Part shown: positions 1 to 36,775 of the stretch, in pieces
Numbering within the stretch: the stretch's first letter is position 1
How the letters are laid out: each line of letters opens with the position of its first letter
DNA from: a virus
Direction: 5' to 3' (one strand)
Virus record (IMG/VR): IMGVR_UViG_3300042328_000655
Span: 1-36,775 of that record
Length of the DNA: 36,775 bases
The notes under the pieces: generated by a model
Databases searched by the model: none
Seen by the model: only the letters and a program-made list of their open reading frames with translations
What the model was told of the DNA's origin: nothing
Made by a program: the position numbers and the translations under genes

Positions 1-2
1 TG

Positions 3-1841
3 AAAGGTCAGCTGTCTCCTGCAGAATTAAAAGATACTTTTAAGTGGTTACATACTTCAGATATTGAATTAACAGAAGCTCGTAAAGAACGCGCTACATA
101 TAAAACATTTGATCCTAAGACTGGTGAGAAATTTTCTAAAGAAAAGATAGCTGAAAATAAAGCTAAATTTGAACAGCGATCAAAAGGCGATACAAAGAAA
201 TATATTGCTATGCAAGTCGTTGAGGAACTTGGAGAATTCTTAGAAGAACATTTATTATCGTTATCTGTGCCAAAAGACGCTAGAGCCTTTAAATTAATTG
301 AAGCTCAAAAACGTATTTTAAAGTCTAATAGATTTGGTGAAGACACTGTTATTAAAGATGAGGCTAGTGTTTATAATCTTAAAACAAATAAACAAGCAGC
401 TGAAATGGCTTTAGAAAATGCGGAATTAACACCAACATCTACTGATCCTGAAGTTATAATTAAAGATTTAAATTCAGCATTGCAAGAAGAATTAATCAAC
501 ATAACTAAGAAACCTGAAACATATGCACCTACACTAGTTGTCAAGGCTAGTGATCGTGATAAAGTACTAAATGAAATATCAGCTCGTGCAGCAAGATATG
601 AAAAGTTTGATCCTGAAACTACTATGCAGCTTAAGCAACTCAGAGAAGATGTTAAAGATGTATTTAATAAAGGATTAGATCCTGGTGATGAGATTATGGA
701 ACAATTATATTTCCTTGATCCTGCCACTAAGGATTTAGTAGAGAAAATGACACATAGCTATGACATGGTGGTTACGCCTAGAGATTTCCAAGCTATCGCT
801 AAAATTATGTCTGAACATTTAGGCGAACAAGTACCTATTTTAAAAGACTTTACCAAATTCTTTGGACGATTAGCTGAAGATTATTTAACTAAAGCTAAAC
901 CATCTAAATCAGCTTTTGATTGGAAGAGTATTGGTTCTACGGGTATATTAGGTGTTCGTGAGAAAGGATATGTGTTGCCTGATAGAATAAGTGAAATACT
1001 CGGCCTTAAAGCTGGTGAATCTTTATCTGAGAAATTTCTTAAAAGATTTGATGGATGGAAACCTGATGGAACTCTTGCAGATCTTATTTATGGTAAGAAA
1101 GCGCCTGAGAATAGACGAACTGGTTTTAAAATATTTAAATTAGAACCTATTGAGAAATTAAAATTAGTTAAAGGTTTTGAGATATTCTATGCTAATAAAT
1201 TACCTAAGTCATGGACTAATGTTCCATGGGTTAATTTTGATGGTAAAATTATTGAACAGAATTTCACTCAATCCTTTGAAGAAAGATTAGTTTATAAAGA
1301 CAAAGACGGTAATTGGGTTAATAATTTAGTTCAGGTGCAACAGAAAACAGAAGCCACTTGGTGGGAACAAGTAGTAAATGCTGAAGGAAAAATAAATGAC
1401 ATTGCAGACGCAACTAAAGCACGAACAGCATATGCCGTTAATGGCAACCACTCAAACGACGCCACGTTGGTCAAGAATTTCCATCTATGGGGACGAGACA
1501 ATTCAATTGCCACATCAACCATTCACGATGCGTTTTTCGCCAATGCAGCCGATATGTTGGAGGCCCGGAAGGGTATAAGAAAACTATATGCTAATGTATT
1601 AGATAAAGACCCTGTCAGGGTTACTTTAGATGAAATGTTAGCCAGAGGTTTTCCTAAAGAATTATATGATCAATATTTAGAAGAAGCTATTGATAAGGGA
1701 TTAATTCCAGTTGCGGGTAAATCAGTTGTCGGTGGCAAAACATTAACAGAAGCTGACATCTTAACAAAGAAAGATGTAATGAGCGATATCCCCGATCCTG
1801 CTAAATTTGAGGATGATTGGGGCTTTTACGGTATAGGCTGA
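3..1841 (+). CDS. Large protein with C-terminal single-subunit RNA polymerase motif C region (5' truncated)
   Basis: The reading frame is open from base 3, so the gene starts before the window; ATG 210 is only an internal methionine. The last 200 or so codons look like the end of a T7/N4-type RNA polymerase. A VPWVNFDGKIIEQNFTQ segment (about 1219-1269) matches VPIVNFPVVQNYT of the T7-type enzyme at 34421. NHSNDA follows (His at 1449), and 25 residues later TIHDAF (Asp at 1527) matches motif C IHDS. An MTHSY at about 750 recalls the MTLPY end of motif B, but the catalytic lysine eight residues before the Tyr is not there. I see no motif A or DxxGR. It could be the end of an N4-like virion polymerase, one subunit of a split enzyme, or a degenerate copy. 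The position before scaffold and capsid genes fits a virion protein. G+C rises locally to about 48% over 1430-1575. Confidence 0.6.
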   Translation, partial: KGQLSPAELKDTFKWLHTSDIELTEARKERATYKTFDPKTGEKFSKEKIAENKAKFEQRSKGDTKKYIAMQVVEELGEFLEEHLLSLSVPKDARAFKLIEAQKRILKSNRFGEDTVIKDEASVYNLKTNKQAAEMALENAELTPTSTDPEVIIKDLNSALQEELINITKKPETYAPTLVVKASDRDKVLNEISARAARYEKFDPETTMQLKQLREDVKDVFNKGLDPGDEIMEQLYFLDPATKDLVEKMTHSYDMVVTPRDFQAIAKIMSEHLGEQVPILKDFTKFFGRLAEDYLTKAKPSKSAFDWKSIGSTGILGVREKGYVLPDRISEILGLKAGESLSEKFLKRFDGWKPDGTLADLIYGKKAPENRRTGFKIFKLEPIEKLKLVKGFEIFYANKLPKSWTNVPWVNFDGKIIEQNFTQSFEERLVYKDKDGNWVNNLVQVQQKTEATWWEQVVNAEGKINDIADATKARTAYAVNGNHSNDATLVKNFHLWGRDNSIATSTIHDAFFANAADMLEARKGIRKLYANVLDKDPVRVTLDEMLARGFPKELYDQYLEEAIDKGLIPVAGKSVVGGKTLTEADILTKKDVMSDIPDPAKFEDDWGFYGIG

Positions 1842-1844
1842 AAT

Positions 1845-1979
1845 ATGAATGCAGAAATTAAAAGATGTACATGTCAACACCCTAATCAGGATAAACTTCA
1901 TGGTAACGGAATGAGAGTGATGAATCCAGATCAGAAGAAAGGGTTCACATGCACTGTATGTGGAGCAAAACACAAATGA
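1845..1979 (+). CDS. Small zinc-ribbon protein, 44 residues
   Basis: The ATG lies three bases after the upstream stop. The protein has a CxC pair (Cys8, Cys10) and a CxxC pair (Cys36, Cys39) separated by about 25 mostly polar residues, the pattern of a four-cysteine zinc ribbon. The spacer contains QDKLHGNGMRVMN, and the second pair sits in TCTVCG. Similar tiny proteins with a CxC-QDK-GMRVHN-CTVCG pattern recur in many phage genomes next to head genes, but I know of no assigned function. Its stop overlaps the next start as ATGA, so the two are probably translationally coupled. The ribosome binding site is weak, which suggests coupling to the upstream RNAP-like gene as well. A nucleic-acid or protein adaptor role is a guess. 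Confidence 0.75.
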   Translation: MNAEIKRCTCQHPNQDKLHGNGMRVMNPDQKKGFTCTVCGAKHK

Positions 1980-2197
1980 AATTTAGTCACGCATTAGATT
2001 TAATAATTGCAAACCACAAACTAGCACGTACAGGTTGGAACGGTAAAAACATGTATGTCAGCATTGTTAGAAATTTTGGTTCAGTTGAGCCATTTTTCAT
2101 ATTAACACAACCTACTAAGACTAACACATGGGTTCCTTCAGTGTCTGATTTATTATCGGATGATTGGATTATCTTTCCAGAGACCCCGTTAAATTAA
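1976..2197 (+). CDS. Tad2-like protein (DUF2829), candidate anti-Thoeris sponge
   Basis: This 73-residue protein begins MKFSHALDLIIANHKLARTG. It continues with WNGK, a hydrophobic strand, PFFILTQP, a WVPSVSDLLSDDW segment and a final IIFPE strand. That is the signature of DUF2829: the N-terminal alpha helix ending in xRxGWNGK, and the late W(x)3S..D(x)2..DDW. Members of the family include Tad2, which binds the cyclic ADP-ribose signal of Thoeris defence and stops it activating its effector. The start overlaps the zinc-ribbon stop (ATGA). The last codons and the stop lie inside a 21-base repeat (2181-2201). Family membership is well supported by the motifs; anti-Thoeris activity of this copy is inferred. 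Many DUF2829 proteins have not been tested. Confidence 0.8.
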   Translation: MKFSHALDLIIANHKLARTGWNGKNMYVSIVRNFGSVEPFFILTQPTKTNTWVPSVSDLLSDDWIIFPETPLN

Positions 2198-2201
2198 CCC
2201 T
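2181..2201 (+). repeat. Family A element, copy 1
   Basis: A 21-base segment repeated exactly at 2295-2315. It contains GTTAAATTAACCCT and overlaps the end of the Tad2-like gene. Homology to a third copy at 31327 continues for about 35 bases (29 of 35 match) and includes a run of C after a GGT/GTT step. AATTAACCCT equals the upstream half of the phage T3 promoter, so a phage-polymerase promoter is one reading. The initiation half does not match. Confidence 0.8.
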
Positions 2202-2243
2202 TAAGCGGTCCCCCCTTTAATGAGTCTATTAGTTAATTAGTCC

Positions 2244-2278
2244 TTTATTTATTCTTTAATAAAATAATAATAAATAAA
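2244..2278 (+). repeat. AT-only inverted repeat in the pre-scaffold gap
   Basis: TTTATTTATT (2244-2253) and AATAAATAAA (2269-2278) are perfect 10-base arms around a 15-base loop, in a stretch that is almost pure A+T (2222-2292). Another inverted repeat, GGTTAAT/ATTAACC (2288-2294 and 2307-2313), overlaps copy 2 of the family A element. It could be an easily melted segment such as a replication start, or a weak transcript terminator. Nothing in the sequence decides between these. Confidence 0.5.
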
Positions 2279-2294
2279 TATATTAATGGTTAAT

Positions 2295-2315
2295 AGACCC
2301 CGTTAAATTAACCCT
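2295..2315 (+). repeat. Family A element, copy 2
   Basis: Exact second copy of the 21-base repeat, 114 bases after copy 1 and in the same orientation. Only the first 21 bases are shared; the C-run that follows copy 1 is absent here and an A-rich stretch follows instead. It lies just upstream of the T7-like promoter candidate at 2326. Confidence 0.8.
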
Positions 2316-2325
2316 AAATACTAAA

Positions 2326-2345
2326 AACAAATATCCTATAGGGTG
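2326..2345 (+). promoter_or_regulatory. T7-like promoter candidate before the scaffold and capsid genes
   Basis: TATCCTATAGGG (2332-2343) resembles the CACTATAGGG end of T7-class promoters. It also shares TATCYTATA with the repeated candidates at 31438 and 31985, and AAAAA lies at the same distance upstream. The first transcribed bases would be GGG at about 2341. It stands 50 bases before the scaffold start, where a strong late promoter is expected. Confidence 0.45.
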
Positions 2346-2380
2346 AATTGTATTCACTTTATAACACTGAGTTGTACTCA
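2343..2380 (+). promoter_or_regulatory. Twin perfect inverted repeats with TGT loops
   Basis: GTGAATTGTATTCAC (2343-2357) and TGAGTTGTACTCA (2368-2380) are perfect hairpins of 6 and 5 base pairs. Both loops are TGT and their centres are 24 bases apart. They begin at the predicted transcript start and end 13 bases before the scaffold ATG. Possible roles are 5' protection of the capsid message or an operator for a dimeric repressor. Confidence 0.6.
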
Positions 2381-2393
2381 AAGGAAACATAAA

Positions 2394-3032
2394 ATGACCG
2401 AAAATGTCGAAGAAAAAGAAACTGATAATATTACTCCGGATACTGCTGCTACCAATTCTCCTGTGGATGACATGGACACGAAGATCCAAGAAGCTCTTAA
2501 ACCAATCAAAGAAAAACTCGATAAAGCGTACAGCGAAAGAGACAATGCGTTAAAGAAAGCTGCTGAGTATGAACAAAAAGAGAAAGAAGCTGAAATAAAA
2601 AGACTTCAAGAAGAAGGAAAACATAAAGAAGTTTATGAACTTCAGTTAGCGGAAGCCAATGCTAAATTGGAAACGATAACAAAACGTAACATAGAACTCG
2701 CTAGGGATTTAGAAGTAAAATCTGTTCTTAGTGGATATACGTTTAGAAGTGATAAAGCTGCGGATATGGCATATATGGATGTGGCATCGCAACTTGTACA
2801 AAATGAAAATGGAGTATGGGTGCATAAATCAGGAACTGATCTAAGAACCTTTATAAAACAATTTTCTGAAGACGATAACAATTCTTTCTTATTCAAACCA
2901 AAAGTTTCGACAGGGGCCGGTCAGACAAGTTCTAGCAGTACTTCTCAAGATACTTCGAATAAATCTTTATTCCAGTTATCACAAGATGAAGTGCTTAAAC
3001 GTGCTGCTGAAGGATCACTTCGCAGGAAATAA
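2394..3032 (+). CDS. Capsid scaffold protein
   Basis: The 212-residue protein stands directly before the major capsid gene, the usual place of a head scaffold. It is strongly charged. Residues 1-30 are acidic and Thr-rich, about 30-110 form a Lys/Glu/Ala-rich heptad stretch (coiled coil), and a Ser/Thr/Gln-rich linker follows near 175-195. A basic helix ends in RRK, which in scaffolds of this class contacts the capsid protein. The ATG at 2394 is chosen because AAAGGAA lies eight bases upstream; a GTG at 2343 in the same frame falls inside a hairpin and has no ribosome site. Scaffold directs procapsid assembly and then leaves. No protease is visible in this window. Confidence 0.8.
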   Translation: MTENVEEKETDNITPDTAATNSPVDDMDTKIQEALKPIKEKLDKAYSERDNALKKAAEYEQKEKEAEIKRLQEEGKHKEVYELQLAEANAKLETITKRNIELARDLEVKSVLSGYTFRSDKAADMAYMDVASQLVQNENGVWVHKSGTDLRTFIKQFSEDDNNSFLFKPKVSTGAGQTSSSSTSQDTSNKSLFQLSQDEVLKRAAEGSLRRK

Positions 3033-3052
3033 ATACTTTAAGGAAAATTAAA

Positions 3053-4294
3053 ATGGGCGTTACAACAAGTACCTTGCCTACAGGTATGCAGGCTGGCTTA
3101 ACAAATAACTATGTATTACAAGAAGCTATTGGCGCATACAGCGACGAAGCTTATACCAATGCAAGAAAATTATCTGGCACAGGTATTACTTCTTCTAATC
3201 CACAAATTGATACTAGCACAGAAACCTTTATTGGCCAAATGCGTTGGATGAAACCGTTAAACCCAACTATCAACGTTGCGTCATTAACTGAATCTGCAGA
3301 CGGCATCAAAACCAATTACGATACTGACTACAGTACTTATATTAAAACAGTTCGTACACATGGTGCTGAAAAAGTTAACATGCAACAAATTGTTACACAA
3401 CAAGACGGTTTAGCTAAAATTGGCCGTGACTTCGGTGAAACCCGCGCTCAAGACGAACACAATGCTATTCTTTCTGTATTGAAAGGTGTTGCTGTAGCTG
3501 AAGCATTAAACGGTGCTGCTACAGGTTCTGGTGCAACTGGTCTTGGTGGTCAAACATTCTCTAACGATCCTACAGATAAGAAATATGGTTTCTATGTAGA
3601 TCTTGGTTCTGAGAAAATCGTTACTGCTAATGGTGTTGCTCCTGGTGCGGTTACTAACTATGCATATCAAGGTGCTTCACGTGCTGAAGGTTTCTTAAAT
3701 GCATTCGGCATGGCATTTAAAGATTATGAACCAGAATGGGCGTACTTAATTGTATCTCCTGAAACTATGGCTTCATTCCGTTCAGCTAACTTTGTTGATG
3801 AAACAACTATTGTTGATGGTAACATTAACTTTAACACAATCTTCAATGGTAAATTCCGTCTAATTACTACCCGTGCTGCTCAGTCGCTTTCTGCTGCTGA
3901 ATTAACAATGTTACGTACTGGTGCTGGCGTTGGTGCTGCAACCACTTTTGCTGCTAATAAGAAAACTTCATTCATTGTATTGCCAGGCGCAATTGCAATG
4001 GAACAGTTGATGGTTCCTGATTCAGTTGAAGTTTACCGTGACGCTAACAAATACAAAGGTGGTGGTACAACTTCTATTTGGAATCGTTGGGGTTATGTAT
4101 TATCTCCTGCTGGTTACGATTGGAATGGTGCTAAAACTGCATTCCCATCTGATGCTGATTACATGGGTGTTGTTGAAAGCGGTACTTCTAAAGCATTAAC
4201 AGCAACTGGTACTATTGCTAACGCACGTGGTACATGGACACGTAAAACACAATCAGCATTATCATTAGGTATCTTACCTGTATTCCATTCTTAA
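3053..4294 (+). CDS. Major capsid protein
   Basis: A 413-residue protein after the scaffold gene, with an AAGGA ribosome site and smoother codon use than its neighbours, as expected for the most abundant product. The N-terminal 40 residues (LTNNYVLQEAIGAYSDEAY) form an arm. The middle contains a long helix (DFGETRAQDEHNAILSVLKG, about 124-143), followed by a Gly/Ala-rich loop. The C-terminal half has PEWAYLIVSPETMASFRS and LPGAIAMEQLMVPDSVEVYR, segments typical of the spine and axial domains in HK97-fold capsid proteins. NRWGYVLSPAGYDW near residue 345 is a common capsid pattern. Fold assignment is by order and motifs only. Confidence 0.85.
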   Translation: MGVTTSTLPTGMQAGLTNNYVLQEAIGAYSDEAYTNARKLSGTGITSSNPQIDTSTETFIGQMRWMKPLNPTINVASLTESADGIKTNYDTDYSTYIKTVRTHGAEKVNMQQIVTQQDGLAKIGRDFGETRAQDEHNAILSVLKGVAVAEALNGAATGSGATGLGGQTFSNDPTDKKYGFYVDLGSEKIVTANGVAPGAVTNYAYQGASRAEGFLNAFGMAFKDYEPEWAYLIVSPETMASFRSANFVDETTIVDGNINFNTIFNGKFRLITTRAAQSLSAAELTMLRTGAGVGAATTFAANKKTSFIVLPGAIAMEQLMVPDSVEVYRDANKYKGGGTTSIWNRWGYVLSPAGYDWNGAKTAFPSDADYMGVVESGTSKALTATGTIANARGTWTRKTQSALSLGILPVFHS

Positions 4295-4304
4295 GGAGTA
4301 AGTT

Positions 4305-4787
4305 ATGGCACTAGTTAAAGGTGTTAATTCAAATGCTACCGTAACTGAGGCCGATACTTATTTTGAGAACAGACTAGATGTAGCGGCATGGACTGACGCT
4401 TCTGATACTCAGAAAGAACAATCTCTATGTACTGCTACATTTATGTTGGATGAATTGGATTGGATCGGAGTAGCTACAGATTCAACTCAGTCACTTGCTC
4501 ATCCTCGTAAAGATGGTGAATATTTTGATCCTAAGCTTGGTATACTTGTTCCATTAGTTTCCACCGTTGTTGATATAAGAGTCACTAAAGCTACTTATGA
4601 GTTAGCTTATCATTTATTAAATAATGATGGACTCTTAGACAATACAGGTTTAATTAAAGATTTAGAACTTAGTGGCATTAAACTTAGTGTTATTAGACCT
4701 GCAGATAAAATTCCTATGGTTGTAAAAACACTTATCAAACCATTACTCCGGAATAGTGGTAAGAGAACATGGTGGAGGGCTAATTAA
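4305..4787 (+). CDS. Head-tail adaptor protein, DnaT-like phage family
   Basis: 160 residues. The N-terminus MALVKGVNSNATVTEADTYF, followed by RLDVAAWTDASDTQKEQSL and LDELDWIG, matches the phage family often labelled DnaT-like: a start on xADxYFxxRxxxxAW, then helices bearing an A(x)5L(x)5LD pattern. In phages with this gene order the protein is the adaptor that docks under the portal. The AAGGAG ribosome site is strong. The stop overlaps the next ATG (TAATG). A DNA-binding role is unlikely here; the position argues for a head completion role. Confidence 0.65.
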   Translation: MALVKGVNSNATVTEADTYFENRLDVAAWTDASDTQKEQSLCTATFMLDELDWIGVATDSTQSLAHPRKDGEYFDPKLGILVPLVSTVVDIRVTKATYELAYHLLNNDGLLDNTGLIKDLELSGIKLSVIRPADKIPMVVKTLIKPLLRNSGKRTWWRAN

Positions 4788-5131
4788 TGGCATATAATTC
4801 ATTAATTGGTAATTCATTAAATAAAGCATTTAATGCAGCTAAAGACTTGGCTATTGATGCAGTGTTTACAAAGACAACTGATTCTGAGTTTGATTTTAGC
4901 ACTGGTGAAGTTAACGATACAACTATACCTTCGATAACGACAAAAATAATTATTACAAAAACGTCTAAAACTTCAGAAGCGAAAACTATGACTATTATGT
5001 TTAAAACAAAAGAAGTCGGAGCGTTTTCAATGACAGACCATGTGTATATAGATAGTGATAAATGGCATCTTGGTAATGTGATTACTTCAAACAATCATAT
5101 TTCAGTTGTTGAGCTCTATCATGAGGTATAA
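4787..5131 (+). CDS. Head closure (stopper)-like protein
   Basis: This 114-residue protein has an N-terminal helix (NSLNKAFNAAKDLAIDAVF) followed by alternating beta strands. The strands TKIIITKTSK, TMTIMFKTKEV and DHVYIDSDKWHLGNVI resemble the small beta-barrel of gp16/FII-type stoppers. It lies between the adaptor and the tail terminator, where head closure proteins occur. Family assignment rests on order, size and predicted strands, with no diagnostic motif seen. Start and preceding stop overlap as TAATG. Confidence 0.5.
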   Translation: MAYNSLIGNSLNKAFNAAKDLAIDAVFTKTTDSEFDFSTGEVNDTTIPSITTKIIITKTSKTSEAKTMTIMFKTKEVGAFSMTDHVYIDSDKWHLGNVITSNNHISVVELYHEV

Positions 5132-5133
5132 CT

Positions 5134-5544
5134 ATGGGTAAGTATACTGATTTAGAAAAAGACGTTTATTCAGTATTTTCATCTAATGAATGGAAAGCTG
5201 AAGAAATAAAAACATTCCCGACAAATTTCGTAGTTATGAATACTACTAATGATGAATTTATACGCGTATCAGTGATACCTAGTGGAAAACCTATAAATAG
5301 ATACTCATTAGCAGGTATTTTAATAATTGAAATTTTTATAGCTGCAGGATCAGGTACAAGACGTGCTATGATTATAGCAGATACTTTAGACAGCTACTTA
5401 GTAGATCAGTCTAAGAAAACTAGTGCAGGTGTGACGCAATTTGGTATTAGCAGTCTTGCTCATAATGGGCCAGACAAAGCTTTACCAGTTATTCATAAAA
5501 GTACTTACACAATTAATTTCAACTTCTATGGAAGTTCTACTTAA
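5134..5544 (+). CDS. Tail terminator protein
   Basis: 136 residues. The strand order FVVMNTTNDEFIRVSVIPSG, then GILIIEIFIAAGSGTRRAMIIADTLDSYL, is the pattern of tail terminator proteins (lambda gpU/DUF4128 type): a central beta sheet with a GxLxIxIFxxxGxG turn and a helix that lines the hexameric ring. Such proteins stop tail tube growth and join tail to head. It sits before the tail tube genes, as is standard. Confidence 0.7.
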   Translation: MGKYTDLEKDVYSVFSSNEWKAEEIKTFPTNFVVMNTTNDEFIRVSVIPSGKPINRYSLAGILIIEIFIAAGSGTRRAMIIADTLDSYLVDQSKKTSAGVTQFGISSLAHNGPDKALPVIHKSTYTINFNFYGSST

Positions 5545-5562
5545 ATTTAAAGGGATTAAAAA

Positions 5563-6123
5563 ATGGCTATTAACCATATTAGTTCGATTAGTAGCGCAAT
5601 GTTCACAAACTTGTGCATGACAATCGCGCCTAAAGATACGACAGCATTGCCTTCAGTAGATGGTAATCCTACTGCCTTTGCTGTTGCATCTGATTTTGTT
5701 GAAATTCGTAATATTAAGGAGTTTCCAGCTATTGGCACTCCAGCTAACATTGTAAAAGTTCCTGAATACGGTTCAGAAACTTCTTTCCAAATCCAAGGCC
5801 AAGCTGATGCACCGCAAATGGAGATTACATTAAACTATGTACCTTCAGAATGGGCTGGTAACGTTGTTACCGGAACTGCAGGCGCTGTTAAAGTTGCAAA
5901 TAAGAAAACCTACTTATTTAGATTTGCTTTATTATCTAAAGCTCCTGCCTTAGCTGCAGGCGCTGTTGACCTTAAGGATGGTTTTGGCGGTACACCGAAC
6001 TCTTGCTATTATTTCTTGGGTAAATTAGAAGCCTTAGAAGTAACCCCTAGCTTGACCGATGCAATGACAGCGAAATTAACAATCTCTGTTCAATCTTCAA
6101 TTGTTGGCGCATACTCAGCTTAA
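5563..6123 (+). CDS. Major tail tube protein, copy 1
   Basis: 186 residues, starting after AAAGGGA. It shares long blocks with the next gene: KEFPAIGTPANIVKVP, the QIQGQAD segment, TLNYVP and LEVTPSLTDA near the C-terminus, ending in a KLTI-VQS strand. The blocks are typical of a tail tube fold in which beta strands form the tube wall. It differs from copy 2 mainly by a shorter N-terminus and by lacking a loop of about 25 residues. Its position before the chaperones supports the tube role. Which copy is the main tube subunit cannot be told from sequence. Confidence 0.75.
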   Translation: MAINHISSISSAMFTNLCMTIAPKDTTALPSVDGNPTAFAVASDFVEIRNIKEFPAIGTPANIVKVPEYGSETSFQIQGQADAPQMEITLNYVPSEWAGNVVTGTAGAVKVANKKTYLFRFALLSKAPALAAGAVDLKDGFGGTPNSCYYFLGKLEALEVTPSLTDAMTAKLTISVQSSIVGAYSA

Positions 6124-6132
6124 GGAGCAGAC

Positions 6133-6903
6133 ATGGCACATATTAAATCTTTGGGTGCTGCACGTTTCGCAGATCTCTCAGTATCTTTATTAGCAACAGG
6201 CACAGCAACAGAATATGGTGGTGCAGACGAAGTCACTTTTGCTGAAATGGAAAAAACTATTGCAACTATTAATAGTATTCCAGGTGGAACCGGGTTAGGC
6301 TCAGCAAATACGGCTCTAATAGGTACGCTACCCGCTGGCAATACAACTGGCTTGTTTGTTAAGGAAGTTTCTACTTCTGGAGAAGCAGCACTAAATTATG
6401 CTAATACTAAAAACTATATTAGAATTCGTCACGTTAAAGAATTTCCTGCTATTGGCACACCTGCCAATATTGTAAAAGTTCCTAACTACGGTAAAAAGAA
6501 CTCATTGCAAATTCAAGGGCAAGCCGATTCTCCTACTATGGAATTGACGCTTAATTATGTACCTGCGCTATGGGCAAATAACACACTAAATGGTGGCACA
6601 GATACAACTCCAATTGCATCGTTTGCAAAGGTTGGTGATGGTCGTGTATATCTTTTCAGATTTACACTGCTAGACACTAAACCAGATGGCTATAATGCAA
6701 CTCCAGGGACTGCAGGTACTGCTACTGATGATTCTATTGCTGATGACGGCTCAACACCATTGTCTGCAGTAGAAAATACAAGTTACTACTTCCTAGGTAA
6801 AATGGAAGCATTAGAAGTAACACCAAGTTTAACTGATGCTATTACAGCTAAATTAACAATTGCTGTACAATCGGATGTTTATGGTGCCTTCACTGTAGAT
6901 TAA
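6133..6903 (+). CDS. Major tail tube protein, copy 2 (paralogue)
   Basis: 256 residues with an AAGGAG ribosome site ten bases after the stop of copy 1. The core (about residues 95-256) aligns with copy 1: identical EFPAIGTPANIVKVP and LEVTPSLTDA blocks, while the third codon positions have diverged, so the duplication is not recent. It adds about 60 N-terminal residues and an insert rich in Gly, Thr and Asp near residues 185-215. It may be a decorated tube subunit, a second tube ring type, or a tail tip variant. Confidence 0.75.
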   Translation: MAHIKSLGAARFADLSVSLLATGTATEYGGADEVTFAEMEKTIATINSIPGGTGLGSANTALIGTLPAGNTTGLFVKEVSTSGEAALNYANTKNYIRIRHVKEFPAIGTPANIVKVPNYGKKNSLQIQGQADSPTMELTLNYVPALWANNTLNGGTDTTPIASFAKVGDGRVYLFRFTLLDTKPDGYNATPGTAGTATDDSIADDGSTPLSAVENTSYYFLGKMEALEVTPSLTDAITAKLTIAVQSDVYGAFTVD

Positions 6904-6930
6904 TCTACCTTATTTCCTATATGGAATGCG

Positions 6931-6965
6931 TTGCGGCTGGCGCAATTAAAACACCAAAGCCGCAA
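6931..6965 (+). promoter_or_regulatory. Stem-loop after the tail tube genes
   Basis: TTGCGGCT (6931-6938) and AGCCGCAA (6958-6965) are perfect arms, extendable by GG/CC past a one-base bulge. No T-run follows, so it is probably not a simple terminator. It may protect the 3' end of the tube message or reduce read-through into the chaperone genes. Confidence 0.6.
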
Positions 6966-6983
6966 TCTATAATAAGGATAATT

Positions 6984-7199
6984 ATGTCACAAAATAAACC
7001 ATTTAGCTTAGAGTATGTGGTTGGCATTACCGTCAAACATATGTTGAAAAGCATAGATATTAGCATTAATAAAACATTCGAAAGAACAAAAGACGAATCA
7101 CTTTCTCCAGAAAAGAAAAGTGAAGCTTTTGAAACACTCTCAATTTTACATCAAATGCGAGCACAACTAGATGAACGCAAAATTAATCAAGGTAAGTAA
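6984..7199 (+). CDS. Small protein between tail tube and chaperone genes
   Basis: 71 residues, mostly helical and charged (EYVVGITVKHMLKSIDISIN, then KTFERTKDESLSPEKKSEAF). The ATG at 6984 is chosen because AAGGA lies eight bases upstream; the in-frame ATG at 6921 falls before the stem-loop and lacks a ribosome site. It ends one base before the next start. I do not recognise a family. A role in tail assembly is suggested only by position. Confidence 0.6.
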   Translation: MSQNKPFSLEYVVGITVKHMLKSIDISINKTFERTKDESLSPEKKSEAFETLSILHQMRAQLDERKINQGK

Positions 7200-7200
7200 C

Positions 7201-7518
7201 ATGTCAGAAGCAAAAGGTATTAAAGCACTTGTCGGCCAACGTATGACTAAAACAGTTAAGTTCTTAGGGGGAGATGTTAAAATCTCTAAACTTACTGTAT
7301 CAGAAGTTTTAGAAATCCAAGCAAAAGCTAAAGACGCAGAAAAAGATGAAAACGCAGGTCTAGAGTTATTGAAAACTGTTATTCGTTCTGCTGTTGAAGG
7401 TGGCACTGATTTGGATGATAGTGATTTTGATAACTTCCCAATGGATGAGTTATCTAAGCTATCAAATGAAATTATGAAGTATTCAGGTCTTGGTCAAGAA
7501 GCGGGAAAGTCTGCTTAA
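7201..7518 (+). CDS. Tail assembly chaperone, lambda gpG type
   Basis: 105 residues encoded in the zero frame. It has an N-terminal KTVKFLGGDVKISKLTVSEV strand-helix and an acidic helical C-terminus (LDDSDFDNFPMDELSKLSNE). In lambda-like phages gpG coats the tape measure protein with its frameshifted partner gpGT. The slippery site 7503-7509 lies five codons before the TAA stop. ATG 7201 follows AAGGTAAGTAAC. Its size and its position two genes before the tape measure support the call. Confidence 0.8.
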   Translation: MSEAKGIKALVGQRMTKTVKFLGGDVKISKLTVSEVLEIQAKAKDAEKDENAGLELLKTVIRSAVEGGTDLDDSDFDNFPMDELSKLSNEIMKYSGLGQEAGKSA

Positions 7519-7853
7519 CGGATGAAGAATTACCTATATTTGAATTAGCATTTCATTTAAAGATGCCCATATATAAAATATATGAGGAAATGACTTATGA
7601 AGAAATGTTAGGCTGGTTTAGCTATTTGGAACAACGTCCAATAGAATGGCGTGCAGATGATAGGGCAGCTAAGTTAATTCAAGTACAGGGAGTTAAAGAA
7701 AAGCCGTGGCAACTTTTTACTTCATTAGATGCTATTTACAATCCAAAATCTAATAGTAAGAAAGAAGAAGGCGAATTTGATTCTCATAACTTCAAACGCT
7801 CAGGATTCTTCCAACAGTTAATGAAAGCTTCAGGAGGAGAGGCATTAAAATGA
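7201..7853 (+). CDS. Frameshifted chaperone gpGT-like product
   Basis: A -1 shift at the heptamer G GGA AAG (7503-7509) joins the first 103 codons to an open frame that runs from 7509 to 7853, giving about 217 residues. The new frame reads VCLTDEELPIFELAFHLKMP and continues with IYEEMTYEEMLGWFSYLEQR, a classic T-domain text in which the chaperone extension binds tape and tube proteins. The heptamer is the same as lambda's. The ATG at 7563 inside the T part has no ribosome site, so an independent gene there is unlikely. The shift efficiency sets the G:GT ratio. Confidence 0.85.
7503..7509 (+). promoter_or_regulatory. Programmed -1 frameshift site GGGAAAG
   Basis: G GGA AAG fits X XXY YYZ in the frame of the gpG-like gene and is identical to the lambda G/T site. 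The zero frame stops at 7516-7518; the -1 frame stays open for another 115 codons. Confidence 0.85.
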
Positions 7854-8146
7854 GTAGCGTAGTTAAAGCTAATCTTCATGGATTATTCTTTAAAGAATTG
7901 AGAGATACAGTTAATAGTACTGCAGAAGAATTAATACAAGCATTGAAAGCTGCCACTCCCGTCGATACAGGGCAAGCTAGAGATGGGTGGCGCTATGAAG
8001 ATGGAAAAATAATTAATGATGTTGAATATATCAGTGAATTAAATGAAGGAACTAGTAAACAAGCTCCTGCTTATTTTATTGAAAGAACATTATTAGCACA
8101 TAGTCAAGTAGACTCTAATGGTGTTATTGTTACACCTACAAACTAA
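7850..8146 (+). CDS. HK97 gp10-like neck or tail completion protein
   Basis: 98 residues. The central ATPVDTGQARDGWRYEDGKI and the C-terminal IINDVEYISELNEGTSKQAP are the hallmark segments of the HK97 gp10-like family (tPVdTGxxRxxW, then N-x-x-Y-x-x-x-L-x-xGtsxqap). Family members help attach head to tail. It usually lies before the tail tube genes; here it comes after the chaperones. The start overlaps the T-frame stop (ATGA) and has an AGGAGG ribosome site. Confidence 0.8.
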   Translation: MSSVVKANLHGLFFKELRDTVNSTAEELIQALKAATPVDTGQARDGWRYEDGKIINDVEYISELNEGTSKQAPAYFIERTLLAHSQVDSNGVIVTPTN

Positions 8147-8150
8147 TAAC

Positions 8151-8192
8151 ACCCCTTTATTATTACCTTATGGTATTAGTGGAGGGGTTTTT
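8151..8192 (+). terminator. Intrinsic terminator before the tape measure gene
   Basis: ACCCCT (8151-8156) pairs with AGGGGT (8183-8188); an inner stem TACC-TTAT-GGTA extends it, and TTTTT follows. It separates head and tube genes from the long tail genes, probably lowering expression of the latter. Confidence 0.7.
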
Positions 8193-8206
8193 AATGGAGA
8201 AAAAGG

Positions 8207-11200
8207 ATGTCAGGTATAGTAATTGATGTCGAAGCCAGAGTCAATAAGGCTGAGAGTTCACTAGAAAAATTAAATGATGTTGTAAAGAGCATTACAGCTA
8301 ATGTCAAAAATATTGACAAAAGTTTAGATGCTTTATCTATGAAAAAGGAAGTGCCACTAGATAAAACAGAGAAGGCTTTAAATAATTTATCCCCCAAGAT
8401 TGATAAATTGCAAAGCAGTACTGATAAATTATTTAAAGGTTCTTTGACTATAGATAATAAATATGCAAAAGAATTTGTAAACATTGGTGTAACAGCTGAG
8501 GCTGCAGGTAAGCGTGTTGAAAAAGCTTTTAATGATATTACATTAAAGCCTAATGATGCTGCATTAAAGAATTTCTCAGCTGAAATAGACAGGACATCTA
8601 GAAAGATTTCTAAACAAATGGCTGAAGGTATTTCTAAAAAAGATTTAAGAGATACCGAAAGCAGTTTGCAAAATATAAACAAAAGCATTACTGGTGTAGC
8701 AACCAATATAAATTCAGCAGTTAGCTCAATTAGCACAGCTATTGCAGCATTTGGCACATTCGCATCTGTTGGTGTACTCGTTAAATCATTGTCAGATATT
8801 ACATCATCATTCACTGAGATTGAATCTAAAATTGCAATGGTAACAGGGCGTACAAATGCCTTTGCTGAAGCTCAGTCAAATCTTTTAAAGATTGCTGCAG
8901 AAACACGCACAACATATGCAGCAACTGCAGATGCGTTCTCAGGTGTCGGACGCTCAATGAAAGACGTTGGTGCTACTAGTGAGCAATTATATAAAGTAAC
9001 AAAAGCATTACAGCAAGCGCAAGCACTCTCTGGTGGCTCATCTGAAGGCTTTAAAGCGGCAATGATGCAGTTAAATCAGGGATTATCTTCAGGTGCACTA
9101 CGCGGTGAAGAATTAAACTCAGTTCTTGAACAAGCTCCAGCTATTGCTGACGCACTTGCACGATCTTTACATGTATCTACAGGTGCATTAAAAGGTATTG
9201 CGGAACAAGGTAAATTAACAACATCGGTAGTGTTTGGTGCTTTACTTAAACAAGCTGATTATTTAAATTCAAAATTCAAACTAATTGCTCCAACTCTTGG
9301 GAATGCAATGGAAGCAGGATTTGAAGGCGCTAAACGATTTGGTTACGAATTAGATAAAGGCCTTGGATTATCTCAAGACTTAGCTAAAAGTATTACAAAA
9401 ATAACTACAAGTCTTAATACTAAAACAAGTGGTATTAGAGTATTTGCCGCAGATTTTGATGTTAAATTAAAAGAAGCAACTATTAAAGCTAAGGCATATA
9501 TTGAACCCTTGTCTAGAATTGTAACAGCGCTTGGGCAAGAATTCTATAGAGTATTTTCTTCATGGAAAATACCAGATATATCCCAAGGCCCTCTTGACGA
9601 TATTATTAACAAGTTTAAATTACTTGATTTTATATTAGGGCATACAGATCCTGCGGTAAGTACTAAAATAATTTTCAGACGTATAGAATCAGCTATTATT
9701 GATGGCATTGATATTGTAAGGAAATTATTAGATCGCGGTATTACAGTTAGTGATAAATTCATATTACCTATAATTGATAAAGTAGAAGAAATTTACCCAC
9801 AAGCGAGAAATGCTTTATTATTTGCTTTTAACAATTTGAAAGTTGTTATAAAAGACGCAATGTCTATACTATCTGAAGGCTTTGAAATTGGTACTGAATT
9901 TATTAAACCAATTATTAAAGAAATAAATAAACTTCCTGAGCAATTAGTAATTATTTTTGATAAAGTATCTAAAGCATTATTTAGTGCGGCCCGTGGTACA
10001 GATGAAATAGCCAGAGGTATGGCGAATGTCATTGACTCTATTACCGTTAAGACTGGTGACTTAGATAGTATTTATGAATATTTAAATAATTTTAAAGACA
10101 AAGTTATTAATATATTTTTTAAAATTTGGGATGCAGTAATTGGGAATTCATGGTGGACAGACACTATTGATACTATTATTAGTACGTCTAAAAGCTTATG
10201 GGAGAATGCATCACCTGGTCTAATGAAGTTTAGAGATAGTATAATTGCACTATTCCATACTATTTCTAAGACTATTCGCACATTATTCAATGATGCGCTT
10301 GTTAAGCTTAATATCGAATCATCTTCTGTGTCTTTGAAAATCCCTATTAGTATCGGTGATGCTAAAGTTCAATTTAAAGAATTATATAGCTCATTCATTC
10401 GCACATTTGATCAATTTAAAGATGATTTTCCATTACTATTCAAAGCAATTGCTGCAGGTATTGGTGCAGTATTAGCAGGTATGTTCTTGCCTTCAGGCAG
10501 TTTTGCAGTATTAGTTGAAGCAGCTTTAATCTCATCTGCAATACAAAGCGCAACCTTATTTGCAGAAACATTAGGAAGAGATCTTGGTGATGCAAGTTTA
10601 GTAGCAGGTTTAGGCACTAACTTAGGTATAGCAGCAGGTAAATTGTTTGCATCATTTTTATCCAATCTTCCATTAATCCTCAGTTCATTACTAGGATTTA
10701 TTGGGGAATTCACTAAAGAATTCTTAAAACAACTACCTATTATCGGATGGGCATTTAAAGGCTTATTCGGTCTTGCAGGAACACTTGGCCTTGGAGGTGT
10801 GATGGGCCTTGTAGGCGCATTATTCTTTGGTAAAGGTATCCTAGGTTTGCTAAAAACATTTGGGATAGCTACAAAAGGAATCGAGGCATTAGAAGCAAGG
10901 CTTTTGACGCTAGGGAAAATATTTAGCGGTGAAGGTGGATTAATCTCCAAGTTATTATTTGGTGGTGGAAGAGCCTTTCGCATAGTACCCCTATTAGGCC
11001 TTATTGCAGTTATCTCAGGCGCTTTTGATGGCTTATTTAATGACTCGACTATTGGTAAGTTGATTTTAGCAGGTGGTTTTGTTTACTTTGCTTTATTTGG
11101 AAAAGAAGGTCTAGCAGGTTTTGCACGAGTAGGAATGCTAGTTAGAGCAAATCTTGTCGGTATACTTTCAGAATTTACTGCTACAGCAGGATTGGCAGCA

Positions 11201-14200
11201 AGTATCGCTGCTGGTGGCGCGTTTGGTCCAATGTTAATGGGAGGTATCAGAAATTTCAGAAACTTCTTTAGAGGTCTTTCTGCAATGTCTGCAATGTTTT
11301 TCTCTTCTTCGTTGAGCAGTTGGGCACAATATTTTAGCAGATGGGTACAAGTAACGGGATTTTCAGGAAGTATATTAACTGCTTTCAAAGGATTCTATGA
11401 TAAAATCTTTGGACCAATTACAGCAGCATCATTTTCTTTTGCGCCTGTTGCACAATCTTTTGTTAAATTTATTGATGCTATCAAAACAGCTATTGTAGGC
11501 TTTATCATGTCTACAAGAGCAGCTGGAATTGCGTTAGGTGGTTGGATTGCAGCACTTACACGTCTCTTATTAGGTGCTCCAGGTATTTTGATAGTAGTGG
11601 GTTTAATTTCAGCCTTCTTTAGTAAATCAGCCGATGCTGCCGAACTTTTTAGGGAAGAAAGTAATAAAGGTTTCTTTGAAAATTTAACCGACAGCTTATC
11701 TAATATCGATATTTTAGGAGAACTTAAAAACATTTGGGATCAAATCAATGCTATAGATTTTAGTGGTATTTTTGGCACTAATTTTAAAATATCAATTTGG
11801 ATGGCATTGACTGCAGCCAGTTCATTATTACTACTTTTTAGTTCAAATGTTCGTAAAACCTTTATGCTATTAGCTGGGGATTTGCTAGTATTCTCTGGAA
11901 AAACAGTGTTAAGTTTAATAGCACTATTTAATCCAATGGAAGTAATAGCGGCTGCTGTATTTATGTTTAAAGCCGGACTATTGGTTGCTGAAAACTTTAG
12001 AAGTGGTTTTGCAATAGGCATGAGTACTGCAAGTATCTTACGCTCAGTTGCAATGCAATTTAGTTCAGTGGCAGGATTGTTACCTTCAATTAAAGCATTA
12101 GGTGTTACATTAGCCGCAGGACTATTCAGTGCTTTTTCAGCCAGTTCGCTAGGATTAATAGATTTCTCTGGATTATCTGTAATTGGATTTACAATAGCAA
12201 GTGCTTTTTTGTACCCATTATTAAAAGGAATAAGAGGCATACCTCTTGCAATGACTACCGCATTTTCTAATGGCAATATTCTATTAGGTGTTGGTGCATT
12301 AGCTGGTAAGATACTACTTAAATTCTTACCATTAGGAATGATGGCGGCAGGCGCATTTGCAGGCGCTTGGGCAGGTGGTCAATTTGGCAGTGAAATGGCA
12401 GCATTAGGCGGTATTGCAGGTGCTATGCTTGTAGGCAAATTCACTGAAGTTATTATGGAAAGCCTTACTGTATTCTTTGCGGAAGTTGGAGCAATAGCTA
12501 CACTAGGTTGGATTGGTCTTGCTATAACAGCTATTGGTGCAATTGGCGTATGGTTATTTGGAAGCAACGCAACTACATTATCCCAAGATCTTGATAATAT
12601 AATTGAAAAAGTTAAGACGTTATTTGGTATGAAACCAAATCCTATTGATGTTAAAACAGGATTACGTCTTCAAGATTTATTAGATGCATCTGCAATGGGC
12701 ATTGACATTAAGTATAAAATTGATCCAATCAAGATGGAGCTTACAACTGATAGTGCTAAAGAGGCGGTTGTTAAAGCAACGGAAGAATTAGCTGATTCAA
12801 TTAGAGATGCTAAAAAGGATTGGGATGTATCTGGATTAACAAATGACCAAAGAAGTCTATTACAAAGCAAAGTCAAAGCTACTGCTGCGAGAGTAGATGC
12901 TGCAGCTGCTGCTTCACCTTTCTCATTTAAGAATTTTGGACAAGAGTTGACTGCGCGTCAAACATATAGACCCGATACAACATGGGGTCAATTTGAATTT
13001 TTGCTAGCGCAACAGTCACGCGATGCGATGTATAATGTTGACCGTGCTAAAGTAGAAGCGCAAATGAAGCTTCCACAAAATGCAATGGATTATAAGCAAT
13101 TAGAGCTTAGATCACAAATGCGTGCTATTGAAGCTTCTAAGGCTACGCGTTATAATGCATCGTATTCACCTTTAAGTGCTGATTCTGAAAAATTAACACA
13201 GCTTACAAAAAGCTTTGATAATTTAATGCCAGCACCTCCTAAATTAATTGCGCACCTTAAAGATGTAGGGCAAGCTATTCTAGCTACTACTGAAAAGATT
13301 AATAGTGCTAAATGGGGGCCATGGCGCCAGAATGAAACACCGCAAGACATGATTGATGAACTTGCAAAATTCCAAAAAGAATACAAAGCAACAGCAGAGC
13401 AAGTGATTAAATATAGCACATTGATGCGTCAATCACAAGGATTTGCATCCAGGTTAAGCTCTATTGCCAGTAAGTTCGACATGAAAGGTGTCGAAAGTAA
13501 ATTAGATACAAATAAAATATTTGCTAATAGTGATACTGCTGTCAATCGAATGGAGCAACTAGGCAATGCTGCAGAAAGGCTTTCTAAATCTTTAGAAGGC
13601 GTATTTGATATTAAGGCTAAGAATGACATTATTCTAAATATTGAAGAAGTAGTTAAACAAAAAGAACGTCTAAGAGAAGATTCTGCGCAATCATATAAAT
13701 ATTCATCTCCAGCTATTTCTAAAATGGCTGAGGATCTTGGATTATCGTCAAGCAAAGCTGCTATAGGCTTGCCTGAAAACATCTCTAGTCCTGTTCTTAC
13801 ACGTATGAAAGAACTTCAGAGACAGCGTGAAGACTTCTTAAATAAACCAGTTAAGCCAGTCAACCCTGATCTTATCCCTCAAGACTTTATTAGAGAGACG
13901 CCTGAGAACAAAGCTGCTACTGAAAAGTATTTTAATGATTTCAAATTATGGCAAACACAAGTTAAGAATCAAGAAGAATTACTTAAAACATTTGCTAAAG
14001 CTAAAGAAAACGATCCATTATCAATGGAAGCAAACAGAGGTAGCGCTAGCGCATCGCGTGAATTAGCTAGATTAAAAATTGCAGAACCCCTTAAACCGGT
14101 TCTTGATACAATGAGCGCTAAAGAGCAGCAAGTTCAAATGGAGAAATTACGTAAGGAATATAAAGAAAAATTAGCATTATATAATGCCGATAATTTCGAA

Positions 14201-17200
14201 TATTTCGATAAGTATATGAAGAATCTCACTGAGTCTTTTGATCTTGGCGACCAACTTCGTAAAGAACTTTGGGCTAATGTTAAAACACAACCAGGTCAAA
14301 TGGCTGATGTTGCAACTCGACTCAATGTTGATATTGGTGATCTTTATGAAACATTTGGCACTCAAGTAGCTGCTTCTTTACTTCAACAAGTTGATGATAC
14401 AGCTGCTGCAATAGAGAGAGCAACTGCTACTCAACAGTTTGAAAAATTACCTGCTTTAAAGCAGCGTAAAGAATCTCTAATGGCTACAATGGCAATACCT
14501 GAGTTTAAAGCTCGTGGTGCTATGGCTGAATCAATGGGCGTTGAGCAAAGTTTAATTCCTGGTATCAGTAAAGAAGTGTTAGATTCTTTAGAAATTGGTT
14601 TTAAGAGAATTAAAGAAATTGATCGGTATCTTGAAGTAAATAAGAAAACAATGACTGATGCGCAATATCAGACTAAGCTTCAAGAAAAATTAAATGCTCA
14701 AATTCAAGGAAAGAAAACTGCGTTAGATATCAATTCTAAAACAGCTGCATTTGATATTCAAGCTAGAACAGGCACTAACTTAACTGGTGCTCAATTAACT
14801 TTAATATCTCAACAAGACTTAGATAATTTAAAGACTGCTGAATTAAACTTAGCTAAGATTAAATTAGACTTAGATGACTCTAACGATAATGCAGATACAC
14901 TAGCTAAATACTTTAAAGCATTAGCAGACCAAGCTGAAGCACGCTATCAAGCATCTCGTAATGCTGCATCTAAAACAGGTGCAGGTATGTTACAATCATT
15001 ATCTGATGCAGGTGTAAGTGGTGCAAGTAAGATAGATTTGATGCCAGCTAACGTTGTACAGAATGTAATTAAACTTAGTAACTATATTAAAGATCTTAAA
15101 CATCTTTTAGAGCGACCAACTAAGCCTGCTGCATTTGCTACAATTAATAAAGAGATAGCTAAAACAGAATCTGCATTAAATTCTATTAAAGACGCATATG
15201 TTAGCTTTCAAGACAAGGTCAGTACTGTTAACGAAGTATTTGGTTCCAATTTTACTAACATGGATTTTGTGTCTTTAGGCGTATCATTAACCAATACATT
15301 GATGAATGTAGCTCAAAGTTTGAAATCAGAGCTTACTAAGGAATTAGAGCAAGGCTTCTTAAGCGTTAGAGCTGAAAGTATTATTAAAGTTCTTGATACA
15401 CTGACAACTACTAGTTCATATCTTAAATTCTTTACAGATTTCAAGAAAAGTGCTAGAGAGAGTTTGACAGATGGAATGAAGACTGCTTTTGATAAGATTA
15501 AATCTATTGCGCCAAACTTTGGATTTAATCAATCTCAATTCCAAATGATGGACAAGAATACGCGTGATATGTATTCTAAGAAAGCAAGAGATGCTAGTGC
15601 ATTAACTGCTATCCAAGGCTTAAATGGGTTGACCGAAAAACAAACAGGTATCATTAATCAAAAGCTTCCTGTTGATGAAATGATGAAGCAATTGATTGCA
15701 TCATTTGATACAAGCCAATTAAAGCAATATGAGAAATTAACTTCAACTCCTGAAGATGTTCAATTAAAAGCTGCTGATATTCAATTAGAAGCCGCTAAGA
15801 TGAACTTAGAAGCAGTTAAAGGTAAGGCTACCGAAGTACCTGATATGGTTGCGCCTATTAAAGATGCTGCTGCTAAGATTACAGAAGTTTCTAAAGGCCC
15901 ACGTGTTGACGCAATGATTCCAAGACTATCTGAATTAACTAAAGATATTCCTTGGTCATCAAATGCACCTAAACCTAAATTCAGACCTGATGTAGAGCGG
16001 TGGGATTCGTTAATACAAGATGCAGTAAAAGAATTTCCACGTGTAACAGTAGACATGGTTAAGGCTGCTATTGAGCATGAATCTCGTGGGTTAAACATTA
16101 AGTCAGGCATAACTCCAAAACCAGGTTATAAAGAAACCTCATTTGGGTTAGGCCAATTTAATGATGCTACTGCTAAAACATTTGGAGTTGATAAGACAGA
16201 TCCCGCGTCTACAATAAGAGGTATTGCACAATATTTATCTCTTAATATGAAAACGTTTGGAAATACTCGTGATGCATTTAGAGCATATGCTGTTGGTCCA
16301 ACAGGTGCTAAACAAGGATTAGGTCAAGATAAAGCTGATGAGTTTATGACTACATTAGCAACTGGACGTGCGCCTAAGTCTGCGCCAATCACAGTTGCAA
16401 CTACTTCATCTGAGAGTATAAAACCCTTTGCTAACTCTGTTGCTAAACCTATTGAAGAAGCTGTGTACAAACAGGGTGAATTAAGTAAGGAATATAATGT
16501 AGACTTACTGTCTAGATTAAAAGATCTCAATAAACAAAGTCCACTAGATGCTTATAATCTAGATATGATGGTTAATAAGATCAATCCTACATTAAATACA
16601 CCAGCTGAAATGCTACAAATGCACGGTGCTAAGTTAGGTAAAGATGTTGTATCGCAAATGAGTGATACACAAATTGCATTAGCTACAAATCTTAATGTTA
16701 AATTACTTGATTTGCAACAAAAGTTTGAAAGTACACCTACACCTGCATTACAACAAAGTATTACAGTATACTCTGAAGCACTAAAGTCATTTACAGAAGG
16801 TGTTGCCGCTAATGCTCAAGACTTAGAATTAGCTAATATGGCAGCTTTTTCTAACGCTAATTCAACTAATATAACAAAGTTTGCTGAAACATTTGGCAAG
16901 ATAGGTAGTGATGTGTCTTCGGCAATGTCTGAAATTGATAAGAAGACTTATAATGCTATGCTAATTCTGAAAGCATCCGCTAACGTTGAATTGCAAGACA
17001 AGAAAAAGAATGGTGAATCAACTGTTGAGTTATCTAGAAAAATTGCTGATCTTACAGATGCTGAAGATATGCTTAAAGAAAAGACTCTAGAAGCTGCTAA
17101 TGCTGCACGAGAGGCCGGTAAGGCGTTTTCAGATAGTATTACATCAACATTTAAAGATGCATTCAAAGGTCTCTTAAACCAAAATAAAGATGAAGGTAAA

Positions 17201-19831
17201 TCTGTACTTGGAACATTTGCAAGTAAGATTGGCGCTAATATCAAAGATCAAGTAGTTAATATGTTTACTGATTCGTTTACTAATACTATCGGTCTAGGCA
17301 AGGGCGGTCCACTATCTAAAGCATTTAATAATGCAGGTAAAGGCATCTCATCTATGTTTAGCGGTATTGGTTCTGGTGTTAAAGATATCTTCACAGGTAA
17401 TATGACTTGGGATAAATTCACTGGCGGAATTAGTAGTTGGTGGAATGGTATGACTAGTTCTGATGAAACTGCTAATATGTCACCTGAAGAAATTCAAATG
17501 TCTGCCGCTAAAATCTTTGCTGATGCTGTTAATAAATTTGCTGGCGGTGGTGTAGGCGGGGCATTGGGTACTGCAGCGAAAGCAGCTAGTGGTGGTGGTA
17601 TTGTAGATATGTTATCGAGTGCATTTCCATGGCTTGCAGGCGGTGCAGGTGTCCTGGGGGCTGGCTATTTGCTAAAGAATGGTATTAGTCAAGATGCATT
17701 AAAAGGCGCAGGGTTTGGCGATAAAGATATTGGGAGTATTAATAACCTATTTGGCAACTCTGGTAAAAAGTTTGATCCATTTGATGCGGGACTTTTTGAT
17801 AGCAAGTCTGATAAAACATCTAATTTTCTCAGTGATCTTTTCACTCAAAAATCAAGAACTGAATTAGCGTCTTCTACAAAATCGGCAGGAGGAAACCCTT
17901 GGGCTGATGATGGTGGCAAAGGAATGCAAGATGTAATTGCAAATAAAACAGATGGAATGTTTTCTTGGTTATGGGGTGATACTGGTCTCTTTGGTGCTAA
18001 TGGAACTTTTGCAAAAATGATCGGAACTGCTGCACCAAAAGAAGGTGAAATTGGCGGTCTTTGGGGAGCTATAATGTTGCCTATAACAGGCCTTTTTAGA
18101 TTGATTTCCGCTGGAATAACGGGCCTTATGAGTTTATTTGGAGGTAATCCAGGTGATTCGGGAGCAGCCAATGGAACTAATGTAAGTTCAAATGACGATT
18201 TTGTTGGTCCAGTAAAGGCCGCTACTGGCGGTAAGATTACAGGTGCAGGTACTGGTACATCTGATTCTATAGCTGCTATGCTATCTAATGGCGAATTTGT
18301 CATTAATGCTAAAGCCGCTAAAGAAAATATGGCATTATTAGAAGCAATTAATAGCGGAAAAGTTATCAGAAGATCGGCAGGCGGTATTATCGGATCTGTA
18401 GCAGGAGTGACAGGAGCTGTTGGGAGCTTAACAGGTAGCAGCAAGCTTAGCGGTATTGGCGGCATTGTAGGTGCATTAGGTAATTTAGTAAGAGCGTTTG
18501 GCGGAGGCCCTGATGATAAGCTTTTAGCTGCAGCAGAACACTTAGAAGCGGCTGCAACAGCGTTAGAAAATGCTGTTAATTCAGGTGGTCTTGGAAAAGA
18601 TGGCACACCTGGAAAAGCCTTAAATAGTGCTATGAATATGGATAGCTTAATGAGTAATGCTAAAAATTGGTCTAGTGGCGGTATGATGGACAGTATTAAG
18701 GGCTTCTTTAGTAATGGCATGAATTCACACGGCATGGACGCACTTGGTGGTCAGTCTTTTGGTGTATTACAATCGGATGCTAATCATAATGCAGGAAGTT
18801 ATGGTGTATTACAGTCAGATGCAAATTCATCTATTAATGGTGCAGATCCTGGAAATAGTTTTGGCGTGATGCAATCTGATGCTAATTCAGGGGGATTCTT
18901 TGAAGGCATAGCGGATTGGTTTAAGAATATTGATTTTTCTAGCATGTTTAACGGTTTCGCTACGGGCGGTCAGATTAGAGGTGCAGGATCATCAACTTCA
19001 GATTCTATTCCAGCAATGTTATCTAATGGTGAATTCATTGTTAACGCTGCGGCCACCGCAAAGAACTTACCTATGTTACATGGAATTAATAATGGCGAAG
19101 TTGAGCATCACTTCTTAGGCGCATTAGCAGGTGTTATGTCTATTGCAAGCTCGGGTATGAGCATTGGTACACAAGCTGCGTCTATGGCAGACGGTGGCGG
19201 AGGTGGCGGTGCAGGTGGCATTATGGGTATACTTTCAAAGATACTTGGTCCACTGTTCAAAATGATTGGACCATTAGCTAAAATATTCCCCGCAATCGGA
19301 AACTTATTCGGTGGTGGCGGTATGCTTGGAAGCCTATTTAGTAGTAGTGGAGCTAGTCCATTAGGTGCCGCAGGTGATGCATCATTAGGTAGTATGTTCT
19401 CTCCTTCAAGCATGGGATTCTCATTTGGTAAAAACGGTGGATTGTTCTTGGCAAGTGGCGGTATGGTTACAGGGCCGGGTACTAGTACATCTGACTCTAT
19501 ACCAGCTATGTTGTCTAGTGGTGAATATGTAATACGTGCATCAGCTGTTTCTCAGCATCGTGATTTGCTACATCAAATCAATAGTGGACAAGTGCCAACA
19601 TTTGCCACAGGCGGTGTAGTAGGTGCAGCTGCTCCAGTAATGGCAACTCCAACAGCCAGTGGTTTTAAATCAGTAACAACTACAGCAGGCGCTAATAAAG
19701 GTCAACAAGTAATAAATCTCAATATAACTGGAGATATCTCTAGACAAACTAAATCAGAGATTTATAAAATGATGCCTTCTATTGCAGATGGTGTTAATTC
19801 TCAAAATAAAGAAACAGGATATAAAAGATAA
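8207..19831 (+). CDS. Giant tape measure protein with a transglycosylase domain
   Basis: 3874 residues. Residues about 205-355 form the tape measure N-terminal domain (SGVGRSMKDVGATSEQLYKV, then RGEELNSVLEQAPAIADALA). About 745-1455 carry many hydrophobic helices, the part that usually enters the host membrane. About 1490-2560 is polar coiled coil. Residues 2599-2710 are a lytic transglycosylase-like domain: catalytic Glu2625 in IEHESRG, then SFGLGQFNDATAKTFG. Three copies of a GxGTxTSDSIxAMLSxGEF motif follow (about 3340, 3586, 3751), and three FGVxQSDAN repeats near 3517-3565. At about 0.15 nm per residue the tail would be near 580 nm. GGAG lies seven bases before the ATG; the stop overlaps the next gene. 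Confidence 0.9.
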   Translation: MSGIVIDVEARVNKAESSLEKLNDVVKSITANVKNIDKSLDALSMKKEVPLDKTEKALNNLSPKIDKLQSSTDKLFKGSLTIDNKYAKEFVNIGVTAEAAGKRVEKAFNDITLKPNDAALKNFSAEIDRTSRKISKQMAEGISKKDLRDTESSLQNINKSITGVATNINSAVSSISTAIAAFGTFASVGVLVKSLSDITSSFTEIESKIAMVTGRTNAFAEAQSNLLKIAAETRTTYAATADAFSGVGRSMKDVGATSEQLYKVTKALQQAQALSGGSSEGFKAAMMQLNQGLSSGALRGEELNSVLEQAPAIADALARSLHVSTGALKGIAEQGKLTTSVVFGALLKQADYLNSKFKLIAPTLGNAMEAGFEGAKRFGYELDKGLGLSQDLAKSITKITTSLNTKTSGIRVFAADFDVKLKEATIKAKAYIEPLSRIVTALGQEFYRVFSSWKIPDISQGPLDDIINKFKLLDFILGHTDPAVSTKIIFRRIESAIIDGIDIVRKLLDRGITVSDKFILPIIDKVEEIYPQARNALLFAFNNLKVVIKDAMSILSEGFEIGTEFIKPIIKEINKLPEQLVIIFDKVSKALFSAARGTDEIARGMANVIDSITVKTGDLDSIYEYLNNFKDKVINIFFKIWDAVIGNSWWTDTIDTIISTSKSLWENASPGLMKFRDSIIALFHTISKTIRTLFNDALVKLNIESSSVSLKIPISIGDAKVQFKELYSSFIRTFDQFKDDFPLLFKAIAAGIGAVLAGMFLPSGSFAVLVEAALISSAIQSATLFAETLGRDLGDASLVAGLGTNLGIAAGKLFASFLSNLPLILSSLLGFIGEFTKEFLKQLPIIGWAFKGLFGLAGTLGLGGVMGLVGALFFGKGILGLLKTFGIATKGIEALEARLLTLGKIFSGEGGLISKLLFGGGRAFRIVPLLGLIAVISGAFDGLFNDSTIGKLILAGGFVYFALFGKEGLAGFARVGMLVRANLVGILSEFTATAGLAASIAAGGAFGPMLMGGIRNFRNFFRGLSAMSAMFFSSSLSSWAQYFSRWVQVTGFSGSILTAFKGFYDKIFGPITAASFSFAPVAQSFVKFIDAIKTAIVGFIMSTRAAGIALGGWIAALTRLLLGAPGILIVVGLISAFFSKSADAAELFREESNKGFFENLTDSLSNIDILGELKNIWDQINAIDFSGIFGTNFKISIWMALTAASSLLLLFSSNVRKTFMLLAGDLLVFSGKTVLSLIALFNPMEVIAAAVFMFKAGLLVAENFRSGFAIGMSTASILRSVAMQFSSVAGLLPSIKALGVTLAAGLFSAFSASSLGLIDFSGLSVIGFTIASAFLYPLLKGIRGIPLAMTTAFSNGNILLGVGALAGKILLKFLPLGMMAAGAFAGAWAGGQFGSEMAALGGIAGAMLVGKFTEVIMESLTVFFAEVGAIATLGWIGLAITAIGAIGVWLFGSNATTLSQDLDNIIEKVKTLFGMKPNPIDVKTGLRLQDLLDASAMGIDIKYKIDPIKMELTTDSAKEAVVKATEELADSIRDAKKDWDVSGLTNDQRSLLQSKVKATAARVDAAAAASPFSFKNFGQELTARQTYRPDTTWGQFEFLLAQQSRDAMYNVDRAKVEAQMKLPQNAMDYKQLELRSQMRAIEASKATRYNASYSPLSADSEKLTQLTKSFDNLMPAPPKLIAHLKDVGQAILATTEKINSAKWGPWRQNETPQDMIDELAKFQKEYKATAEQVIKYSTLMRQSQGFASRLSSIASKFDMKGVESKLDTNKIFANSDTAVNRMEQLGNAAERLSKSLEGVFDIKAKNDIILNIEEVVKQKERLREDSAQSYKYSSPAISKMAEDLGLSSSKAAIGLPENISSPVLTRMKELQRQREDFLNKPVKPVNPDLIPQDFIRETPENKAATEKYFNDFKLWQTQVKNQEELLKTFAKAKENDPLSMEANRGSASASRELARLKIAEPLKPVLDTMSAKEQQVQMEKLRKEYKEKLALYNADNFEYFDKYMKNLTESFDLGDQLRKELWANVKTQPGQMADVATRLNVDIGDLYETFGTQVAASLLQQVDDTAAAIERATATQQFEKLPALKQRKESLMATMAIPEFKARGAMAESMGVEQSLIPGISKEVLDSLEIGFKRIKEIDRYLEVNKKTMTDAQYQTKLQEKLNAQIQGKKTALDINSKTAAFDIQARTGTNLTGAQLTLISQQDLDNLKTAELNLAKIKLDLDDSNDNADTLAKYFKALADQAEARYQASRNAASKTGAGMLQSLSDAGVSGASKIDLMPANVVQNVIKLSNYIKDLKHLLERPTKPAAFATINKEIAKTESALNSIKDAYVSFQDKVSTVNEVFGSNFTNMDFVSLGVSLTNTLMNVAQSLKSELTKELEQGFLSVRAESIIKVLDTLTTTSSYLKFFTDFKKSARESLTDGMKTAFDKIKSIAPNFGFNQSQFQMMDKNTRDMYSKKARDASALTAIQGLNGLTEKQTGIINQKLPVDEMMKQLIASFDTSQLKQYEKLTSTPEDVQLKAADIQLEAAKMNLEAVKGKATEVPDMVAPIKDAAAKITEVSKGPRVDAMIPRLSELTKDIPWSSNAPKPKFRPDVERWDSLIQDAVKEFPRVTVDMVKAAIEHESRGLNIKSGITPKPGYKETSFGLGQFNDATAKTFGVDKTDPASTIRGIAQYLSLNMKTFGNTRDAFRAYAVGPTGAKQGLGQDKADEFMTTLATGRAPKSAPITVATTSSESIKPFANSVAKPIEEAVYKQGELSKEYNVDLLSRLKDLNKQSPLDAYNLDMMVNKINPTLNTPAEMLQMHGAKLGKDVVSQMSDTQIALATNLNVKLLDLQQKFESTPTPALQQSITVYSEALKSFTEGVAANAQDLELANMAAFSNANSTNITKFAETFGKIGSDVSSAMSEIDKKTYNAMLILKASANVELQDKKKNGESTVELSRKIADLTDAEDMLKEKTLEAANAAREAGKAFSDSITSTFKDAFKGLLNQNKDEGKSVLGTFASKIGANIKDQVVNMFTDSFTNTIGLGKGGPLSKAFNNAGKGISSMFSGIGSGVKDIFTGNMTWDKFTGGISSWWNGMTSSDETANMSPEEIQMSAAKIFADAVNKFAGGGVGGALGTAAKAASGGGIVDMLSSAFPWLAGGAGVLGAGYLLKNGISQDALKGAGFGDKDIGSINNLFGNSGKKFDPFDAGLFDSKSDKTSNFLSDLFTQKSRTELASSTKSAGGNPWADDGGKGMQDVIANKTDGMFSWLWGDTGLFGANGTFAKMIGTAAPKEGEIGGLWGAIMLPITGLFRLISAGITGLMSLFGGNPGDSGAANGTNVSSNDDFVGPVKAATGGKITGAGTGTSDSIAAMLSNGEFVINAKAAKENMALLEAINSGKVIRRSAGGIIGSVAGVTGAVGSLTGSSKLSGIGGIVGALGNLVRAFGGGPDDKLLAAAEHLEAAATALENAVNSGGLGKDGTPGKALNSAMNMDSLMSNAKNWSSGGMMDSIKGFFSNGMNSHGMDALGGQSFGVLQSDANHNAGSYGVLQSDANSSINGADPGNSFGVMQSDANSGGFFEGIADWFKNIDFSSMFNGFATGGQIRGAGSSTSDSIPAMLSNGEFIVNAAATAKNLPMLHGINNGEVEHHFLGALAGVMSIASSGMSIGTQAASMADGGGGGGAGGIMGILSKILGPLFKMIGPLAKIFPAIGNLFGGGGMLGSLFSSSGASPLGAAGDASLGSMFSPSSMGFSFGKNGGLFLASGGMVTGPGTSTSDSIPAMLSSGEYVIRASAVSQHRDLLHQINSGQVPTFATGGVVGAAAPVMATPTASGFKSVTTTAGANKGQQVINLNITGDISRQTKSEIYKMMPSIADGVNSQNKETGYKR

Positions 19832-20463
19832 TGATATATGGTATCTGGGACGGGACTAAGGTTATTGCTTCTTTTGTTGTACCAACGGTAGTAAGAAGTA
19901 ATCAACCAACGTTTTCATCAGATACCCTTTCATTAAAAAGAGTAACCTATAGACGCACAGCACAGAGATGGGAAATAGACTCGAAGCTATTTCCCCTTCA
20001 TATGACCGCGCAAGACTTAATGGTTAGTTTTATAGTGAACGGGCACGGTGAAACAGTTCAAGCGGTAATGCCGCAAAATGTAGGCGCAAAAGCAGCAAAG
20101 ACAATGACATTTCAAATAGGGACATCGTCAGCTGCTAGTGCATATGATTCAACAGTAACAATTGGAGCTGTAAGTAGCGGTAACGGAAAAGTAATACCTA
20201 AAGGTACATTTATTAGGTTTGCAGATCCATCACATACCAAAGTGTATATGTTAACTGCTAATGCTATTATTTCAGGCACGGCACCGACTACATTATATGT
20301 GTATCCACAATTAAGAAAAGCTGTACCTTCGGGTACAATTATAAACTATCAAGATGATGTTATCATCAATTTAAAATATGACACAGATACGGTTATCGGA
20401 ATGGTATATGAAGATGGTATACTAATGGATAACGGTGTGATTAAACTTATAGAGGCAGTATAA
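19831..20463 (+). CDS. Distal tail protein-like
   Basis: 210 residues, beta-rich, between the tape measure and J-like genes, where distal tail or minor tail proteins lie. The N-terminal 75 residues (MIYGIWDGTKVIASFVVPTV, TYRRTAQRWEIDSKLFPLHM) look like a tail ring domain in which strands align on a tube. The middle (GNGKVIPKGTFIRFADPSHT) resembles an inserted carbohydrate or ring-contact domain that is common in distal tail proteins. No signature motif allows a firm family. Coupled to both neighbours by TAATG. Confidence 0.5.
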   Translation: MIYGIWDGTKVIASFVVPTVVRSNQPTFSSDTLSLKRVTYRRTAQRWEIDSKLFPLHMTAQDLMVSFIVNGHGETVQAVMPQNVGAKAAKTMTFQIGTSSAASAYDSTVTIGAVSSGNGKVIPKGTFIRFADPSHTKVYMLTANAIISGTAPTTLYVYPQLRKAVPSGTIINYQDDVIINLKYDTDTVIGMVYEDGILMDNGVIKLIEAV

Positions 20464-21101
20464 TGATCTCATTCACCCCTAATATAACAAAAGCATTAAA
20501 TAGTGATGCAATCGAGTTTTTCTCATTAGTGCGAATAGAAAGAGCCGCACATGAAGTAGATCCAATACCTATCAATTTATATGCAACTACTAGCCATTAC
20601 AATGATATTCAATTATTAGTAAATGGAAGTCCTTCAAGTAAATATAACTATATTGCTGATGGTACATTATATGCAGTAGATCCTCCTCAAAACTCTTCAG
20701 TAGTTGACAGAGAGCAATATAAGATTGCATTTGCAGACCCTGACTTTTCAAAGCGAGGTGCAACAGAGGATAGCCTTGTAGGTAGAGTTGTTGAGTGTAG
20801 ATTAGGATTTGTTGATTCAGATCCTAGTTCTCCTACTCACGGTAAACCTTTCTTAAATATAGACGATACTATTGTAGTGTACAGAGGAAGAGTAGATGGT
20901 GTCTCAGCTAGTATAAAGGCGGGCGGCTTAGGTGAAAGCATATTACAAATAACAGGCTCAAGTCCAATGCGTAATTTAGACATGAAGAAGCCATTCTTCC
21001 TGAGTCGTGAAAAGACTAAACAAAGAGAACCTCTTGATACTTCGTGCGATCAAATTTATGAAGGCTCTACTGGTATAATTGTCAAGTGGGGTAGAAAATA
21101 A
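20463..21101 (+). CDS. Tail tip hub-like protein (DUF2163/gpL-like position)
   Basis: 212 residues. FFSLVRIERAAHEVDPIPINLYATT begins the hub-like fold (text split: FFSLVRIERA, then PINLYATT). Next come DREQYKIAFADPDF, GRVVECRLGFVD and the strand VVYRGRVDGVSA, which together resemble proteins of the DUF2163/lambda gpL class placed just before J. The C-terminal CDQIYEGSTGIIVKWGRK echoes the xWGR endings of such hubs, although the metal-binding cysteines of lambda gpL are not seen. It is coupled by TAATG to the J-like gene. The family call is moderate. Confidence 0.5.
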   Translation: MISFTPNITKALNSDAIEFFSLVRIERAAHEVDPIPINLYATTSHYNDIQLLVNGSPSSKYNYIADGTLYAVDPPQNSSVVDREQYKIAFADPDFSKRGATEDSLVGRVVECRLGFVDSDPSSPTHGKPFLNIDDTIVVYRGRVDGVSASIKAGGLGESILQITGSSPMRNLDMKKPFFLSREKTKQREPLDTSCDQIYEGSTGIIVKWGRK

Positions 21102-24100
21102 TGGCAGCGATTACAAGCTTAGTTTTGGCAGGTATTTCCTTGATCTTATCTGTAGTTCAGATGATTATGGTTAAGAAGCCAAAAGGCCCAGATATGTCCG
21201 GAGTAGAAGCTCGTAAGGGTTACGAAATGGTTGTAGAGGGCAAACCAGATAATTTAGCGGTAGTATACGGCAGAGCAAAAGTAGGTGGAGTCAGAACTTA
21301 TCATGCTACATCTGCTGTATTTGAATATGTGGCATCTAACGCTAATAAATCATTTGTATCAGGAGTAGAGGGTAATTATTCGGGCAGTATAACAGAGCAA
21401 GAATATAGCCCAACTGCAGGTGCAAACGTTACTGTACTTAAAAATTGGCAATCAACAATTAATACTCAGTTGGGTGAAACTCTCCAAGGTAAGAGAAATG
21501 AATTTCTATTTTTTCAACAAGCTATTTGTGCAGGTGAAATTAATGCAATTTATGATGTAGTCGTAGATGAATCTAAATATTTAACAGATCCGAGTTTAGG
21601 CACGTATGGGAAACCGCAATATAGTTCTAGTTATGATAATGAAAATTCACCTGAAGCGTATAAATGGATAGATGTAACAAAACCGCGAGCCGCCTTTAGA
21701 ATAGATCTACATTATGCTACAGCTGAGGCAGTGGATCCAGCTGATCCCGATCTTGACCCAATACCTACTGGCTATGGTGTCGCTAACTCTATATTTACAG
21801 CTAATTTTGCTGATAGAAGAACAGCGACATTTACAGGAATGACATATGCAGCTTGCGTAATTAGACTTGATAAAGATGACCCACAATTTACTCAAACACC
21901 TAATCTGCAATTTTTAGTAGAAGGTAGAAAAGTACGTAAAATCAGTAGCGGTGGTCAGTTATTAACAGAAAGAGTTTACACAAATAATCCAGCATATTGT
22001 TTATTAGACTATTTAATGGATGAAACTTTTGGTGGAAGTGTACCTGTAGATGAAATTGATTTAAATTCTTTTTATCAAGCCGCTCAAGTGTGTGATACTG
22101 TTGTATTTGAGAATGCAATCGCAGGTGGTCGTATTTGGAATCCCTCAGAACCCGGCTCACGTAATGGAGAAGATGGTAACGGAAAACGCAATGTACGCTT
22201 ATATGAATGCAATATCTTAATTGATACTGACAAAGCGCTTCGTACTAATGTTGAAGAGATATTAGCGACAATGTCTGATGCACGATTAGTTTGGTCACGC
22301 GGTCAATACAGACTATTATTGCAATACACAAATAACGCTAATGCTAATTTAACCGTTGCGGCCACTTTAACAGATGAAGACCTTGTATTAGATCAAGATG
22401 TCGAAATAACATATCCATCTGCAAGTGACAGATATAATTGCTGTACAATTAAATTTCATAATGAATCTAATGATTTCAAACAAGATGCTGTAAATTGGCC
22501 ACATAAGACAACTGACAGCACACTGCGGGGTTTTGGTGGAATTAAATATCCTCTTGCAGATTTCACATGGAAAGATGAAGGCGCTGGCCGTAGACTTCTA
22601 AATAAATACAGTGTATGGAATAGTACTACTAACCAGATTAATCAGGCAAATGATTACGGTCTTGTATACCACCTAATTGTTAATCCTCATAATGATGGCG
22701 ATTATTGGAAATTAGACTGCTATGGTGATAATTCTATTGAAGTGAGAATTTATGCTGTTAATGAAGAAACTGGATTTAAAGAGATGTTGCCAGGATTCCC
22801 TAAGGTTGCAACATGGGATAATGGAGTAGGAAAAATAACTAACTTATTCTTACCCTCTTGGCATTTGTCCCAACCAAATTTAGAGCGTGTTGACAATGGC
22901 AGATATTACCGGATTGAGATAGATGGCGCCAGTGTTGGTAAGGAAAAAGGCGTAGCTGCTGTAATTTATAATGATACACGAGTACTTTGGTCTACACGCG
23001 AGATAGCGTATCAAGGCGTACAAAGACTTGATTATACAGATGAAATATATCAACAAATGAAGCAAGAAGATAATGGTCTTGAGTTAGAGCTAGAGACATC
23101 TTTTGCTGGAATTGTAGATTATTATCATGCCTTATCTAAAGCAGAAGAATTGGTTAAAACTAGTAGAACAGCTTACACAATTAAATTCAAGTATATTATT
23201 AGAAATAAATATTTAGAACCTGGCGATTATATCATAATAGATAGTGAGACTTTAAATATTCGTTCATTAGCCAGTAATGTCCCTATTGGTAATCGTCACA
23301 CTTACTTTAGAATTAACTCTGTAAAGATATCAGAAAGTAACACATGTGAAGTGGTAGCTCAAAGGTTTCATTGGACGCAATTAGCGTGGACTGTTGCAGA
23401 TGGTGAATACATCAGACCCACAAATAACTATTCAAAAGCCATAGCAGCCCCCAGCGATATAGCTTTATTTAGAGATGCTTACGGTCAAGATACATCAGGC
23501 ACTTTAAGATGGTCGGGCGCTAATGAGCCTGATTTTCTTAGTTATATTATTTATATGTATGAAGGAGGTTCAGTAGTTGGTACAGCTACTCCAGAATTCC
23601 ATGAAATTGGAAGATCAACTGTAAATGAGTTTCGACTGCCTAAGTTAAATGTTAGCAGTGCTATTTTTGCTGTAAGAACTCAGACTAGAACTGGTTTTTC
23701 TATTTACGGATATACTAGCACAACAGAAGCCGAAGTGTTCACTACGGATACGTATGGATTTCTTGGATTGATGTTCTCTAATTTTGCTAATCAACTATCT
23801 TGGACTGCTTTTAGTGTTTATAAAAATGGCACAAAGCTTATTGATATTAGCGGTGGCTCATATACAGCTAATGTAAACTATAATGATAAATTATACATTT
23901 ATTTTGACACAATCGTAAGATTTTCGTATGATATTAATAGCTTCAGAAATAAACGTTTATTAGGAACTTATGTATTCGGTTCAGTAGTGCAAATGCAATT
24001 AAGTTCTGTATATGCCCCTACTTCTATAAATATCTTAGGAAGAACAGATACAACTTTTAATACAAGAGATGCTGAAATTGTATGGAGCAATAATGCTGAA

Positions 24101-27100
24101 GAGCCTATTCAGCCTAGCCGTTATTTAGTTCAAATTTCAAATATTGATAATGTAACTAAAAAGTCTTATACAGTAGATACGCCTTCATTTAAATTTACAT
24201 ATGACATGAATAAGGAACTGTTTGTAACAGCTTCCAGAATATTCAAAGTGAGAGTTTATAGTATTGATGCGTTAGGTAATATGACTCAAGGTTATATTGA
24301 AGCTACTGTTGAGAATGCTGCACCATCTGTTACACAATTCAGTGTATCACCTAGCTTCAGAACAGTATTGGCTAAGGCAACTTTGGTATCAGACAGTGAT
24401 ATTACAAAGTATGTATTTAAAAAATTCAGTGAAGCTAATCCTGGTGGAACGGCTGTAATTATAGAGACACTAAACAACTATGCTAATATTGAAGCGACAG
24501 AAGGTGTTGACTATTGGTATACGGTTACTGTGCATGATGAATATGGCGCAGGTCCAGAGAGTGCTCGTGTATCAACACAATCAGTTAGTTTTTCTGGAAC
24601 AATGAATACTGGTTCTATCTTTATCTATACACGTTCAGCTACTACACCATCTGTGCCTAGTGTAAGTGTTACATATACATTTTCTACTAAAGCTGTAATA
24701 GGGTTAAATAATAATTGGGAATTAACAGCTCCTACTGGTACTGATCAATTATATATGAGCATGGCGTCTGCATTATCTTCAGAGCTTACAGATACTATTT
24801 TACCTACGGAATGGTCTGTTCCAGTTAAATATGAAATTAATGCTGTTAATTACCGTAGTGCAATGGTATATGCGTATCAAAGGTCAGCTACAGTATTGAC
24901 AACCAATCCTGGAGATGTTACATATGATTTTACTAGTAATGCTATTACTACAGTTAATCTTTCTAATGGATGGTTGAAAGCTATTCCTAGTGGTTCAGAT
25001 CCATTATATATTACAACAGCTATTGCTAATAGTCAAACCAATACTGATAGTGTATTTGCAAATGAATGGTCTACACCTGTAATATTGGCTAAAGATGGTG
25101 CTAAAGGTGAAAGTGGTTTAAACTCTGCTATATTTGGTATTGATAATGCATCTTCTACGTTTAATAAAAATGCTGCAGGAATTCTTAGTCCAGCAACTGG
25201 TATCGTATTAACTACTAGTTATCAAAACATAACTGGAACTATTACATATCAATGGCAAAAGAATGGTACAAATATTAGTGGTGCTACAAGTAGTTCGTAT
25301 ACTGTACCTACAACCGATTATGCTAGTGTAACAACTAATACGTATAAATGTATAATTACAGGAACTATAAATGGTACAGCTAGTTCATTAAATGACACAA
25401 TAACAATCCCACTATTAGTTGATGGTTCATCTTCACCTGTAGTCGTTTTGTCTAATGATAATATTACAGTACCTGCCCCTAATACTGGCTATGCCGGAAT
25501 TAACTTTAGCAGTGCTGGATGTTTTGTACAAGCGTATATTGGTACTAATGCATTGACTTATAGCGCAACAGGTGGTGCAAATACATTTAAAGTAACATTG
25601 GCTACAACTGGTGTTACAGTTGCCGCTAATACAAATGCAAGCATCCCCGCTCCAACAGCCATGTCGGCTGATGTAGCATACACAGATGTTACTGTAACAA
25701 TATATGATTCAAGCAATACTGCTCTGACCCCAATAATGCAGAGAATTACATATTCTGTAAGCAGGGCTGGATTGCCAGGATCTACTGGTGATGCTGTTGA
25801 TATTATATTCATTCGGAGTGCAGCACAGCCACCTGCTCCAGCAGCGTCTACAAGTACTCCAACAAATTGGTATTCTGATGTGGCATCTGTGCCTACAAGT
25901 GCAAATCCAATGTGGTCTAGTGTGGGTATAAAACCAGGTGGCAGTACAACTTATTCATGGGATACACCTTCACGTATAGAAGGCGCAAGTGTAGCAGAGG
26001 TTACAGTATACACTCGTGGTGTGCCAACTACAACACCTACAGGTGGTAGTTATACATTTGGCGCTGCAAGTCCTTTGACAACTGTACCTACTTCAATAGG
26101 TGCTACATGGTCAGCTTCAATACCGACAGGTACTGCCGATGTGTATACATCTCGTGCTGTGGTAAACACTGCTGCAGGAAATACCAGTGCTGTAGCAATT
26201 ACAGGCTGGTCAATACCTGTTATCAGTTTACAAAATGGCGTGAATGCTACTTTTGCAGATTTACTTTCTGAGTCTGATATAACAGCTGCAGATACTGAAG
26301 GTAAAAATTATATGTTACCTCCAAGTAATAGTTTAAAACTTTATTCAGGTGGTGCTATAATCTCAGCGGGTGTATCGTATTCTGGTGGTGGTTATAAAAA
26401 TGGATTAACGGCAACTATAGATGCAAATACAGGTGTAATTACATGGTCAGGAGCAACACCTTCATGGACAACTGATACCGAATCTTTTACATTTACAGCT
26501 AGATATAATAGTGTAGATTATTCTGCAATATATACATATGCAAAATCTAAGAAAGGTTCTCCAAGTGTTGTAATGGACTTAAAGTCAGAAACTGATGCGG
26601 TTTTCGCTAGTAGTTCGGGAGCTGTATCTACTCTACCGTCTGGAAATCAAGCAATGCTGTATGAAGGTGGTGTATTAGTTCCTACAAATAAGATCGTGTT
26701 TGCAGCAAGCGCAATACCTCAAAATGGCCTTACGCTAGCTATTAATTCGAGCGGTAATATAACTCTTACACAAACAACATGGTCTAGTGACAGTGAAACA
26801 TTTACTATTACAGCTACCTACAATAGTGTAACTTATACATCTTTTTATAGTATAGTTAAAACTAAATCAGGTGTAAACGGAGCGTCTGCTATCTTTGTTG
26901 ATTTACTTTCTGAATCTGATGTAACTCCAGCGGATAGTGATGGTAAAAATTATACATTACCTCCTGCCAATAATCTGAAATTATATATTGGAGGTACTGC
27001 ACAGCCTACTGGAGTTGTTTATTCTGTAACAGCCGCTCAAAATGGACTAACAGCAACTATAGATGCAAATACAGGTGTAATTACATGGTCAGGAGCAACA

Positions 27101-29302
27101 CCAGCTTGGACGGGAGATTTGGCTACGTTTGTATTCACAGCCAGGTACAACAGTATAGATTATTCAACTACATATACGTATGCTAAGTCTAAGAGAGGTA
27201 CTAGTGCTATTCTTGTAGATATTAAATCCGATGCTGATGTAGTGTCTGCAACTAATTTAGGCAGTGTAACAACTCTACCTAGTGGTAACGCTATTGTTGT
27301 TTATGATTCGGGCGCTATTGTATCAAATCCAGTTGGAGGGCCTGCTGTAATTACGTACGCAGGAGGTGCACTTAAAAGTGGTCTTAAATTAGCTATTGAT
27401 GCGTATGGTGCAATAACACTAGATCAATCAAGTGGTCCATGGTCATCTGATGGTGAATCATTTACTATTACTACTACATACAAAGGTGTATCATATACTA
27501 ATATTTACAGCATAGCTAAATCTAAAGCGGGCGCTACTGGAGCAACTACTTATTTAGCCTCTGTGTATTATAATGGTGTACCATCAGGCACGCCTTCTGG
27601 TGGTTCTTTTAATTTTAGCAGTAATGTATTAACAGCGCCTACTACTGTTGGTTGGCAGACAACTCCATTTCCTGCTACAACAACTGGTGTATATGTATCT
27701 ACTCAGACATTTACATCTAGTAATGGTGGTGTGTCGGTATCGTGGTCTACACCCGTACTGTACACTAAGAATGGTATTGATGGTAATCCAGGTGGACCAG
27801 GGGCTTCAGGCACATCTGTGTATACAGCTACTGTATATGCACAGCAAGCAAGCACCCCGTCAGCGCCAACAGGTGGTAGCTATAATTTTAGTAATAGTGT
27901 ATTAACAGCACCTTCTGGTTGGACTATAACTCAGCCTGCAACAACTACTACTCCGACATGGAGTTGTAATTATTTATTTAATACAACAACACCTACTACA
28001 GCTGTTACAGCTGGAACATGGAGTAATGTAAAAATAGAAGCGCAAAAAGGTGCAGACGGTGTTAGCACTCCCGGTGTTCAAGGTAATTCAGCAACACGTG
28101 CTTTTACCACCGCATTAATCGGCAATACGCCTACAATAACTTCTTTTACTACAGATGGTGTAAATTCATTACCTACTTCTCCTCTTAACACTTATTATGC
28201 TACTACACAAACTGTAAATGCTAATTCTGCACAATGGCAAACAGACGGTATTATTAATCATGTAACACAGAAGATTACATGGAGTGCTCCATACCTAACT
28301 GTATTCAAAGCCGATACATTAGAGGCATTTACTACCAAGACAGGCAATTTATTTGCTACAGGTGATATTGTATTAAATACTAATAATAAGGCAATTAAGT
28401 CTTCAGGTACTGCATTTGGCGGTAGTGGTTTTTATCTAGGATTGAATGCTAGTGGACAGGGTATATTTTCAGTAGGAAGCCCTACAACAGGTATTTCATG
28501 GAATGGCTCTGTGTTTACTGTAGCAGGCCCCGTTATACAAACTTCTAACTTTACTACAACAACAGCAAATGCTATTACTAATTCAAAAGTAACTTGGACA
28601 GACGTAAAAGGGAATGCTGTTACAGGTCTGCCTGAAGATGGCGCTAATAAAGTGACTACATATCGTCAAAGTACTGCTCCAACAGGAAAGGCTAACGATA
28701 TATGGATTGATACAACAAATGCTGCATATCCTGTAACGAAAACGTGGACCGGTAGTGCATGGGCAGTGGCAACAGGCTTTACATCTACTGAAGGAACCAA
28801 GCTTACGGGTATTCAAGCTGGCGCTACTGTCGGAGCTACGTGGGGGACTAATATTGCTGATGTAAGTACACCGTATATCAATGCATTAGCTGTTACCGAA
28901 GTAAGTAGGTTTGAAAAGAATCTTGGTGTAACTCTGCCTGCAAACTCAGGCGGTGCTCAATCTAGTACACAATATTATTCAAGTCTTGCTATTCCATCGG
29001 TTGCTGTGGGCACTACACGCATAGTTTTTGTAACAGTCCAACTATCGCACTCTGATAGTACTGCTGGATATTTTAGACTTAATATAGGGGGCTTGACATT
29101 TATATCTGATGTTAATACCCGCCAAGTAGATGGCTCTAACGTCACTACATATTCTTTCATGGGTAGTAAATTGATTGCCGCATCTGTTACGGACTTTGGA
29201 ACCGTATCATTAGACCTTATAAACGGCACTACTGGTAGCTATTGGAATGCGGGGTCGGTTACTGCCAAGATTATTATTACAATACTGACAGGTAAGAAGT
29301 AA
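21101..29302 (+). CDS. Giant J-like tail tip and receptor-binding protein
   Basis: 2733 residues. Residues 1-25 are hydrophobic (SLVLAGISLILSVVQMI); VVYGRAKVGG near 57 and the following 700 residues match the conserved tail tip part of lambda J. About 760-1170 are fibronectin-like strands. Five modules of roughly 75-85 residues (RSAT..P..G..YxF...GW...WSxPV) occur near 1173, 1252, 1633, 2148 and 2238. An Ig-like module (YQWQKNGTNISGATSSSYTV) sits near 1375. Four modules of about 105 residues, arranged A-B-A-B, fill 1713-2143. Short GPGGxG-like linkers follow. The last 400 residues probably bind the receptor. Sizes near 1100 are usual for J, so the growth is in the modules. Confidence 0.85.
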   Translation: MAAITSLVLAGISLILSVVQMIMVKKPKGPDMSGVEARKGYEMVVEGKPDNLAVVYGRAKVGGVRTYHATSAVFEYVASNANKSFVSGVEGNYSGSITEQEYSPTAGANVTVLKNWQSTINTQLGETLQGKRNEFLFFQQAICAGEINAIYDVVVDESKYLTDPSLGTYGKPQYSSSYDNENSPEAYKWIDVTKPRAAFRIDLHYATAEAVDPADPDLDPIPTGYGVANSIFTANFADRRTATFTGMTYAACVIRLDKDDPQFTQTPNLQFLVEGRKVRKISSGGQLLTERVYTNNPAYCLLDYLMDETFGGSVPVDEIDLNSFYQAAQVCDTVVFENAIAGGRIWNPSEPGSRNGEDGNGKRNVRLYECNILIDTDKALRTNVEEILATMSDARLVWSRGQYRLLLQYTNNANANLTVAATLTDEDLVLDQDVEITYPSASDRYNCCTIKFHNESNDFKQDAVNWPHKTTDSTLRGFGGIKYPLADFTWKDEGAGRRLLNKYSVWNSTTNQINQANDYGLVYHLIVNPHNDGDYWKLDCYGDNSIEVRIYAVNEETGFKEMLPGFPKVATWDNGVGKITNLFLPSWHLSQPNLERVDNGRYYRIEIDGASVGKEKGVAAVIYNDTRVLWSTREIAYQGVQRLDYTDEIYQQMKQEDNGLELELETSFAGIVDYYHALSKAEELVKTSRTAYTIKFKYIIRNKYLEPGDYIIIDSETLNIRSLASNVPIGNRHTYFRINSVKISESNTCEVVAQRFHWTQLAWTVADGEYIRPTNNYSKAIAAPSDIALFRDAYGQDTSGTLRWSGANEPDFLSYIIYMYEGGSVVGTATPEFHEIGRSTVNEFRLPKLNVSSAIFAVRTQTRTGFSIYGYTSTTEAEVFTTDTYGFLGLMFSNFANQLSWTAFSVYKNGTKLIDISGGSYTANVNYNDKLYIYFDTIVRFSYDINSFRNKRLLGTYVFGSVVQMQLSSVYAPTSINILGRTDTTFNTRDAEIVWSNNAEEPIQPSRYLVQISNIDNVTKKSYTVDTPSFKFTYDMNKELFVTASRIFKVRVYSIDALGNMTQGYIEATVENAAPSVTQFSVSPSFRTVLAKATLVSDSDITKYVFKKFSEANPGGTAVIIETLNNYANIEATEGVDYWYTVTVHDEYGAGPESARVSTQSVSFSGTMNTGSIFIYTRSATTPSVPSVSVTYTFSTKAVIGLNNNWELTAPTGTDQLYMSMASALSSELTDTILPTEWSVPVKYEINAVNYRSAMVYAYQRSATVLTTNPGDVTYDFTSNAITTVNLSNGWLKAIPSGSDPLYITTAIANSQTNTDSVFANEWSTPVILAKDGAKGESGLNSAIFGIDNASSTFNKNAAGILSPATGIVLTTSYQNITGTITYQWQKNGTNISGATSSSYTVPTTDYASVTTNTYKCIITGTINGTASSLNDTITIPLLVDGSSSPVVVLSNDNITVPAPNTGYAGINFSSAGCFVQAYIGTNALTYSATGGANTFKVTLATTGVTVAANTNASIPAPTAMSADVAYTDVTVTIYDSSNTALTPIMQRITYSVSRAGLPGSTGDAVDIIFIRSAAQPPAPAASTSTPTNWYSDVASVPTSANPMWSSVGIKPGGSTTYSWDTPSRIEGASVAEVTVYTRGVPTTTPTGGSYTFGAASPLTTVPTSIGATWSASIPTGTADVYTSRAVVNTAAGNTSAVAITGWSIPVISLQNGVNATFADLLSESDITAADTEGKNYMLPPSNSLKLYSGGAIISAGVSYSGGGYKNGLTATIDANTGVITWSGATPSWTTDTESFTFTARYNSVDYSAIYTYAKSKKGSPSVVMDLKSETDAVFASSSGAVSTLPSGNQAMLYEGGVLVPTNKIVFAASAIPQNGLTLAINSSGNITLTQTTWSSDSETFTITATYNSVTYTSFYSIVKTKSGVNGASAIFVDLLSESDVTPADSDGKNYTLPPANNLKLYIGGTAQPTGVVYSVTAAQNGLTATIDANTGVITWSGATPAWTGDLATFVFTARYNSIDYSTTYTYAKSKRGTSAILVDIKSDADVVSATNLGSVTTLPSGNAIVVYDSGAIVSNPVGGPAVITYAGGALKSGLKLAIDAYGAITLDQSSGPWSSDGESFTITTTYKGVSYTNIYSIAKSKAGATGATTYLASVYYNGVPSGTPSGGSFNFSSNVLTAPTTVGWQTTPFPATTTGVYVSTQTFTSSNGGVSVSWSTPVLYTKNGIDGNPGGPGASGTSVYTATVYAQQASTPSAPTGGSYNFSNSVLTAPSGWTITQPATTTTPTWSCNYLFNTTTPTTAVTAGTWSNVKIEAQKGADGVSTPGVQGNSATRAFTTALIGNTPTITSFTTDGVNSLPTSPLNTYYATTQTVNANSAQWQTDGIINHVTQKITWSAPYLTVFKADTLEAFTTKTGNLFATGDIVLNTNNKAIKSSGTAFGGSGFYLGLNASGQGIFSVGSPTTGISWNGSVFTVAGPVIQTSNFTTTTANAITNSKVTWTDVKGNAVTGLPEDGANKVTTYRQSTAPTGKANDIWIDTTNAAYPVTKTWTGSAWAVATGFTSTEGTKLTGIQAGATVGATWGTNIADVSTPYINALAVTEVSRFEKNLGVTLPANSGGAQSSTQYYSSLAIPSVAVGTTRIVFVTVQLSHSDSTAGYFRLNIGGLTFISDVNTRQVDGSNVTTYSFMGSKLIAASVTDFGTVSLDLINGTTGSYWNAGSVTAKIIITILTGKK
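26411..26460 (+). repeat. 50-base exact repeat inside the J-like gene (partner 27053-27102)
   Basis: The bases starting GCAACTATAGATGCAAATAC and ending GGAGCAACACC recur exactly 642 bases later. They encode the same segment (ATIDANTGVITWSGAT) of two A-type modules. Exact identity over 50 bases in modules that differ elsewhere points to recent gene conversion or recombination. Confidence 0.9.
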
Positions 29303-29796
29303 TGAATTTTATATACACATTTTACAAAAGCTCTGGAGAAATTGTAGAGAATATCAATGTCTCGGAAGAAGTATTTAATAATATTATTTCTGAGACACAA
29401 TATCAATATATTGAAGGTTCATATGATAATGAAAACTATTACATTGATAATGGCACACCCGTATTAAAACCTCTTAGACCTGATATATTTCATTATTTTG
29501 ATTATGTAGATAAATTATGGAAACCAGCAGATGGCTACTTAGTGTTATTAAGAAATAGATACACTACTTTTATAAATAATTGGGCAAGTGATTTCATTAC
29601 TTCTAAATACCCTTTATATCGCCAATTAAATTTCATAGGCACTATTGACTATGAACCAATGCGTATATGGATAGACGAAGTAAGAAGCTTATCTAATATT
29701 GCAAATTTAGATATTTCTAATGCTACATCACAAGAACAATGTATTAATTATTTTGAAACATTTAAAGGACAATTAAATGAATTATCTAATAGCTAG
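29302..29796 (+). CDS. Tail fibre assembly-like protein
   Basis: 164 residues, start overlapping the J-like stop. The first part has YTFYKSSGEIVENINVSEEV and YIEGSYDNENYYIDNGTPVL. A Pro-rich KPLRPDIFHYFDY follows, then KLWKPADGYLVLLRNRYTTF. The order resembles tail fibre assembly (Caudo_TAP-like) proteins: a short beta N-terminus, a PxxxHxFdyxxxxW segment, then a helical domain that often starts with Rn or Rd. Such proteins help fold or attach the tip fibres. The position directly after the receptor-binding gene fits. No catalytic motif. Confidence 0.55.
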   Translation: MNFIYTFYKSSGEIVENINVSEEVFNNIISETQYQYIEGSYDNENYYIDNGTPVLKPLRPDIFHYFDYVDKLWKPADGYLVLLRNRYTTFINNWASDFITSKYPLYRQLNFIGTIDYEPMRIWIDEVRSLSNIANLDISNATSQEQCINYFETFKGQLNELSNS

Positions 29797-29959
29797 GCTA
29801 AAAGAACCATCTACTTGGTTCGGTATTATATCTTCTACTTTAGCATCATTAAGTGCTTTTAAAATAGTAGAATTATCACCAGAACAAATGGACGGTATAT
29901 TAGCGTTATCTGTTGCCATTTTAGGCGGTGGACACGTAACTTCAAAGGATCCTGAATAA
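29777..29959 (+). CDS. Holin-like small membrane protein
   Basis: 60 residues starting MNYLIARLKEPSTWFGIISS, with hydrophobic segments near residues 13-31 and 40-52. The RLKEPSTWxG start followed by LSPEQMDGILALSVAILGG is common in small phage holins, which permeabilise the inner membrane. The start lies inside the previous gene (20-base overlap) with AAAGGA seven bases upstream. No endolysin is next to it. The transglycosylase of the tape measure would not serve lysis, so the endolysin is probably elsewhere. Confidence 0.6.
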   Translation: MNYLIARLKEPSTWFGIISSTLASLSAFKIVELSPEQMDGILALSVAILGGGHVTSKDPE

Positions 29960-29960
29960 T

Positions 29961-30629
29961 ATGGCGAAAAAACCTAGACGTACTCAAGAAAACATTATTG
30001 AACCTACTGGTGAAAAAGCCTTAGAGCTTTTAACAGATGCACAAAAACGATATTTAAATTCCATCAAAGCAAATATAATAACATTTGGTGTTGGAGTTGC
30101 TGGTACAGGTAAATCATATGTAGCATTATCATATGCTGCACAATTACTACAAAGTAAACGAATATCAAAAATAATTGTGACAAGACCTGCAGTAGAAGCT
30201 GGTGAATCGTTTGGATTCTTACCTGGGGAGTTAGAGGAAAAATATGCTCCCTACATTGATCCAATAAAAGATATATTGAATAAAAGACTAGGTCATTCGT
30301 TTACAGACTACCTGTTTAAACGTAAGGTAATTGAAGCAAGACCATTAGCATTTATTAGAGGTAGTACATTTGAGAATTCCTTCATACTATTAGATGAAGC
30401 TCAAAATTGTACTCCTGCTCAAATGAAAATGTTCTTAACTAGGATTGGTGAAAATACCAAAGTAGTTATTGATGGTGATATACAACAGAAAGATATTAAG
30501 GGTAACTCAGGATTAGCTGATGCTATTACTAAATTACATGGTATTAATAAAGTTGGCATTGTTACTTTTGATGTTGATGATATTGTGCGTAGCGGTATCT
30601 GTAAAGATATTGTGAAAGCTTACTTATAA
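29961..30629 (+). CDS. phoH: PhoH-like ATPase
   Basis: 222 residues. Walker A GVAGTGKS (residues 45-52) and Walker B FILLDEAQN (141-149, Asp145-Glu146) are intact. VTRPAVEAGESFGFLPGELE (73-92) is the characteristic PhoH segment, and VVIDGDIQQKD (168-178) contains the sensor-like GD. PhoH-like proteins are helicase-related ATPases common in phages, and their role in infection is unsettled. It is followed by a strong terminator. Confidence 0.9.
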   Translation: MAKKPRRTQENIIEPTGEKALELLTDAQKRYLNSIKANIITFGVGVAGTGKSYVALSYAAQLLQSKRISKIIVTRPAVEAGESFGFLPGELEEKYAPYIDPIKDILNKRLGHSFTDYLFKRKVIEARPLAFIRGSTFENSFILLDEAQNCTPAQMKMFLTRIGENTKVVIDGDIQQKDIKGNSGLADAITKLHGINKVGIVTFDVDDIVRSGICKDIVKAYL

Positions 30630-30638
30630 AAGGAGATT

Positions 30639-30665
30639 GGCCCTGACTTCGGTTGGGGCCTTTTT
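30639..30665 (+). terminator. Intrinsic terminator after the PhoH-like gene
   Basis: GGCCCTGAC closes on a TTCG loop with GTTGGGGCC (nine pairs, two of them G-U), followed by TTTTT. The hairpin lies between an AGGAG (30631-30635) and the next ATG (30670). Confidence 0.85.
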
Positions 30666-30669
30666 ATAT

Positions 30670-31128
30670 ATGATTATACGACAAATTAAAAATAAAGATG
30701 AATTACATGATTGTGTTAAGATCTATATGAAATTTGCACAACCGGATTTAATTAGAGCAGACTATGATACATCCGTATCTTCAATGAGAAAGATAATAGC
30801 TGTACGAGGATTCTTAAGAGTTGTAGAAGTAGATGGTGAGATAAGAGCATGGTTACTGGCTGATGTAAGACGTAATGAATGTATCAAGGATCCACTACTA
30901 CAACAATGTTTCTTTGCTTCTGATTTAACAGGGACTAAGGCTGTTAGAGCTGTAGTATTACTTCATGAGGAATTAATTGAAGAGGCAAGGCGTAGAAATA
31001 TTAACTGTATTATTTCAAACGGAAGCAATGTGGACGAGAAAAACGTGTTTACCCGAATTCTAGAAAAACAGGGCTGGAGTCGGATCGGATACGTAGCTAC
31101 GTGGCACTTGGATGAGCATCCCTTATGA
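30670..31128 (+). CDS. GNAT-like acetyltransferase
   Basis: 152 residues. The text MIIRQIKNKDELHDCVKIYM, a central FLRVVEVDGEIRAWLLADVR strand pair, then LHEELIEEARRRNINCIISN and FTRILEKQGWSRIGYV follow the order of the GNAT fold: substrate helices, central strands, a helix leading to the acetyl-CoA loop, and a terminal GW-x-x-xGY. The acetyl-CoA loop (Q/RxxGxG/A) is not clear, so it may be a divergent or inactive member. ATG 30670 is used. A TTG at 30637 is too close to its AGGAG and would put the hairpin inside the gene. The only AGGAG is 34 bases upstream, beyond the terminator stem. Confidence 0.5.
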   Translation: MIIRQIKNKDELHDCVKIYMKFAQPDLIRADYDTSVSSMRKIIAVRGFLRVVEVDGEIRAWLLADVRRNECIKDPLLQQCFFASDLTGTKAVRAVVLLHEELIEEARRRNINCIISNGSNVDEKNVFTRILEKQGWSRIGYVATWHLDEHPL

Positions 31129-31129
31129 T

Positions 31130-31325
31130 GGTGATGCCGAAATTTTGCGTGCCGTCTGGGGCAGTTTCTGCACGAATTTTGGGTAGCGTGAAATCTGGGC
31201 GTGTGCGGGCGGGCGGTGTGGGGGCATCACTGAGGGATCAGCGTGGCACCCGCGTGCCGTGTGGGGCAGTTTCTGGCGGCAGAACTGGCACTCTCAGCGT
31301 GTGGCGTGTGGCAGTTTTCAGCACC
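31130..31325 (+). repeat. G+C-rich imperfect repeat island
   Basis: By my count 31201-31260 is about 73% G+C and 31261-31320 is 60%, in a genome near one-third G+C. A 24-base unit (31147-31170; core GCCGTCTGGGGCAGTTTCTG) recurs at 31252-31275 with one change, and a weaker third copy lies at 31298-31322. An open frame 31125-31367 starts in ATGA overlap with the preceding stop, but it is Gly/Arg/Val-rich, mirrors the repeats and resembles no protein I know. I treat the stretch as non-coding. Confidence 0.7.
31197..31224 (+). other. Potential G-quadruplex
   Basis: Four G-runs on the + strand (GGG, GGG, GGG, GGGGG) are separated by loops of 7, 1 and 6 bases, which satisfies the usual G3+N1-7 pattern. 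It lies inside the G+C-rich island. Confidence 0.6.
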
Positions 31326-31328
31326 GAA

Positions 31329-31371
31329 CCCGTTGAATTAACCCTTCAGACGTTCCCCCTCAATTAACCCT
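31329..31371 (+). repeat. Family A elements, copies 3 and 4
   Basis: CCCGTTGAATTAACCCTT (31329-31346) and a second AATTAACCCT (31362-31371) reproduce the elements at 2181 and 2295. Homology to copy 1 extends about 35 bases (29 of 35 match), including the C-run after GT. The orientation is the same as at 2181. They stand at the end of the G+C-rich island and before the small-gene promoters. Confidence 0.75.
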
Positions 31372-31389
31372 TTGGTCATTATCCATTAA

Positions 31390-31419
31390 TTGTTAATCTC
31401 TTAGTATTAAATCTATAAG
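31390..31419 (+). promoter_or_regulatory. Possible host sigma-70 promoter
   Basis: TTGTTA (31390-31395) and TATAAG (31414-31419) are separated by 18 bases, giving 4 of 6 and 5 of 6 consensus matches. It lies 70 bases before the first small gene, so it could drive early genes before the phage polymerase is made. Confidence 0.35.
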
Positions 31420-31426
31420 GGGATAT

Positions 31427-31451
31427 GCGGAAATAATGGTATCTTATATGA
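31427..31451 (+). promoter_or_regulatory. Phage RNA polymerase promoter candidate, copy B1
   Basis: A 25-base segment beginning GCGGAAA and ending GGTATCTTATATGA matches the copy at 31974-31998 in 22 of 25 positions. Length and TATA-containing end are like T7-class promoters. It lies 38 bases before the start of the 31490 gene. Confidence 0.65.
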
Positions 31452-31489
31452 TAATCAATATCGATTGTCATAACTAATAGGAGTACACT

Positions 31490-31639
31490 ATGAAAGTTGG
31501 TAAAAGCCAAAAACATAACAAGTTTGGGTATAAAGGCCAAACACATAAACTGCTTAGACCTAAAGCAGCAATTCCAGAGGGTTTACCTTTCAACTTCTTT
31601 TTAGAAGCAGCTCTAAAGAAAGAGGAGCCTAAAAAATGA
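31490..31639 (+). CDS. Small basic protein, unknown
   Basis: 49 residues (MKVGKSQKHNKFGYKGQTHK..., ending ALKKEEPKK), rich in Lys and His at the N-terminus with a helical C-terminus. AGGAG lies seven bases before the ATG. The stop overlaps the next start as ATGA. I do not recognise it. The charge suggests nucleic-acid or protein binding. As the first gene after promoter B1 it may act early in infection. Confidence 0.65.
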   Translation: MKVGKSQKHNKFGYKGQTHKLLRPKAAIPEGLPFNFFLEAALKKEEPKK

Positions 31640-31938
31640 AAAGTACAGTTATGTTTCTTATCACTAATAGTTTAGATATTGACATTAGGCACCATATACC
31701 ATGGGATTATGATGAGGTAGACGCAGAGGATTACTCTGCAGTAATCAATATCCTTGATATGGCAAATACACGCGTACGTCTTGGTGATGTTGTTCAATAC
31801 ACATGGGATAATGTCATATGGATAGGGAGAGATGTTGATATTTTGGCATCTATGTTAGAGAAGCTAGATGGCGATGGGTTCAAACTAAACGTCCTTACCG
31901 AAGGGCATATCTACCAGCAAGGGTTGCTGGTGCTTTAA
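31636..31938 (+). CDS. Acidic hypothetical protein, 100 residues
   Basis: The protein is acidic (DIDIRHHIPWDYDEVDAEDY) with alternating strands and helices (VINILDMANTRVRLGDVVQY, DVDILASMLEKLDGDGFKL). I recognise no family. It is translationally coupled to the upstream gene by ATGA, with GAGGAG ten bases ahead, and ends just before a terminator, so the two genes form one unit driven by promoter B1. Small acidic early phage proteins often inhibit host enzymes; nothing here proves it. Confidence 0.6.
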   Translation: MKSTVMFLITNSLDIDIRHHIPWDYDEVDAEDYSAVINILDMANTRVRLGDVVQYTWDNVIWIGRDVDILASMLEKLDGDGFKLNVLTEGHIYQQGLLVL

Positions 31939-31942
31939 CAAC

Positions 31943-31969
31943 AGGGATGGTCTTCGGACTGTCCCTTTT
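31943..31969 (+). terminator. Intrinsic terminator
   Basis: AGGGATGGTC pairs with GACTGTCCCT across a TTCG loop (ten pairs, two of them wobble), followed by TTTT. A phage promoter candidate starts five bases later, a terminator-promoter arrangement common in T7-like genomes. Confidence 0.85.
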
Positions 31970-31973
31970 AAAC

Positions 31974-31998
31974 GCGGAAAAAGGGGTATCTTATATGA
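31974..31998 (+). promoter_or_regulatory. Phage RNA polymerase promoter candidate, copy B2
   Basis: Second copy of the GCGGAAA...GGTATCTTATATGA element, directly after the terminator. It would restart transcription for the genes from 32051 on. Confidence 0.65.
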
Positions 31999-32050
31999 AG
32001 TACAATAAGGTACCTCAAACTAACTTAACTAAAACCAAAAGGTAAATCAA

Positions 32051-32287
32051 ATGAACACAATTAAATTATTCAATAACACATTTACAGTAACTAAAACTAC
32101 AGCGGCTGGCACTGTAGTATTCGAAAATGAAGAAGTAAAAGGCCACGTGCTAAATGGGATTGCATTTCTCGTTGGCGGGTCTGCAGCTCTCGCTCGTCTT
32201 ATCAAAGGCAGAGAAGAGTCTGTGTATATTGTGAGCGTAGAGGAACGTGAGTTGGGTGAGTATACTCAGCTGTATGTCAATGTATGA
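32051..32287 (+). CDS. Hypothetical protein, 78 residues
   Basis: Beta-rich N-terminus (MNTIKLFNNTFTVTKTTAAG, TVVFENEEVKGHVL), then a hydrophobic Gly/Ala helix (GIAFLVGGSAALARLIKG) and two terminal strands (VYIVSVEERE, YTQLYVNV). I do not recognise it. A 19-base segment (AAAAGGTAAATCAAATGAA) containing its ribosome site and start is identical to that of the gene at 32489, so the two translation starts were copied or are under the same control. Confidence 0.6.
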   Translation: MNTIKLFNNTFTVTKTTAAGTVVFENEEVKGHVLNGIAFLVGGSAALARLIKGREESVYIVSVEERELGEYTQLYVNV

Positions 32288-32323
32288 ATCCAGTACTAAC
32301 AACTAACTTTAAAGGTGAGCACA

Positions 32324-32476
32324 ATGAACCCAGTACAAGCAGCACAAGCATCTGTTGATGCAAAATTATTAGCAATGAAAATTGAACACGATGCGTCTAT
32401 TGCAGATTTAGACAACAATGTAGAAGATCAAATGGCCGCAATCATGGCTACAATCGCAGCAATGCAATCTAACTAA
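32324..32476 (+). CDS. Small helical protein, 50 residues
   Basis: Ala- and Met-rich helix (MNPVQAAQASVDAKLLAMKI...QMAAIMATIAAMQSN) with acidic residues in the middle (ADLDNNVEDQ). AAAGGTGAGC precedes the ATG. Probably one or two amphipathic helices. No family recognised. Confidence 0.6.
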   Translation: MNPVQAAQASVDAKLLAMKIEHDASIADLDNNVEDQMAAIMATIAAMQSN

Positions 32477-32488
32477 AAGGTAAATCAA

Positions 32489-32698
32489 ATGAAAGCAATT
32501 CGATTAGAAAACGTAAAATCTTTAAACAACCTTCAAAAAGCAAATTTAAGAGACGCTGTACAAAAAGCAAACCCATTTAAAGCGCTCTCTGTGTATATGG
32601 AAGGGAATGAGATTATTACACATTCTTCAACAATCGATAGTGTAATTATTAATGAGGCATACGGTCCTAGACAGTGGCTTATTGAAAGCTACGCCTAA
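32489..32698 (+). CDS. Hypothetical protein, 69 residues
   Basis: N-terminal helices (IRLENVKSLNNLQKANLRDA) and C-terminal strands (SVYMEGNEIITHSSTIDSVI). Its leader is identical over 19 bases to that of the gene at 32051, and both proteins begin M-K/N-x-I-R/K-L. Distant paralogy is possible but not shown. It is followed directly by the first copy of the repeated leader (32704-32729). Confidence 0.6.
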   Translation: MKAIRLENVKSLNNLQKANLRDAVQKANPFKALSVYMEGNEIITHSSTIDSVIINEAYGPRQWLIESYA

Positions 32699-32703
32699 TT
32701 CCA

Positions 32704-32729
32704 AGACCTGAGTAGGTCTCTAAACTGCT
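32704..32729 (+). repeat. Repeated intergenic leader, copy 1 (partner 32950-32975)
   Basis: Twenty-four of 26 bases match the second copy. The first half folds into AGACCT-GAGT-AGGTCT, a perfect six-pair stem here, with one mismatch in copy 2. Each copy starts a few bases after a stop codon and is followed, after a variable stretch, by TAATCCAAnAGGAA and an ATG. Confidence 0.75.
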
Positions 32730-32761
32730 TAAATTTTATTAATAATCCAAGAGGAATAACC

Positions 32762-32944
32762 ATGTTCACATACATGCTAGAAACACCTAACGATGAGATA
32801 CGATGCTCATCAACCTTCCACAGTGCTGAAGAAGCACTTGCGCACTCTGCGCCAATCACTGCAGCTCTAGAAGCTGCAAACTTCCGTGGCGTACACGTAA
32901 CTGTGTACGCGGTAAACGCGGACAACTTGCTGGAGGATATCTAA
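32762..32944 (+). CDS. Hypothetical protein, 60 residues
   Basis: Reads MFTYMLETPNDEIRCSSTFH, then SAEEALAHSAPITAALEAAN and HVTVYAVNADNLLEDI, a strand-helix-strand pattern. GAGGAA lies eight bases upstream. It stands after leader copy 1. No family recognised; G+C is a little higher than in its neighbours. Confidence 0.6.
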   Translation: MFTYMLETPNDEIRCSSTFHSAEEALAHSAPITAALEAANFRGVHVTVYAVNADNLLEDI

Positions 32945-32949
32945 CCAGC

Positions 32950-32975
32950 AGACCTGAGTAAGTCTTTAAACTGCT
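32950..32975 (+). repeat. Repeated intergenic leader, copy 2
   Basis: Second copy of the leader, with the hammerhead ribozyme beginning directly after it. In copy 1 the sequence goes straight from CTGCT to TAA-rich bases; here about 56 bases are interposed. Confidence 0.75.
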
Positions 32976-32976
32976 C

Positions 32977-33032
32977 GAGTTGTATATGGATGTGTTATCC
33001 ATACTGATGAGACCTAAAGGTCGAAACAGCTT
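32977..33032 (+). ncRNA. Type III hammerhead ribozyme
   Basis: All core positions are present. Stem III: GAGTTGT (32977-32983) pairs with ACAGCTT (33026-33032), seven pairs, two of them wobble. H17 is A32984, giving the cleavage triplet GUA. Stem I: TATGGAT (32985-32991) pairs perfectly with ATCCATA (32997-33003) around a GTGTT loop. CTGATGA is 33004-33010. Stem II: GACC and GGTC around TAAA (33011-33022). GAA plus A15.1 is 33023-33026. Since stem III is open, the type is III. Cleavage would fall between 32984 and 32985, 40 bases after the stop of the upstream gene and 71 bases before the next ATG. Confidence 0.87.
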
Positions 33033-33055
33033 AATTAATCCAAAAGGAAACTGAC

Positions 33056-33226
33056 ATGTTTAACAAAATTAAAAACTATTTTACAGCTGACAGAAAAGTA
33101 ATTAATGAAGCTAGCGATTTATTGGCTGAAATAAGAGCTGAACAAGACGCTGCTGATGAATTAGTAGCAAGACTTGAAGCGAAAGCTTTAGTGATGAAAC
33201 TTGAAAGATTAGGGGCACGCAAATGA
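33056..33226 (+). CDS. Small helical protein downstream of the ribozyme
   Basis: 56 residues, MFNKIKNYFTADRKVINEAS then DLLAEIRAEQDAADELVARL and a basic end (RLGARK). Likely an amphipathic helix followed by a coiled coil. AAAAGGA lies eight bases before the ATG. After ribozyme cleavage its message would start with a 5'-OH and an untranslated leader of about 71 bases. The stop overlaps the next ATG (ATGA). No family recognised. Confidence 0.65.
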   Translation: MFNKIKNYFTADRKVINEASDLLAEIRAEQDAADELVARLEAKALVMKLERLGARK

Positions 33227-33408
33227 AAACTAAAGTTCTAGCTGTACTGAAAGAGATGGTTAATGTTCTTAACACTCCTGTCTTTGAAATCAAGATCGGA
33301 GAAAAGGAGCCTGAACCAATACAAGAAGAAGTCAATGCTAAGGCAGATGAGTTAGCTGCCAAAGTTGAAATGCTACAAAGAAAATTCAATGGCGAATTGT
33401 TCGCTTAA
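33223..33408 (+). CDS. Small coiled-coil protein, 61 residues
   Basis: A first helix MKTKVLAVLKEMVNVLNTPV, a strand FEIKIG, a Glu/Pro linker (EKEPEPIQEE) and a final heptad helix (AKADELAAKVEMLQRKF). Coupled by ATGA to the gene before. It may pair with that product, since both are short and coiled. Unknown family. Confidence 0.6.
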   Translation: MKTKVLAVLKEMVNVLNTPVFEIKIGEKEPEPIQEEVNAKADELAAKVEMLQRKFNGELFA

Positions 33409-33429
33409 TCACACCAAGAGGGTACTATC

Positions 33430-33687
33430 ATGTTTACTTTTATTTCACACCTTTTCATGTCTCCATTCGAAATCTTCATGGAAACACTATTAAGCCCAAT
33501 GGGTTTAGTTATGCTTGTAACGTTCTTATTAAGCTTAGTAAGCTACTTTAAAGTTCGTAAAGCACGTATAAATAAATCTCACATTGTTATTGTTAACTTG
33601 TGGGAAGTATTATTCTGGGTATCAGCTGTTATTGCAACTGGTTGTAACTTAGTGTATGCTATTATGCATCCATCAGTATTCTTCTAG
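33430..33687 (+). CDS. Two-helix membrane protein, 85 residues
   Basis: Hydrophobic segments near residues 22-42 (SPMGLVMLVTFLLSLVSYF) and 57-80 (LWEVLFWVSAVIATGCNLVY) flank a basic loop (KVRKARINKSH), so the loop is probably cytoplasmic. AGAGGG precedes the start. I do not know the family. It could take part in superinfection exclusion or lysis control; neither is shown. Confidence 0.6.
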   Translation: MFTFISHLFMSPFEIFMETLLSPMGLVMLVTFLLSLVSYFKVRKARINKSHIVIVNLWEVLFWVSAVIATGCNLVYAIMHPSVFF

Positions 33688-33696
33688 GAGAAGGAC

Positions 33697-33867
33697 ATGA
33701 GACTTAAAATTGCTTTTTATACTTTGTTAACCATATTAGTAGCAATAACATTATTATATGTTGGTGCGCTCCTATACAAAGTAGCTTTGTTATTAATCGC
33801 TACACTTCTTTTAATCATTGGATATCAAATATCTGAACTGGCACGGAGAATTAAAGATGCCTTCTAA
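33697..33867 (+). CDS. Two-helix membrane protein, 56 residues
   Basis: MRLKIAFYTLLTILVAITLL and a second stretch (KVALLLIATLLLIIGYQISE) span the membrane; the end (LARRIKDAF) is basic and amphipathic. AGGAGAAGG lies just before the ATG. It follows another small membrane gene and overlaps the next gene by 11 bases. Holin-like in size, but no family signature. Confidence 0.6.
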   Translation: MRLKIAFYTLLTILVAITLLYVGALLYKVALLLIATLLLIIGYQISELARRIKDAF

Positions 33868-34174
33868 TATTCGTATTCAAGGATTCTTTCCTGTAGCAGG
33901 AGAGAAAGTGTTAAAAGAAGAATCGGCTGGGGATATATTTCTATCCCCTTCCGTTTATAGACATACTGTAAGAGAATTAGATATCACACAGTTAGTAGTG
34001 ATGGAAGATGTAGAGAAGTTTATGTGCGGTTCCGGATGGGACTTTGCAGATGTAGTAGCTGTTGCAGATTTAACCGGCGATATTCCTTTGCCATTCTATG
34101 TGGTAAAAGAGAAGATTCCCAAATTAATAGAACTAATTAACAAGCACAAAAATCGTTATACAATTACACTGTGA
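33857..34174 (+). CDS. Hypothetical soluble protein, 105 residues
   Basis: Starts MPSNIRIQGFFPVAGEKVLK. The ATG at 33857 has GGAGA seven bases upstream; an in-frame ATG at 33818 would lie deep inside the membrane gene. The middle is acidic (DITQLVVMEDVEKFMCGSGW), the end Lys-rich (LIELINKHKNRYTITL). Unknown family. It is the last gene before a strong terminator. Confidence 0.6.
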   Translation: MPSNIRIQGFFPVAGEKVLKEESAGDIFLSPSVYRHTVRELDITQLVVMEDVEKFMCGSGWDFADVVAVADLTGDIPLPFYVVKEKIPKLIELINKHKNRYTITL

Positions 34175-34179
34175 ACAAA

Positions 34180-34216
34180 TCCTCTCTGGCTCCTTCGGGA
34201 GCTGGGGAGGACTTTT
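34180..34216 (+). terminator. Strong intrinsic terminator before the RNA polymerase unit
   Basis: A 14-pair stem (TCCTCTCTGGCTCC with GGAGCTGGGGAGGA, three wobble pairs) closed by TTCG and followed by CTTTT; a further run of T starts at 34223. It ends the small-gene unit. Confidence 0.9.
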
Positions 34217-34260
34217 AACACTATTTTTTTTTCCTACAGATCCACCCTCGGCCATAATAT

Positions 34261-34323
34261 GATGCCTTCGGGCATCGCGATCTTGTAGAACTCAGGGGTT
34301 CTATGAAAAATATTCTACAAGAT
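34261..34323 (+). promoter_or_regulatory. RNA polymerase leader with alternative hairpins
   Basis: First a GATGCC-TTCG-GGCATC hairpin (34261-34276) with no T-run. Then ATCTTGTAGAA (34280-34290) and TTCTACAAGAT (34313-34323) form perfect 11-base arms. A smaller AGAAC/GTTCT stem (34287-34302) shares bases with the left arm, so the two cannot form together. The long stem would enclose the AGGGG site and ATG of the small ORF at 34303. Confidence 0.6.
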
Positions 34324-34431
34324 TCGTTAGTATTATGTGCTTTAATTTTGCTTAATGGCATTCGTATAGAAACATTTACGATGTTTATACTGTTGACTTT
34401 AATTTTCCCAAGGAATCATAATGCGAAATAA
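34303..34431 (+). CDS. Small hydrophobic ORF overlapping the polymerase start
   Basis: 42 codons, MKNILQDSLVLCALILLNGI then a second hydrophobic run FTMFILLTLIF, ending PRNHNAK. CAGGGG lies seven bases upstream. The stop lies 11 bases inside the RNA polymerase gene. It may be a membrane peptide, or a leader whose translation controls polymerase synthesis through the surrounding hairpins. Reality is uncertain; no homologue recognised. Confidence 0.45.
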   Translation: MKNILQDSLVLCALILLNGIRIETFTMFILLTLIFPRNHNAK

Positions 34432-36640
34432 GTTAAAACAATCGATAGCAAGAAGAATGCAGTTAGAGATTGCACCACAAAGTCCTCTTAAGTTCTTAAA
34501 GGAAATAGAATTAGATACTATATTAGATGTAATAATATCTAATGTGTATTTGTATACACGTCCTAAAAGAGGGGCTGTAAATAAACAAATATTAATGGTA
34601 GAGGTTATTAGTATTATTGGGCATTCAGTAAGACGAGGTTTAAAGAAAGATTCATCTATTGCAGCTAAGACAGGGGCATTCATATTATATTCATTTGAAG
34701 AGCTTGGAATGCTTAGAGCAATACTAGGTTCTGCTGGTAATGGTCACGCAACATATATTGTAGAAGTTTTAGATGATGCAACAATACAATTACTATGGGA
34801 AGGTGTAAGCAGAGAAGGTGCCAAAGGTAAATTACCTTCAGTAACACCATATGAACCTTATACAGAATTCAAACACCCTACTGGACAAGTATTAGTCAAG
34901 ACAGGGAATAAAGATGTTCCAACAAAATTAACACCTGCAACACATCCTATAGTATTTGATTCAGTAAATAAGAGCTTAAATACGGGTTGGCAAATAAACA
35001 AAGAAGTTTATAATGTTTCTAAATGGGCATTGAATAACCATACTGATGCATTTAGTGATATATGGGAGCAGCAAAATCCTCAAGCTAAGACTACTAAATT
35101 AAGGGAAACAAAAGCTATTCTATCTATAGCAGATAAGTTCATGGATACTGTATTTTACCATATGTATTACCTTGATTTCCGTGGAAGGAAATATCCAACA
35201 ACGGCATATCTCCATGAACAATCTAGTGATATTGCTAAAGGTCTTTTAATGCGTCAAGATAAGAAAGCAATTGGTGAAGAGGGTTTCTTTTGGCTATGTG
35301 TATCTATCGCCAGTAACTGGGCAGGTTCATCAGGACGTGAAGATGGTGCAAAGACGGATAAGATCAATCTCAAAGACCGATATCAGTGGGTGTTAGACAA
35401 TCAAGAGATTTTATTATCATATGCAGAAAGTCCAAAAGTAAATCAAGGATGGATGTCAGGAGATAAGCCATGGCAATTCTTAAGTGCATGTATTGAATTA
35501 AGAAATGCTTTAAAATTGGGACCAAGATATTTAGAGTATGAGTCACATGTTGAATGCTTTATTGACGGATCAACGAACGGCTCACAACATTTATCTGCGT
35601 TAACAAGAGATGAAATAACAGCCCCATATGTTAATTTAATTCCATTAGAACTTCCAGGTGATTTATATGCATATGTTGCCGAACATGTATGGAATAAAAT
35701 ATCTAATGACATAGCAAGAATGCCAGCGGATTTAATCTTTCAATGTGAAGATTTTATAGATGGCTTAATTAAATTAAAGAAAAAGATTACTGCATCCGAA
35801 CCTAAGTCTGAAATTAGGAATCAACTAGTAGCTCAAATTAAAGCCTATAAACAACAATGGGCTGATATTGGCTCTGTTGCAGCACCTGTATTTTGGAATC
35901 GTATAAAAGATTTGAAACAAAGAAGGAAGATAGTTAAAAGAAACACTATGACTCTTCCCTATGGAGGCAGCAGCTATGGATTGGGAGAGCAACAAATCCT
36001 TGATGCAAAAAAGCATGGAATAGACTTGCTACTCCATATGGAGCATAAATGGGGAGCTTGGCTGGGCAGATTAGTATTTGAAGATTGTAAAGCTTCATTA
36101 GAGAAGCCGATGAGACTGTTAAATATATTTGAGAATGCTGGAAGAAACTGTGAGAAAATTGAAGAATTTTTATCATGGAATGTTCCAATAGTAAACTTTC
36201 CTGTAGTACAAAATTACACAGAAGGTAAGGTTAAAAAGATTTATGTACAGTATGGGCCACCAGTTGGGCCACGTAAGTCTACAGGTTATTATGAAAACAC
36301 TTTTCAATTAGCAATATGTTTTATTGAAGATGTGGTTCCTAGTAAAGGTAAACAGTCTCAAGGAGCAGCACCTAACGTTATTCATAGCTTAGATGCAGCG
36401 CACCTAGCACTTACTACACACCGTTGTGATTTTACAATTACAACAATTCATGACAGCTATGGTTGTTTATTTGCTGACATGCCAAATCTCTTTAGAATAG
36501 TTCGCGAGACATTTGTAGAACTTTATAAGGATAATCCATTGTTTCCAATAATGGATGATATTGACGGAGATCTTACTTATCTTGAGATGGGTGATCTTGA
36601 TATTAATTTAATTCTAGAAAGCGAATACGCTTTCGCATAG
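34421..36640 (+). CDS. T7-type single-subunit RNA polymerase
   Basis: 739 residues with all catalytic motifs. DFRGR is at residues 252-256. Motif A is FIDGSTNGSQH with Asp382. Motif B is RKIVKRNTMTLPYG with Lys506 and Tyr514, spaced as Lys631 and Tyr639 of T7. HSLDAAH is at 655-661. Motif C is IHDSYG with His677 and Asp678. The C-terminus ILESEYAFA is nearly that of T7 (ILESDFAFA). The protein is about 140 residues shorter than T7 RNAP (883); almost all the loss is before DFRGR, in the domain that contacts the upstream promoter. An insert of about 30 residues lies between motifs A and B. AAGGAA precedes the ATG. Confidence 0.95.
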   Translation: MRNKLKQSIARRMQLEIAPQSPLKFLKEIELDTILDVIISNVYLYTRPKRGAVNKQILMVEVISIIGHSVRRGLKKDSSIAAKTGAFILYSFEELGMLRAILGSAGNGHATYIVEVLDDATIQLLWEGVSREGAKGKLPSVTPYEPYTEFKHPTGQVLVKTGNKDVPTKLTPATHPIVFDSVNKSLNTGWQINKEVYNVSKWALNNHTDAFSDIWEQQNPQAKTTKLRETKAILSIADKFMDTVFYHMYYLDFRGRKYPTTAYLHEQSSDIAKGLLMRQDKKAIGEEGFFWLCVSIASNWAGSSGREDGAKTDKINLKDRYQWVLDNQEILLSYAESPKVNQGWMSGDKPWQFLSACIELRNALKLGPRYLEYESHVECFIDGSTNGSQHLSALTRDEITAPYVNLIPLELPGDLYAYVAEHVWNKISNDIARMPADLIFQCEDFIDGLIKLKKKITASEPKSEIRNQLVAQIKAYKQQWADIGSVAAPVFWNRIKDLKQRRKIVKRNTMTLPYGGSSYGLGEQQILDAKKHGIDLLLHMEHKWGAWLGRLVFEDCKASLEKPMRLLNIFENAGRNCEKIEEFLSWNVPIVNFPVVQNYTEGKVKKIYVQYGPPVGPRKSTGYYENTFQLAICFIEDVVPSKGKQSQGAAPNVIHSLDAAHLALTTHRCDFTITTIHDSYGCLFADMPNLFRIVRETFVELYKDNPLFPIMDDIDGDLTYLEMGDLDINLILESEYAFA

Positions 36641-36648
36641 GAGTTTAC

Positions 36649-36775
36649 ATGACACAGCCACAAAGATTTACAATACATGAATACGCAGAATTGACTGGAA
36701 CAACACCTAATACTGTTCGTACACGTATCGTAAAAAGTCAAGCAGATCCAGTAGATTCTATACGTAATAAAAACG
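36649..36775 (+). CDS. Helix-turn-helix DNA-binding protein (3' truncated)
   Basis: The window ends inside the gene. The 42 visible codons read MTQPQRFTIHEYAELTGTTP, then NTVRTRIVKSQADPV. FTIHEYAELTGTTPNTVRTR (residues 7-26) is a typical MerR/excisionase-like helix-turn-helix with the turn at GTT. The ATG lies eight bases after the polymerase stop, with AGGAG overlapping that stop, so the two genes are probably one operon. It may regulate early transcription. Confidence 0.65.
   Translation, partial: MTQPQRFTIHEYAELTGTTPNTVRTRIVKSQADPVDSIRNKN

Follow-up and report, generated by a model that had tools for sequence, protein, structure and literature searches.

Phage hammerhead ribozymes and a small exonuclease-resistant pseudoknot of RNA viruses are the described systems closest to the locus analysed here. 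Clustered hammerheads flanking prophage genes, with cleavage both in vitro and in E. coli, were described by Perreault et al. in 2011 (PMC3088659), in agreement with the statement of an earlier note on this DNA that hammerheads are known in some phages. The pseudoknot, named coremin or xrRNA_C (GUCCGAAGACGUUAAACUAC), is a motif of plant, fungal and other RNA viruses, which stalls the 5'→3' exonuclease Xrn1 as well as scanning ribosomes; Xrn1 resistance has been obtained with loops of 4, 6, 7 and 8 nt, including CGAGUAA, and the hexaloops CGAAAU, CGCAAU and CGAGAU stalled the enzyme in the BNYVV context (Dilweg et al. 2023, PMC10520033). Our literature search found no report of coremin-type RNAs outside the RNA viruses of eukaryotes, nor any work linking coremin with phages or bacteria, a result which does not prove absence, and searching by the phage pseudoknot sequence described below, as well as for GP20-a/b, gave nothing relevant.

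The window, that is, the whole stretch of DNA that was analysed, comprises the 36,775 bases of a viral record. It carries on the plus strand, at 32977–33032, a type III hammerhead in which the core is complete (CUGANGA ... GAA, H17 and the A15.1–U16.1 pair), reading, from 5' to 3', GAGUUGU (32977–32983), A32984, UAUGGAU-GUGUU-AUCCAUA, CUGAUGA, GACC-UAAA-GGUC, GAA and ACAGCUU (33026–33032). Three stems surround this core and the molecule is open at stem III, which consists of seven pairs, G32977–U33032 and U32980–G33029 being wobbles, while stem I has seven pairs (eight in the MFE fold) and stem II four. The earlier note had given the same coordinates, core and stem lengths, and its assignment of A32984 as H17, with a predicted cleavage after this base, 71 nt before the start of gene 33056, was also confirmed. 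A pairing search over both strands of the window returned this single type III hammerhead, and the same search returned none in 300 dinucleotide-shuffled windows. In addition, the MFE and centroid folds of 32970–33042 are exactly the hammerhead structure (-16.2 kcal/mol), with a folding energy which is in itself unremarkable (z only -1.8).

The comparison with the type III model of Rfam (RF00008, Hammerhead_3), which had been proposed as a check, gave a match at precisely this place, with an E-value of 0.073 over the whole window, but its 27.4 bits are under the gathering cut-off of 48.5 bits, so that no gathering-level match was obtained for the hammerhead; a single-record search gave an E-value of 1.7e-5, but 8 of 14 control genomes also gave a signal there. 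That cut-off is a curation threshold and no defining catalytic feature. The likeness to the Rfam family resides in the type III architecture and core, and the difference in a short stem II and another stem I loop. Altogether, the hammerhead is almost certainly real and, judging from its sequence, very probably self-cleaving. Elsewhere, nine type I hammerheads were observed across 6 kb of one viral contig (L082:2292-8607).

The earlier reading of the element as a ribozyme likely to split the small-gene message was right as to type, site and probable outcome, but incomplete, the hammerhead being the 3' half of a composite whose 5' half is a pseudoknot. This second half, better conserved and more widely distributed than the hammerhead and also less known, was spotted through a 36-nt direct repeat, which pointed to AGACCTGAGTAAGTCTTTAAACTGCTCG, lying just 5' of the ribozyme, and to a copy at 32704. 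The pseudoknot occupies 32950–32977 on the plus strand, directly 5' of the hammerhead, with S1 formed by 32950–32953/32962–32965 (A-U, G-C, A-U, C-G), S2 by 32955–32959/32973–32977 and a spacer UUAAACU, and the final letter of S2 abuts or overlaps stem III of the ribozyme. The second copy (32704–32731, plus strand) has no hammerhead, and its GAC starts 6 nt past the stop of the gene at 32489–32698.

Viral contigs were scanned with the pattern GACCTGAGTANGTCNNTAAANTG and with further patterns in which a stem was swapped or the loop was freed, all counts being lower bounds, and at least 380 distinct copies were collected from hundreds of phage and prophage contigs. Since the scans fix part of the pattern, the conservation of the fixed letters is no evidence, covariation is taken from the free columns only, and how often each of the two S1 types was counted depends on the choice of patterns. 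The three free positions of S2 are paired in 374, 375 and 340 of the 380 distinct copies among the matches listed, with varied pair types (GAGC/GCTC, AAGC/GCTT, GGAC/GTCC, GGGC/GCCC, AGGC/GCCT and GAAC/GTTC), which amounts to 1089 paired cells out of 1140, compared with 438–653 when the partner was slid by 1–2 columns. The outer, closing pair of S1 was formed in 287 of 380 copies, where 160 were expected, and in forms with longer loops S2 becomes longer in step. The consensus, N-GWC C URRRY A N GWC-N' N UAAACU GYYYA, thus describes a covarying hairpin whose loop pairs behind the spacer UAAACU, which identifies the element as an H-type pseudoknot. That it might be the remnant of a second hammerhead was rejected, because it covaries in its own right and also occurs widely where hammerheads are absent, and a mere inverted-repeat protein site is unlikely, since S2 pairs only as a pseudoknot.

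As in coremin, the phage pseudoknot has a GUC/GAC-type hp1 stem followed by the spacer NNUAAACU, the likeness extending to an hp1 of 3–4 bp (GWC/GWC) and to a loop with C first and A-D last. Its letters also agree with the larger-loop forms of coremin. The class found in the window differs from coremin in its 8-nt loop and its S2 of 4–5 bp, and it belongs to the mRNA of a DNA phage, not to an RNA virus genome. Its octaloop, CUGAGUAA, has C first and A-D last but U in second place, and thereby departs from the coremin loop consensus YGAD / YGNNAD, carrying CU where the tested coremin hexaloops need CG. Furthermore, there is no general strong downstream hairpin (hp2), this being only slightly enriched after the phage pseudoknots; in the window, stem III of the hammerhead stands there. 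In other phages, the exact coremin hexaloop form, GUCCGNNADGACGUUAAACU, was found in at least 120 phage or prophage stretches, its hexaloops including CGAAAU, CGCAAU and CGAGAU, so that this 20-nt sequence is identical to tested coremin forms, and the tetraloop form gave one match. Several of the exact hexaloop copies begin 1–3 nt past tRNA or tRNA-like genes (L570:624-1023, L654:11088-11190 and L651:4064-4160).

Rfam recognized none of the pseudoknots except for a weak match to GP20-b (RF03003) at one of them, 21.9 bits against a cut-off of 36.2, which starts at the pseudoknot of a Lactobacillus-type prophage contig (L154:981-1048); within the window, no RF03003 match was obtained. GP20-b resembles the phage pseudoknot in being small and able to form a pseudoknot, with UAAAA as its spacer and a classification as cis-regulatory, but its loop and S2 layout are different. 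Judging from its name, GP20-b lies upstream of phage scaffold (GP20) genes; pseudoknots are likewise found near scaffold genes in Lactobacillus prophages, and GP20-b might be related to this class of pseudoknots.

The placement of the pseudoknot is intergenic, only 5 of 321 copies among the matches listed lying within a gene on the coding strand. It usually begins 5–15 nt past a stop codon; the distances have a sharp lower limit of 5 nt and are most often 6 nt (63 of 242 among the matches listed), which suggests that it sits as close to the stop codon as termination by the ribosome permits. It often stands 40–60 nt ahead of the next ATG. Stop-codon readthrough driven by the pseudoknot was rejected as a general role, since the stop-to-pseudoknot spacing falls in all three frames (104/71/67) and there are stops in two of the pseudoknot frames. 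The preceding genes are diverse, with Hsp20 in cyanophage-like contigs, while in Lactobacillus prophages pseudoknots lie between minor capsid and scaffold genes. The Lactobacillus phages KC5a and Lj771 likewise have one between the genes for a head protein and the scaffold. In three of the cyanophage-like contigs (L142:8725-8772, L182 and L247), a short GC hairpin was noticed just 5' of the pseudoknot, behind the Hsp20 genes.

The pseudoknot is also present in the genomes of Lactobacillaceae, other Bacillota, Calothrix, Micavibrio and others, and in some Bacillota genomes it directly precedes a terminator-like hairpin. Bacteria are not known to have Xrn1, but many possess RNase J, a 5'→3' exonuclease. 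An RNase J gene was found in 22 of 23 pseudoknot-bearing genomes, a count which is weak alone because most Bacillota have RNase J anyway. The pattern occurred in 10 of 299 sampled Bacillota and in 1 of 398 Pseudomonadota genomes, centres included, the one in Pseudomonadota being itself a centre genome; the Pseudomonadota sample, listed without class, includes many hosts without RNase J, and this host contrast is suggestive only.

In the window, the composite lies among consecutive small genes, none of which has a family match. Upstream is a gene of 60 aa (32762–32944, plus strand), whose stop ends 6 nt before the GAC of the pseudoknot, and downstream of the cleavage site is a gene of 56 aa (33056–33226, plus strand), with a Shine-Dalgarno-like AAGGA at 33044–33048. 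The major head protein of the phage is related to those of phages DSS3_VP1 and EBPR siphovirus 1, and a J-like tail protein is also encoded. The single-subunit RNA polymerase gene (34421–36640, plus strand) was the query through which 18 related loci were fetched; family counts refer to 19 records. A second gene, at 210–1841, weakly resembles the C-terminal portion of RNA_pol (E 1.6e-4); the phage polymerase may accordingly consist of two subunits or be a diverged one. Moreover, the polymerase gene is interrupted by an insertion in relatives L010–L014 and L016–L018, at a site corresponding to the neighbourhood of position 35958 in the window, whose own gene is uninterrupted; in L012 the insertion (9531-9744) is a group I intron (RF00028, 58.7 bits), with an ORF of 151 aa resembling an HNH homing endonuclease.

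Among the relatives, the small-gene region is a patchwork. A repeat, GGTATCTTATATGA-N4-CAATA, precedes small genes in the window (31438–31460 and 31985–32007, plus strand) and in relatives, and is probably the promoter of the phage's own polymerase. In L002 and L009 this GGTATCTTATATGA... repeat precedes the orthologue of gene 33056 in place of the hammerhead, in L012 it stands before the orthologue of gene 32762, and many relatives are without both pseudoknot and hammerhead at the window's site. Where the ribozyme is present, stem II reads GACC/GGUC in the window, GACU/AGUC in L004, L005 and L232, GUCC/GGAC in L014 and one L018 copy (L018a), and GGUUC/GAACC in the other L018 copy (L018b), and in L004 a G-U of stem III is replaced by A-U; such changes would be as expected of a working ribozyme. 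Loss of stem pairing without compensation, which the earlier note had named as evidence against the hammerhead, was therefore mostly not what the relatives displayed. In L015, stem II is only short, and L010, L011 and L017 have an extra U after CUGAUGA. The hammerheads of these four may be weak, and thus not every relative's ribozyme need be active. A pair count from the MAFFT alignment was left out, gap placement in stem III being off.

These features led to the proposal, for and against which we see about equal chances, that 32950–33032 forms mRNA ends between two small genes as a module of two parts, a barrier to exonucleases and a self-cleaver. That the pseudoknot is such a barrier is a tentative assignment, its probability being placed slightly below even. 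With a similar reserve, coremin-type exoribonuclease-resistant RNAs could be widespread in DNA phages and prophages, where they would guard mRNA boundaries against the RNase J of the host, having been fused to a hammerhead in the window's family.

According to this proposal, cleavage by the hammerhead would take place behind A32984 of the co-transcript; the upstream message would then end in a 2',3'-cyclic phosphate, and the downstream message, that of gene 33056, would begin with a 5'-OH, with stems I and II next to it. The pseudoknot, with its coremin design, would mechanically hinder 5'→3' decay of the RNase J type and would probably also stop ribosomes drifting beyond the stop codon, decay and traffic on the upstream gene thus being kept off the ribozyme and the downstream gene, with a presumable effect on expression. 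Since S2 of the pseudoknot ends where stem III begins, the ribozyme occupies the place of hp2 in coremin. As long as the RNA is uncut, the barrier would protect it; once it is cut, pseudoknot and cyclic phosphate would make up the upstream tail, and the 5'-OH with two hairpins the downstream head. In the case of pseudoknots 1–3 nt behind tRNAs, it is tRNA 3'-end processing that would expose a new 5' end. In favour of such a barrier, a flaviviral xrRNA blocks RNase J1 in vitro (PMC5760640). After cleavage, the pseudoknot remains on the upstream fragment, and a 5'→3' barrier consequently no longer guards gene 33056; with the cleavage site behind the pseudoknot, the element could equally well protect the 3' end of the upstream message or keep ribosomes off the ribozyme.

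One alternative is that only the hammerhead matters, as an ordinary phage mRNA-processing ribozyme inserted by chance into an older, unrelated intergenic pseudoknot. The prophage hammerheads of 2011, which flank genes, provide the precedent (PMC3088659), a pattern for a single stem II alone matches at least 119 viral stretches, and among the matches listed in a pattern scan of other phages 134 of 135 hammerheads have no pseudoknot within 150 nt, while the pseudoknot is common without a hammerhead. Nevertheless, in the 19 family records all 11 hammerheads are preceded by the pseudoknot, 50–53 nt before CUGAUGA, in spite of the divergence of the stems, when a loose neighbour would be expected to have been lost in some lineages, and only two pseudoknot copies there are without a hammerhead. 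In addition, the one exception among the 135, L115, apparently an unrelated phage, independently has the pseudoknot right behind a stop codon and then the hammerhead farther along the same intergenic gap. A chance neighbourhood is accordingly regarded as rather unlikely, and hammerhead and pseudoknot as probably a functional unit. Even less credit can be given to the possibility that the window's hammerhead is a decaying or inactive relic: the Rfam gathering score is not reached, and relatives exist with a weak stem II, an extra core base or no hammerhead at all, but the window copy retains all core bases and stems and several relatives carry compensatory changes, so that this reading is hardly tenable.

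The role of the pseudoknot itself might also be a different one. As a 3'-terminal structure after cleavage, and elsewhere as a cap behind the stop codon, it could shield the upstream message from 3'→5' decay, in line with its position between stop codon and cleavage site, ending 7–8 nt before the predicted 3' end, and with the Bacillota copies directly ahead of terminator-like hairpins. The copies following tRNA ends suggest the opposite polarity, however, and the identity is with a motif resistant to the 5'→3' enzyme Xrn1, xrRNA blocks being directional, which makes this shield improbable. Alternatively, it could be a cis-regulator binding a protein or ligand and acting on downstream translation, like the leader pseudoknot of T4 gene 32 or, as assumed, GP20-b; the frequent distance of 40–60 nt to the next ATG and the weak cis-regulatory RF03003 match would agree with this, but the downstream genes are of many kinds, in hosts of several phyla with no common ligand or protein apparent, and some copies precede terminators or follow tRNAs, leaving regulation of this type very unlikely. 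An exonuclease barrier coupled to a self-cleaver is the reading which we favour.

What specialists would find surprising here is the phage family of coremin-like pseudoknots. Should the pseudoknot indeed block RNase J, bacterial and eukaryotic viruses would share a trick of about 25 nt against 5'→3' exonucleases that are unrelated to each other, and a function would be gained for an element which is very common in phages and, except for the faint GP20-b match, outside Rfam. Also, the purpose of phage hammerheads has been a question since 2011, and it becomes concrete through a fixed partner whose biochemical role can be tested. Compared with the hammerheads described in that year (PMC3088659), the one in the window shares the complete core, the intergenic location on the gene strand and the expected cutting of a polycistronic phage RNA, but differs from them in that there is one type III hammerhead per gap, in a phage family with a single-subunit RNA polymerase, and that a pseudoknot stands at a fixed distance. 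The hammerhead alone is thus a known sort of element, while the module in which it is fused with the pseudoknot is a new combination.
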